Source: an uncultured Bacilli bacterium (GTDB lineage: Bacteria > Bacillota_I > Bacilli_A > RF39 > UBA660). From it: a DNA stretch of 59,056 nt. Positions within the stretch are counted from its first letter, which is position 1, and the number at the start of each line of letters is the position of its first letter. Of this stretch, positions 1 to 59,056 are shown piece by piece. Position numbers and translations under genes: made by a program. The DNA lies in NCBI GenBank assembly GCA_947627675.1, contig CANQWY010000004.1, positions 1-59,056 of the forward strand, given 5' to 3'. The notes beneath the pieces were generated by a model that had not been told where the DNA came from, made no database searches, and saw only the letters and a program-made list of their open reading frames with translations.

Positions 1-202
1 AGTGACTTATTATATATTACATTTGAGACATTTTTAAAAGTTAACACTTAAGACATTATCATAAATTAATCATATAGTAAACTCGGAATTTTATAGTTCG
101 AGTTTTAAAATGTTTGAAGTTATGATATAATTTTTATATGTTAAACTGATATGTATGTCATTTATTACATATTGATATATCTAATATAGGAGAAAAATAT
201 TC

Positions 203-760
203 ATGAAAATTGAAAATAAATTGCAAAGTATTAAAGTAATTAATGATTTGGGATTGAATAAATTTCCAGAACAATTATTTAAAAGCGGTGAGAAAACTAA
301 AGTTAAAAATTTTTTAAAACAATATCCTGCTCAATATTATGCTATTAGAGATAGATCCCAAGCTAGTGGAATATATAAATTAAAAGTTGATTTTAATAAA
401 GTTTTAGAAGAAATAAAAGATTATAATTTATTTACTATAAATGTAAGCTCTATAAATTATGTAGATAGTCAATTATTAGTTGGTGAAATAGAATTTTTAA
501 GCAACAATCAAGTTTATGCGATATTAACTACAGATTCGCAAGCATCAGTTAGAGATTCCTTAAAGCACCCAGAATTTAATATTAAAACAGATATCTTTAA
601 TAATGCTTTGTTAAACAAAATACCTCATTTTAATTTTATTTATAGTTATATAGTATCTCATAATTTAAAAGATGTAATTGTTGAGTTTGCACTTTTTAAT
701 AAAGAAGTAGGTATTAAAAAAGAAAAAATTATTATTTATGAATTAAGAACTCATTATTAA
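203..760 (+). CDS. hypothetical protein
   Basis: 185-aa ORF preceded by aggag; no family recognised. Confidence 0.5.
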   Translation: MKIENKLQSIKVINDLGLNKFPEQLFKSGEKTKVKNFLKQYPAQYYAIRDRSQASGIYKLKVDFNKVLEEIKDYNLFTINVSSINYVDSQLLVGEIEFLSNNQVYAILTTDSQASVRDSLKHPEFNIKTDIFNNALLNKIPHFNFIYSYIVSHNLKDVIVEFALFNKEVGIKKEKIIIYELRTHY

Positions 761-780
761 GAAGTTGTTGTACTTCTAAA

Positions 781-842
781 AGCTACACAATTTCTTATGT
801 GGTTCCTTAAACTTATGACATTGACGAAGAAGCATAACAACC
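781..842. repeat. solo IS end remnant, diverged copy of the right end of the IS at 7668-9242
   Basis: agctacacaatttcttatgtggttccttaaacttatgacattgacgaagaagcataacaac matches aaactacacaatttcttatgtagttccttaaactgatgacattgaggaaggagtatgacaac at 9181-9242 with few differences. Confidence 0.75.
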
Positions 843-1069
843 TTTTGTATTAATTTATAGTTTCATTATAATATGTCGAGTATTTAATAATGCAGTTCAT
901 ATTCCAAGATTTCAATAATCCGAATTAGCGCATATATTATATAGATATACTACAATTTGTTTATACCGCTATTCATCATTAGTTATATTACCATCTAAAA
1001 AGCCAATAATCTTATTAATCAATCAGAAAGAATTATTTTTAGCAAATTGATTTATATATAAAAGTTGTT

Positions 1070-1099
1070 AAAAGCGAATGAGTTTTTTCATTCGCTTTT
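1070..1099. terminator. hairpin terminator
   Basis: AAAAGCGAATGA-gtttt-TCATTCGCTTTT inverted repeat with T run. Confidence 0.6.
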
Positions 1100-1148
1100 A
1101 AGCTTACAATATCTTTAATTACTAAAATTTTGAATTGAATGCGATAAA

Positions 1149-1556
1149 TTAAATATTTTCAGACTTTATTTTTTGTTTATCTTTTAATTTTAATATTATT
1201 GGTATTAAAAATATAAATCCGAAAATTATCATAGTAATTCCAGAATATGTTGAAGACTGGCTGATAAAATCATTTGGATCCTTTGGGTTATACAAAATTA
1301 TTATTTTTTGCCCAATATACTTATGACTAGTAACATTTACATATCCAGAATATTCATTTCCATCTACAGAAAATTTTGCACTTGCATTCCAGTATTTAAT
1401 ATCTCTATACGTGTCATATACTCTTTCACAATATGTAATTTCTCCTATAGCTCTTTTCATAGTTATATTAGAACTTAATGCATATAGTCCAATTAGTACG
1501 AAAAAAATAACTATTATAGATAATATTATTAATTCGATATCCTTTTTTTCTTTCAT
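1149..1556 (-). CDS. DUF3592-like membrane protein
   Basis: two TM segments around a domain with 'IILYNPKDPNDFI', similar in layout to the protein at 31082. Confidence 0.5.
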   Translation of the reverse strand: MKEKKDIELIILSIIVIFFVLIGLYALSSNITMKRAIGEITYCERVYDTYRDIKYWNASAKFSVDGNEYSGYVNVTSHKYIGQKIIILYNPKDPNDFISQSSTYSGITMIIFGFIFLIPIILKLKDKQKIKSENI

Positions 1557-1928
1557 ATAAATTATTGTAGATCCTCCTTCGCCTTAATTTTATGACGTCT
1601 ACTGAATTAGCCCAAATCAATAATTCCTTCAAAAAAACGTTTTTGCTTGGTTAATATGCATTTTATAAAATACAATGTTAACAATTACAAATAGAATTAA
1701 TTACATTAATAAAACAAGTATTCTTATATTGATTTGTTCAAAAAAGCAATAAATTTAGTCTTTATAATATTTAAAATATTTTTATTTTAGTTACCCTCCC
1801 ATCTTAATAAAGATTATCATAAATTTAAGTCTTTATCAATAATTAAAAAATTTACTATTTTTTCTGAATAGTTCATAAAAATTTGATTAATTTTATGATA
1901 TAATATATTCAAAGTTTGGAGGTTTCTT

Positions 1929-2528
1929 ATGGGAAATTTGAAAGAAGAATATGACAAAATAATAGATGAAAGAAAAAAAATAATTGCAGAAATGAAAAAA
2001 CTTGAAGAAAATAAAATAATAAAAAGATATTGTGAGTTAAAAAGACAAAATAAAAGCTTATATAATGATCAACTTAGTTTATACAAAAATATGAAAAAGG
2101 AAGAATATGCAGCTTGTAATCATATTTTGGTATATTCTAAGATTGATCATGATGAATATGGCAATCATACATATGAAAGTTGCGGATGTATAAAGTGTGG
2201 TCTAGATAATAGTGTTTTAAATGGAGCACGTGACTGGCTAGGTGGCACACAGAAAATAATGTATGATTACTTAAAGGAGAATTATCTTAGTAGTAATTTT
2301 GGTGGAATTCAAACTGGAATTTTATGTGATATAGATTTAGCACAAGCAATATATACAAAAATTAAAAATGCCTATCCTAGCATTGATGATACAACAGCTA
2401 TAAAATTTTTTAAATATTCATTAGAAAATATAAGAAACGTTAAAGTAAATGATGAAAGGAAAGTAAGTAGAGCTAAAAGGTTATCACTAGATCCCAACTT
2501 CAAAAAGTGGTATAGTAGCGATATCTAA
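1929..2528 (+). CDS. hypothetical protein with N-terminal coiled coil and CxxC-type cysteines
   Basis: ORF with ggagg RBS; motif SCGCIKCG. Confidence 0.5.
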   Translation: MGNLKEEYDKIIDERKKIIAEMKKLEENKIIKRYCELKRQNKSLYNDQLSLYKNMKKEEYAACNHILVYSKIDHDEYGNHTYESCGCIKCGLDNSVLNGARDWLGGTQKIMYDYLKENYLSSNFGGIQTGILCDIDLAQAIYTKIKNAYPSIDDTTAIKFFKYSLENIRNVKVNDERKVSRAKRLSLDPNFKKWYSSDI

Positions 2529-2718
2529 AATTGTTAAAAATTATATTTTTAAAGTATTAAAGTTATCGGACTTTTTCCTCATGTAATTAATTTAAGAAAC
2601 TATATTTACTATCAATTAGCATTAGTTTATTTTTAGATGAAATAGGATTTATTCTTATTAATCGAAAAACATAATTGCAGATTTTTAATAATATATGGAT
2701 TAGAAAGTAGGTGATAAT

Positions 2719-3474
2719 ATGGCTATTGATTCTCATATGCATATTAATAGTTTATTATTAGAAAATAAAGAAAAATATATATCTGCTATAAATAATAATT
2801 ATCTGATTGAAAGTGTTATTAATGTTGGATTAGATTTAAAATCTTCAGAAGAATCTATAACCATATCAAAAGCAAATCATAAATTTTTTTCATCTGTTGG
2901 GATACATCCCTTATATATTGAATCTCAAAATTTGAGTGATTTATATAATTTAGCTATTAACCCAAAAGTTATTGCTATTGGCGAAATAGGATTAGACAGT
3001 ACTAAAAGCAATTTTGAAGTTCAAAAAAAATATTTAATAGAACAAATTATAATAGCAAATGAAGTTCATTTGCCTGTAATTATACATTCTAATAATTCTA
3101 ATAAACTAGTGATTGATATATTTGAAAAATATGTAAAACCAAAATACGGCTGTGTATTCCACTGTTTTCAGCCTGATTTAGAAGATTTAAAATACTTGGT
3201 AAAAAATGATTTTTATATATCTTTTGCTGGTAGAATAACTTATAAAAACGCCAAAAAATCTATTGAAGTTGCTAATATAGTTCCCGATGATTTATTTTTA
3301 GTGGAAACAGATAGTCCATATATATCGCCAGAACCATTAAGGGAAAAAATTAATGAAACAGCAAATATAAAATATATAATTAACAAACTTGCTGAAATAA
3401 AGCAAAGAGATTATGATGAAATTGAACAAATTACTAGGGAAAATGCTAAAAGCTTATTTAAAAAAATTAAATAG
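2719..3474 (+). CDS. tatD: TatD family metal-dependent DNase
   Basis: DSHMHIN, SVGIHPL, IGEIGLD, HCFQ, VETDSPY motifs. Confidence 0.9.
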   Translation: MAIDSHMHINSLLLENKEKYISAINNNYLIESVINVGLDLKSSEESITISKANHKFFSSVGIHPLYIESQNLSDLYNLAINPKVIAIGEIGLDSTKSNFEVQKKYLIEQIIIANEVHLPVIIHSNNSNKLVIDIFEKYVKPKYGCVFHCFQPDLEDLKYLVKNDFYISFAGRITYKNAKKSIEVANIVPDDLFLVETDSPYISPEPLREKINETANIKYIINKLAEIKQRDYDEIEQITRENAKSLFKKIK

Positions 3475-3681
3475 AATATTGTAATACTTATTAGTAAGGA
3501 CATCAGTAACATTTCTATTTAAACTATTTCGAGCTTAATATAAAAGGATAGTATCTTAGGTTATTTTGATTATTTGTAAAAATTTATAAGTGGTTAACCA
3601 TTTTGTTAAAATAAAATAATTGTTGATATAAATAATGATTTACTATAAAATATTATAACAAAATGTTAATGAGGTGTTTTT

Positions 3682-4194
3682 ATGATTGTATATAGATGTT
3701 TAACTAGTAATGAAATGATTTCAATGATTAATAATAAAGATTATCAAACTGCATTAATTAAAGGGGATAATACATTTCATTATGAGCTAGGAATCTCCTA
3801 TAAACATTTTTTCATTTATGCAGATCATGCCAATTATTTTCGAAAAAAGAACGGAATATTCTATCCAGTAATTGGGCAATTTGTAATCCCTAATGAGATT
3901 ATAAAGGAAACTGGGTTCGGATTTTATAGCGATGTAAAAACAATGAGAAATGATAAATTATATAATTGGTATATGCCACTTCCAGAACTTATTATTTCAG
4001 AAGAAGACTTTAAAAGTTATTATTTATATAAAATAGAATCAGAATTATATTCCGATTTTATTGAGAAAAGATTGAATAAAGATGATAATGTAAAATTTAA
4101 TGAACCAATTGAGGACTATTTTATATACGATGGCAAAGGAAAGCATGGTATGACCGGCTATTTGGACTACTCTTATGCAGATTATATATTATGA
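3682..4194 (+). CDS. hypothetical protein
   Basis: ORF with gaggtg RBS. Confidence 0.5.
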   Translation: MIVYRCLTSNEMISMINNKDYQTALIKGDNTFHYELGISYKHFFIYADHANYFRKKNGIFYPVIGQFVIPNEIIKETGFGFYSDVKTMRNDKLYNWYMPLPELIISEEDFKSYYLYKIESELYSDFIEKRLNKDDNVKFNEPIEDYFIYDGKGKHGMTGYLDYSYADYIL

Positions 4195-4439
4195 AATGAC
4201 TTTCCAGCTAGCTAATAAAAATGATATGAATATGTATAAAGTAGCTGAATTATTGAAAAATATGAATCTTCATTATAATATACAAAAATATTTTGAAAAT
4301 AATACTGAACTTTTTGAAAAGCAAACAAAAAAATATTTGAAAGCCAAAAAGTTGGCTTATAAACGATTATCTTAATTTATAATTTAAAAATTATCTATTT
4401 AATTTCTCTTTAACTTTATAACATTGAAAATAAGCAGAT

Positions 4440-4870
4440 CAACTATTTTTGAGAACATTATAGTTTGTAAACCTTACTTCACAGTTTTTTAGTCCTCTAT
4501 TTAAGAACTTACCATCTTTAATTCCTTCAAAATATGCACTAAAAATTATACACCACTATGATCTATAATTAAAACGTTATCATATTTTTTATATTTTAAC
4601 TCATTAAAAAAATCAACACTCTTTTAAAAAAAATGTATATTTTCATTAATTCCATAATTAACATTACTATAATAATTCCAATATTCTTCTCTATTAGTAA
4701 CTTCAAGTGATTATCCGCTTAAAGTTTCGCAACTTCCTTACCTTAATCTTTCATCAGTAGTTATTTGATTATCCTAATTTGTTAGAATATATTCTGTATG
4801 AGTTGCTTTTAGTAAAAGTGAAGATATAACAATATCAAAATGAATATCTTTTAGAATTTGTTTTATAAAT
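4440..4870 (-). pseudogene. decayed histidine phosphatase (phosphoglycerate-mutase-like)
   Basis: reverse-strand fragments read LKDIHFDIVISS..., ..DERLR.., SYDNVLII-like 'KYDNVLIIDHSGV', interrupted by stops and frameshifts. Confidence 0.5.
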
Positions 4871-5232
4871 AGCCAAATATATCAATTAAAATTATAGCCT
4901 AAGTTTGAACATTTTAAAACTCAAACCATAAAAGATCGAGTTTTGTATTAATATGGTGCAAATTACGTAGTAATATACAACTTTAAAAAATGATAATTGA
5001 TAATATGTATAATTTTTTATAGATACTGCATATGTAAAAAAGTATTGCCGTAAAAAATAATTTATGCACCGAATAATAGATCCTAAATTTTTTATTGTCG
5101 GACAGGTTTAAGGAATAAGTAAACTCATGCTTCTATTAGCAAAAAGGTACTATAGTAAATCCATATAAATTCATAATTATCACCACATGAATTATAGCAT
5201 ATATTTTTTTGTAAATTAAATTTTTAATTTAT

Positions 5233-5865
5233 TTAATAATGTCTTTTATCTCTAGCATGTGCCCAAGCTTCAGCTTCTTTCCTTCTAATTCTTTTAAAGT
5301 CTTTTACTAATCTTTTATTTGCACTACTAACTTGTTTGCCTATATTATTAGTTGAAAATCTATAATTCGATTCTGGTAGATGAATTAAAAGATATTTTGC
5401 ATAAGATCTTAAGTAGAAATTAGAAATTCCTTCAATTTCACTCATAATTTCATCTGAGTTTTCTAAAAAACATTTTTTTATAAAAGTGTGACAAATCTCT
5501 TGTTCCTCTTGAGTTAATTTTAATTTCGCATATTTTTGTATATCAAAATTAGGAATATTATTTTTAATTCTATTTAATCTATCATATTGTTCTATAGTAG
5601 TTTGACCAATACTAAAATTTCTATTTTCGATATCAGGTTTATTTCCAGTTGTTTCTTGAATAAATGAATATAGATTTTTTATATTGTATAAAATAAATCT
5701 ATCTTCAATTAATCTATCTTTAAACTTTGCATTATTTAAATTAGAAGTAAAACAAGAGGGCATAAATTCGATCCATTTTCTTAAGTTTTCAATATCTGCC
5801 AAATTAATTGAATCACTGGTACATATTGTTATCATAAAAAACTCCTCTTTTCTAAAGTATATCAT
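5233..5865 (-). CDS. hypothetical protein
   Basis: ORF; internal ATG at 'MITICTSDS' follows gaggag and is the likelier start. Confidence 0.5.
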   Translation of the reverse strand: MIYFRKEEFFMITICTSDSINLADIENLRKWIEFMPSCFTSNLNNAKFKDRLIEDRFILYNIKNLYSFIQETTGNKPDIENRNFSIGQTTIEQYDRLNRIKNNIPNFDIQKYAKLKLTQEEQEICHTFIKKCFLENSDEIMSEIEGISNFYLRSYAKYLLIHLPESNYRFSTNNIGKQVSSANKRLVKDFKRIRRKEAEAWAHARDKRHY

Positions 5866-6059
5866 ATCACAAAATCTGATATTGATAAATATTAGAATGT
5901 CATATATTTTGTTTTGACAAAATATTTAATCCAGTAATAATTAATTAAATAAACTTTATAAAAATTTGGATTTATAGATAGCTTTAGTAAATATGAAATT
6001 ATAGGTTTAACAGTATCAAAATTAAATTAATGTTAATTTAATATATTCCTCCTTACATT

Positions 6060-6535
6060 TGCTATTCTTTTATTTCGCAATTTCTTTGTCCGCTTATTTT
6101 TAGAAGTATTCCGTCATTTGGCATTTCTTGAAAATAAAATTGTATAGTTCTTGCAACAGCATAATGAGTGACTAACAATATATTTTTGTCACTATATTTA
6201 AACTTAATTTCATCTAAAAATAATGCACCCTATTAAAAAGTTGTGGTAATGTTTCAAGTTCTTCTATTGGCTTAGTTGAATAATAATTATAATATTCTGT
6301 AAAATAGTAATTATCTAATATAGTTCTTGTTAATTTTCCACCTTATCTTTCCATTAATCTATCATCATATATTACTGGAATTTTATTCACATTTACTAAT
6401 TCCATAGTGTGTTTAGTTCTTTTTATAGGTGAACATATTATAAGATCAATATCAAGTTTTTTACATTTTTACTTGCTTTGCTTGCTTGTTTTATTCCAAT
6501 TTGTTTGACCATGTCTAAGTACATATAATTTCATC
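6060..6535 (-). pseudogene. decayed histidine phosphatase
   Basis: ATG at 6535 gives MKLYVLRHGQTNWNKTSK then stop/frameshift; later fragments (DIDLIICSPIKRTKHTMELVNVNKIPVIYDDRLM..., DKNILLVTHYAVARTIQFYFQEMPND) show the rest of the fold. Confidence 0.7.
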
Positions 6536-6536
6536 T

Positions 6537-7256
6537 TTACTTCCTTTCAATTAACTCTTTTAATTTATCTGGAAAATTTACGGTCATTCCATCTGTATCC
6601 AAATAATATACCTTTTCCATAATTTTAATGTTTGGAATTCCCTATAATCTTACACTAAGCTTATTATCTCTTGCTAGTTTAATTCCTGATTCTGAAACTA
6701 ACTTAGCTGGTGGACATATTTGATTTCCACTAATATTAATTAATTCTTTTATATTATTTTCATTTATATCTTCTTCGATAAGCCAACCTATTTTTATAAA
6801 ATTATCTAATTTTCTGATTTTTAATAAATTATTATAAATAAAAGAAGTGATATATACATTATGACTATCATAATATTTTTTTATAATTTCTAGTGTTTGT
6901 TTTTCTATATTTTCATCTTTTAATTCTATAGCTAACACTAAATTCCTGTTTTGTACTTCTTTCATAAAATCTTCAAATAGAACTATCTTTTCATCTTTGT
7001 ATTTTGTACTAAACCAACTACCAAAATCTAATTTTAATAATTCTTTATAAGTATAATCAGCTATTTTTCCTGTGCCATTTGATTTTTTATCTATTCTTTC
7101 GTCATGGAATATAACTATTTTATTGTCTTTAGTCTTTTGTAAGTCTAACTCTATTCCATTTGCTCCTATTTCAAATGCCTTTTTAAATGCTGACATTGTA
7201 TTTTCTGGTGCATATGCCGATGCACCTCTATGAGCATAATTTATAAAAGTATTCAT
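6537..7256 (-). pseudogene. glycerophosphodiester phosphodiesterase with in-frame amber codon
   Basis: NYAHRGASAYAPENTMSAFKKAFEIGANGIELDLQKTKDNKIVIFHDERIDK (GDPD); stops at TAG after SVRL, then continues in same frame GIPNIKIMEKVYYLDTDGMTVNFPDKLKELIERK. Confidence 0.85.
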
Positions 7257-7667
7257 TCTATACTCCTTCTATATTTAATTTATTAGAAGTATATTATCAT
7301 AAAAATTAGATATTTTCAACAAGCATTGCCTAAGATAAATTATCTTGTACATATAACAATATTAGATAATTTTTAAGCTTTTAGTTAGGAACACCCTGAT
7401 ATCTTTACAAAACGAAGTTTTGAAAGTGTCATAGTTGGTTACATACTTTTGCAAGAAAGTTATGTAATAGTTCTTAATTGATTTTTTGCTTATCTATCCA
7501 CTGAAAGTAACAATATTAAACAAAAATAATAAAATTAGTGTACTTAAATAATGCATTCTCGCTAGGTATTTTGACATATACATCAAAATAACCTAAGGGG
7601 TTATCTTTTTATATCAATATTCAAAAAAATTCGAATAGATTCGTCAATGGTGCTCTAAAGGAAGAAG

Positions 7668-9242
7668 CAATGTCATCAGTTTAAGGAACTACATAAGAAA
7701 ATGTGTAGTTTTTATTATGTGTAAATGATAAAATGAATATATAGAATAAAAGGAGTTAAATTAGTGGTAAAATTTAATAAAGAAGGAATTGAATTAATTA
7801 GAACTAAAATAAATTCAGAAGAATTAAAAAATATAGGAAGGTTAACAACAAATAGTTTTACAAGAGAAAGAAAAATGGGATTTCAAAAACTAATGAAATA
7901 TATATTAAATAAGAAAGGGCTAAGTACAAATATGGAAATTAATAATTTTTATAATGATATAAATGAAGATGAAAATATATCGAATCAGTCATTGTTAGAT
8001 CAAAGATTAAAATTAAATCCTGATGTTTTTATATCGTTAAACAATGATTATTTAAAGTTGTTTTATCAAGAACATAAAGATGAAGTTAAATTATATAAAG
8101 GGTATTTATTAAAAGCAATAGATGGAAGTGATTTTGAAATACCAAACACGAAAGAAACAAAAGAAGTATATGGGAATGTTGGAACAAAAGTCAAAGATAA
8201 AGAAGATACTATAGCAAGAGCAACTATATCAACAAGTTATGATGTATTAAATAAATATATAATTGAAGGATTTATTTTACCATATAGAACAAGTGAAAAT
8301 AAAAGTGCATTAGAGCATATAAAACACGATCAAGAAATAACTTCAAATTATAATTCCATTTACATAATGGATAGAGGTTATATATCAATAGAGTTAATGC
8401 TTTATTGTTTAAAAAATAATATAAAATTTTTAATCAGATTAGATAGTACATCATATAAAAAAGAAAGAGAAAAAATAAAAACAAAAGACGAATACATTGA
8501 ATTAGAATATCATAATAACAGATTAAAGAGAAGACATTATCAAAGTGAAGAAATAAGACTTTATGCCAAAAAAATAAAATCATCAAAATTAAGAGTTGTA
8601 ACTAATGTATTAGATACTGGAGAAATAGAACAATTAATAACAAATTTAAGTACTGATGAATTTACATATGAAGATATTGTAGAATTATATAATAAAAGAT
8701 GGGGAATAGAAACATTATATTATAGTTTAAAATGGAAGTTGAAAACTGAAAAATTTACTAGCAGTTTTAAGATAATAATAGAACAAGATTTTTTCTCAAG
8801 CGTATTAGTATATAATATGATTCAATCTATGATAAAGGAGGCAGAAGAAAAAATAGAAAAGAAAAAATACAAGCATGAAATGACAATAAATGAAAATATA
8901 GCAGTTGGATTATTTAAAAATGAGATGATAAAAATAATGTTAGAAAAAGATGAAAATAATAGATTAAAAATGTATGATAAATTGATAGAAAAAATATGTA
9001 AATATAAAATACCCATTAGAAAAGATAGAAAATATAAGGTAAGATTTAGTCCTTATAACAAGAATAGTTATAATAAGTTAAGTAGTATTTAAATAAAAAT
9101 ATGAATGTTTTAAACATCAATAATTGTTGATGAGTTTTGTTATGGAACAAATTAGTTGAAATCTAAATTTATGAAAATTAAAACTACACAATTTCTTATG
9201 TAGTTCCTTAAACTGATGACATTGAGGAAGGAGTATGACAAC
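7668..9242 (+). mobile_element. IS4-like insertion sequence with ~44-bp inverted repeats (outer limits uncertain)
   Basis: left caatgtcatcagtttaaggaactacataagaaaatgtgtagttt is the near-perfect reverse complement of 9181-9224; transposase ORF between. Confidence 0.8.
7764..9092 (+). CDS. IS4-family DDE transposase
   Basis: AIDGSDFEIP, YIMDRGYIS, Y-NKRWGIETLYYSLKWKLKTEKFTS (DDE and YREK-like signature). Confidence 0.9.
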   Translation: MVKFNKEGIELIRTKINSEELKNIGRLTTNSFTRERKMGFQKLMKYILNKKGLSTNMEINNFYNDINEDENISNQSLLDQRLKLNPDVFISLNNDYLKLFYQEHKDEVKLYKGYLLKAIDGSDFEIPNTKETKEVYGNVGTKVKDKEDTIARATISTSYDVLNKYIIEGFILPYRTSENKSALEHIKHDQEITSNYNSIYIMDRGYISIELMLYCLKNNIKFLIRLDSTSYKKEREKIKTKDEYIELEYHNNRLKRRHYQSEEIRLYAKKIKSSKLRVVTNVLDTGEIEQLITNLSTDEFTYEDIVELYNKRWGIETLYYSLKWKLKTEKFTSSFKIIIEQDFFSSVLVYNMIQSMIKEAEEKIEKKKYKHEMTINENIAVGLFKNEMIKIMLEKDENNRLKMYDKLIEKICKYKIPIRKDRKYKVRFSPYNKNSYNKLSSI

Positions 9243-9243
9243 T

Positions 9244-9921
9244 TTATTTTATTAATCTTTTTTGTTTTTCTTGTTTGTATAAATATTCTTCTATATGTAT
9301 TTGATGATAGTTTGGATCGTATTTTTGTAAGTTGTTGAAAAAATCCATCATAAGAGCATTGAAAGGTTTATATCTACTACGAGCATTTCGTATTCTAATA
9401 CTTCTTAAATGAGGATATAAATCTTCATAATAAGTAAATTTTAATTTATAATATTCTCCTTCATTGCTAATTGTCATAGAATCAGCATTTTTATAGTCAA
9501 ATGAGACACTATCATCACTAATCCAAATAATTTTTTCATTATTAAAAACTTTTTTATATAATTCACTATTTTTTAAGTCTTGATTTGCTTCAAAAATTCG
9601 TGTATATAATCTTCTTTTTTCATTAATTTCACTACATTGTGACAAATCATAATCACTTACTTGAAATACATCTCCATTCTTAAATGATTTATATAATGTA
9701 TCAAATAAATTATAAATAAACATATTTTCTTTTGTTATAAAAAAATCGTTTTCTTGATTTTTATCAAAAGAAGAAAAATATAAATCTCCGTTATCACAAT
9801 ATATTATTCCTAACTTTTTATTGCTATCTATCAAATAATAATTATAAAATTCACTATCACTTATATTATTTCTTAATATCTTCAATATCATCACCTTCTT
9901 ATTGTTTTTGACAATATGCAA
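9244..9921 (-). CDS. hypothetical protein
   Basis: 225-aa ORF. Confidence 0.5.
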   Translation of the reverse strand: MHIVKNNKKVMILKILRNNISDSEFYNYYLIDSNKKLGIIYCDNGDLYFSSFDKNQENDFFITKENMFIYNLFDTLYKSFKNGDVFQVSDYDLSQCSEINEKRRLYTRIFEANQDLKNSELYKKVFNNEKIIWISDDSVSFDYKNADSMTISNEGEYYKLKFTYYEDLYPHLRSIRIRNARSRYKPFNALMMDFFNNLQKYDPNYHQIHIEEYLYKQEKQKRLIK

Positions 9922-10024
9922 GTGTGTTTTCTAAATTGTCATAAATTTAGTATCAAATTCTATTGTATAAAGAACAATCGTTTGATATAATTTTCATAGG
10001 GAATATTAGTTGTTGAGTGTCTAC

Positions 10025-10050
10025 CAAATCTCTTATAGAGAGGAGATTTG
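10025..10050 (+). promoter_or_regulatory. hairpin sequestering the Shine-Dalgarno of the 30-aa ORF
   Basis: CAAATCTC (10025-10032) pairs with GAGATTTG (10043-10050) and covers aggag; upstream TTGTAT-17-TATAAT at 9963-9991. Confidence 0.55.
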
Positions 10051-10056
10051 ATAAAG

Positions 10057-10149
10057 ATGAAAACTAAGACTTTTGTTATAAAAGTTCTAAAGCTCATTGC
10101 TATCATTTTATTTCTCCTTATCGTTATGATAGTAGTAATAAAAAAATGA
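10057..10149 (+). CDS. 30-aa hydrophobic peptide, candidate type I toxin
   Basis: MKTKTFVIKVLKLIAIILFLLIVMIVVIKK*; below the ORF-track length cutoff. Confidence 0.5.
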   Translation: MKTKTFVIKVLKLIAIILFLLIVMIVVIKK

Positions 10150-10192
10150 CACTTAATTCTTCATTGAATTAAATGTCTAAACAATATTAATT

Positions 10193-10236
10193 GGGTAGGC
10201 ATTCAACTCGCAAAAACTGAATGTTCCCTTTTTTAT
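10193..10236 (+). terminator. hairpin terminator downstream of the small peptide
   Basis: GGGtaggCATTCA...TGAATGttCCC followed by T6. Confidence 0.6.
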
Positions 10237-10336
10237 TTTATGCAAGTTTCCTTGACATATTCATAATAACATAAAAACGACTTTTTGACAAGTCGTTTTA
10301 TATTGTTACTCGAAAAGTCCGAGTTTCCTATCAATC

Positions 10337-10412
10337 TGGTGCCGACTATAGGACTTGAACCTACAACCTACGCGTTACGAGTGCGTTGCTCTACCAATTA
10401 AGCTAAGCCGGC
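10337..10412 (-). tRNA. tRNA-Thr (CGT)
   Basis: reverse strand GCCGGCT...ACGCA-CTCGTAA-CGCGT...GTAGGTTCAAGTCCTAT-AGTCGGCACCA; encoded CCA. Confidence 0.9.
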
Positions 10413-10519
10413 ATTAATTTCTTAACTAATAATAGTATAATACAATTTAGGCAATAATGTATACAATTATTTTTATATTGTGTTATAATATTTTAGTAAA
10501 ATAATAACAAGGTGATTTT

Positions 10520-11398
10520 ATGAATAAGGTTAAAAATAGAAATATAAGAATGATAATATCCTTTTTAATGATAACAATAGGTGTATTAACAGCAAGCTTT
10601 GCTCTTGAGTGCTTTTTAATACCCAATACAATTTTAGATGGTGGTATTACAGGTATATCAATTATTTTGTCAAAGATATCAATTTTTCCAATTAGTTTTC
10701 TTATAATATTATTAAATATACCATTTATATATGTGGGATATAAAAATATGGGAAAAAATTTTTTAATAAAAGCAGTATACAGCATGATAATATATTCAGT
10801 AAGTCTTCATATGTTTAATAATATAACTCCTATAACTAATCAAATGTTACTTGCAACTGTTTATGGAGGAATTTTATTAGGCGTAGGAACTGGTTTAGTA
10901 ATTCGCTTTGGCGGTTGTTTAGATGGTACTGAGTCTATTGCGATTGTAATAAGTAAGCAATTTCCAATATCTGTAGGACAAATAATTCTTTTAATAAACT
11001 TATTAATTTACTCTGTAGCAGGTATTATTTTTGGAATAGATAGAGCTTTATATTCGTTACTTACATATTTTATAACATTTAAAGTAATAGATTTCGTCTC
11101 AGAAGGTTTAGAACAAGCTAAAGCTGCCTTAATAATTACAGAACATGGTAATAATATATCTAAAGAAATATATAAACGCCTTGGAAGAACAACTACTAAA
11201 ATAGAGGGCGAAGGTCTAATATCAGGAAATAAAGAAGTTCTATATTGTGTTATGACTAGAATAGAGGTACCAGAATTAAGAAGAATTGCAGAAGAAATAG
11301 ACGATTCGGTATTTATTACTATAACTGATATATCAGAAGTGATAGGTAATCATATTAAATCAACTAAAAAAATTCATAAAGTTAATAAAAAAAGATAA
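10520..11398 (+). CDS. YitT family membrane protein (DUF2179)
   Basis: FLIPNTILDGGITGISIILS, GIDRALYSLLTYFITFKVIDFVSEG, C-terminal DUF2179-like domain. Confidence 0.9.
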   Translation: MNKVKNRNIRMIISFLMITIGVLTASFALECFLIPNTILDGGITGISIILSKISIFPISFLIILLNIPFIYVGYKNMGKNFLIKAVYSMIIYSVSLHMFNNITPITNQMLLATVYGGILLGVGTGLVIRFGGCLDGTESIAIVISKQFPISVGQIILLINLLIYSVAGIIFGIDRALYSLLTYFITFKVIDFVSEGLEQAKAALIITEHGNNISKEIYKRLGRTTTKIEGEGLISGNKEVLYCVMTRIEVPELRRIAEEIDDSVFITITDISEVIGNHIKSTKKIHKVNKKR

Positions 11399-11405
11399 TT
11401 TTTTA

Positions 11406-11726
11406 CTATATTAATTCAATTAAATCTTTTCTTTTTTTTAATTCTGGAAAAATATTCATTAAATCAACTAATCTACCTTTAAAGTAATCTTTTTCCTCTA
11501 TACTTTTAGAAATATTACTTATATTAATAAAAAGGACTAAATCTATTACATAGGAATTAACGAGTAATAAAATATTAGAATGTTGATATAAGTTGATATT
11601 ATTATTAATACTTTTTAATCTATCAATTGTATATTTTTTCAAATTAGTATTATTGATAATGGATGCTAGATCATATCCAATATTTAAATCATTTATATTA
11701 TCATTAATAATTTTATTTTTATCCAT
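11406..11726 (-). CDS. hypothetical protein
   Basis: 106-aa ORF. Confidence 0.4.
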   Translation of the reverse strand: MDKNKIINDNINDLNIGYDLASIINNTNLKKYTIDRLKSINNNINLYQHSNILLLVNSYVIDLVLFINISNISKSIEEKDYFKGRLVDLMNIFPELKKRKDLIELI

Positions 11727-11942
11727 AATTCACCTTTCTATATTATAAAATTAGAATATCATACAACTAAAGTACATTCAATAAATTATTTCTTATTACT
11801 GTAAAATTTTGTAAGGTATATAAATTAATTTGTTGATGTACAATAATATAGTATTACTGCTTTGTTAATTTGTTGCAAAAACAACAGATTTTTTAGAAAA
11901 TATAAAATATTATATAAACTGTATAAGATAAGGAGTGATAGT

Positions 11943-14168
11943 ATGAATAAAGCTTGGAACAATTTTGTTGAAGGAAGATGGAATACTGAAATAAATGTCA
12001 AAGATTTTATTGAAAAAAATTATATAGAATATAAAGGTAATGAAGATTTTTTAAAAAATATAAGTAGTAAAACAAAAAAAATATGGGATATATGCTCAGA
12101 TTTATTAAAAAAGGAATTAAAAGTCCATGTTTTAGATATAGACGTTGATCATATGGCTGGTATAAATGCATTTGATGCAGGATATATTGATAGAGAAAAT
12201 GAAGTAATAGTAGGTTTACAAACAGATAAACCACTAAAAAGAATAGTAAATCCGTATGGTGGTATAAGAATGGTATATGATGAACTGAAAGCTTATAATT
12301 ATACACTAAATAAAACTGTGGATAAATATCTTAAAGAATTTAGAAAAACACATAATGATGGGGTTTTTGATGCCTATACTAAAGACATAAAAATTGCTCG
12401 TCATGTAGGTCTTTTAACAGGTTTACCAGATGCTTATGGAAGAGGTAGAATAATTGGTGATTATAGAAGAGTAGCACTTTATGGAATTGATTTTTTAAAA
12501 GAGCAAAAGCAAATTGATTTAGATAATTTAGTTGGAGATATGACAGATCAATTAATAAGACAAAGAGAAGAAGTCTCAATGCAAATTAGAGCACTTGATG
12601 AAATAAAATTGATGGCTGAAAAATATGGTTTTGATATAAGCAAACCTGCCACTAATGCTAAAGAAGCTATTCAATGGACATATTTTGGATATCTTGCAGC
12701 AGTAAAAGAAAATAATGGTGCAGCAATGTCATTAGGAAGAGTAGATGCTTTCTTTGATATATATATAGAAAGAGATTTAAAAAATGGAATTATTACAGAA
12801 GAAGAAATACAAGAATTGATTGATCAGTTTGTTATAAAATTAAGGCTTGTAAGACATTTGAGAACTCCTGATTATGATGAGCTGTTTTCAGGAGATCCTA
12901 CTTGGGTTACCTGTTCAATAGCAGGATGTTATTCGGATAAATCAATGGTTACAAAAACAAGTTACAGAATATTACATACTCTAACAAATCTAGATCCATC
13001 CCCAGAACCAAACATAACAATTTTATGGAGCAATAAACTGCCACAAAACTTTAAAAATTATTGTGCTAAAATGTCAATAAAAACTGATGCAATACAATAT
13101 GAAAATGATGACTTAATGAGACCAATATATGGAAACGATTATGCTATTGCTTGTTGTGTATCCGCAATGAGACTAGGTGTTGATATGCAATTTTTTGGAG
13201 CTAGATGTAACTTGGCAAAATCTCTATTATATTCCTTAAATAGTGGTATTGATGAGGTTGAAAATATTAAAGTCTTAGATGGAATAGAACCGATAAATGA
13301 TATAATATTAGACTATGAAAAGGTAAAGAAAAATTATTTTAAAGTTCTTGAAAAAGTAGCAGAGCTATATTCTAATACTATGAATATAATTCATTACATG
13401 CATGATAAATATGCATATGAAAAAGGGCAGATGGCTTTACACGATACTAATACACATCGATATATGGCATACGGTGTCGCTGGTTTATCAGTAGTTGCTG
13501 ATTCACTTTCTGCAATAAAATATGCCAAAGTAAAACCAATAAGAAATGAAAATAATATTGCAATAGATTTTGAAATAGAAGGAGATTTTCCTAAATATGG
13601 AAATGATGATGATAGAGTTGATGATATAGCAAAAGAAGTATTAGAGACATTCTTTAATTATCTAAAAAAGCATAAAACTTACCGCGATAGTGAACCTACG
13701 ATGTCAGTACTAACAATAACTTCTAATGTTGTTTATGGTGCTAAAACAGGAGCGACTCCAGATGGGCGAAAAAAAGGAGTTGCCTTTGCCCCAGGAGCAA
13801 ATCCAATGCATCAAAGAGATAAAAATGGAGCCTTAGCCTCATTAAATTCAGTTGCTAAATTAGATTATAAATCATGTTGCCGTGACGGTATATCTAATAC
13901 ATTTTCAATAACTCCAGATGCTTTAGGACAAACTGAAGAAGAAAGAGTAACAAATTTAGTAAATATATTAGATGGCTATTTTATCCAAAATGCTCATCAT
14001 ATCAATGTTAATGTTTTAAATAGAGAAACTTTAATAGATGCAATGAATAATCCTGAAAAATATCCATTATTAACAATTAGAGTATCAGGTTATGCAGTAA
14101 GATTTAATAGATTAACTAGAAAACAGCAAGAAGAAGTTATTAATAGAACATTCCATGAGAAGATATAA
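11943..14168 (+). CDS. pflB: formate acetyltransferase (pyruvate formate-lyase)
   Basis: AIACCVSAM catalytic Cys pair, [11 protein letters not shown]-terminal [27 protein letters not shown] glycyl radical; start at 11943 after aaggag preferred to 11862. Confidence 0.97.
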
Positions 14169-14889
14169 TATGATTAAAGGTAGCATTAATTCAATAGAAA
14201 GTCTTGGTCTTGTAGATGGCCCTGGAATAAGAACAGTTGTGTTTTTAAATGGTTGTTCATTAAGATGTAAATATTGTCATAATCCAGAAATGTGGCAAAA
14301 AAAAGATTTTAATATTACTCCAAAAGAATTAGTAGAAAAAATAAAAAGATTTAAGCCGTATTATAAAAGTACTGGTGGAGTTACTTTTTCTGGAGGCGAG
14401 CCACTCCTTCAACCTGAATTTCTAATTGAGACAGCTCGTCTTTTAAAAAAAGAAAACATCAATATTGCTATTGATACTGCAGGAGTTGGGAATGGAGACT
14501 ATAGTGAAATATTAAAATTAGTTGATTTAGTAATTTTAGATATAAAACATACTGATAATAATAAATATAAGATATTAACAGGAAAAAATATTGACTTAGT
14601 AGAAAATTTCATATCTGAATTAAACAAAAGTAATAAAAAAGTATGGATAAGGCAAGTAATTATTCCTGATTTCAATGATAATATTGATTATATTGAATCA
14701 TTAGTGAAATATTTAAAAAAAATTAAAAATATAGAGAGAGTAGATTTTTTGCCCTATCATAGATTGGGAAGAGAAAAATATATTTCACTAAAAATACCAT
14801 ATCCATATGAAGAGAAAAAGGATATGGATAAAAATAAATGTAATGAATTATACCAAATTTTTTTAGAAAAACAAAAAAGTTCAAAATGA
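14155..14889 (+). CDS. pflA: pyruvate formate-lyase activating enzyme (radical SAM); true start may be 14170
   Basis: [41 protein letters not shown]. Confidence 0.95.
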
Positions 14890-14897
14890 ACTTTTTT
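14873..14897. terminator. bidirectional terminator between pflA and convergent gene
   Basis: AAAAAAGTTC-aaaat-GAACTTTTTT. Confidence 0.7.
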
Positions 14898-15594
14898 AAT
14901 TTAACCATTTTTCTATATAGTAACCAATATCAGATAAAATCATAATTTTAAAATTACATTTCATAAAATAGTTTTTATAATCAAAATATTGTCTTTTACT
15001 AATAACAAGGTTCTTAATATTTAAATTATTTACACCATCAAAATTTTCAACTATACAATTACTGACATCTAAAGAAATTAAATTTAATGAAGAAAATTGT
15101 TTAATATCAGAAATTAAAATATTAGATAAATATATTCTTTTTATATTAATAATTTTATTGATATATGAGATATTAAATTTTTTACATTTATAAATTTTTA
15201 TACTTTTGATATTAGTTAATTTATTAAGATTTTCTACATTTTTACTAAATGTACAATTTCTAAATATAATATTTTCTAAACATACAATTTGAGAAATTAT
15301 ATTGATGGAGTTATTAGTTACTAAGGTATTACAAATTTCTAAATATTTTAAATTTTTAAATTGTTTTAAATCTTGAAAAGAAATTATTTGTCTTTTTCCA
15401 TCAAAATCTTTACCATCTATTGTAAGAGATTCAACTAATAATAAATCACTAATTAATATATCGTCTATCTTCTTTGAAAAAGCATCAACTAAAAAATCTT
15501 TAATAGAATCTGTTATTATTTGCAAATTACCACATTCTTTCACATCACTTATATTATACACGTTAATAGAAAGGAAATAAATTAATTTATGCAA
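14896..15594 (-). CDS. leucine-rich-repeat-like hypothetical protein
   Basis: repeated 'L..LKYLEICN', 'LENIIFRNC', 'IKSIKIYKC', 'IKRIYLSNI', 'LISLDVSNC' units. Confidence 0.55.
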   Translation of the reverse strand: MHKLIYFLSINVYNISDVKECGNLQIITDSIKDFLVDAFSKKIDDILISDLLLVESLTIDGKDFDGKRQIISFQDLKQFKNLKYLEICNTLVTNNSINIISQIVCLENIIFRNCTFSKNVENLNKLTNIKSIKIYKCKKFNISYINKIINIKRIYLSNILISDIKQFSSLNLISLDVSNCIVENFDGVNNLNIKNLVISKRQYFDYKNYFMKCNFKIMILSDIGYYIEKWLN

Positions 15595-15796
15595 AAGAAT
15601 GTAAAGTTATGTTAAATTATAATGAAATATATTTAAATAATTATTTTGTTTGTAAGAATTAAGTTTAATAATATTTTAAAGAATAAATTATTAGATTTAA
15701 TAAGATATTTTTTAATAATTTTATAACTAGAATTTATATATAATATATTAAAGTTATTTAGTTTAATATGCAAATATAAAAAATATAACTTTTTAA

Positions 15797-17593
15797 TTAT
15801 ATAATAATTTTAATATTATACTCTTCAATCCACAAATCAAATTGATATAGATAGGCAATTAATTGTGGTTTTGTCATTAACTGTCCAAACCATGGCAATA
15901 AGTCATCAGTATTGTCACTTAATAATTTATTTATTTCATCAATATTAAATATTTTATATAGATAACTATTTTTGTTTTCAAGTCTTTTTTTAAGTAATTT
16001 TGTAACTTCATTTAAGAAATATGGATGATGAGTTTTAGGATATGGATTTTTTTTCCTATATAGTACATCATTTGGAATTATATCTTTAAAAGCTTCTCTT
16101 AATAAATATTTTTCAGTGTTATCATGATATTTATATGAAAATGGTATATTCCATAAATATTCGATTAATTTTGTATCAGCAAATGGTACTCTTGCTTCAA
16201 TAGTCGCACCCATTGTCATTCTATCTTTACGATCAAGAAGAGTAGTCATAAAGTGGGTCATATTAACATAAAATAATTTTTTATATTTATCTTTTCTATC
16301 TTTCCAAGATAATTCTTTAATCATTTTATTATATTCTTTTCTTATTATTTTTTCTAAATTGATATTGATGTTTTTATTAAGTAATTTTTGACGATATTCT
16401 AAATTATTAATCCAAGGGAAATATTTTTTATCATTTAATTCCTCTCGATAAAACCAAGGATATCCCCCAAATATTTCATCAGCACATTCTCCACTTAATA
16501 TAACTTTATATTCTTTAGATATTTGTTTAGAAAACCATAAGAGTGATGATTCTATATCAGTCATACCAGGATATTCTCTTGCTTCTAAACATTCTTTTAA
16601 TAAAGTTACAACATTTTCTTGAGTAATTACTTTGTAGTGGTGATTTGTATGATAAGTTTTACTCATTAAGTCAATATAATGTTCATCTAATGAAACAGTA
16701 AAATCAGTTTTTTTAAAATATTTATCATTATCCTCATAATCGATAGAATATGTTGTTAATTGCGTATCCATATTTTGAGCTACTACAGCTGATATAATAC
16801 TGGAATCTAGTCCGCCACTTAATAATGTTGCAATAGGAACATCTGATACCATCTGGTTCTTTATTGAATTAGTCAGCAAATTCTTTACTTTATATTTAGC
16901 TTCATCAAAACTATCATTACATTTTTTACTCTTTAAATTCCAATATCTTTTAATTTTAATTTTACCATTTTTATATTTTAAATAGTGAGCTGGACGAAGC
17001 TCATATATATCTTTAAATATACCACTACCAACTTTTTTTGAAGGTCCTAAGGCTAATATTTCAGCAAGTTCTTTTTTAGTTAAAATAGGCTCAATAACTT
17101 TACTTTCTAAAATAGGTTTAATCATTGAAGAAAAGATAAAATTCTGTTTCTTATGACAGTAGTATAATGGTTTTATTCCGAAACGGTCGCGTCCTAAAAA
17201 AATTTCTTTACTTTTTTTATTGTATATTCCAAAGGCGTATATTCCTTCTAATTTTTTCAATATGTTTTCTTTGTAGTAAACATATCCTTTTAACAAAATT
17301 TCAGTATCACTTGCCGTGTTAAATTTAAAACCTTTTTGAATTAAATCCTTTTTTATCTCATCAGAATTATATAATTCCCCATTATAAACTATTATATAGT
17401 CCTCATACTCCATCGGCTGATTTCCATTTTCTAAATCAATAATCGCTAGTCTTTTATGCCCTAATAATAAATGATCACTAAAATAATATCCAGTATGATC
17501 CTTTCCACGGCAGGACATTAAGTTAAGCATATCTTTAAATTTATTTTGCTCAAGTTTTTCTTTTTGGTTGCTCCACCCAAGTATTGAACACAT
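15797..17593 (-). CDS. asnB: asparagine synthase (glutamine-hydrolysing)
   Basis: MCSILGW (Cys2 nucleophile), RGKDHTGYY, HKRLAIIDLENGNQPM, LLSGGLDSSIISA, LSGECADEIFGGYPWF; ORF-track start at 17722 is too long. Confidence 0.93.
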   Translation of the reverse strand: MCSILGWSNQKEKLEQNKFKDMLNLMSCRGKDHTGYYFSDHLLLGHKRLAIIDLENGNQPMEYEDYIIVYNGELYNSDEIKKDLIQKGFKFNTASDTEILLKGYVYYKENILKKLEGIYAFGIYNKKSKEIFLGRDRFGIKPLYYCHKKQNFIFSSMIKPILESKVIEPILTKKELAEILALGPSKKVGSGIFKDIYELRPAHYLKYKNGKIKIKRYWNLKSKKCNDSFDEAKYKVKNLLTNSIKNQMVSDVPIATLLSGGLDSSIISAVVAQNMDTQLTTYSIDYEDNDKYFKKTDFTVSLDEHYIDLMSKTYHTNHHYKVITQENVVTLLKECLEAREYPGMTDIESSLLWFSKQISKEYKVILSGECADEIFGGYPWFYREELNDKKYFPWINNLEYRQKLLNKNININLEKIIRKEYNKMIKELSWKDRKDKYKKLFYVNMTHFMTTLLDRKDRMTMGATIEARVPFADTKLIEYLWNIPFSYKYHDNTEKYLLREAFKDIIPNDVLYRKKNPYPKTHHPYFLNEVTKLLKKRLENKNSYLYKIFNIDEINKLLSDNTDDLLPWFGQLMTKPQLIAYLYQFDLWIEEYNIKIII

Positions 17594-17683
17594 ATTATCA
17601 CCCGATAATATTTTATGAATATAAGAAAAAAGAGTCACAAAAAGTTTAATAGTTAATATGATATAGATGAATGGAGGATTTTT

Positions 17684-18400
17684 ATGCATGTATTGCTTTG
17701 GGGACAAGATCCTAGATATCAAGCATTAAGTAAAGAACTAGGAAAGAAATATAGTCTTGATATGGCTTGTGACTTAAATATAGATATAAAAAAATATGAT
17801 ATTATTATTTTACCAATGAAAGGGGTTAATGATAATAAATTTTTAGAATTATTAAAAGAGAGTAAGGAAACTGTTACTATATATACTGGCATAATAGGAA
17901 ATTTAAAACAAGTTAATCGCAATGTAGTTAGTTTTTTAGATGATGAAGAGATAAGAAGTAAAAATGATGATATAACTGTTGCAGGAATTATTGATTATTT
18001 AAAAAAGTTTGATTATCAAAAAATATGTATATTAGGTTTTGGGCATATAGGTCGTAAACTTTATAATAAATTAAATGATAAAGATGTTATGGTAGGGATA
18101 ATTTTAGATAGTGATAAGAAAGAATTAGGAGAAAATAGTTTTTATACAACTGACACTGAAAAGATGATAAATAATTTTAGTGAGGCAGATATAATTATCA
18201 ATACAGTTCCACTAAATATTATAGATAGTAAAATAGCTGAAAATCTACATACACCTATTTTAGATATTGCTTCTTATCCACATGGAATTGATAATGCTAT
18301 AGTAAGTAAAAATAAATTAGATTACTATTTATACTTAGGTATTCCAGGAAAATATGATCCTGAAACAGCTGGGAAAATCCTTTTAAAAAAATTTTTATGA
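17684..18400 (+). CDS. dpaA: dipicolinate synthase subunit A
   Basis: LGFGHIGRKLYNKL Rossmann motif, DPRYQALSKEL N-terminus, ASYPHGID; followed directly by dpaB. Confidence 0.88.
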   Translation: MHVLLWGQDPRYQALSKELGKKYSLDMACDLNIDIKKYDIIILPMKGVNDNKFLELLKESKETVTIYTGIIGNLKQVNRNVVSFLDDEEIRSKNDDITVAGIIDYLKKFDYQKICILGFGHIGRKLYNKLNDKDVMVGIILDSDKKELGENSFYTTDTEKMINNFSEADIIINTVPLNIIDSKIAENLHTPILDIASYPHGIDNAIVSKNKLDYYLYLGIPGKYDPETAGKILLKKFL

Positions 18401-18408
18401 GGTGAAAT

Positions 18409-18996
18409 GTGAAAATTGGTTTTGGAATAACGTCATCTTTTTGTACGTTTGATAAGATATTAATTTATTTATGTCAATTAAAAGATTTAGGGTATGATAT
18501 ATATCCTGTTGTATCTCCTAATATTATTGGTAGTGAAACAAGATTTGGTAAAGGTAATGATTTTATTGATAAAGTCGAAAAAATTACTGAAAAGAAAGTT
18601 ATTAAAGATATTATAGGTGCTGAGACTTTTGGTCCAAAAAATAAAATGGATTTAATGGTAGTAATGCCTGCTACTGGTAATTTTCTAGCAAAAATGGCTA
18701 ATGGAATTACTGATAATCCAGTAAATTTAGCAGTAAAAGCTACTCTTAGAAATCAAAGTCCTATTGTTATTGCTGTTTCAACTAATGATGGTTTAGGATT
18801 AAATGGTGAAAATATAATGAAGTTATATAATAATAAAAATGTTTATTTTGTACCATTTGGTCAAGATGATTATGAAAATAAACCTAACTCTTTAATTGCT
18901 CATTATGATTTGATTGTTCCTACTATAGAAGAGGCTTTACAAAGTAAACAAATACAACCTGTTTTAAAAGAATATGTTAAAGTAAAGAAAATATAA
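18409..18996 (+). CDS. dpaB: dipicolinate synthase subunit B (flavoprotein-like); GTG start
   Basis: GFGITSSFCTFDK, DLMVVMPATGNFLAKMANGITDNPVNLAVKATLRNQSPIVIAVSTNDGLG. Confidence 0.92.
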   Translation: MKIGFGITSSFCTFDKILIYLCQLKDLGYDIYPVVSPNIIGSETRFGKGNDFIDKVEKITEKKVIKDIIGAETFGPKNKMDLMVVMPATGNFLAKMANGITDNPVNLAVKATLRNQSPIVIAVSTNDGLGLNGENIMKLYNNKNVYFVPFGQDDYENKPNSLIAHYDLIVPTIEEALQSKQIQPVLKEYVKVKKI

Positions 18997-19289
18997 GCAA
19001 ATAAATAAGAAAATATTTATTTGTTTTTTTAATTAAGAAAATAAAGTTAATGTTTATTACAATTGCTATAAGTAAGATATTAAATTAATCTATGTATTTT
19101 TTCTATATTTTTAGTCTAATATTTAATGATAAAATTATACTAGAAAAAATAAGTAAAATTATTATATTTATCTGTTTTTTATAATTTTTTTGCCATAATA
19201 GTTATAGATATTTAAAATTTTTTCGACAAATTTCCAGTATATTTTTATTTATATAATCCAAACTTATAAATGGAAAGGAGAAAAAATAT

Positions 19290-20045
19290 ATGATTAAAAA
19301 TTATAAGAAATATTTTTTTGTATTGTTATTAACATTAGTAATGATTCCGGTTTTAAATGTAAATGCATCCTCAACTGTTACAGTTCATGATCAAACAGAG
19401 TTAAAAGAAGCTTTAAAAAATACAAATGTTGGTACTATCATATTAGCAAACGACATTGAAACAACAGAAAAAATAAATATTACTCGAGAAGTTACAATTG
19501 ATGGAAATTCTCATACAATGAAGTATGTTGGAACCTTTGATTCTAGAGGGAGCAAAGATAATACAATATGGGCCGGTATTTATATTCTACAAGTTTATAA
19601 AACATCAGCAACTATTAAAAATATTAAATTAACTGGAGGAAATGCTGGTTTACTTATTAATGGTTCTACTGTTAAATTAGAAGGTACTATCGATGTTTCT
19701 AACAATGGTTTTGGTGGAATAGAGCTTTCTCAAGGAAAAGGAGTTAATATAGTTTCTCATTTAAAATTAGATAATAATACCAAAATTATTAATACAACAG
19801 AAACAGCAAATAAACCAACGCTTTGGGTTCCTGCTGATTCTTTAAGTGCTATTCTAGAGATAAGTGGTATTCAAAAATCAATTAGTCCTGGAGATGAACT
19901 TACTTTACAAGAAGCTATGAATTTATTTATAACAGTAGAGAATCCTGAAACAAATGATTCAATTATATTATTTTTATTTCTTAGTATGATAGGAATATTT
20001 ACTTTTGGATATGCTATTCGTAAATTAATAATTACTGAGATATAA
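19290..20045 (+). CDS. secreted beta-helix-like surface protein with NPETND sorting signal
   Basis: signal peptide ending VNASS; VTIDGNSHTM.. repeats; C-terminus NPETND + hydrophobic segment + RK. Confidence 0.7.
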   Translation: MIKNYKKYFFVLLLTLVMIPVLNVNASSTVTVHDQTELKEALKNTNVGTIILANDIETTEKINITREVTIDGNSHTMKYVGTFDSRGSKDNTIWAGIYILQVYKTSATIKNIKLTGGNAGLLINGSTVKLEGTIDVSNNGFGGIELSQGKGVNIVSHLKLDNNTKIINTTETANKPTLWVPADSLSAILEISGIQKSISPGDELTLQEAMNLFITVENPETNDSIILFLFLSMIGIFTFGYAIRKLIITEI

Positions 20046-20056
20046 AAAGGAAATTA

Positions 20057-20866
20057 TTATTTTATAATTTCTTTTTTTATTAGTTTTGCATGTACTACTA
20101 GACGTTTACCATAATTGTTTTTACAAGTCGAAAGAGTTAAAATTTTATCGTTACTATCAACTATAGTTTTAAAATCAAATATACTTCTATTTTTTATAGT
20201 ATTTAAAAAAACTTCATATTCTTTTATACTATTAAAATGTGTTGTTATATAATAGTTTTCTTTAAAAATATAATAGATGCTAAATATTTGAAAAATCATA
20301 TTATTTTCTTTTGTTGATAATTTTATAATATGATTATCGATATTTTGATACCAATTATCTTCTAATGTGAATCTAAGACTGCCAAACATAGTATCATCAA
20401 TTCTGCCATGTCCATAAATAATAGTGTTTTTATTTAATGAATTTAAATTATTTCTAAAATCAGAAAATATCCAGCCTGCTTTATTATAAGTATTATCATA
20501 TGAATGAGTTAGATAATACTCATTATTATTTGTCTGAACAACTGGGTAATCAACATTAGTGCCATTAACTTTAATCCAGGCAACAGTATTTTTGTTTTGT
20601 TTTTCTAAGTTATTAAAATCAATTTGTAAAAAAGATTCGTTTATATGTTTCCAATAATAATCATCCTTATTTTTAGGTGGGTTAATTAGCACATTTTCTT
20701 CTTTTGATACTTTTTCTGAAACCTCTTTTCTTAATAATTTTTCTAAACCTCTTACTTTTTCTTTATCATTTATCCAAGAGTTAATATTTAATAGAGAAAT
20801 ATTAACCATAATTATAGATATTATTATAATGACATGATATTTAATTTTATTAAATTTTATTTTCAT
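20057..20866 (-). CDS. class B-like sortase
   Basis: TVAWIKVNGTNVDYPVVQTNNNEYYLTHSYDNTYNKAGWIFSDFRN, YGHG, TLSTC catalytic Cys. Confidence 0.9.
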   Translation of the reverse strand: MKIKFNKIKYHVIIIISIIMVNISLLNINSWINDKEKVRGLEKLLRKEVSEKVSKEENVLINPPKNKDDYYWKHINESFLQIDFNNLEKQNKNTVAWIKVNGTNVDYPVVQTNNNEYYLTHSYDNTYNKAGWIFSDFRNNLNSLNKNTIIYGHGRIDDTMFGSLRFTLEDNWYQNIDNHIIKLSTKENNMIFQIFSIYYIFKENYYITTHFNSIKEYEVFLNTIKNRSIFDFKTIVDSNDKILTLSTCKNNYGKRLVVHAKLIKKEIIK

Positions 20867-20963
20867 TTTTTCTCCTAATATTTCTTCATTTACTAGTATG
20901 TAAAAAAAAAGTTATTTTATCCTTTTCTAGTGTGTTTACTGAAAATAGTTTAGTAGTTTTAAG

Positions 20964-21399
20964 GTGGTGATTTTTATTATGTTAAGGTATTTAAAATTGT
21001 ATTTAGAAAAATCAAGATCATCATATAGTTATAATAATTTTTTGCTAGATGATATTAATAATAGAACCTTTTACGGTTTTATTGATAAGAAACTTGTTAT
21101 ATCTGATAATAACAGATTTTATATACTACAAAAAAATTATCAATTTACAAAAATGCTTTTATCACTTACAAAAAAATATAGACAAGTTATATAGTGATAT
21201 AATTAACTATTTTATTTCATCTTATGTAATTACAATTAAAAATGAAGATTTATCTAATTATTTATCAGAAGAGCAATTTATATTTTATGATAAATTTCTA
21301 GATAATAATAGATATAATACATATGATTTAAAAAATAATATTCTTATTTGTCATGATGGTAATAATGAAGGGTATATATACAAAAAAATTGTTAAATAA
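20964..21399 (+). pseudogene. hypothetical gene split by a frameshift in a poly-A run
   Basis: frames join at 7-A run near 21170: ...MLLSLTK-K / NIDKLYSDIINYF...; deleting one A fuses both ORFs. Confidence 0.5.
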
Positions 21400-21419
21400 T
21401 ATTTATAAGGGGAGAAAAA

Positions 21420-22154
21420 ATGGATTTATATAATAAAGAATTTTTAATAAACTTAAAAAATATATGGGATTATATGAATATTAATATGCCAATAGAAAAA
21501 TGTGATTTAATAATTGGATGTGGCTGTATGAATATGCAGATACCTATTAAATGTAGTGAACTTCTAAAAGAAGGATATGGTAAAAAAATACTTTTTACAG
21601 GTGGAAAAGGTAAAATTAGTAAAGATTTTTTAGCTATATCAGAAGCTGATAAATTTAAAGAGATTGCTAAGAAAAATAAAATAGCAGATAGGGATATCTT
21701 AATTGAAAATAAATCTACTAATACAGTTGATAATTTTAAATTTGCTAAAGAAATAATTAAAGAAAATAATTTAAAGGTAGAAAAAATTCTTATAGTTCAT
21801 AATGCATATTGTAAAAGACGTACATTAAATTGTGCAAAAACAGTTTTTCCAGATAAACAATTATTTATAACATCTCCTGATACTACTTTTTCCTCATTTA
21901 TAAAAGTATTAAATAATAATCCTCAAAAAATATATAATACAATTTCTTCAATAGTTGGTGATATACAAAGATTAATAGTTTATCCACAATTTGGCTTTCA
22001 AACTAAAGAAGATGTACCTAAAAATATAATAGAATCTTACAATTATTTAAAGAAAAAAGGATATAATAAATTTATTTTAAATAAAGATGATATAGATAAC
22101 TTAATAAAAGAAAATGGTATAATTGTCAAAGGTGATGTTAATTATTTTAATTGA
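21420..22154 (+). CDS. YdcF/ElyC family protein (DUF218)
   Basis: DLIIGCGCMNMQ, ILFTGGKGKIS, ENKSTNTVDNFKFAKEII, HNAYCKRRTL. Confidence 0.85.
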   Translation: MDLYNKEFLINLKNIWDYMNINMPIEKCDLIIGCGCMNMQIPIKCSELLKEGYGKKILFTGGKGKISKDFLAISEADKFKEIAKKNKIADRDILIENKSTNTVDNFKFAKEIIKENNLKVEKILIVHNAYCKRRTLNCAKTVFPDKQLFITSPDTTFSSFIKVLNNNPQKIYNTISSIVGDIQRLIVYPQFGFQTKEDVPKNIIESYNYLKKKGYNKFILNKDDIDNLIKENGIIVKGDVNYFN

Positions 22155-22218
22155 TTCTAATATTTAATACTTCACATATTTTATTTTTTTTTAGAATATC
22201 TTTTATATAGGTGAAGGT

Positions 22219-22827
22219 ATGGAAGAGATTATTGTTAATGTAATGAATCAATTTGGATATTTTGGAATATTTATTTTAGTTGTTGTAGAAAATATTTTTC
22301 CTCCTATTCCATCAGAATTTATCTTGATTTTTGCAGGGGTGCTTACTACTTATACAAATTTAAATTTTTTTAGTGTAATATTATATGCTACTCTAGGCTC
22401 ATTAGTAGGAGCATATATTTTATATATAATAGGTGCAATTTTAAATAAAAATAGATTAAAAAGATTGGTTAATAGTAAAGTTGGAAAATATTTAAAATTA
22501 AAAGAAGAAGATATAAATAAAGCAGAATGTTTCTTTGCTAAAAGAGGCTGTAATGCTGTTTTATTTTGTAGATTTGTTCCAATTGTTAGAAGCTTAATAT
22601 CTATACCTGCAGGTATTTCAAAAATGCCAATTATAAAATTTACAATATATACATTGATAGGAACAATTATATGGAATTACATATTAGTTTTTATTGGTAG
22701 TGTTGTTGGAAATAATTGGAATGTTGTTGTAACTTTTTTTGGTAATTACTCCTCAATCATTAGAATATTACTTATATCATTAATTATTTATATTTTAATT
22801 AAGCTTTTTTTAAGAAAAAAGAATTGA
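22219..22827 (+). CDS. DedA family membrane protein
   Basis: ENIFPPIPSEFILIFAG, FCRFVPIVRSLISIPAGISKMP. Confidence 0.93.
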   Translation: MEEIIVNVMNQFGYFGIFILVVVENIFPPIPSEFILIFAGVLTTYTNLNFFSVILYATLGSLVGAYILYIIGAILNKNRLKRLVNSKVGKYLKLKEEDINKAECFFAKRGCNAVLFCRFVPIVRSLISIPAGISKMPIIKFTIYTLIGTIIWNYILVFIGSVVGNNWNVVVTFFGNYSSIIRILLISLIIYILIKLFLRKKN

Positions 22828-22868
22828 ATAAATTATTATTAATTATTCATACTAATAATGGGTGATAA

Positions 22869-24293
22869 TTGATGAATAATAGTTCTTTTTGGAATGATAG
22901 TATAAAAAAAGAAAGTTTTAAAGATAAAAAATTAGAAAAAGATGTAGATATTTTAATTATAGGTGGCGGAATGACTGGTATTAATTTAGCATATTTTTTA
23001 AAAGATTACAGAGGAAAAGTCTGCTTAATTGATAAAGGAGAATTTGGATGTGGAATAACTTCTAAGACTACTGCTAAACTTTCTTATTTACAAGAAATTA
23101 TTTATCAAACTTTAGAAAAAAATTTTAATAAAGAAACAGCTCTTAAATATTATAATTCACAGAAAGAATCTATTAATATTATTAAAGATATTATTAAGAA
23201 AAATAAAATATCCTGTGATTTAGAAGAAGTAGCTTCTATTATTTTTACTTTTCAGAACAATAATATTACTAAAATTAATAAAGAAAAAAAACTATTAGAA
23301 GAATTTGGAACTAAAACTATAGATATTTATGGAAATAAAATAAAAAAAGGTATAATTGCTTATGAGAACTATGTTTTTAATCCTCTTAAATATCTGTATG
23401 GATTAATAAATATTATTAAAGAAAAAATTTTACTTTATGAAGATGTACTAGCAACTAATATAACTCTATTTAATAAAGGATATAAAGTTTTAACTGATAA
23501 AGGTATTATAAGAGCAAAAAAAGTTATTGTTGCAAATCATTATCCATTTTTTTTATTACCGACATTTATTCCATTTAAAACTTATATAAAACGAGAATAT
23601 GTTTGTGTAGGAAAAGTTAATAATCATAATAATATAAGTGCAATTAATATTGATAAAGATTTATTTTCCATTAGATTTTATAAAAATTACTTGTTATATG
23701 TTTCTAATAAAAATAGATTGACTGACAATACTAGCTATAGTGATAGTCTTTTGAAAAGTTGTGATGATTTTTTTAAATTATTTGGAGTTAAACCAGAATA
23801 CTCTTATATTAATCAAGATGTTATGAGTAATGATAATTTGCCATTTATTGGGGAAGTAAAAAATAATTTGTATATTGCAACTGCCTATAATGCTTGGGGG
23901 ATGACTAATAGTGTGATTGCTAGTAAAGTTATATATGATTTAATAAATTCAAGAACAAGTACTTATAAATATTTATTTGATCCTAATAGAAATAGTTTTC
24001 CTCTTTTTCTAAAATCATTTGTGGGAAGTTTTCATTATGTTAAAGCTTATGCACAGTCATTGTGGAAAAAAAATACTCCTTCTTATGTAAGAATAAAAAA
24101 TATTTGGTATGGAATTTATGTCGATGATGAAAATAATAAGCATATTGTAAAATTGATTTGTCCTCATATGAAATGTAATTTAGTATTTAATGAGACTGAG
24201 AAAACTTGGGATTGTCCATGTCATGGCTCTAGATTTGATATTGATGGAAATATAATAGAAGGACCTGCTGTTAAAAGTATTACTAAAATATAG
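22869..24293 (+). CDS. FAD-dependent oxidoreductase with C-terminal Rieske [2Fe-2S] domain
   Basis: IIGGGMTGINLAYFL FAD motif; CPHMKCNLVFNETEKTWDCPCHGSRFD Rieske ligands. Confidence 0.93.
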   Translation: MMNNSSFWNDSIKKESFKDKKLEKDVDILIIGGGMTGINLAYFLKDYRGKVCLIDKGEFGCGITSKTTAKLSYLQEIIYQTLEKNFNKETALKYYNSQKESINIIKDIIKKNKISCDLEEVASIIFTFQNNNITKINKEKKLLEEFGTKTIDIYGNKIKKGIIAYENYVFNPLKYLYGLINIIKEKILLYEDVLATNITLFNKGYKVLTDKGIIRAKKVIVANHYPFFLLPTFIPFKTYIKREYVCVGKVNNHNNISAINIDKDLFSIRFYKNYLLYVSNKNRLTDNTSYSDSLLKSCDDFFKLFGVKPEYSYINQDVMSNDNLPFIGEVKNNLYIATAYNAWGMTNSVIASKVIYDLINSRTSTYKYLFDPNRNSFPLFLKSFVGSFHYVKAYAQSLWKKNTPSYVRIKNIWYGIYVDDENNKHIVKLICPHMKCNLVFNETEKTWDCPCHGSRFDIDGNIIEGPAVKSITKI

Positions 24294-24340
24294 TATAAGT
24301 TTTAGTAGTTATTCCAAACTATTAAAGGGAGGAATAAATA

Positions 24341-24778
24341 ATGGCTGAAAATTTAGAATTAATAATTCATATTAATAAAGATGCTTCAATGGGAGTTTTT
24401 ACTACGAAAACTTTATTAGAAAAATTAAAGAATAAGGATAATAAAATTAAAGGATTAGTTAGTGATATAAAAAATGAATATGAAAGTTTTTATTCTGAAA
24501 GTAGCAAAATATTAGCTGATAATAAAATCAATAAAGAAGAAAATGGAATAGTTAGTAAAATGATGTCATCTACTGCAATATCAAAAGAAGTAAAAGCAGA
24601 TAATAGTGACTCTGCTATAGCAGATATGCTTATTGAAGGTCTTACTATGGGAGTAGTTGAAATTGAAAAGAAAATAAAAGCATATGATGAAAAAGTAGAT
24701 AAAGAATATTTAAAATTAGCTAAAAAATTCATGAAATTTCAAGAAAAAAGGATTGAAGAGTTAAAAAAATATTTATAA
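24341..24778 (+). CDS. conserved hypothetical protein (DUF892/ferritin-like helical protein possible)
   Basis: all-helical 145-aa ORF with gggagg RBS, adjacent to coat-like genes. Confidence 0.5.
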   Translation: MAENLELIIHINKDASMGVFTTKTLLEKLKNKDNKIKGLVSDIKNEYESFYSESSKILADNKINKEENGIVSKMMSSTAISKEVKADNSDSAIADMLIEGLTMGVVEIEKKIKAYDEKVDKEYLKLAKKFMKFQEKRIEELKKYL

Positions 24779-24833
24779 ATGAATAATAAAATTAAAATTG
24801 TATCATAATAAAGTTGAAAGGATGGATTTAATT

Positions 24834-25058
24834 ATGGAAAATTATGAACAAGTACCTAGTATAATAACTTGCAAAGATTTAGATTATTTAAGTGATATGT
24901 TTAATTGGAATTATGGAGCTTATAAAAGTGCTGTAAATGGAGAAAATAGTGTAGAGGATAATGAATTAAAAGCAACATTAAAAAAAGCCTCTAATATTTT
25001 TCATGGCAATATGAGCAAAATATTAAATATTTTAAATGATGGAGGTAATAATGAATAA
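24834..25058 (+). CDS. small spore coat-associated-like protein
   Basis: 'ITCKDLDYLSDMFNWNYGAYKSAVN...' pattern; partner of following CotF-like gene. Confidence 0.5.
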   Translation: MENYEQVPSIITCKDLDYLSDMFNWNYGAYKSAVNGENSVEDNELKATLKKASNIFHGNMSKILNILNDGGNNE

Positions 25059-25368
25059 TAATCAAATAAAAAATCCTAAAACAGAGGTTCCTACAGGTGT
25101 AAAATTAAATGATAAAGACTATATGAACTCTTTACTAAGCTGCTTAAAAGAAATGGTTAAAAATTATGCAGTAGTATTAACAGAAGCCAGCAATGAAGAT
25201 CTATATAATAAGTATGAAGAGATGTTTTTGGAATATTCAAAATTGCAAAGAGAAGTATTTGAGGTAATGTTTAGAAAAGGTTGGTATGTTTTAGAAAAAG
25301 CAGAATCAACTAAAATAAATAGTAAATATCAAACTCTAAATCAAGAATTTACTGATTTAAATGGATAA
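25051..25368 (+). CDS. CotF family spore coat protein
   Basis: MNDKDY-like 'LNDKDYMNSLLSCLKEMVKNYAVVLTEASNEDLYNKYEEMFLEYSKLQREVFEVMFRKGWYVLEKAE'. Confidence 0.75.
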   Translation: MNNNQIKNPKTEVPTGVKLNDKDYMNSLLSCLKEMVKNYAVVLTEASNEDLYNKYEEMFLEYSKLQREVFEVMFRKGWYVLEKAESTKINSKYQTLNQEFTDLNG

Positions 25369-25619
25369 ATATTAAACAAAATTGGTTATTAGAATATATT
25401 TCTATAACCTTTTTTTTTAATTGATAATAAGTTTCTAAATAAGATATTAAATTTAAAAAGCATAGAGGAAAAAAATTAAAAATATAATAATTAGAAGTAT
25501 TACAATTAAATAATATTTTTGTATTTATAAAAAATAATTTTTCTTTTAATGTTGTGTTATTTTTTTTAAAATGTTATTATTAAATAGCATAATATATAAA
25601 TTTTGGAGTATAAAAGGAG

Positions 25620-26465
25620 ATGGTGGTTGTGTCTATTACTATTACCGATATAGTTTCAATAGTAAAGAAAATTATTGATATATCTATAGTATGGTTAGTC
25701 TTTTATGTGGTACTTAAAAATATTAGAAATAATGTTAAACTTTCTTTAATATTTAAAGGAGTTGCATTTGTAATAATTTTAAAATTAGTGAGTGATTTAT
25801 TCGGATTTACAACAATTGGAGTATTACTTGAATATGTTATTATGTATGGGCCATTAGCATTAATTGTTATTTTTCAACCAGAAATTAGAAATATACTAGA
25901 ACAACTTGGAAGAAATCAACTTTTAGGACGTCATAAAATTCTCACTGTTGATGAACGAGAAAAGATGGTTTATCAAATAGTTAATGCGATGGATTATTTG
26001 AGAAAACAAAGAATAGGTGCTCTAATAGTTATTGAAAGAGATATAAGTTTAGGAAATTATATTGACAAAGCTAAAAAATTATATGCAGATTTATCAAGTG
26101 ATTTATTAATATCAATCTTTTTCCCTAATAATCCTTTACATGATGGTGGTGTAATTTTACAAGGAGATAGAATAACTGTTGCTGGTGCTGTTTTTCCTAC
26201 AAGTAGTAGTTCTAAATTAAATACTAAAAGGCTAGGTACTAGACATAGGGCGGCTGTTGGAATTAGTGAAGAAACTGACTGTATTAGTCTAATAGTTTCA
26301 GAAGAAACTGGTAAAATGTCTATTGCTATTAAAGGAGAGCTTTTCTACAATTTATCAATTGATGATATTAGAATGATGTTAATAGATGAATTAAGACCAA
26401 AACAAGATCTTGAAGATGATGAAATAATAGAAAATGAGGAAGATATATATGAAGAAGATAATTAA
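25620..26465 (+). CDS. cdaA: diadenylate cyclase CdaA
   Basis: QPEIRNILEQLGR, LHDGGVILQGDRI, RLGTRHRAAVGISEETD. Confidence 0.96.
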   Translation: MVVVSITITDIVSIVKKIIDISIVWLVFYVVLKNIRNNVKLSLIFKGVAFVIILKLVSDLFGFTTIGVLLEYVIMYGPLALIVIFQPEIRNILEQLGRNQLLGRHKILTVDEREKMVYQIVNAMDYLRKQRIGALIVIERDISLGNYIDKAKKLYADLSSDLLISIFFPNNPLHDGGVILQGDRITVAGAVFPTSSSSKLNTKRLGTRHRAAVGISEETDCISLIVSEETGKMSIAIKGELFYNLSIDDIRMMLIDELRPKQDLEDDEIIENEEDIYEEDN

Positions 26466-27804
26466 AATTATAAAAAGATTTTTTCATCGTATTGGATTGT
26501 TTTTCGATAAATGGTTAATTACTCCTATTACTAAATTAATACTTATAATTTTAGGAATATTTCAAAATAGTAGTAAAAATTTAGATAAGATATTTAATAA
26601 AAAATCCACTTTAGTAGTTATCTCATTAATATTAGCGTTTGGGACATTTTTAATTATAGATAATGAATCAAGTGTAATGATTGATCAATATGCTGAGGTA
26701 TTATACAATCAAGAGGTGGATGCAACTTATAATGAGGAGTTATATGTTGTAGAAGGCTTACCTAAAAAAGTAGATGTAACACTTATTGGTCAAAAAAGAC
26801 ATATTTTTTTAGCAAAGCAATCCCCATCTAAAGGAGTTACAGTTGATTTAACAGGATTAAAGCCTGGTAATCATAAAGTAACTTTAAAATATTCTCAAAG
26901 GATAAAATCTCTTGATTATAAGCTAGATCCAAGCCAAGTAACAGTTACAATATATGAGAAAGTCTCTGAGACATTTAGTTTAACAGTTGATGTTTTACAT
27001 AAAGACAAATTAGATTCTAAACTGTATATTAAGAATGTTGAACTTGATAGAAGTGAAGTTATAGTCAAAGGTGCAGCATATAAATTAAAGAAAGTTGCTA
27101 CAGTTAAAGCACTTGTTGATGTAGATGAATTAAGTAATCCTAAAGAAGGAGAATTAACATTAAAGAATGTGGCACTTGTTGCATATGACAATGATGGAAA
27201 AGTAGTTGACGTAGAAATAGTTCCAAAAAGTGTTAATGCTAAGCTTACGATTACATCTCCTAAGAAAAAAGTTCCAATTAAATTGGTTCCAAAGGGAGAG
27301 CTTGCATTTGGTAAAAGTATATCATCACTTACTGCATCAGAAAATGAAGTGACAATTTATGGTGATGAAGATGCTATAAAGTCTATTAATTCTATAGAAG
27401 TACCAGTTGATGTTAAAGGTTTAGATAGCAATAAGACATATACTATTACTTTAGAAAAGCCTACAGGTGTAACTGAGTTTAGTACTAAGAGTATTACAGT
27501 TAAGGTTGAGGTTGAGAATTCGATTACTAAAGAATTTTCTGATATAACAATTGCTACTGAGAACCTAGATAGTAAATATAAAGTACAAGCGTTAACTGAA
27601 GCTGATAGCAAAGTTAGTGTTGTAGTCAGTGGAAGTAGTTCCAATGTAAATAGTCTTGAAGCAAGTAATATTAAAGCTTATATTGATCTTAAAAATTATG
27701 GTGTAGGAGAACATGAAGTGGAAGTTAAGGTAGAAGGAAATGACTTAAAACTTACTTATACACCTAAGACTAAGAAAGTTAGAGTTAAAATAACAGAAAA
27801 TTAA
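26449..27804 (+). CDS. cdaR: CdaR, YbbR-domain regulator
   Basis: overlaps cdaA; N-terminal TM followed by several YbbR-like repeats. Confidence 0.9.
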   Translation: MKKIIKIIKRFFHRIGLFFDKWLITPITKLILIILGIFQNSSKNLDKIFNKKSTLVVISLILAFGTFLIIDNESSVMIDQYAEVLYNQEVDATYNEELYVVEGLPKKVDVTLIGQKRHIFLAKQSPSKGVTVDLTGLKPGNHKVTLKYSQRIKSLDYKLDPSQVTVTIYEKVSETFSLTVDVLHKDKLDSKLYIKNVELDRSEVIVKGAAYKLKKVATVKALVDVDELSNPKEGELTLKNVALVAYDNDGKVVDVEIVPKSVNAKLTITSPKKKVPIKLVPKGELAFGKSISSLTASENEVTIYGDEDAIKSINSIEVPVDVKGLDSNKTYTITLEKPTGVTEFSTKSITVKVEVENSITKEFSDITIATENLDSKYKVQALTEADSKVSVVVSGSSSNVNSLEASNIKAYIDLKNYGVGEHEVEVKVEGNDLKLTYTPKTKKVRVKITEN

Positions 27805-27819
27805 TTATATGTAATCAAG

Positions 27820-27846
27820 GAGTTATCAGCATTTTGATAACTCTTT
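27820..27846 (+). terminator. hairpin terminator after cdaR
   Basis: GAGTTATCA-gcattt-TGATAACTC TTTT. Confidence 0.7.
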
Positions 27847-28056
27847 TAGTTACAGTTTAGACCACCAGACAATTGTAATTATCTAATTCCATGAGTTATA
27901 TACTTGCTAAAATTGTACTTTTATTTTTAATATTATTTACAAAATACATTTATTTAATAAATTTAATTATTTATTTACTTTGATTTTTTTTTAGTTTATA
28001 ATTTAAATATAGTATTGGATAATATTTAAGATAAAAGAAAAAGGTGATTTTTCAAT

Positions 28057-29853
28057 ATGAATAATAAAGAAATAAAAGAATTATTTAGAAAAAATAGACC
28101 TATGTTAGTAATAATAATGCTATCGGTAATAGTATTAGTAGGGAGTAGTTATGCTTGGTATACTGTAAGCATTGAATCTAAAGATACAACTACAGTAACA
28201 GCAGGAAACTTAGATTTAGTATTATCAGATGAAAGTGGAGTAATAAATTTAACTAATACAGTACCTCAAAGTGATAATAATGGACTATCTAACGCCCCTT
28301 ATAGTTTTACAGTTAAAAATAATGGGAGTATAAGTAATAAGTACTATGTATATTTAGATGATGATGCAGTATCAGGTACTAGAATCAGTGATAGTAATAT
28401 AAGATATAGCTTAGAAAAGAATAGTTATTCAACAGGTGCTGTGGGGTTAAATACTCTAAATGGAGCAAATGGCAAAAGATTATTGGCCGAAGGGGTATTA
28501 CAACCAGGAGAGGTAGCAACATATAAGTTAAGAGTATGGGTAGCAGAAAGTGCAACAACAGAAATAGCAGGCCAAGTGTTTAAAGCAAAGATCAGAATAG
28601 AAGGAGAACAAACAAAACATATTGCCAATGAACCTGAATTAAGAGGGGACATGATCCCAGTAACATATAATGGAACTAATTGGGTAAAAGCAGATTACAC
28701 GAAAAGTAATTGGTATAATTATGATAACCAAAACTGGGCCAATGCTGTAACTATAAAATCAGATAAAAGAACCACATATAAAAGTGCAGCAGTAGGAACA
28801 ACAATAAATATAAGCGATGTAAATTTAATGTTAGTATGGATCCCAAGATATAGTTATACGTTAAGAGATAAATATGGCTATAAAATAGACGGAGCAAGTG
28901 ATTTGAGTCAAGCAACGCCAGGAGCTTTTGATATAAGATTTGTAGATACTGGTACAGTAGAGACAGGAACTGGGAAATATACTGGGTCAATACCAAGTGA
29001 ATATTTTACACCATCGTCATTTTGTTGGGGAAATAGTTGTGATGTAGAATCAACAAGAAATAATGAAGAAAATAAGGAAATTCCTGGAATCTGGATAAGT
29101 AAATTTGAGCTAACTGGTACAATAAATGCAATAACGTCAATTCCAAATAATACACAATTAACAAATCAGACAAATCAAGCTTTCTTTAATGCAATTAAAA
29201 CCCAAGCAAATAATGGAACAGGGACAACTAATTATGGTTTAAGTGGAAATTATGATACCCATATGATAAAAAATACCGAGTGGGGAGCCATGGCGTATTT
29301 AAGTCAAAGTAAATATGGCAAGTATGGTAATACAAATTATACAAATGCCAATAAAGAAATTTATATAAATAATCATAATGGTAAACAATCAGGCTGTAGT
29401 AAAGGAGAACCTGGAACCGGAGAAACTGGATCAAGTAATGGCGTTGCCTCTTGTCCACATACTTATGAAACAAAAGAGGGAATTGGAGCAAGTACAACCG
29501 GAACCATCTATGGAATCTATGATACCTCAGGAGGAGCTAATACGAGAGTCATGGGCAATTACAATAAAGAAGTGGGGGACTCTGGATTTACCTCTGATAC
29601 AATGCCAGAAGCTAAATATTATAATTTATATACAACTACAACCGGAATCAAAGGAGATGCAACAAATGTTGACGGTACGAATGGATTCTATACAGATTCA
29701 CAATCATTTGTAAGTTCAGGCCATTCATGGGTTGGTAGAAGTCAATATTATAATAATGGTTTTCACGCCGGTATATTCGCTTATAATACAGGCATTAATA
29801 ATGGTGGAGCCTACAGTGATGGTGGTACTTACCTTAGTATTTCAACCTGGTAA
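28057..29853 (+). CDS. surface protein: TasA/SipW-type N-terminus, conserved central region, C-type-lectin/FGE-like C-terminal domain
   Basis: VLVGSSYAWYTVSIESKDTTTVTAGNLDLVLS; GDMIPVTYNGTNWVKAD...; paralogue at 49887-51534. Confidence 0.75.
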   Translation: MNNKEIKELFRKNRPMLVIIMLSVIVLVGSSYAWYTVSIESKDTTTVTAGNLDLVLSDESGVINLTNTVPQSDNNGLSNAPYSFTVKNNGSISNKYYVYLDDDAVSGTRISDSNIRYSLEKNSYSTGAVGLNTLNGANGKRLLAEGVLQPGEVATYKLRVWVAESATTEIAGQVFKAKIRIEGEQTKHIANEPELRGDMIPVTYNGTNWVKADYTKSNWYNYDNQNWANAVTIKSDKRTTYKSAAVGTTINISDVNLMLVWIPRYSYTLRDKYGYKIDGASDLSQATPGAFDIRFVDTGTVETGTGKYTGSIPSEYFTPSSFCWGNSCDVESTRNNEENKEIPGIWISKFELTGTINAITSIPNNTQLTNQTNQAFFNAIKTQANNGTGTTNYGLSGNYDTHMIKNTEWGAMAYLSQSKYGKYGNTNYTNANKEIYINNHNGKQSGCSKGEPGTGETGSSNGVASCPHTYETKEGIGASTTGTIYGIYDTSGGANTRVMGNYNKEVGDSGFTSDTMPEAKYYNLYTTTTGIKGDATNVDGTNGFYTDSQSFVSSGHSWVGRSQYYNNGFHAGIFAYNTGINNGGAYSDGGTYLSISTW

Positions 29854-29855
29854 AC

Positions 29856-29890
29856 AAATCTACTAGAAAAATTAAAATTCTAGTAGATTT
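29856..29890 (+). terminator. hairpin terminator
   Basis: AAATCTACTAGAA-aaattaaaa-TTCTAGTAGATTT, 13-bp perfect stem. Confidence 0.8.
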
Positions 29891-29932
29891 TTACATAATA
29901 TAAAAAAATAAACTACCATTTTGATAGTTTAT

Positions 29933-30133
29933 TTAATCATGATGTTCGTCAAATAAATATGTAATTGATATTAAACCACATATTCCAATTATAATATATA
30001 CTATTTTTGCAAGCATATTAGTAGCAGAACCAAAAATTGTAGCAACTAAGTCTATTTCAAATGCACCTACTAATAACCAGTTTAAAGCTCCAATTATTAC
30101 TAATACTAATGCAATTTTTTTAATTATATCCAT
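29933..30133 (-). CDS. DUF378 family membrane protein
   Basis: ALVLVIIGALNWLLVGAFEIDLVATIFG...IVYIIIGICGL. Confidence 0.9.
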   Translation of the reverse strand: MDIIKKIALVLVIIGALNWLLVGAFEIDLVATIFGSATNMLAKIVYIIIGICGLISITYLFDEHHD

Positions 30134-30241
30134 TTTATCACCCTTTCTCTAAATATAATATTTACAAAAACTTTGATTTTATACGTAATATTTAAAAAAA
30201 AATTACATATAATTTTACTGTAAATATAATGAGGTGATAAT

Positions 30242-30547
30242 TTGAAAAAAGTATTATTATGTTTTGGAATCTTTTTATTTTTAATTACAGGATGTGTTAG
30301 ATATAAAGAAAGTAATATTATAGATGATTTAGATAAAAAAATTACAAAAAATAAAGCATATTATTTAGAAGGTGTTTTAGAAATTGTAAATGATGAAAAT
30401 ATTTACAATTATAATGTAGAAGTATCTTATAAAAAAGATAACAATTATAAAGTAAGTCTAGTAAATACTTCAAATAACCATGAACAAATAATTTTAAAAA
30501 ATAGTGATGGTGTATATGTTATAACTCACCAAAGTACGCAACTTTAA
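30242..30547 (+). pseudogene. 5' part of LolA/GerS-like lipoprotein gene split by the element
   Basis: TTG start after gaggtg; lipobox LITGC; native reading runs to ...DGVYVI at 30523, then enters the element. Confidence 0.8.
30518..30545 (+). repeat. attL: core GTTATA plus attP right arm
   Basis: GTTATAACTCACCAAAGTACGCAACTTT; its ATAACTCACCAAAGT is the exact reverse complement of 38241-38255. Confidence 0.85.
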
Positions 30548-31081
30548 AAAATTAAATAAGTTTGAGGTTATATCAATAATTAGTATCTTACATAAACAGA
30601 AAGAATATGCAAAAAACATATTCTTTTTATTTTAGAAAAAAGTGATGAATGATTATGAATTATGAAAAATTTAGAAGCTGCCGATAAAGTCTATCAATGA
30701 TTTAGCACAAAATGGATCACATAACAAATGTGATAAAAAAGAATTTAAAAGTAATAAAAGAAGCTACTAAGACTTTTTTAGAGAGTTATTACAAATTGGC
30801 AAGATTAGACAAAAGACCGTACTACAAATAAAATTAAGGACTATTATGATAATAAAGATTATGTATATGATATTTAAAAAACTGGCAAAGAAGAGTTATT
30901 AAAAAAAGTCCAAAATATTACAAAGAAAAAGATAGATATGATTTTGAGATAAGTTTATAAAAAACCGAAAGTTTTTTATACAAATGTTAAATAAAACTAA
31001 AATTTGTGATATAATTAATTATAATAGGATGCAGTTATTAACTTTTTGTTTCTATTAGTATCCTAATTTAAAAGGAAGGAG

Positions 31082-31777
31082 GTGGTTACTATTAACGTTC
31101 AAAATGTTCAAACTAAGCCGATGAGGCCTTTACAAGGGATATTATTTGGCGTGATATTTGCAATAGTTGGTATATGTATATTATTATTTTCTGTATTAAA
31201 CATTAGAAATTATAATCAAAAAAATGAAACTTATATTGAAACTACTTCTAAAGTAGTCGATTACGCATATAATGATGAAGGGTTAGAAGCAATTATTGTT
31301 GAATATACAGTTGATGGACAATCATACAGAAAAACATCTAATTCATATTCAAATATGCCTAAATCAAAAGGTTCAGAGGTGATGATAAAATATAATCCTG
31401 ATAATCCTAGCGATGTAATATGGGTTAAAGATAGTGCTAATATTGTATTACCACTTTTGGGGGGATTATTTACTTTAGTAGGTATAATTATTTTTGTAAT
31501 TAATGTTAAAAAAGTGAAAACTCAAAAGGATACTCCAACAGCTCAACAATCTAATAGTCTTTATAATGGTGATGCTGTTATTAATTCATTCCAAAACACT
31601 CAAAATGCGACACAACAAAACCCTCAATTTCAACAAATAGAGCAGTCACAAATTAATCAACCTCAACAGTTTTCTCAACCCCAGCAAAATGTTAATCAAG
31701 TACAAAATAATGTTATACAAAATAACAACTATCCTAATTATACGGATAATCAAAATAATACAAATTCAAATTTATAG
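31082..31777 (+). CDS. DUF3592-like membrane protein with Q/N-rich tail
   Basis: 'VMIKYNPDNPSDVIWVKD' and two TM segments. Confidence 0.65.
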   Translation: MVTINVQNVQTKPMRPLQGILFGVIFAIVGICILLFSVLNIRNYNQKNETYIETTSKVVDYAYNDEGLEAIIVEYTVDGQSYRKTSNSYSNMPKSKGSEVMIKYNPDNPSDVIWVKDSANIVLPLLGGLFTLVGIIIFVINVKKVKTQKDTPTAQQSNSLYNGDAVINSFQNTQNATQQNPQFQQIEQSQINQPQQFSQPQQNVNQVQNNVIQNNNYPNYTDNQNNTNSNL

Positions 31778-31789
31778 GAGGAAAAATTT

Positions 31790-32338
31790 ATGTGGATTTA
31801 CATTATTATTGCAATTATAGTTATAATTGCTATTTATACCTTTACTTTATATAATAGTTTTGTAAAACTAAATAATAAAGTAAAAGAAGCATTTTCAACT
31901 ATGGATGTTTATCTTAAAAAAAGATGGGATTTAATTCCAAACATTGTTGAAACCGTGAAAGGATACGCAAAACATGAAAAAGACACTTTAAAAGAAGTTA
32001 TAGAATTAAGAAATAGTGCTTATGATAAAATGTCAGATGATGAAAAAATTAAAACAAATGAGCAATTATCAAAAGGAATTAACAAAATTATGGCATTAGC
32101 AGAATCTTATCCTGATTTAAAAGCAAGCGAAAACTTTAAAGATTTAAGCAATCAACTTACAAAAGTTGAAGATGATATTGCAAATTCAAGAAAATACTAT
32201 AATGGTACTGTAAGAATTTATAATAACAAGGTAGAAATGTTTCCAAGTAATATAATAGCAAAAATATTTGGTTATAAGTCAAAGAATATGTTTGAAGTAA
32301 GTGAAGCAGAAAGAGAAAATGTAAAAGTTGAATTATAA
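31790..32338 (+). CDS. lemA: LemA family protein
   Basis: FVKLNNKVKEAFSTMDVYLKKRWDLIPNIVETVKGYAKHEKDTLKEVIELRN, SRKYYNGTVRIYNNKVEMFPSNIIA. Confidence 0.96.
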   Translation: MWIYIIIAIIVIIAIYTFTLYNSFVKLNNKVKEAFSTMDVYLKKRWDLIPNIVETVKGYAKHEKDTLKEVIELRNSAYDKMSDDEKIKTNEQLSKGINKIMALAESYPDLKASENFKDLSNQLTKVEDDIANSRKYYNGTVRIYNNKVEMFPSNIIAKIFGYKSKNMFEVSEAERENVKVEL

Positions 32339-32350
32339 TGGAGGTAAGCA

Positions 32351-34699
32351 ATGAAAGGAATTATTAAGGGGTTATCCTTATTTATATTAGTTGTATTATC
32401 TCTTACAATAATTTATCCGACAAATGTAAATGCTTTATCGCAACAAACATCTTATATAAATGTTAATGATAATACCAAAAGTTTAACTATTGGTAATTTA
32501 TCCTTTTCTAATATTACATTTAAAGATTACTCTTCTACTTCTACTCAAGCATTTGGTTTAACAGGAGTAGTTGCTAATAGTTCTGATAAAGATATTGATT
32601 ATACATCAACTGCATATTATTACGATTCAAATTATAACTTAATTGCACAGGGCTACAATTCAGGTACTGCAATAGCAGGAACGAGTAATTTTAATCAAAT
32701 GTCTAATTTGAGTATTTTAAATGGACATAGTATTAATGAAATATATTATTATCGTTTAGCAATTAACACTACAAGCTCTTCAGCAAGTGAATCAAATGTC
32801 GTATCTAATACTCCTAGTAAAAATGATCGATATAAGTCTTATGACTATTTAATAGATAAATATGATATTAATATTATTGTTAATGAGAATAACACATTAG
32901 ATATTACAGAAACAATTACTGCATATTTTAACGTTGCAAAACATGGTATTTTTAGAACAATTCCACTAAAAAATACGATTACAAGATTAGATGGTACAAC
33001 ATCAGAAAATAGAACACAAATAACAAACTTAAGTGTTGATAACGAATACACTACATCTAGAAAAAATGGAAGCTACAAAATTCAAATAGGCTCAGCAAGT
33101 CGCACTTTAACTGGTGAACAAACCTATGTAATAAAATATACTTATAATTTAGGAAAAGATCCTATTAAAGATTATGATGAGTTATATTATAATATCATTG
33201 GAGATGAATGGGATACCGTTATTGGTAATGTTACTTTCACTATTTCTATGCCAAAAGATTTTGATTCAAGTAAATTGGGTTTTTCATCAGGAAAAATAGG
33301 CTCAACTAATAATAGCAAAGTCAAATATAATGTTAGTGGAAATAAAATAACAGGAAATTACAATGGTATTCTTGGTGTTGGAGAAGCATTAACTATAAGA
33401 TGCGAACTTGATGAAGGCTATTTTGTTGGAGCAGGGCTATCTATTAATGTAATGAGCTATCTTGTTTTCTTATTACCTATAATATTTGTAGGAATTGCTG
33501 TATTAATATGGTATAAGTTTGGGCGTGATGAACAAGTTGTAGAAACAGTAGAATTTTATCCACCAGAAGGATTTAATAGTTTAGAGATAGGATTTTTATA
33601 TAAGGGAAAAGCAGATAATCAAGATGTTACGTCTCTTCTTATATATTTAGCAAATAAGGGATATATAAAAATAACGGAAACTGAAGAAAAATCATTGTTT
33701 TCAAAAGCAAAAGGTTTTAAAATAACGAAGTTAAAAGAATATGATGGTAATAATCTAAATGAGCAAATATTTTTAAATGGTTTATTTACAAAGCGACCAT
33801 CAATTAAATCATTATTTTCAAAAGAAAATGATTATGTGGACAATAATATAAATGAGGTAACTTCGTTAGACTTATATGATAACTTTTATATTACAATGAA
33901 CAAAATATTATCTAATATAAACAATAAAGAAAATAAAAACAAAATATTTGAAAAATCAGCATCTAGTAAATCTATATTTATCATTTTAATGATAATTGCT
34001 ACTTATTGCTTAATTACAATTCCACCTATCCTTACTTATGGACAAGTAGCGACACTTGTTGTTGCTTTATTATTTCCTGGGCTTGGTTTTACAATAATGT
34101 TTAGTATGTTATTTGAAGGTAAACAAACTATTTATGTTAATGGTAGAGCTACTAAGTCTTCAATTGTAACAAAGATATTTGGATTATTATGGGGTGGTAT
34201 GTTTGGAGGAATGCCTTGGGCCTTCATTGTTCTTCCTACATTATTACAAGATCCAGTATATTTAATTGGATACATAATTGGAGTAGTTTGTGTTTTAGGA
34301 ATGGTAGTATGCTTAAAATATTTACCAAAGAGAACACAATATGGTAATGCAATGTTAGGGAAATTAAGAGGTTTTAAAAATTTCCTAGAAACAGCAGAAA
34401 AAGAAAAATTAGAAGCAATGGTTATGCAAGACCCAACATATTTTTTTAATATTTTGCCTTATACTTATGTTTTAGGCGTGTCTGATACATGGATTAAAAA
34501 GTTTGAAACAATATCACTACAAGCTCCTAGTTGGTATGATAGTTCAAATGCTTTTGACATGATTACATTTGGAACATTTATGAATAATACTATGGTTTCT
34601 GCTCAAAGTGTTATGTCATCTAGTCCATCTAGTTATTCATCAAGTGGTGGTGGTTCTTCTGGAGGGGGCTCAGGTGGAGGCGGAGGAGGTTCATGGTAA
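32351..34699 (+). CDS. DUF2207 family membrane protein
   Basis: HGIFRTIPLK, EFYPPEGFNSLEIGFLY, C-terminal GGGSSGGGSGGGGGGSW. Confidence 0.9.
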   Translation: MKGIIKGLSLFILVVLSLTIIYPTNVNALSQQTSYINVNDNTKSLTIGNLSFSNITFKDYSSTSTQAFGLTGVVANSSDKDIDYTSTAYYYDSNYNLIAQGYNSGTAIAGTSNFNQMSNLSILNGHSINEIYYYRLAINTTSSSASESNVVSNTPSKNDRYKSYDYLIDKYDINIIVNENNTLDITETITAYFNVAKHGIFRTIPLKNTITRLDGTTSENRTQITNLSVDNEYTTSRKNGSYKIQIGSASRTLTGEQTYVIKYTYNLGKDPIKDYDELYYNIIGDEWDTVIGNVTFTISMPKDFDSSKLGFSSGKIGSTNNSKVKYNVSGNKITGNYNGILGVGEALTIRCELDEGYFVGAGLSINVMSYLVFLLPIIFVGIAVLIWYKFGRDEQVVETVEFYPPEGFNSLEIGFLYKGKADNQDVTSLLIYLANKGYIKITETEEKSLFSKAKGFKITKLKEYDGNNLNEQIFLNGLFTKRPSIKSLFSKENDYVDNNINEVTSLDLYDNFYITMNKILSNINNKENKNKIFEKSASSKSIFIILMIIATYCLITIPPILTYGQVATLVVALLFPGLGFTIMFSMLFEGKQTIYVNGRATKSSIVTKIFGLLWGGMFGGMPWAFIVLPTLLQDPVYLIGYIIGVVCVLGMVVCLKYLPKRTQYGNAMLGKLRGFKNFLETAEKEKLEAMVMQDPTYFFNILPYTYVLGVSDTWIKKFETISLQAPSWYDSSNAFDMITFGTFMNNTMVSAQSVMSSSPSSYSSSGGGSSGGGSGGGGGGSW

Positions 34700-34714
34700 T
34701 TTCCTCTAGTAAAA

Positions 34715-34747
34715 AACAGCTCATTTTAACTTATGAGTTGTTTTTTT
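34715..34747 (+). terminator. hairpin terminator
   Basis: AACAGCTCAT...ATGAGTTGTTTTTTT. Confidence 0.65.
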
Positions 34748-34749
34748 AA

Positions 34750-35073
34750 CTATTTTAAATTCTTTTTTTCATCTATTCTTGAATAATGCGTTTTATGTGA
34801 GATATCATATTTTATTAAATCAGAAGCTGTTATATTTAATTTAGAATCATACTTATTTAAATTATTTGCCATTTTATCTAGCATTTCTATAGTAGGCTTT
34901 CTTCTGCAATTTTCTATTTGATTTAGATATACTAAATTACTACCTAATTTTTCCGCAAATTTTTCTTGAGATAAGTTATATTTTTTTCGATAATATTTTA
35001 AGTTCATAGATAAAATCTCTTTACTAGATAACATAATATACTTACCTCCATTTCTATAAAATATTTTATACAA
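34750..35073 (-). CDS. XRE-family helix-turn-helix regulator
   Basis: LKYYRKKYNLSQEKFAEKLGSNLVYLNQIENCRRKPTIEMLDKMAN. Confidence 0.92.
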   Translation of the reverse strand: MYKIFYRNGGKYIMLSSKEILSMNLKYYRKKYNLSQEKFAEKLGSNLVYLNQIENCRRKPTIEMLDKMANNLNKYDSKLNITASDLIKYDISHKTHYSRIDEKKNLK

Positions 35074-35577
35074 CTGTTAAAAGAATGTCTTTTACACAAG
35101 TGTTTAATAAAAAATAGAGATATAATAGTGTAACTCACCTTAATATTATTAAATAATTAGTTTTATATAAAAGAAACTTCGTAATTAATATGTTTCAATA
35201 ACTAGGTAAAATATTGCCTTTATTTAAATCGTAAAAAAATTAAATATAAAGAATTTGTCAAAGGTTATTTTAATACTTATATTATATTGATAAAAACAAA
35301 AAAATCCAATTGTTTATAATGATAATGAAATAATTGATAATTCTGAAAATATTTTAAAAGATATAGTTCACTCCCTATTAGATATGATCATGATGAGATA
35401 CAGGGTTGGAATGGAAAAAGATGTTAAGCCAAAGAATTAGCGGATAAAGAATATAGTAAATTAAAGGAGAGGATTTAATATTTTAAAAGAGAGCTTCATT
35501 TAAAATGAAAAAGGATAAGGAACAATATTTTACAAATTAATTACAATGTTAGGACATATCATTTATAGAGGTGTTCT

Positions 35578-35733
35578 ATGAAAGAAGAATATAAAGGAAA
35601 TAATATATTTGATGAAGCAGGAATGACGTTTAATGAATTAATTAGCACGTTTTTACTTTCTTTTCTAGATAAGGAGTTTAATATTTATGAGAATAATGGT
35701 ATAATAAATACCGATATAATCTTAAACTTATAG
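35578..35733 (+). CDS. 51-aa small protein immediately upstream of recombinase
   Basis: gaggtgttctATG; MKEEYKGNNIFDEAGMTFNELISTFLLSFLDKEFNIYENNGIINTDIILNL*; not in ORF track because short. Confidence 0.55.
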   Translation: MKEEYKGNNIFDEAGMTFNELISTFLLSFLDKEFNIYENNGIINTDIILNL

Positions 35734-35744
35734 ATTGGAGAATT

Positions 35745-37337
35745 ATGATAACAGATACAACCTATAAGGTAGGAATATATTTAAGATTATCTAGAGAAGA
35801 TGAAAGGTTAGGCGAAAGCGGTAGTATCTCTACACAAAGAGATTTATTATTGAATTATATTAGAGATAATGACTTATTATTTGTTGATGAGTATGTAGAT
35901 GATGGAATATCAGGAACTACTTTCGATAGAGCAGGATTTAATCGTATGATTAAAGACTGTGAAGAAAAAAAGATAAATATGATTATTACAAAAGACACAT
36001 CAAGACTTGGCCGCGATCATATTGAATTTGGCTATTATGTTGAAAGATATTTTCCAGAACACAATATTAGATATGTAGCAGTAAACGATGGAGTAGATAC
36101 TTTTAATCGTAATAATTCAGCAAATGATATGTTGGTGTTCAAAAGTGCTTTTAATGATATGTATGTTAAAGATATATCAAATAAGTTAAGAAGTTCACTT
36201 TATACGAAAAAAAGAAATGGTTTATTTGTTGGTTGCTATGCACCTTTTGGCTATAAAAAATCTAAAGAAGATAAGCATAAACTTGAAATAGATCCTGAAT
36301 CAGCAGGTGTAGTAAGAAGAATATTTGATATGTTTATAAGTGGGAGTAGTTTAACAGGGATTTGTGATACACTAACAAATGAGCATATTAAAACACCTAG
36401 TATGTATAAGAACATGAAACTAGGACAAAATAATGTCCATTATGGAGTATGGGCTACAAGAACAGTTGATAGTATTTTAAAAAATCCAACTTATATTGGT
36501 AATTTAACTCAATGTCGAAATAGAAAGGTAAATTATAAATCCAAGAAGATTGTTCATACAAAGCCTAATGATTGGATTGTTGCTTGTGGTGCAGTAGAAC
36601 CTATTATTGATAAAGATACTTTTGATTTAGCCCAAAAAATGTTTAAGAGCAATAAAAATCGAGGTATTAAAGGAAATGGCATAACAGATAGACTCTTACT
36701 AAGAGGATTAATTTACTGTAAAGAATGTCATCATACAATGGGATTTAGAGAACATTTGCAACAAACACAAAAAAATGGATTAGTTCATAGGATTTATGGC
36801 AATTGTAATTATTGGACAAAAAGAAAAAAACAAAATGTTTGTACTCCCCATTCTGTTAAGTATCAAGTTATAGAAGATATAGTATTTGAAAATTTAAGAG
36901 AGATGGCAAAGAAATATTTAGATGAAAAAACTATAGAAAGTATAATTAAAAATTCTGATAAAGTAAAAAAGAAAAAAGATAGTATAAGAGAGGAAATATT
37001 TAGATTAGAAAACAATATAGAAACTCTTAATAAAAAGATCGATATGTGTTATAACGATAAATTAGATGGCAATATAACTTTAGAAATGTATAAAAGAACT
37101 TATAATAATTTAACATTAGAAATAAATGAATCAAATAAAAAGAAAAAAGAATACGAGAAAATCTTATATGATTTAGAAAATAATAAACTAGTAAATGATA
37201 ACTACTATTTAGATAAGATTAAAGAATTTTTAGAGATGAGAAATCCATCTCGTGCCTTAATCAGTTCACTAATTGATAGGATAGAGATAGATGAAGAAAA
37301 AAATATCGATATATATTATAAGTTTAAGTTAATTTAA
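35745..37337 (+). CDS. large serine recombinase (TnpX-like)
   Basis: VGIYLRLSREDE catalytic Ser region, DGISGTTFDRAGFNRMIKD, TKDTSRLGRDHIEFGYYVE, Zn-ribbon CKEC...CNYW...C, coiled coil. Confidence 0.96.
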   Translation: MITDTTYKVGIYLRLSREDERLGESGSISTQRDLLLNYIRDNDLLFVDEYVDDGISGTTFDRAGFNRMIKDCEEKKINMIITKDTSRLGRDHIEFGYYVERYFPEHNIRYVAVNDGVDTFNRNNSANDMLVFKSAFNDMYVKDISNKLRSSLYTKKRNGLFVGCYAPFGYKKSKEDKHKLEIDPESAGVVRRIFDMFISGSSLTGICDTLTNEHIKTPSMYKNMKLGQNNVHYGVWATRTVDSILKNPTYIGNLTQCRNRKVNYKSKKIVHTKPNDWIVACGAVEPIIDKDTFDLAQKMFKSNKNRGIKGNGITDRLLLRGLIYCKECHHTMGFREHLQQTQKNGLVHRIYGNCNYWTKRKKQNVCTPHSVKYQVIEDIVFENLREMAKKYLDEKTIESIIKNSDKVKKKKDSIREEIFRLENNIETLNKKIDMCYNDKLDGNITLEMYKRTYNNLTLEINESNKKKKEYEKILYDLENNKLVNDNYYLDKIKEFLEMRNPSRALISSLIDRIEIDEEKNIDIYYKFKLI

Positions 37338-37349
37338 AGGAGGTAATGG

Positions 37350-38201
37350 ATGAGTCAAAACAAATTAGAAACAATTTCAAATCTATTTGAAGATAAAGAA
37401 ATAAGAAGTGTATGGGACAAAGATAAAGAAGAGTATTATTTTAGTGTGGTTGATGTTATTGGAGTTTTAACTGAATCAAATTATCAAAAATCAAGAAATT
37501 ATTGGAAATGGCTAAAAACAAAATTAAATGATGAAGGTAGTGAACTGGTTAGTAATACTAACCAGTTGAAAATGAAAGCACAAGATGGAAAGTTTAGAGA
37601 AACTGACACATTAGATACAAAAGGCATATTTAGGCTTATTGAATCAATACCAAGTCCAAAAGCAGAACCATTTAAATTATGGCTTGCTAATTTAGGTAGT
37701 GAGAGAGTTGATGAAGTGTTTGATCCTGAAATTGCTATTAACCGAGCAGTTGATTATTACAGAAAAAGAGGATATAGTGATAAATGGATTAAAGATAGAT
37801 TAGATGGAATTGTTAAAAGAAAACAACTAACTGATGTTTGGAAAGATGGAGGAATAACTGAAAATAAAGAATATGCTATTCTAACAAACGAAATATATAA
37901 AGAATGGTCTGGTATGAAAGCAAGTGAATATAAAGCATTTAAAGGGCTTCGCAAAGAATCTTTAAGAGATAATATGACAGATGTAGAAGTTCTTTTAACA
38001 GATTTAGGTGAAACAGCAACAAGAGAACTTGCGAGAAAGCATAAACCTTATGGTTTAGAACAAAATAAAAAAATAGCGAGAATGGGTTGGAATACTGCAA
38101 AAGTTGCTAAGGAAGATCTTGAAAGAAAATTAGGCGAGTCAGTAATAACAAGCAATAACGCTTTACACTATAAATATATCGATGAAAAAAATAGAAGATA
38201 A
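37350..38201 (+). CDS. BRO-N/DinD-like phage antirepressor-type protein
   Basis: DKEEYYFSVVDVIGVLTESNYQKSRNYWKWLKTKL, ETDTLDTKGIFRLIESIPSPKAEPFKLWLA. Confidence 0.85.
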   Translation: MSQNKLETISNLFEDKEIRSVWDKDKEEYYFSVVDVIGVLTESNYQKSRNYWKWLKTKLNDEGSELVSNTNQLKMKAQDGKFRETDTLDTKGIFRLIESIPSPKAEPFKLWLANLGSERVDEVFDPEIAINRAVDYYRKRGYSDKWIKDRLDGIVKRKQLTDVWKDGGITENKEYAILTNEIYKEWSGMKASEYKAFKGLRKESLRDNMTDVEVLLTDLGETATRELARKHKPYGLEQNKKIARMGWNTAKVAKEDLERKLGESVITSNNALHYKYIDEKNRR

Positions 38202-38230
38202 TAAAAAATAAGGTACTATATTATAAATAG

Positions 38231-38256
38231 AAAGTTTAAAACTTTGGTGAGTTATA
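38231..38256 (+). repeat. attR: attP left arm plus core GTTATA
   Basis: AAAGTTTAAAACTTTGGTGAGTTATA; mirror of attL arm. Confidence 0.85.
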
Positions 38257-38976
38257 GTAGTTACGCCAGCATTAAATAAAAGTTTTAAATTTCAAAGTGA
38301 TTGGCCTTATAGTAATTCTCAAATATATTTATTGCAATCAATATTAAATGATATTAAAAATGACGATAAACGAAGTTTTAAAAAAGAAGATAACAATTAT
38401 ATTTTCAAAACAGAAGTTAATTATCCAAATAATAGAAGTCTTGTTAATCAAAAAATTATTATTGATAAAAATTTAAAACCAAAAAGTATAAAAGTTTATA
38501 ATGATAATAATATTGCAATGATGACAATGAAATTTACTAAAATTGATTATAATCCTACATTTAAAAAAGATTATTTTACTTTAGCTAATTCTGTAGAAAC
38601 TAGTAAAACAGATGATTATAGTTTAACTGTTGGTGAACTTGAAGATAGTATATACCCTCTAAATTTACCTAATGGTACTAAGCTAGTTAGTGAAGAGAAG
38701 GTAAGTCTTGATAATGGAGAAAGAGTTATTATGACATTTGACGGCGAAAAACCATTTCTATTAGTTGAAGAGACAGTTAGTAAAAATGATTCTATGGTTA
38801 TAATACCTACAAATGGAGAACCCTATATGTTACAAGATAGTTTAGGTGTTCTTGCAAATAATTCTTTAAATTGGTCTAGTGGTGGAGTGGAATATTATTT
38901 AGTAAGTGATGTACTTAATCAAGATGAACTTGTTGATGTTGCTCAATCTATTAATGTAATTCCAACTATGAAATAA
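38251..38976 (+). pseudogene. 3' part of the split LolA/GerS-like lipoprotein gene
   Basis: reading from GTT at 38251: VIVVTPALNKSFKFQSDWPYSNSQIYLLQSILNDIKND...; in frame with 30242-30523 after excision (1002 nt). Confidence 0.8.
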
Positions 38977-39011
38977 CTTTACAATTTGTTTTATATTATG
39001 TTATAATTTTA

Positions 39012-39530
39012 TTGGTGATGCAGATGGCTAAGAAGCAGATCAATAAAAATAAAATAGATAAAAAGATTTCTAATTATAGTGATAATAATATTAAAGGTTC
39101 AATTATATTAGTTGTTGTTATAATAATAATACTTATCTTATTTTATCTACTAACAGTCTTTATTTTAAATAAAAAAGAATTTGTTGTTAATGAAAATGTT
39201 GATATTCAGTATTCTAAAATTATAGCTGGTGAAAGTTTTGACCTAAAAGATGAAGATTATTTAGTATTTTTCTATGATATATCAGCTAATTCTAGTTATA
39301 CTGATTTAGTTAGCACTTATCGTGACAAAGATAAACATTTACCCATCTATACAGTTGATTTAGGAGAAGGTATTAATAATAGTGTTATTTCAGATACAAA
39401 TAGCCTTGATGTTTCTAATATTATAGATTTAAAAGTCAAGGATTCTGCTATAATCCGTATTAAAAATGGTAAAGTAAGTAATTATGCTACCTCATCTTTT
39501 GAAGAGTTTTTAGACAATAATATTGAGTAG
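39012..39530 (+). CDS. single-TM hypothetical protein, thioredoxin-fold-like extracellular part
   Basis: TM then DYLVFFYDISANSSYTDLVSTYRDKDKHLPIYTVDLGE...SAIIRIKNGKV. Confidence 0.45.
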   Translation: MVMQMAKKQINKNKIDKKISNYSDNNIKGSIILVVVIIIILILFYLLTVFILNKKEFVVNENVDIQYSKIIAGESFDLKDEDYLVFFYDISANSSYTDLVSTYRDKDKHLPIYTVDLGEGINNSVISDTNSLDVSNIIDLKVKDSAIIRIKNGKVSNYATSSFEEFLDNNIE

Positions 39531-39540
39531 CTCTCTTTAT

Positions 39541-39617
39541 GCCTCAATAGCTCAGTTGGTTAGAGCACTTGACTGTTAATCAAGGGGTCCTAGGTTCAAG
39601 TCCTAGTTGAGGCGCCA
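39541..39617 (+). tRNA. tRNA-Asn (GTT)
   Basis: GCCTCAA...CTTGA-CTGTTAA-TCAAG...TCCTAGGTTCAAGTCCTAG-TTGAGGC-GCCA. Confidence 0.95.
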
Positions 39618-39668
39618 TATTTGATTTTAATCGCATTTTTGCGTTTTTTATTTTAAGGAGATTTTGCT

Positions 39669-40880
39669 GTGAAGGTTAAAAAAGTTGATTTTAAGATAAA
39701 AGAAAAACTTCTAGAAGAAAAAAACAAGACTACTTTTAGTATAGTAGAAGTAATTATAATCACTATTATTGCCCTTTTATTTGGAGGGGTAGTTGGTAGT
39801 CTTATTTTTATTGGTAATACTAATAGAAATGATAAATATTTAGAAGAATTTATTAATACTTATACAAACATAAGTGAAGAATATTACAAAAAAGTTAATA
39901 AAGATAAACTTATTAATGCTGCAATAGAAGGAATGGTTTCTTATTTAGGTGATCCTTATTCTATTTATATGGATGAGGAGGATACGGAAGTGTTCAATCA
40001 AACTGTAGATGGAGAATATGAAGGTGTAGGAGTAACTGTTTCTATGATTGACCAAAAGCCTACTATTGTCTCTATTTTTGATAATTCCCCAGCCAAAGAA
40101 GCAGGAATAAAGGCCGGCGATATTATAGTTAAAGTAAATGGTAAATCTGTAGATGAGAAAACATTAGATGAAGTTATAGATATGATAAAGGAAAAAGATA
40201 AAATTAAATTAACAATTTTAAGAGATGAAAATGAAAAAGATTTCAATTTAAATATGAAAAGTGTTGTTATTCCTTCTGTTTCTAATAAAATAATAGAAAA
40301 AAATAATAAAAAAGTAGGTATAATAACCGTTAGTGTTTTTGCAGGAAATACATATTCACAGTTTAATAGCCAATTAAAAAAATTAGAAAAAAAGGGAATT
40401 GATAGTTTAGTTATAGATGTAAGAGATAATCCAGGTGGCCATCTAGATCAGGTTAGTAAGATATTATCGTTATTTTTAGATAAAGATAAAGTTATTTATC
40501 AAATAAAATCAAATGGTAAAAAAACTAAAGTTTATTCTAGCAGCTCAGAAAAAAGAACTTATCCTATAGGCGTACTTATAAATTCTAATAGTGCATCAGC
40601 ATCAGAAATTCTTGCTGGTGCTATGCAAGAATCATATAAGGCTACTATTGTTGGAATAAAATCATACGGTAAAGGGACTGTTCAAAAAGAATATTCTTTA
40701 AATAGTGGTTCAAGTATCAAGTATACTACTGAAAGTTGGTTAACTCCTAGTGGAAAAAGCATTAATAAAAAAGGCATAACTCCTGATTTAGTGGTTGAAC
40801 TTTCTGATGAATATATTAAGACATTCAAGGACTCTGATGATAATCAATTACAGGCTGCTATTGATGCTATTACAAAATAA
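39669..40880 (+). CDS. S41 family C-terminal processing peptidase with PDZ domain
   Basis: GDPYSIYMDEE, EGVGVTV, VIDVRDNPGGHLDQ, NSNSASASEILAGAMQ, YGKGTVQ. Confidence 0.95.
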   Translation: MKVKKVDFKIKEKLLEEKNKTTFSIVEVIIITIIALLFGGVVGSLIFIGNTNRNDKYLEEFINTYTNISEEYYKKVNKDKLINAAIEGMVSYLGDPYSIYMDEEDTEVFNQTVDGEYEGVGVTVSMIDQKPTIVSIFDNSPAKEAGIKAGDIIVKVNGKSVDEKTLDEVIDMIKEKDKIKLTILRDENEKDFNLNMKSVVIPSVSNKIIEKNNKKVGIITVSVFAGNTYSQFNSQLKKLEKKGIDSLVIDVRDNPGGHLDQVSKILSLFLDKDKVIYQIKSNGKKTKVYSSSSEKRTYPIGVLINSNSASASEILAGAMQESYKATIVGIKSYGKGTVQKEYSLNSGSSIKYTTESWLTPSGKSINKKGITPDLVVELSDEYIKTFKDSDDNQLQAAIDAITK

Positions 40881-40900
40881 ACTAAATTTCAAAAGATTAT

Positions 40901-40957
40901 AAAAGTCATCGACAATATTTGTTTAAAAAATATTAGTTGTCAATGACTTTTTATTTT
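40901..40957. terminator. bidirectional terminator between convergent genes
   Basis: AAAAGTCATcGACAA...TTGTCaATGACTTTTT. Confidence 0.75.
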
Positions 40958-40958
40958 A

Positions 40959-41543
40959 TTATGTTAGTACACATTCTACAATTAATTGTTTATTTTTATT
41001 TTTACTACAAGTAGATAATATTAATACATTAGAATAATTCTTTTTAATTTTTAAATAGCCATCTTTATCATCTTCATAAATATTAGTTACTTTGTATATA
41101 TAATCAATGTTATTATATTTAATATTAACTTTATCATTTATATTTAGTTTATAAAGATTTTTAAAATAAGCAATACTACCAGTTCCAGAATGAGCAATTA
41201 AAAATATAATACTTTCATCATTATCTGGCATAATAGATTCTTTTAAAATAGTAATATTTTTTTCTATTGTATTTTTCTTACTATTAGGTTTGTATATTGG
41301 CTTATCAAGTAAACTTATTTTCTTAATAGAAATAGTTCCTAATAAGTCACTATAAATATTTTTTTCTACTTTTCTTATAAAGTTTTTTTCTACATTAATA
41401 TGATTTGTTTGATTTATATTAATACTATTTTTTATATTTAAGCTAGTGTTAATTACATTATTTGATGAATTATTGCTACTTAAATTTATAAATGTGCAGT
41501 ATAATAACATTATTATTATTTTAATTAGTTTTAAGTTTACCAT
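40959..41543 (-). CDS. sortase (class D-like)
   Basis: IFLIAHSGTGSIAYFKNLYKLNINDKVNI, VLILSTC, conserved C-terminal residues. Confidence 0.85.
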   Translation of the reverse strand: MVNLKLIKIIIMLLYCTFINLSSNNSSNNVINTSLNIKNSININQTNHINVEKNFIRKVEKNIYSDLLGTISIKKISLLDKPIYKPNSKKNTIEKNITILKESIMPDNDESIIFLIAHSGTGSIAYFKNLYKLNINDKVNIKYNNIDYIYKVTNIYEDDKDGYLKIKKNYSNVLILSTCSKNKNKQLIVECVLT

Positions 41544-42978
41544 ACTTTTTTATTATGTAAATACTAGGTATAATTAATAAAAATAACATTATAAAAGAGT
41601 TACTTTCCATAATACCAGTATCAGGTATCTCTATTTTATAATTATATAGTTTATAATAATAATCATTATCATCATCTTCATTTATATTTATTTCAAAATC
41701 ATCAACTTTTGTATAACCTTCAATAGTATTTTGCTGCTTTACTGTATATTTTCCATATGGTAAAATTATTTTAGCATTTCCAAATTCATCAGTAGTTATT
41801 GTTTTAACTAATTTACCATTACTATCAAAAATGTCAAAATTTATATTAGCTTCATTTTCTGTATTACCTTCTTCACCATACTCTTTATGTATTGTTACTT
41901 CTTTTTCAATGACTTTGTTAGTTAATGTAATATATATATTTTTAGTATTAGAATTTATTTGAAATGTTACTTTTTCATTATTTAAAGTATAACCTTCACC
42001 AGGTTTTATTTCCTTTAAATAATAATTTCCATAACTTAAATTTTCTAATTTAGCACTTGATAAATCATTAATAGTTAGTTCTTGTAATAAATTATCCTTT
42101 TCATCATATAATCCATAAATTGCTCCAATTAACTTGGCTTCTCCCCTTGGTGTAGTACTATAATTATCACTATCTAATTTTGTTATAAAAACAGAATTTT
42201 TTGTTCCTTCTACTATTATTTCTAATCTCTTTTCACCTATACTACCCTTAGTCATTAAATTCTGACTATTATCATTATAATAGAATAAAGCAGCTGAATT
42301 TTCATTTTCAAGTTTTCTAGTCAATATAATAGAAGTTTCGCCTTCTTTAATATTTTTAAATATTAATTTATTATCTTCAATTTTTATATCATTTCCTTTA
42401 GTATCTTGTATAGTATAATTATTTAATACATTATTTTTATCTGTTAATACTACTGTACTATTAACAACATTAATAGTTCTATAATTAATATTTGGTAAAA
42501 TATCAAAATTATCTGCTAAATTATTTATTTCTCTCATTTCGTCTTGATACATTTCTACTCTTGCACCATTAAGAGTATTTGTAAAGTAAAAATCTTTATT
42601 TGGTTCTACTAAACGCCAAATCATTAATTGTGTAATAGCATACCATTTAGGATCAGTATGATTATTATATCCATATCCGTAATGAGCAAGTAGAGTCATC
42701 CTATGCCATGTATTTGTATTTATATTTTTACCATAATTTAATTGCTGATAATTAGTAGTTGCCTGAAAGGTTGCAAACGGTTCTATACAATAAGCTTCTT
42801 TATTATCTGATGATCTTCTAAAAAATCTAGCTTTTTGATAATTGGCAGTAGCACCATTTACACTTTTTGTATATATATTATCAATATATTCTGCTTCATA
42901 GAAAGATTCAGCATTTACATCTATACTATTAAATCCAATAAATAGTATTGTCAACAAGAAAATAATAATTTTTTTCAT
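41521..42978 (-). CDS. thioester-domain surface adhesin with Cna-B/SpaA-like repeats and IPDTG sorting signal
   Basis: AYCIEP + AITQLMIWR (Cys-Gln thioester motif), two SpaA-like domains, C-terminal IPDTGIMESNSFIMLFLLIIPSIYIIKKYGK; start 42978 after GGAGGAATTA. Confidence 0.9.
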   Translation of the reverse strand: MKKIIIFLLTILFIGFNSIDVNAESFYEAEYIDNIYTKSVNGATANYQKARFFRRSSDNKEAYCIEPFATFQATTNYQQLNYGKNINTNTWHRMTLLAHYGYGYNNHTDPKWYAITQLMIWRLVEPNKDFYFTNTLNGARVEMYQDEMREINNLADNFDILPNINYRTINVVNSTVVLTDKNNVLNNYTIQDTKGNDIKIEDNKLIFKNIKEGETSIILTRKLENENSAALFYYNDNSQNLMTKGSIGEKRLEIIVEGTKNSVFITKLDSDNYSTTPRGEAKLIGAIYGLYDEKDNLLQELTINDLSSAKLENLSYGNYYLKEIKPGEGYTLNNEKVTFQINSNTKNIYITLTNKVIEKEVTIHKEYGEEGNTENEANINFDIFDSNGKLVKTITTDEFGNAKIILPYGKYTVKQQNTIEGYTKVDDFEININEDDDNDYYYKLYNYKIEIPDTGIMESNSFIMLFLLIIPSIYIIKKYGKLKTN

Positions 42979-43166
42979 TATAATTCCTCCTTTTTCAAAA
43001 AATTTTCTTTGACGGGCATTATAATAATCTAATAAATCTTGATTTGCAAATGACAATTTTGTTAAATTAGTGTTAAAATTGTCTCTAATGTTATATAATT
43101 AATCTAGGGAATTTATTAAATTCACTAGAAAAATAGTTAAAAATAGACAAAATTGAGGTGATATAA

Positions 43167-44789
43167 ATGACAGATATAGAAATCGCTAGAAAAGTATTAA
43201 TGGACGATATAGAAGATATATCCAAAAGATTGGGAATTGATGATGAAAATCTTATCTTATATGGGAGGTATAAAGCAAAAATTGATATGGTTCTTAATGG
43301 AGAAAAAAAGAAAAGTAAATTAATATTAGTTACTTCTATTAATCCAACTATTTATGGTGAAGGTAAAACAACAGTTAGTATAGGAATTGCAGATGGCTTA
43401 AAAAAGTTAGGTAAAAATGCTGTATTAGCTCTTAGAGAACCATCTATGGGGCCTGTCTTTGGAGTTAAAGGTGGTGCAACAGGTGGCGGTTATAGTCAAG
43501 TTGTTCCAATGGAAGATATAAATCTTTCCTTTACAGGTGATTTTGCTGCTATTGAAAATGCAAATAACTTATTATGTGCTGCTATTGACAATCATATAAT
43601 AAATGGGAATTCTTTAGGATTTAATAGAATTACTTTTAGTCGCTGTTTAGATGTAAATGATAAAAGTTTAAGAGATGTTACAACTCTTGTTAGTAAAACA
43701 AATTTTGATATTACTGCTGCTAGTGAAATAATGGCTCTATTTTGTCTAAGTAAAAATATAGATGATCTTAAAACAAAATTAGGCAATATTGTTGTTGGTT
43801 ATGATATAAATGAAAATGAAATTTATGCTAGAGACTTGAAAATAGAAGGAGCTATGACAGTTTTATTAAAAGATGCTTTTAAACCAAATTTAGTTCAAAC
43901 GCTTGAGCATACTCCAGCGCTTATTCATGGTGGCCCTTTTGCTAATATCGCTCACGGATGTAATTCAATAATTGCAACAAATACGGCGTTAACTTATGGA
44001 GACTATGTAGTAACTGAAGCAGGATTTGGCTCAGATTTAGGGGCTGAGAAATTTTTTGATATAAAATGTAGGGCAAATAATATGAAACCAGACTGTGTTG
44101 TTATTGTTGCTACTATTAAAGCTCTAAAACATAATGCTTCTGTTCCTCCTGAAAAAATATCCACAGAAAATGTGGAAAAAGTTAGAGAGGGATTAAGTAA
44201 TTTAGAAATACATATTGAAAATATGTTTAAATATAATTCTAATGTAGTAGTGTGCTTAAATAGATATGATACTGATACTGATGATGAGGTTAATGTAGTT
44301 AAAGAATTTTGTTCTTCATTAAATGTCCCATTTGAGGAGTCTACAGCATATTCAGATGGAGGAGATGGAGCAATAAAACTAGGTCAGCTTATTTTAAATG
44401 TACTAGAAAAAGATAATCAATTTAATCTGTTATATGATGATAATAATACTATATTTGAGAAAATAGAAAAAATAAGTCATGAAATATATCGCTCTTGTGA
44501 GGTAGTATATACTGAAGAAGCTAGAAAGAAAATAAATTCTTTACAAAATAAAGGTTTTGGTAAATTACCAATTTGTATTGCTAAAACACAATATTCTATT
44601 TCGGATGATAGTAAGAAATTAGGTGCTCCTATTTTAAATACTTTACATGTTAGAGATGTTAAATTATATAATGGAGCCGGATTTATTACGGTTATTACTG
44701 GTAATATTATGACTATGCCAGGACTTTCTAAAACACCAAATTATGAAAAAATTGATTATATAAACGGTAAGATTATAGGATTATCATAA
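43167..44789 (+). CDS. fhs: formate--tetrahydrofolate ligase
   Basis: TSINPTIYGEGKTTVSIG, REPSMGPVFGVKGGATGGGYSQVVPMEDINLSFTGDFAAI. Confidence 0.98.
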   Translation: MTDIEIARKVLMDDIEDISKRLGIDDENLILYGRYKAKIDMVLNGEKKKSKLILVTSINPTIYGEGKTTVSIGIADGLKKLGKNAVLALREPSMGPVFGVKGGATGGGYSQVVPMEDINLSFTGDFAAIENANNLLCAAIDNHIINGNSLGFNRITFSRCLDVNDKSLRDVTTLVSKTNFDITAASEIMALFCLSKNIDDLKTKLGNIVVGYDINENEIYARDLKIEGAMTVLLKDAFKPNLVQTLEHTPALIHGGPFANIAHGCNSIIATNTALTYGDYVVTEAGFGSDLGAEKFFDIKCRANNMKPDCVVIVATIKALKHNASVPPEKISTENVEKVREGLSNLEIHIENMFKYNSNVVVCLNRYDTDTDDEVNVVKEFCSSLNVPFEESTAYSDGGDGAIKLGQLILNVLEKDNQFNLLYDDNNTIFEKIEKISHEIYRSCEVVYTEEARKKINSLQNKGFGKLPICIAKTQYSISDDSKKLGAPILNTLHVRDVKLYNGAGFITVITGNIMTMPGLSKTPNYEKIDYINGKIIGLS

Positions 44790-44855
44790 TATAATTAATA
44801 TGAGATTTTAGATTTAACTAAGGTCTCTTTTCTTTTATAATTGACCACAAAAAAA

Positions 44856-44885
44856 CTATGATTTTTACAGAATCATAGAAATTTT
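44856..44885. terminator. bidirectional terminator
   Basis: CTATGATT-tttacag-AATCATAG with flanking A and T runs. Confidence 0.7.
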
Positions 44886-45693
44886 ATTCATTATTTTGAT
44901 TTTCATTATTCGAAGATGAAGGATTATTTTCATTTTCATTTGAAGTATTTTGATTAGTTTGTTCTGGTGGTGTTGTTGGAGTTTGCTCAGTACTTTCATT
45001 ATTATTAGTACTGTTATTTTGCTCATTATTTTCAGGTTCTTCTTTAATTATAACCTGTGGTTGAGATTCAAATACTGTAATTGTTCCTGTATATGTTTTA
45101 TCTTTATATTTAACAGTATATTGGTAAGTACCAGCTAAATTAATATTAACTTTACTGGTATCAATTATTATTCTATCTTTAGCATCTTCAGGTATATCTT
45201 CTACAATATAATCATTTAAATTTTTAGGAAGAGAAGATCCTTTTTCAATATTTATATTTTTTAAAGTCATATTATCAATTGCAGGTAATTCTTTGTCTTT
45301 TACTGTTACATTTCCATTATATTTCTTATCTTTATATGTTATTGTATATGTATATGTACCTATTTCTGTTACGTTAACTAGGGATGTATCCAATTTAAAT
45401 TTTTTTAATATTTTTTCATCGATTTCTTCTAAATTTTCTATATAATCTTTTATATCTACACTTATCGGTACATTTACTTCTACTTCTATATCTTTAAGTT
45501 TTGGGATATTAGTTTTTTTCTTAGCAATTCTTTTTTCTATTACTTTTATTTTAACGTTTCTATTAGGTTTAAATTCCATTTTATTTAAAACTGCTCCACT
45601 TGTTAAAGATATAATACCAGAAATTGCTAGAGACATTATTAATATATTATTTCCTATTTTATTTTTATTTATTTTTATTCTTTTTATTTTCAT
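44884..45693 (-). CDS. secreted/membrane-anchored protein with two bacterial-Ig-like repeats and Q/N/E-rich tail
   Basis: repeat YTYTITYKDKKYNGNVTVKD / YQYTVKYKDKTYTGTITVFE. Confidence 0.6.
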   Translation of the reverse strand: MKIKRIKINKNKIGNNILIMSLAISGIISLTSGAVLNKMEFKPNRNVKIKVIEKRIAKKKTNIPKLKDIEVEVNVPISVDIKDYIENLEEIDEKILKKFKLDTSLVNVTEIGTYTYTITYKDKKYNGNVTVKDKELPAIDNMTLKNINIEKGSSLPKNLNDYIVEDIPEDAKDRIIIDTSKVNINLAGTYQYTVKYKDKTYTGTITVFESQPQVIIKEEPENNEQNNSTNNNESTEQTPTTPPEQTNQNTSNENENNPSSSNNENQNNE

Positions 45694-45815
45694 AGGTAAA
45701 CCTCACATCTTTTATCTTTATATTACATTATAGTATAAAAGATGCTAATTCTCAACATATTTTTTAAATTATATTGAATTTATTTTTGTTTTAACATATA
45801 ATTCTAATAGAGGAA

Positions 45816-46241
45816 GTGGTATTGTTGAGTTTTTGTTGGCTTGCTATATTTATAGTTTTACTATTATTAGAAATTTGTACAGTTAATCTTGTTTCTATTT
45901 GGTTTGCCGTTGGTGCTTTCGCGACATTTTTTATCTCAATGTTCACTAATAATATAATCATTCAGCTTATTAGTTTTTTAGTTATAAGTTGTGTTGTATT
46001 ATTTGTTACAAAGCCAATTGCTAAAAAAATCAAGGTAAAAAATATTATGACTAATCTAGATAGAGTAGTTGGAATGGACGCGGTTGTTACACAAGATATA
46101 TCTAAATTTAAGCTTGGCGAAGTAAAAGTTGATGGTAAAACTTGGAGTGCCAAAGGTGATGAGACTATATTAAAGGATTCTATTGTTGAAGTTTTGAAAA
46201 TAGATGGTGTTAAACTCGTTGTCAGAAAGAAGGAGAGTTAG
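45816..46241 (+). CDS. NfeD family protein
   Basis: VSIWFAVGAFATFFISM, VGMDAVVTQDI...GEVKVDGKTWSAKGDE. Confidence 0.88.
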   Translation: MVLLSFCWLAIFIVLLLLEICTVNLVSIWFAVGAFATFFISMFTNNIIIQLISFLVISCVVLFVTKPIAKKIKVKNIMTNLDRVVGMDAVVTQDISKFKLGEVKVDGKTWSAKGDETILKDSIVEVLKIDGVKLVVRKKES

Positions 46242-46243
46242 AA

Positions 46244-47134
46244 ATGTCAGTTTTTATTATTATTTTAATTATTATTTTGCTTATTGCTAGTGGAATTAAG
46301 ATTGTATCTCAATCAAAAGCTGTTGTCATTGAAAGATTAGGTGCTTATGATAGAACAATGACAACTGGATTAAATTATAAAATGCCTATTATTGATAAGG
46401 TTGCAAATGTAGTTTCTTTAAAGGAGATTGCGAGGGATTTTCCGCCTCAATCAGTTATTACAAAAGATAATGTAACTATGCAAATTGATACAGTTGTCTA
46501 TTATCAAATTACTGATCCTAAATTATATACCTATGGAATTGAAAATCCAGTTAGTGCGATTGAAAATTTGACTGCAACTACACTTAGAAATATAATTGGT
46601 GAATTAGAATTAGATGAAACTCTAACATCAAGAGAAACTATTAATACTAAAATGAGATCTGTTTTAGATGAAGCTACTGATTCTTGGGGAATTAAAGTTA
46701 ATAGAGTTGAAGTCAAAAATATTTTACCACCTAGAGATATTCAAGATACAATGGAAAAACAAATGAGAGCTGAAAGGGAAAGAAGAGAAGCAATTCTGAA
46801 AGCAGAAGGAGAGAAAAAAGCTGCTATCTTGCTTGCTGAAGGAGAAAAAGAAAGTACAATTTTAAGAGCTGATGCCAAAAAAGAAGCTTCAATTAGGGAA
46901 GCTGAAGGTAAAGCAGAGGCAATTTTGAAAGTAAAAGAAGCAGAAGCAAAGGGACTTGAATTAATAAAATCTGTAGAACTAGATGAAGCTACTTTGAAAC
47001 TTAAAAGTTATGATGCAATGGTAGAAGTAAGCAAAGGAGAAGCTACTAAAATAATTATTCCTAGTGAATTACAAAATTTAGTAACTGCAACAACAACTAT
47101 AAAAGAAGTTTTAACGGACAAGAAAAATAAATAA
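46244..47134 (+). CDS. SPFH/band 7 stomatin-like protein
   Basis: VVIERLGAYDRTMTTGLNYKMPIIDKV, MQIDTVVYYQITDP, EGEKKAAILLAEGEKE. Confidence 0.96.
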   Translation: MSVFIIILIIILLIASGIKIVSQSKAVVIERLGAYDRTMTTGLNYKMPIIDKVANVVSLKEIARDFPPQSVITKDNVTMQIDTVVYYQITDPKLYTYGIENPVSAIENLTATTLRNIIGELELDETLTSRETINTKMRSVLDEATDSWGIKVNRVEVKNILPPRDIQDTMEKQMRAERERREAILKAEGEKKAAILLAEGEKESTILRADAKKEASIREAEGKAEAILKVKEAEAKGLELIKSVELDEATLKLKSYDAMVEVSKGEATKIIIPSELQNLVTATTTIKEVLTDKKNK

Positions 47135-47139
47135 TTGCC

Positions 47140-47169
47140 AAAAATCACTAGTTACCTAGTGGTTTTAAT
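47140..47169. terminator. terminator hairpin
   Basis: AAAATCACTAG-ttac-CTAGTGGTTTT. Confidence 0.7.
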
Positions 47170-47195
47170 TTTCTGAAATTTGGGTCTATCATTTT

Positions 47196-47627
47196 TTAGT
47201 TTATTCTAATATCTTTATATATTTCCAATATACTATCATAATTCATAGAAGCATTGGCTGGCGATGGGCTAGGTAAATATATTGCTTCTATCTTAGTTTT
47301 ATTATATATAAATTTATTATATAAATAGTAAGCCTTTTTTCCGGTTGTATATATTTTTTCTATTTTAGTTTTATTTATTAAACTTTTTATATTATTTGGC
47401 TTAACATTTTTTATTGAGGAATCACTTGAATTTTTAATTGTGCAGCTTTTTATTACATCCCAAAGAGCAATATTATGTTTTAATAAGAAAGTTATTTTTT
47501 CATCTACAGTTAAAGGTACTTTTTCATTATATACATCACTTAATAGGTGCCAGAATTTATTTTGTTTATGTGCATAATAAAAATTTTCTTCTCTTGATTT
47601 AATACTTGGAACACTTCCTAGTATCAA
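47196..47627 (-). CDS. DNA-deoxyinosine glycosylase-like (UDG superfamily); start uncertain
   Basis: ILGSVPSIKSREENFYYAHKQNKFW; homologous-looking frame extends upstream (RVIHKINPVYDENSKIL) without ATG. Confidence 0.8.
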   Translation of the reverse strand: MILGSVPSIKSREENFYYAHKQNKFWHLLSDVYNEKVPLTVDEKITFLLKHNIALWDVIKSCTIKNSSDSSIKNVKPNNIKSLINKTKIEKIYTTGKKAYYLYNKFIYNKTKIEAIYLPSPSPANASMNYDSILEIYKDIRIN

Positions 47628-47668
47628 TATTTTTGAATTTTCATCATAAACGGGATTTATTTTATGAA

Positions 47669-48607
47669 TTACTCTAGTTTCTTTCCTTGATATGTATTTC
47701 GTATTACCATCTCCTTATCAATGTCGTCGAGTACCTGAAATTTTTTAGTCAACCAAAATGGTTCAATTAAGTCTTCTATTTTAGGATCTCCTGTTATCCT
47801 ATTTATGACAATTTCCTCTCTTAACAATTCTAATTGATCTATAACAATATCAATATATTCTTCTTTCGTTAAGATATGAAATTTGTTTTTTTCATACATT
47901 TTTTCTAATTTTGTTCCTTTTAATATGCTAAGCATGTGTATTTTTATACCTTGAATATCTAGTTGATTTAAATATTTTATAGTATCTAACATATCTATTT
48001 TTGTCTCGTAAGGCAGACCATTTATAATATGCACAACTACATTAATATTTTTAGCCCTAAGTTTTTTTACCATAGTTTCAAAATTTTCCAAGGTATGGCA
48101 TCTATTTATTAGAATTGAAGTTTTCTCATGAATTGTTTGCAGACCTAATTCTATTGTTAGATAGGTTCTCTTATTTAAATCTGCTAAATATTCTAAGCAG
48201 TCTTCTGTAATTGAATCACTTCTTGTTGCAATATTTATTCCTACTACGTTATCAAATTTTAAAACCTTTTCATACATAGATTTTAATTTTTCTAAGGGAG
48301 CATAAGTATTTGTTCTAGCCTGGAAGTAAGCAATGTATTTGGCATTTGGCCATTTTTTATGGAGCACATTTTTTACATTTTCAAATTGCTTTTCTAAGCT
48401 TTCATTAATATCTCCTGCATATTCACCACTTCCTGTTTTAGAACAGTATATACATCCTCCAGTACCAACTGATCCATCTATATTAGGACAACTCAAGCCA
48501 GCATTTAGGCTGACCTTAAATATTTTACATCCAAATTTATTTTTATAAAAGTAATTAAGAGTATGATATCTTTTATTATCTAGGGAATATCTAAAGGGAT
48601 TGTTCAT
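47669..48607 (-). CDS. TIGR01212-type radical SAM protein (YtqA-like)
   Basis: NAGLSCPNIDGSVGTGGCIYCSKTGSGEYAG, YFQARTNTYAPLEKLK, HIINGLPYET. Confidence 0.93.
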   Translation of the reverse strand: MNNPFRYSLDNKRYHTLNYFYKNKFGCKIFKVSLNAGLSCPNIDGSVGTGGCIYCSKTGSGEYAGDINESLEKQFENVKNVLHKKWPNAKYIAYFQARTNTYAPLEKLKSMYEKVLKFDNVVGINIATRSDSITEDCLEYLADLNKRTYLTIELGLQTIHEKTSILINRCHTLENFETMVKKLRAKNINVVVHIINGLPYETKIDMLDTIKYLNQLDIQGIKIHMLSILKGTKLEKMYEKNKFHILTKEEYIDIVIDQLELLREEIVINRITGDPKIEDLIEPFWLTKKFQVLDDIDKEMVIRNTYQGKKLE

Positions 48608-48681
48608 TTATTCCACCTCAATTTCTTTTACTAGTATATCATATTTATGTTATAATTGTTATAGTAATACTTGGAGGATGT

Positions 48682-49812
48682 ATGAAGAAGAAAGTTAGAT
48701 TAAAAAAAGGTGCAAGAATTTTAGTTTCTATATTTATAATTATTATAGTAATTGTTGTTGTATTGTTTTTATTCTATTTATATTTGGAATCTAAATTAAA
48801 TAAAATAGGATATAGTGATACAGCAAGTTATAATATAATTAAAACTTTAAAGTTTTCTTATGTTGAAAACTATCCAAATAATAAAACTTTAAATGCTGCT
48901 TTTGAGAGCAATAATTATAAGGAGGATAATTTAGAGCATTATAGAAATATTACTTACGTAAAACAAAAAAATTTAATAAAGAATATTAATTTATTATTGA
49001 AAAAAGGATATAGTGATAGAGAAATTTCTATGATTGTTACTCATGGTGATGATAATAGTGTATCATTATTTGCCAAAAGAGAAGAAATAAAATATTTAGA
49101 AGAATTTTTATCTTATGATTTTGCTCGTCTTGAAAATTATGATAGATATCTTGCTTATATGGATGAATATGGTGATGATGAGGAAACTACTATTATTAAA
49201 GTTAATTTAGATTTAGACAAGGAAGACTATAAAGATCCGGTTGTTGTTAATGATTATAGTAAAACAGTTCTTGCAAATAAGCACCATTATTTAGGTGATA
49301 AATATATTCCTAAAAATTTAATTAAAGTTCCTTCTAGTTATACGATAAGTGGTGATGATGAGGTTAAAGGAGTAAATGAAGCAGTATCCAGTGCAATTAC
49401 AATGATAAAAGCTGCCAAAAAAGAAGGCCTTAATTTGCTTATTAATTCTGGATATCGTAGTTATAGTGAACAAGAAGAGGTTTACAATACTTATTTAAAT
49501 CTTTATGGTAAGGATTACTGTTTAAAATATGTTTCGCTTCCTGGATATTCAGAGCATCAGACTGGTTATTCATTTGATTTTGCAAGTGGAAATAGTAATA
49601 TTTTTGCCAAGTCAGAAGAATATAAATGGATGATAAAAAATTCTTATAAATATGGTTTTGTATATAGATATTTAAAGAGTAAAGAAGAAATAACAGGAAT
49701 AAGTCATGAGGCTTGGCATTTTAGATATGTTGGTAAAGATATTGCTAAAGTTATGGATGTCAATGAATTATCTTATGAAGAGTATTATGCAATGTACATA
49801 GATAAAAGATAA
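48682..49812 (+). CDS. VanY-type D-Ala-D-Ala carboxypeptidase
   Basis: NSGYRSYSEQEEVYN, PGYSEHQTGYSFDF, HEAWHFRYVG. Confidence 0.94.
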   Translation: MKKKVRLKKGARILVSIFIIIIVIVVVLFLFYLYLESKLNKIGYSDTASYNIIKTLKFSYVENYPNNKTLNAAFESNNYKEDNLEHYRNITYVKQKNLIKNINLLLKKGYSDREISMIVTHGDDNSVSLFAKREEIKYLEEFLSYDFARLENYDRYLAYMDEYGDDEETTIIKVNLDLDKEDYKDPVVVNDYSKTVLANKHHYLGDKYIPKNLIKVPSSYTISGDDEVKGVNEAVSSAITMIKAAKKEGLNLLINSGYRSYSEQEEVYNTYLNLYGKDYCLKYVSLPGYSEHQTGYSFDFASGNSNIFAKSEEYKWMIKNSYKYGFVYRYLKSKEEITGISHEAWHFRYVGKDIAKVMDVNELSYEEYYAMYIDKR

Positions 49813-49818
49813 GTATTT

Positions 49819-49848
49819 TGAAGAGTACTTGCATGACTCTTTTTTTTG
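49819..49848 (+). terminator. hairpin terminator
   Basis: AAGAGTacttgcatgACTCTT + T run. Confidence 0.6.
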
Positions 49849-49886
49849 TTTTATAATTTAAATATAAAAATAGAAGGAGAAAGAAA

Positions 49887-51534
49887 ATGAAAAAAGAAAA
49901 AAAGATATTGTTAGTAATACCCCTAATACTAACAATAGTTCTAATGGGGGGGGGTTACTTACGCCAAATATAGTAAGAGTATAGAGACTAAAAAGGAAAT
50001 AACAATAAAAACAGGTACAAGATACATAGGAATATATGGAGTAAATAAAGAAAATATAGAACTAGGACAAACATATACATTTACAATAGAAAACAGAGGA
50101 ATAGAAGATGCAAGTTATAGACTGTATATTGAAGATATAGAAAATGTTAATATAAGTTATAGTTACACAAAAAGCGGAATAACAACAACAGGGACGTTAG
50201 CAAGTAAAACAATAGATGAAGCCAATTTAAAAGTAGGAGAAAAAATAACTATAACAATAACATTTACAGGAAGTGGAAGTTATAAAGGAAAACTAAAAGT
50301 AGAAACAAAAGATTATTATAACAATGAGCCAAATGCTCCAGAGTTAGTAGGAGATATGATTCCAGTAACATATAATGGAACAAACTGGGTAAAAGCAGAT
50401 ACAGTAAATAATAACTGGTATGATTATAATAGAGGAGTCTGGGCGAATGCTGTAACGATAAAAGATGCAACTAAGAGAACAACATACAAAAATGCAGCAG
50501 CAGGAACAACTATAGATTTAAATTATGTAAATTTAATGTTAGTATGGATCCCAAGGTATAGTTATACACTAAGAGATAAATATGGCTATCAAATAGAAGG
50601 AGCCTCAACCCCAAGTCAAGCAACCCCTGGAGCGTTTGATATCAAATTTGTAGATACAAACACAACCGAAATGGGAAGCGGAAAATACACAGGAACAACG
50701 CCAACAGGCTATTTTACACCCTCATCATTTTGTTGGGGCAACAGTTGTGATGTAGAGTCAACAAGAAGTGATTCAGGAAATATAGAGTTACCTGGAATCT
50801 GGATAAGTAAGTTTGAACTAACAGGAACAATAAATGCAATAACATCAGTTCCTAATGCAGTGGGTATCGTTACTCAAAGTCATTCATCGTATTTCAATAA
50901 TATAAAAACACAGATAAATGGAAGTAGTGGAACAACAAACTATGGTTTAAGTGGAACGAGTTATGATACTCACATGATAAAGAATACAGAATGGGGAGCC
51001 ATGGCATACTTAAGTCAAAGTAAATATGGAAAATATGGTAATTCAAAATATACAAATGCTAATAAAGAGATTTATATAAATAATAATGTTAATTATATAA
51101 CAGGCTGTAGTGGAGGAAGCCCAAGTGCTAGTCAAAGTTCTAGTTGCCAATATACTTATAATATAGAAACAAATGGAACTGGGGCCTCAACTACAGGAAC
51201 AATATATGGAATATATGGTACGTCAGGTGGGATTTGGGATTGTGTCATGGGAAACTTAAATAATATTGTATCTCAGTCAGGTTTTAGTACTAGTACTATG
51301 CCAGAAGCAAAATACTATAATAAATATACAGGAACATTGGGAATCAAAGGCGATGCAACAAATGCCGATGGCACAGTAGACTTTTATGGAGATAGTTCCA
51401 GTAATGCAGGATCTTGGTTTTATCGTGGTCATGGTCCTATTAATGCTATTGCATCTGGGATATTTGCATTAACTACAAATAATGGTGCCGCTAACTCTGG
51501 ACGTGGTTCACGCCTAGTTCTTTCTGTTTGGTAG
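49887..51534 (+). CDS. surface-protein paralogue, currently out of frame at a 9-G tract (candidate phase-variable gene)
   Basis: ATG at 49887 after gaaggag; with 8 Gs reads MKKEKKILLVIPLILTIVLMGGVTYAKYSKSIETKKEITIK...SVW*; with the 9 Gs present stops at TAG near 49972. Confidence 0.8.
49946..49954 (+). repeat. G9 homopolymer tract within coding sequence
   Basis: ctaatGGGGGGGGGttacttacg; longest G run noticed in window. Confidence 0.95.
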
Positions 51535-51812
51535 AATCTCTTTTATATAAAAATATAAGAAATTTAATTTTTTGCTAAATACATATCACCAATAAAGATT
51601 AGTATTATATTTTTATGGAGATTTAGCATATCATATAATTTATATAAATCTTTGAATAAATAAAAATAAATTTGATAGTTTTGGACTACAATTGCTATTT
51701 TTAACAATATTTATTGTAACTAAATATTAAAGTAATTTTCTATTTATATTGAATATAAAAATTTATTTTCGTATAATATAATTAATATTTATAAATTTTG
51801 GGGAGGTTCTTT

Positions 51813-52850
51813 ATGAATAGTATCAGTCAAATAGAAAAGTTAAATTATATGAAAAATCTTAATATGGATGTTTCAGAACTAGAAATGTTTATAGAAAAGT
51901 ATTCAATATATAATTATCGCTTTCTTAGCGTAATAATTACAAAGTTAATGACTAATTTTGAAGGAGTTGAATATCAAGCTATTCCATATTTTAATATATA
52001 TACTGATTTGAAGTATTTAATATGTGAAAATGACTTAACTAAGTATCCATGGGAATTTAATTTACCAACTTTAAAATATTCAAAATATAATAAAGTTTTA
52101 TTTGATAAATATGATAGAGAATTTAAGTGTTTATTTAGTCCTAGTGGTTATCCTGGAAGTTTTGAAAATAAAGAAGATGATTTATTTTATATACAAGATT
52201 TTGCCGATTACCTATTTAAAATTAGAGTTGAGAAAAATATTGTAAATATTAGTTTATGTGAATTAGAAAAATTACTTGAAGAATATTTAAAAATAACAAT
52301 AAAACAGCAAAAAGAAAGGCAAAATAAAAGAATTGAATCTACAAAAAAGAAAAAAGAAGAAAGAGTGATTAAAGATTTTCAATATTGTTGTAATGTAGAT
52401 AGACAAACGTTTTTATCAAGTATAGTTTATTTAATCAATAATTATTCAAATGATAGATATTTTGCAGCAGAACAACTAAAAGAAGAAAGACAAAATTCAA
52501 CCACATTAGTACTATATCAAAATATAAAAATAGTTGATAAATATGAAAATAAAGTTTTATCTTTTGATGGATTAATTGATGTTGATGCAATTTATCCAGA
52601 AGAAGAAAAATATAAGTATATTAATAAAAATAAGGATATGAATATAAGTTTTTATAATGTAAAAAAAGAATTTAAATCATTAGAAGATAATTGTGAAATA
52701 TACAAAATATTTATGGATAAAATAGAATCTTTATATGATAAATATAAATATAATATGCCCAAACCTGTTAGCAAAGAAGAAGTTTTACAAGCTCTAAAAG
52801 AAGTTTGCTCTTTATATAATAAAAATAATAAAGTTTTATTAAAAAAGTAG
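51813..52850 (+). CDS. hypothetical protein
   Basis: ORF with ggggaggt RBS. Confidence 0.55.
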   Translation: MNSISQIEKLNYMKNLNMDVSELEMFIEKYSIYNYRFLSVIITKLMTNFEGVEYQAIPYFNIYTDLKYLICENDLTKYPWEFNLPTLKYSKYNKVLFDKYDREFKCLFSPSGYPGSFENKEDDLFYIQDFADYLFKIRVEKNIVNISLCELEKLLEEYLKITIKQQKERQNKRIESTKKKKEERVIKDFQYCCNVDRQTFLSSIVYLINNYSNDRYFAAEQLKEERQNSTTLVLYQNIKIVDKYENKVLSFDGLIDVDAIYPEEEKYKYINKNKDMNISFYNVKKEFKSLEDNCEIYKIFMDKIESLYDKYKYNMPKPVSKEEVLQALKEVCSLYNKNNKVLLKK

Positions 52851-52945
52851 AAGATAAGTTGCCATTTTAGTGGTAATTTTTTCTTTTAAATTAAATCATT
52901 TTATGATATATTCTATTATAGATAAGAATAAAAGAGGGTGTTATT

Positions 52946-55369
52946 ATGTATCCACTTGGTCAGCAATTTGAAGTAGATTATAGTAAAGCTAAAAGTGATA
53001 ATAAGGCAATGGTTGTAGGAAGAAAATACCGTTTTACAATTATAACTGAAAGAGTTATAAGACTTGAATATAGTCCTACATCAACTTTTGTTGATATACC
53101 TAGTCAGCTTGTATATAAAAGAAATTTAGGATTACCAGAATTTACAGTTAGACAAGATGCGAATTTCTTAGAAATTAGTACTAAATACTTCATTCTTTCA
53201 TACATGAAAGAACAACCATTTATAGGAAGCAAAGTTGATCCTATGAAAAATTTAAAAATAACTTTAAATAATACAATGGATAAAGATAAACAAAGAGATT
53301 GGTATTATGGGCATCCCGAAGTTAGAAATATGAATGGAAATATTTTAGGGGTTGATGTTTCTATAAATAAAAATTATATGAGAGGTCTTTATTCGCTTGA
53401 AGGATTTGCTTCTATTAATGATTCTAATACTAAATTGCTTGATAGGGATGGAACTTTACTTGATAGACCTAATGGCAATATAGATATTTATATATTTATG
53501 TATGGAATAGATTTTAATCTTGCATTAACTGATTATTTTAAAATGTCTGGTTTTCCTGATATAATTCCTCGTTATGCATTAGGAAATTGGTGGTGCCGCA
53601 ATACTGATTATGATGATACTAAAATAGATGATTTATTATTAAAATTTGATAAAAAAAAGATTCCAATATCAGTACTTTTACTTGATAAAGATTGGCATTA
53701 TAGAAATTATGATAAATATAAAAATTTAAAAACAGGTTTTACATTTAATAAAGAATTGTTTCCTAAGCCAGAAGAAACAGTAAAAAAGATTCATAATAGA
53801 AATATTAGAGTTGGTCTTCAAATTAATCCAACAGAAGGATTCCACCCATTTGATATGTTCTATAATAAAGCTTGTGAATATTTAGGAATTGGTGATAATA
53901 GTATAATTTTGTATGATCCTCTTGATCCTAAACAAATTGATGTTTATTTTAAAATATATTTACATACTTTAGAGTCTTTAGGAATAGATTTTTTTTGGAA
54001 TGATTATAAGGGAGAAGATAACATTATAAAATTATGGTCTAGTAACCATTATCTATATATGGATTCGTGCAGGAATTCTACTAAAAGAGGTCTTATATTA
54101 GGTCGAGGAGTTGGCTATGCTCCTCATAGATATCCTATTTTATATGGAGGCTCTACTGAAATTGGTTGGGAAGAATTAAAAAGAGAAGTTTTTGCCTATA
54201 TTAATGCAAGTAATGCTGGGATTAGCTATTTAAGTTTTGATGTAGGCGGAAATCATGGTGGAATTGAAGAAAGTGAGTTATATATTAGGCATGTTGAATT
54301 AGGCTGTTTTTCTCCAATTTTAAGATTTCATGAAGCAAGAGGGAAGTATTATAAAAAAGAGCCTTGGCTATGGGAAGCTAAGACTTCTAATATAGTCAGT
54401 GATTATTTAAGACTCAGACATAGACTTATTCCATACATATATACAGAAATTTATAAATACTCACAAGTTGGAATTCCACTTATTCAACCATTTTATTATA
54501 ATTATCCTTGGTGTTATGATGATGCATTGTATAAAAATCAATATTATTTTGGTTCACAATTACTAGTTTGTCCTATTTTAACTAAAAAAGATTTAGTTAT
54601 GAATAGAACTATTCACAGATTTTATGTTCCTGATGGAATTTGGTATGATTTTTTTACAGGTAAAAAATTCCCAGGTGGCAAAAAATATGTTTCATTCTTT
54701 AGAGAAGAAGACTACCCAGTTTTTGCTCATGCAGGGAGTATTATACCTATGTCTAATAAAAGTGACCGAAATAATATTGGACTTCCAACAGATATGGAAA
54801 TTCAAATATTTCCAGGAACTAGTAATATGTATACCTTATATGAAGATGATGGAATTACCGCTTTATATAAAGAAGGTTATTTCTTAAAGACATCAATTGA
54901 CTATAATTATTTAAGAAGTAATTATACAGTTATTATACGTTCCGTTGAAGGAAAGAGCGGAATTGCTCCAGAAAGAAGAAATTATAAGTTAGTATTTAGA
55001 AATACTAAGATGGCTGATAATGTTAAAGTAATGTTTAATAATACTGAAGTAATTTCAACTAATTCTATTGATGGTAATGATTTTATTGTTGAAGTTAAAG
55101 ATGTTCCAACAGTAGGACAGCTTACGGTAAATTGTCGTGGTAAAGATATTGAAATTGATGCAGTTCGCCTAATTAATGATGATGTTAAAAGTATTTTAGT
55201 AGATTTACAAATTAATACATATTTAAAAGAAGAACTTGATACTATAATATTTAGTGAGGATACTATTCAAAAGAAAAGAATTGCTCTTCGTAAAATGAAG
55301 AAGAAAGGACTTAGTAAAGAACATTTAAATTTATTTTTAAAATTACTTGAATATATTAGTGAAGTATAG
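52946..55369 (+). CDS. glycoside hydrolase family 31 protein
   Basis: IPRYALGNWWCRNTDY, LLLDKDWHY, GIDFFWNDYKG, LSFDVGGNHGG, LRFHEARGKYYKKEPWLW, RLRHRLIPYIYTE. Confidence 0.93.
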   Translation: MYPLGQQFEVDYSKAKSDNKAMVVGRKYRFTIITERVIRLEYSPTSTFVDIPSQLVYKRNLGLPEFTVRQDANFLEISTKYFILSYMKEQPFIGSKVDPMKNLKITLNNTMDKDKQRDWYYGHPEVRNMNGNILGVDVSINKNYMRGLYSLEGFASINDSNTKLLDRDGTLLDRPNGNIDIYIFMYGIDFNLALTDYFKMSGFPDIIPRYALGNWWCRNTDYDDTKIDDLLLKFDKKKIPISVLLLDKDWHYRNYDKYKNLKTGFTFNKELFPKPEETVKKIHNRNIRVGLQINPTEGFHPFDMFYNKACEYLGIGDNSIILYDPLDPKQIDVYFKIYLHTLESLGIDFFWNDYKGEDNIIKLWSSNHYLYMDSCRNSTKRGLILGRGVGYAPHRYPILYGGSTEIGWEELKREVFAYINASNAGISYLSFDVGGNHGGIEESELYIRHVELGCFSPILRFHEARGKYYKKEPWLWEAKTSNIVSDYLRLRHRLIPYIYTEIYKYSQVGIPLIQPFYYNYPWCYDDALYKNQYYFGSQLLVCPILTKKDLVMNRTIHRFYVPDGIWYDFFTGKKFPGGKKYVSFFREEDYPVFAHAGSIIPMSNKSDRNNIGLPTDMEIQIFPGTSNMYTLYEDDGITALYKEGYFLKTSIDYNYLRSNYTVIIRSVEGKSGIAPERRNYKLVFRNTKMADNVKVMFNNTEVISTNSIDGNDFIVEVKDVPTVGQLTVNCRGKDIEIDAVRLINDDVKSILVDLQINTYLKEELDTIIFSEDTIQKKRIALRKMKKKGLSKEHLNLFLKLLEYISEV

Positions 55370-55387
55370 TATAATAATATTTAATTT

Positions 55388-55603
55388 AGATGTTGGTAGG
55401 AGTAGTAGTAAAGCTTCTTTTTAAAGAGAGTTTGTGTATGGTGGAAACAAATATTTGAACTTTACGAACTTAACTATCTTATAGACATTCCGGGTAAGAG
55501 CGTTATATCTATAGAGTATTAGTTTATCTAACTTTTTAGCGTATTTTTTTACGAAATAAGGTGGTACCGCGGAATTTTTCGTCCTTATGTTATAAGGGCT
55601 TTT
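55388..55603 (+). promoter_or_regulatory. T-box riboswitch, Leu specifier CTT (55469-55471)
   Basis: AGAGAG and GGTG stem I motifs, GAA-CTT-A specifier loop, GGTGGTACCGCG T-box, terminator CCTTATgttATAAGGgcTTTTTT. Confidence 0.93.
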
Positions 55604-55620
55604 TTGTTTTGGAGGTGGAT

Positions 55621-56004
55621 ATGCTAAATAATATAATATTATTTATAATAATATTTGTAATTGTATTTTTTATATATGAATGGATAATCTATAGAGATTT
55701 AAAAAAAAGACTTAAGAACAAAAGGAAAAATACAAAAACTACAGATAAATATCCTATGGAAGTAAAAATACTTGTGGACTTTTATAAATTAAAATTGGAT
55801 AATATTAATTATAATAGGCTAATTCATATTATTTGTATTGTATCTAGCCTGGATATATCACTTATAGTCATCATTAGTGGAATGTTTGATAAAGGCTATA
55901 TGCAAATATTAGTAGCATTTTTAATAGTACTTCCTATTATATTTTTTAGTTATTATTTAATAGTATTTTTTTATAAGTTTAAAGAAAAGAGGAGAAATAA
56001 ATAA
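55621..56004 (+). CDS. small two-TM-region hypothetical protein between T-box and leuS
   Basis: ATG 55621 follows ggaggt; stop overlaps leuS start; ORF-track start at 55561 lies inside the T-box. Confidence 0.75.
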
Positions 56005-58817
56005 TGAGTAATTATAGTGAAATAGAGAAAAAATGGCAAGATTATTGGGAAGAAAATAAAGTTTTTAAGACAGATATTCATGATTTTTCTAAGCCTAAAT
56101 ATTATGCTTTGGATATGTTTCCTTATCCATCTGGTCAAGGACTTCATGTTGGTCATCCTGAAGGATATACAGCAACTGATATAATGGCCAGAATGAAAAG
56201 AATGCAAGGATATAATGTTCTACATCCAATGGGGTTTGATGCCTTTGGTCTTCCTGCAGAACAGTATGCAATTAAAACAGGGAATCATCCTAGTACTTTT
56301 ACTGAAAAAAATATAAATACATTTAAGAAACAACTTAAAATGCTTGGTTTCTCATATGATTGGGATCGTGAAATTTCAACAGCAGACCCTAAATATTATA
56401 AATGGACCCAATGGATATTTAAACAACTATATTTAGATAATCTTGTAGAAGAAGTTGATATGCCTGTTAATTGGTGTGAAGAATTAGGAACAGTTTTATC
56501 AAATGATGAAGTTATTAATGGTAAAAGTGAACGTGGAGGTTATCCTGTTGTTCGTAAAAATATGAAACAATGGGTAATGAAAATTACTGAATATGCAGAT
56601 AAACTTATTGACAATTTAGATGAAATAGATTGGCCTTCTTCTACTAAAGAACTTGAAAGAAATTGGATAGGTCGTAGTTATGGTGCTGAAATTTCTTTCA
56701 AAGTTTCGGGGACAGATTATAGTTTTGTAGTATTTACAACTAGATGCGATACATTATTTGGAGCAACTTATTGTGTTCTCTCACCTGAACATGAATTAGT
56801 AAATTTGATTACTACTGATGAATATAAGGATGAAGTACAAAAATACATAGATGAATGTAGTAAAAAAAGTGAATTAGAAAGAACATCTTTAAATAAAGAA
56901 AAAACTGGGGTATTTACAGGAAGTTATGCTATTAATCCTGTTAATAATAAGAAAATACCTATTTGGATTGCCGATTATGTTCTTGCAACTTATGGAACCG
57001 GAGCTATTATGGCCGTTCCTGCTCACGATGATAGAGATTATGATTTTGCCAAAAAATATAATCTTGATATAATTCAAGTTTTAGAAGAAGAAACTGGAGT
57101 TCCTCATGAAAATGAGCTAAAAAAAGAAAGTATAGTTGCAATTATATACGATAAAAATAAAGATAAGTACTTAACAATTAATTGGCATAATAAAGGTGGT
57201 AGACTTTTTGTTGGAGGTACGATAAAAGAAGGCGAAAGTGCTGTTGATTGCGCTATTCGTGAAATAAAGGAAGAAACAGGTTATACTGATATTTCTTTAA
57301 TAGAAACTCTTCCTAGAATTAATCATCATTATTACGCATATAATAAAGATAAATATTTTAATATAGAAAGTACAGGATTATTCTTTAAAATTAATAGTGA
57401 TAAAAGGGAAAAACAGAATTTAGATAGCGATGAAGAATTTGATGTAGAGTGGGTAGATAAAGATACTATTGAAAAGGAAGTAAAAGATCAATTACATTAT
57501 AAAACTTATGAGTATTCAATTAATCCTGGTGCAATGTGCGATGATGGAATTCATATTAATTCAGAATTTTTAGATGGTTTAGATAAAGAAGATGCCATAA
57601 ATAAAATGTATAATTATTTAGAAGATAATGGTTATGGTAAAAAGAAAGTTAATTACCGCTTAAGAGACTGGATTTTTGCAAGACAGCGTTATTGGGGTGA
57701 GCCAGTGCCAGTTGTACATATGGAAGATGGCTCTATTAAAGTCTTAGATGATAGTGACTTGCCTCTAATTTTACCTGTAATGGAAGATTATAAAGCTCAT
57801 GGTGGTATGGCACCTCTTGATAATGCAATTGAATGGAAGAATGTCACAATTAATGGTATGAAAGGAATACGTGAAACTTCTACAATGCCTGGTACAGCAG
57901 GATCTTCATGGTATTTTTTAAGATATATTGATCCAGATAATGATAAAGAATTTGCCAATTATGAATTATTAAAACATTGGATGCCTGTAGATTTATATTT
58001 AGGTGGCCCTGAACATGCTGTTGGTCATTTACTTTATGCAAGATTTTGGAATAATTATTTATATGATAAAGGACTTTCACCGGTTAAAGAGCCATTCCAA
58101 AAATTAGTACATCAAGGTATGATTCTTGGACCAAATGGTGAGAAAATGAGTAAAAGCAAAGGAAATGTTATTAATCCGGATGAAATGGTTAAACTATATG
58201 GTGCTGATAGCCTAAGACTTTATGAAATGTTTATGGGGCCTCTTTCTGCAGATAAACCTTGGAATCCTAATGGAATTGAAGGTAGTAAAAAGTTTGTAGA
58301 TAAAGTATATCGTAGATTTAATGAATTAGAAATAGTAGAAGATGATACACCGTTCATTGAGAAAATGTATCATCAGACTGTTAAAAAAGTTACAGAAGAT
58401 TATGAATCAATGAGTTTTAATACAGCTATTAGTCAAATGATGATTTTTATGAATGAATTAAATAATAAAAATAGTATTAATAGAAATTATGCAGAAGGTT
58501 TTATTAAATTATTAAATCCAATTTGTCCACATATCACTGAAGAAATTTGGAATACTGTACTTGGACACAATAATACAATTGCTTATGAGAAATGGCCTGA
58601 TTTTGATATTGATAAGACTATTGAAAATGAAAAAGAAATAGCAGTTCAAGTAAATGGCAAAGTTCGTGCTACTATTAAAATAAATATTTCTGATAACGAA
58701 GATACAATTAAAGAAAAGGCTTTAAAAGAAGATAATGTATTAAGACATATTGCTAATAAAGAAATCTTAAAAATAATTATAATTAAAAATAAAATTGTAA
58801 ACATTGTTATTAAATAA
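56004..58817 (+). CDS. leuS: leucyl-tRNA synthetase with Nudix insertion
   Basis: [23 protein letters not shown] (HIGH), [15 protein letters not shown] (KMSKS), editing-domain TTRCDTLFG and AVPAHDDRD; 937 aa. Confidence 0.98.
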
Positions 58818-58835
58818 AAATAGCAAGGAATGAGA

Positions 58836-58868
58836 GACACATTTATAAGAGCAAAAATGTGTCTTTTA
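58836..58868 (+). terminator. leuS terminator
   Basis: GACACATTT...AAATGTGTCTTTT. Confidence 0.75.
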
Positions 58869-59021
58869 AATTATATAGAATAAGCAATATGAGATATGAC
58901 TAATATTAATTAGATAATGTTATATAATTGTTTATAGTACTTTTTTAACAGGGATTAAATAAAAAAATATGAGTTTTTCTGTCAATAATTTTTGAAAATG
59001 TCTTAAAAAAAACTAAACATT

Positions 59022-59050
59022 AACGGGAATTTTTAACCCGTTTTTCTTTA
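59022..59050 (+). terminator. hairpin terminator
   Basis: AACGGGaatttttaaCCCGTTTTTC. Confidence 0.65.
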
Positions 59051-59056
59051 CTTTCT

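Follow-up and report, generated by a model that had tools for sequence, protein, structure and literature searches.

A likely type I toxin-antitoxin module with a closed mRNA and a 3' antisense RNA in uncultured Bacilli

We found that a locus in a 59,056-nucleotide stretch of DNA from an uncultured Bacilli bacterium (the window, meaning the whole stretch analysed) is likely to be a type I toxin-antitoxin module, composed of a candidate membrane toxin, an mRNA predicted to be closed and a predicted antisense RNA at the 3' end. The module is larger than the span described in an earlier note on this DNA, and it has promoters at both ends (Table 1). The type I reading proposed in that note appears to be the best fit to the antisense promoter and terminator, the conservation within a family, the purifying selection and the compensatory changes described below. 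The promoters, the terminators, the selection on the coding region, the pairing of the 5' and 3' ends, the burial of the Shine-Dalgarno sequence (SD) and the copy number all draw support from the sequence and from comparison among copies. By its architecture, the module would represent a new family of type I loci, which the profile searches did not assign to any described toxin family. We see about an even chance that it stands for a large and so far undescribed type I superfamily of uncultured gut Bacilli. In such a superfamily, the antisense sequence would be built into the mRNA as its leader, giving a cis-lock in addition to a trans-antitoxin, and many paralogs, each with a private leader-tail-antisense code, would coexist within a genome.

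Table 1. Predicted and observed features of the module and its neighbours in the window
Feature	Position	Strand	Details
Putative type I module copy	9963-10291		Promoters at both ends
Sense (toxin) promoter	9963-9991	+	TTGTAT-17-TATAAT; -35 9963-9968, -10 9986-9991
Predicted mRNA, ~238 nt	~9998-10236	+	Predicted start ~9998
Leader arm of long-distance interaction	9998-10025	+	Pairs with 10194-10229 (MFE fold)
SD-burying leader hairpin	10025-10050	+	CAAATCTC (10025-10032) complementary to GAGATTTG (10043-10050)
SD	10041-10045	+	aggag
30-aa hydrophobic peptide, candidate type I toxin	10057-10149	+	MKTKTFVIKVLKLIAIILFLLIVMIVVIKK; ATG 10057 to TGA 10149
Toxin mRNA intrinsic terminator	10194-10235	+	Stem 10194-10229, T6 10230-10235; both arms are the leader's 3' partners
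Antisense promoter	10263-10291	-	TTGTCA-17-TATTAT, extended -10; -35 10291-10286, -10 10268-10263, TG before -10
Predicted antisense RNA, ~117 nt	10140-10256	-	Start 10256-10258; covers toxin mRNA 3' UTR and last codons
Antisense 5' hairpin	10239-10258	-	CAAG-GAAA-CUUG; from fold and conservation
Antisense intrinsic terminator	10140-10177	-	12-bp stem 10177-10148, then T7
IS4-type DDE transposase (DDE_Tnp_1)	7764-9092		Neighbour of the element
Unassigned 225-aa ORF	9244-9921	-	Directly upstream of the element
tRNA-Thr	10337-10412	-	Other flank of the element

The sense promoter was found as the earlier note had described it, and its -10 box and the TTG of its -35 box are conserved in a 43-copy alignment and in most of 105 copies. 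The complementarity of the leader over the aggag SD, claimed in the same note, is also present, and the SD is buried more deeply than in ordinary genes, with a mean unpaired probability of 0.20 (80 copies) compared with 0.48 (sd 0.21) for a set of 19 ordinary genes taken from the window. The 30-aa hydrophobic ORF and the terminator hairpin with its T6 run are likewise in place, and homologous peptides occur in most complete copies. Absent from the note was the prediction that, in the full-length mRNA, the 5' leader takes up each arm of the sense terminator as a pairing partner. The first 28 nt of the mRNA pair with its last ~36 nt in two blocks, 9998-10011 with 10215-10229 and 10012-10025 with 10194-10207. 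The predicted folding energy of the mRNA is -70.4 kcal/mol, whereas its dinucleotide shuffles average -38.2 kcal/mol (sd 5.1). This corresponds to a z of -6.3, and the median z across 80 copies is -7.8.

We analysed ~80 distinct copies of the element and used the 43-copy alignment for pair tests. The 28 leader-tail pairs showed standard pairing in 80.7% of the cells, compared with 38-56% in controls in which the partner columns were slid by 1-3, a percentage that is biased upward because the tested structure came from one member. The two-sided (compensatory) changes are stronger evidence, and they amounted to 87 cells, against 10-33 in the slid versions. In individual folds, 76 of 89 mRNAs had half or more (>=15) of their first 30 nt paired with the last 60 nt. 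Several of the 13 copies lacking the long-distance pairing are probably explained by the best-promoter assignment, which misplaced some sense promoters (for example, at TTTAAT boxes). The pairing of the mRNA ends is conserved through compensatory change, as expected of aapA- and hok-type loci with a closed mRNA. The pairing is also specific to the subfamily: a leader pairs with the tail of its own copy at -31 to -37 kcal/mol, depending on the subfamily, but with the tails of other subfamilies at -15 to -23 kcal/mol and with shuffled tails at -11.7 kcal/mol. RNAalifold on the whole 43-copy alignment returned a weak consensus (-6.3), probably due to misaligned columns at such divergence, and we used the fixed-pair tests and the per-copy folds instead.

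The earlier note had reported no convincing antisense promoter, a statement that does not hold. A consensus scan for promoters and terminators covering 9940-10330 identified one promoter, on the minus strand. Shuffled sequence is expected to give 2.7 promoter matches; since such chance matches are common in AT-rich DNA, the argument for the antisense promoter rests on conservation. Of 77 copies, 72 carry the TTG of its -35 box at exactly this position, and at most 3 carry one at any other nearby position. The 77 copies were chosen by a pattern ending at 10272, and the TTG site falls outside this search pattern. Terminator-like sites, by the same scan, had a mean of 0.1 in the shuffles. The hairpin assigned to the 10150s-10180s in the note does exist, at 10148-10177, but its likeliest role is to terminate the antisense RNA rather than to structure the toxin 3' UTR. 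The U7 tail of this terminator is the complement of the A7 run at 10140-10146, which encodes the Lys-Lys codons of the toxin, and its stem covaries (the pair 10158-10167 is C-G in 23 copies and U-A in 16). All five peptide subfamilies have a hairpin after the ORF and 6-7 A in the preceding nine bases, which form the U-run of the minus strand. In the P30 subfamily (for example, L052, L054 and L060), the antisense terminator hairpin extends into the last codons of the peptide (KIVPTV), and each of the two therefore restricts the other. The GAAA-loop hairpin at the antisense 5' end lies beyond the end of the mRNA and is nearly invariant across the subfamilies. At the sequence level, the window thus contains an antisense gene complementary to the toxin mRNA, as expected of type I loci, and its direction from 10256 to 10140 on the minus strand converges on the plus-strand unit running from 9998 to 10236 with a 3' overlap, as in txpA/RatA.

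The peptide has the small size (<60 aa), the hydrophobicity and the one membrane helix typical of type I toxins, with a best 19-residue GRAVY of 3.44 and a net charge of +6, located mainly at the N terminus. Most copies long enough to read contain an SD-preceded hydrophobic ORF of 24-34 aa. The family peptides are lysine-started, combine one strongly hydrophobic stretch with positive charge and fall into at least five subfamilies. The peptides of all five are under purifying selection, with dN/dS values of 0.42 for A30 (the window type, MKTKTF/MKKRTF...IKK), 0.15 for D29 (MKKKDLLISFL...), 0.19 for N27 (MNKKDFLI...), 0.12 for T25 (MTKREFSQFIIILLLF...) and 0.47 for P30 (MRKSEKYLCTIIILL...IKIVPTV); these NG86 values, calculated within subfamilies, are approximate given the few members in each and the sorting by simple text rules. 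A non-coding structured RNA in which the ORF arose by chance would account for the strong fold (z -6.3), but it is contradicted by this range of dN/dS (0.12-0.47) and by the SD and hydrophobic ORF in most complete copies, which leave it next to no probability. Searches with the peptide against Pfam, NCBIfam, PHROGs and PADLOC gave no family match, and the profile comparison with TxpA and BsrG, confined to Pfam and NCBIfam, gave none either. No described toxin or RNA family that could point to aapA or hok membership was matched in Pfam, NCBIfam, PHROGs, PADLOC or Rfam, and Rfam returned nothing relevant for the element at the gathering thresholds or at E<=1.

Using the 311 bp element as the query, we found that 29 of 60 relatives contain it; a single genome can have as many as 14 matches, and the window's own genome has four. 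Within the same family-level clade, the element occurs in 209 of 291 genomes (~70%) and in 115 of 150 genera, and the same plan is kept across dozens of diverged copies. Outside the clade, the 247 class-wide genomes gave a single strong match, and the remaining matches were marginal. This strong outside copy (L167, G462:C32:11731-12014) belongs to another family of the class and has 83% identity; it possibly reflects horizontal transfer, or else contamination or a binning error of the MAG. The conserved block was also found in named records of uncultured Bacilli, Tenericutes and similar MAGs, including a rabbit-looking "Lapin" series, Candidatus Onthousia, Ventrenecus and roe deer rumen, all of which we take to be RF39-like Bacilli. 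A small membrane peptide with a regulatory or structural role instead of a toxic one, for instance a modulator of a membrane enzyme, kept under tight control by the mRNA fold and the antisense RNA, would be consistent with the moderate to strong purifying selection, and single helices of ~30 aa are common among small membrane proteins; toxicity of the window peptide is itself presumed. We nevertheless consider such a function unlikely, because divergent paralogs within a genome, patchy sites, the lack of a linked family and double locks are typical of type I loci and unlike a housekeeping subunit.

The type I reading can be compared with several known systems. The aapA/IsoA loci of Helicobacter are likewise a multicopy chromosomal family with a small toxic peptide and a cis-overlapping antisense RNA, and their primary mRNA is inert through a 5'-3' long-distance interaction (PMC6733600). 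However, the SD of aapA is held by a 3' anti-SD within the long-distance interaction, whereas the SD in the window is buried by a leader hairpin adjoining it, and we saw no sequence relation between aapA/IsoA and the window family. IsoA overlaps the 5' region of aapA, whereas the antisense RNA in the window covers the 3' end. The hok/Sok system resembles the window in its stable full-length mRNA with paired ends, which is translationally inert and needs 3' processing, and 3' trimming opens the mRNA in both hok and aapA (PMC6733600). It differs in that a mok-type coupled leader ORF was not recognised in the window, that the window antisense RNA lies over the 3' end and that the peptides appear unrelated. 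The txpA/RatA, bsrG/SR4 and bsrE/SR5 systems of Bacillus, from the same class Bacilli, share a convergent antisense RNA at the 3' end, an SD in a short helix and a membrane peptide (PMC6562991). The TxpA peptide appears, from the Pfam and NCBIfam profile searches, to be unrelated to that of the window. It is also about twice as long. A review of the Bacillus systems reports that the SD is buried, mentions no mRNA closed from end to end and credits activation through processing of the mRNA to the systems of Gram-negative bacteria (PMC6562991). The type I modules of C. difficile with their RCd antitoxins also pair hydrophobic peptides with antisense RNA, but their toxins have 34-59 aa, lysine-rich C-terminal tails and mostly a prophage location (PMC6563280). 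The window peptide, in contrast, has 30 aa and an N-terminal charge, and its element gave no phage or plasmid match. The par/Fst locus of Enterococcus has a short membrane peptide and a convergent antisense RNA, as in the window, and its direct repeats let the antisense RNA also pair with the 5' leader. The leader in the window, unlike that of par, has the sense of the antisense RNA and pairs with the tail.

As far as sequence can tell, the window family appears to join a hok/aapA-like closure of the mRNA to a txpA/bsrG-like placement of the antisense RNA, which suggests that mRNA closure arose more than once. From this organization we infer transcription, antisense repression, an activation step and toxicity, and we propose the following mechanism. 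The ~238 nt mRNA would encode the 30-aa single-helix membrane peptide as the toxin. A first lock would be formed by the 5' end pairing with the arms of the 3' terminator, together with the leader hairpin hiding the SD, so that translation of the closed full-length mRNA is predicted to be poor or nil. The second lock would be the ~117 nt antisense RNA, made from its own strong promoter and fully complementary to the 3' region of the mRNA; its binding would most likely lead to RNase III cleavage and decay, by analogy with RatA on txpA (PMC6562991). Pairing with the tail makes the leader near-identical in sequence to the antisense RNA, and the two compete for one 3' target. Only mRNA that has been opened or processed and has escaped the antisense RNA would yield the peptide, which would then enter the membrane and stop growth. 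Removal of the 3' 50 nt in silico did not free the SD in A30, the window subfamily (unpaired probability from 0.21 to 0.24), nor in T25 and P30, and it freed the SD partly in D29 and N27 (0.24 to 0.40; 0.12 to 0.28). Because the SD mostly stays buried after trimming, a hok-like activation step is without support from the model.

Predicting type I systems is difficult, and reports of them come from few phyla (PMC12390103). The family described here is present in most of the sampled genomes of its clade of uncultured gut bacteria and carries no label in the protein- and RNA-family libraries searched, and we found no literature description of type I systems in RF39/Tenericutes in a search that covered mainly freely available papers. 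The ~100 natural variants constitute a dataset on the co-evolution of leader, tail and antisense RNA and on the insulation of paralogs.

Concerning the genomic context, no neighbour gene recurs, as any one neighbour family is common to at most 8 of 81 loci, which makes the element a stand-alone unit. The upstream 225-aa ORF had no match in Pfam or PADLOC. A prophage or plasmid origin is without support, since the viral, phage and plasmid collections gave no match to the element. The transposase and the element beside tRNA-Thr possibly belong to a genomic island. At three same-genus tRNA-Thr/YitT loci, in the 0.6-1.5 kb examined beyond the tRNA, the element was not seen, and the identity of 73-74% is too low for placing an insertion boundary. 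A MITE-like mobile or selfish repeat, in which the two promoters, pointing inward, would pass for terminal inverted repeats and the ORF would be incidental, would agree with this absence in three genomes, with the multiple matches per genome and with the IS4-type transposase adjoining the window copy. Such a repeat is very improbable, however, considering that homology stops at both promoters and not at terminal repeats, that dN/dS is below 0.5 in every subfamily, that the RNA structure shows compensatory changes and that peptide, leader and tail diverge jointly across the subfamilies, unlike in recent transposition. 

Several further observations concern the copies of this putative type I module. 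A perfect 10-bp inverted repeat, AAAACGACTT/AAGTCGTTTT, at 10274-10299 flanks the antisense -35 box and could be an operator or the terminator of tRNA-Thr; it is not clearly retained in other copies. Tandem or closely spaced copies occur in L015, L020, L024, L031, L041, L069 and L116. The neighbouring copies in L015 and L024 belong to different peptide subfamilies, and the L116 pair has identical peptides; known type I loci likewise show tandem copies and repeated paralogs. The block TTATGCAAGTTTCCTTGACATATTCATAATAACA (10238-10271) is near-invariant even though the peptides and leaders of the subfamilies differ, and the promoter and the GAAA hairpin account for this invariance only in part. 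The block possibly serves as a common site for a protein or as a place where recombination exchanges cassettes.
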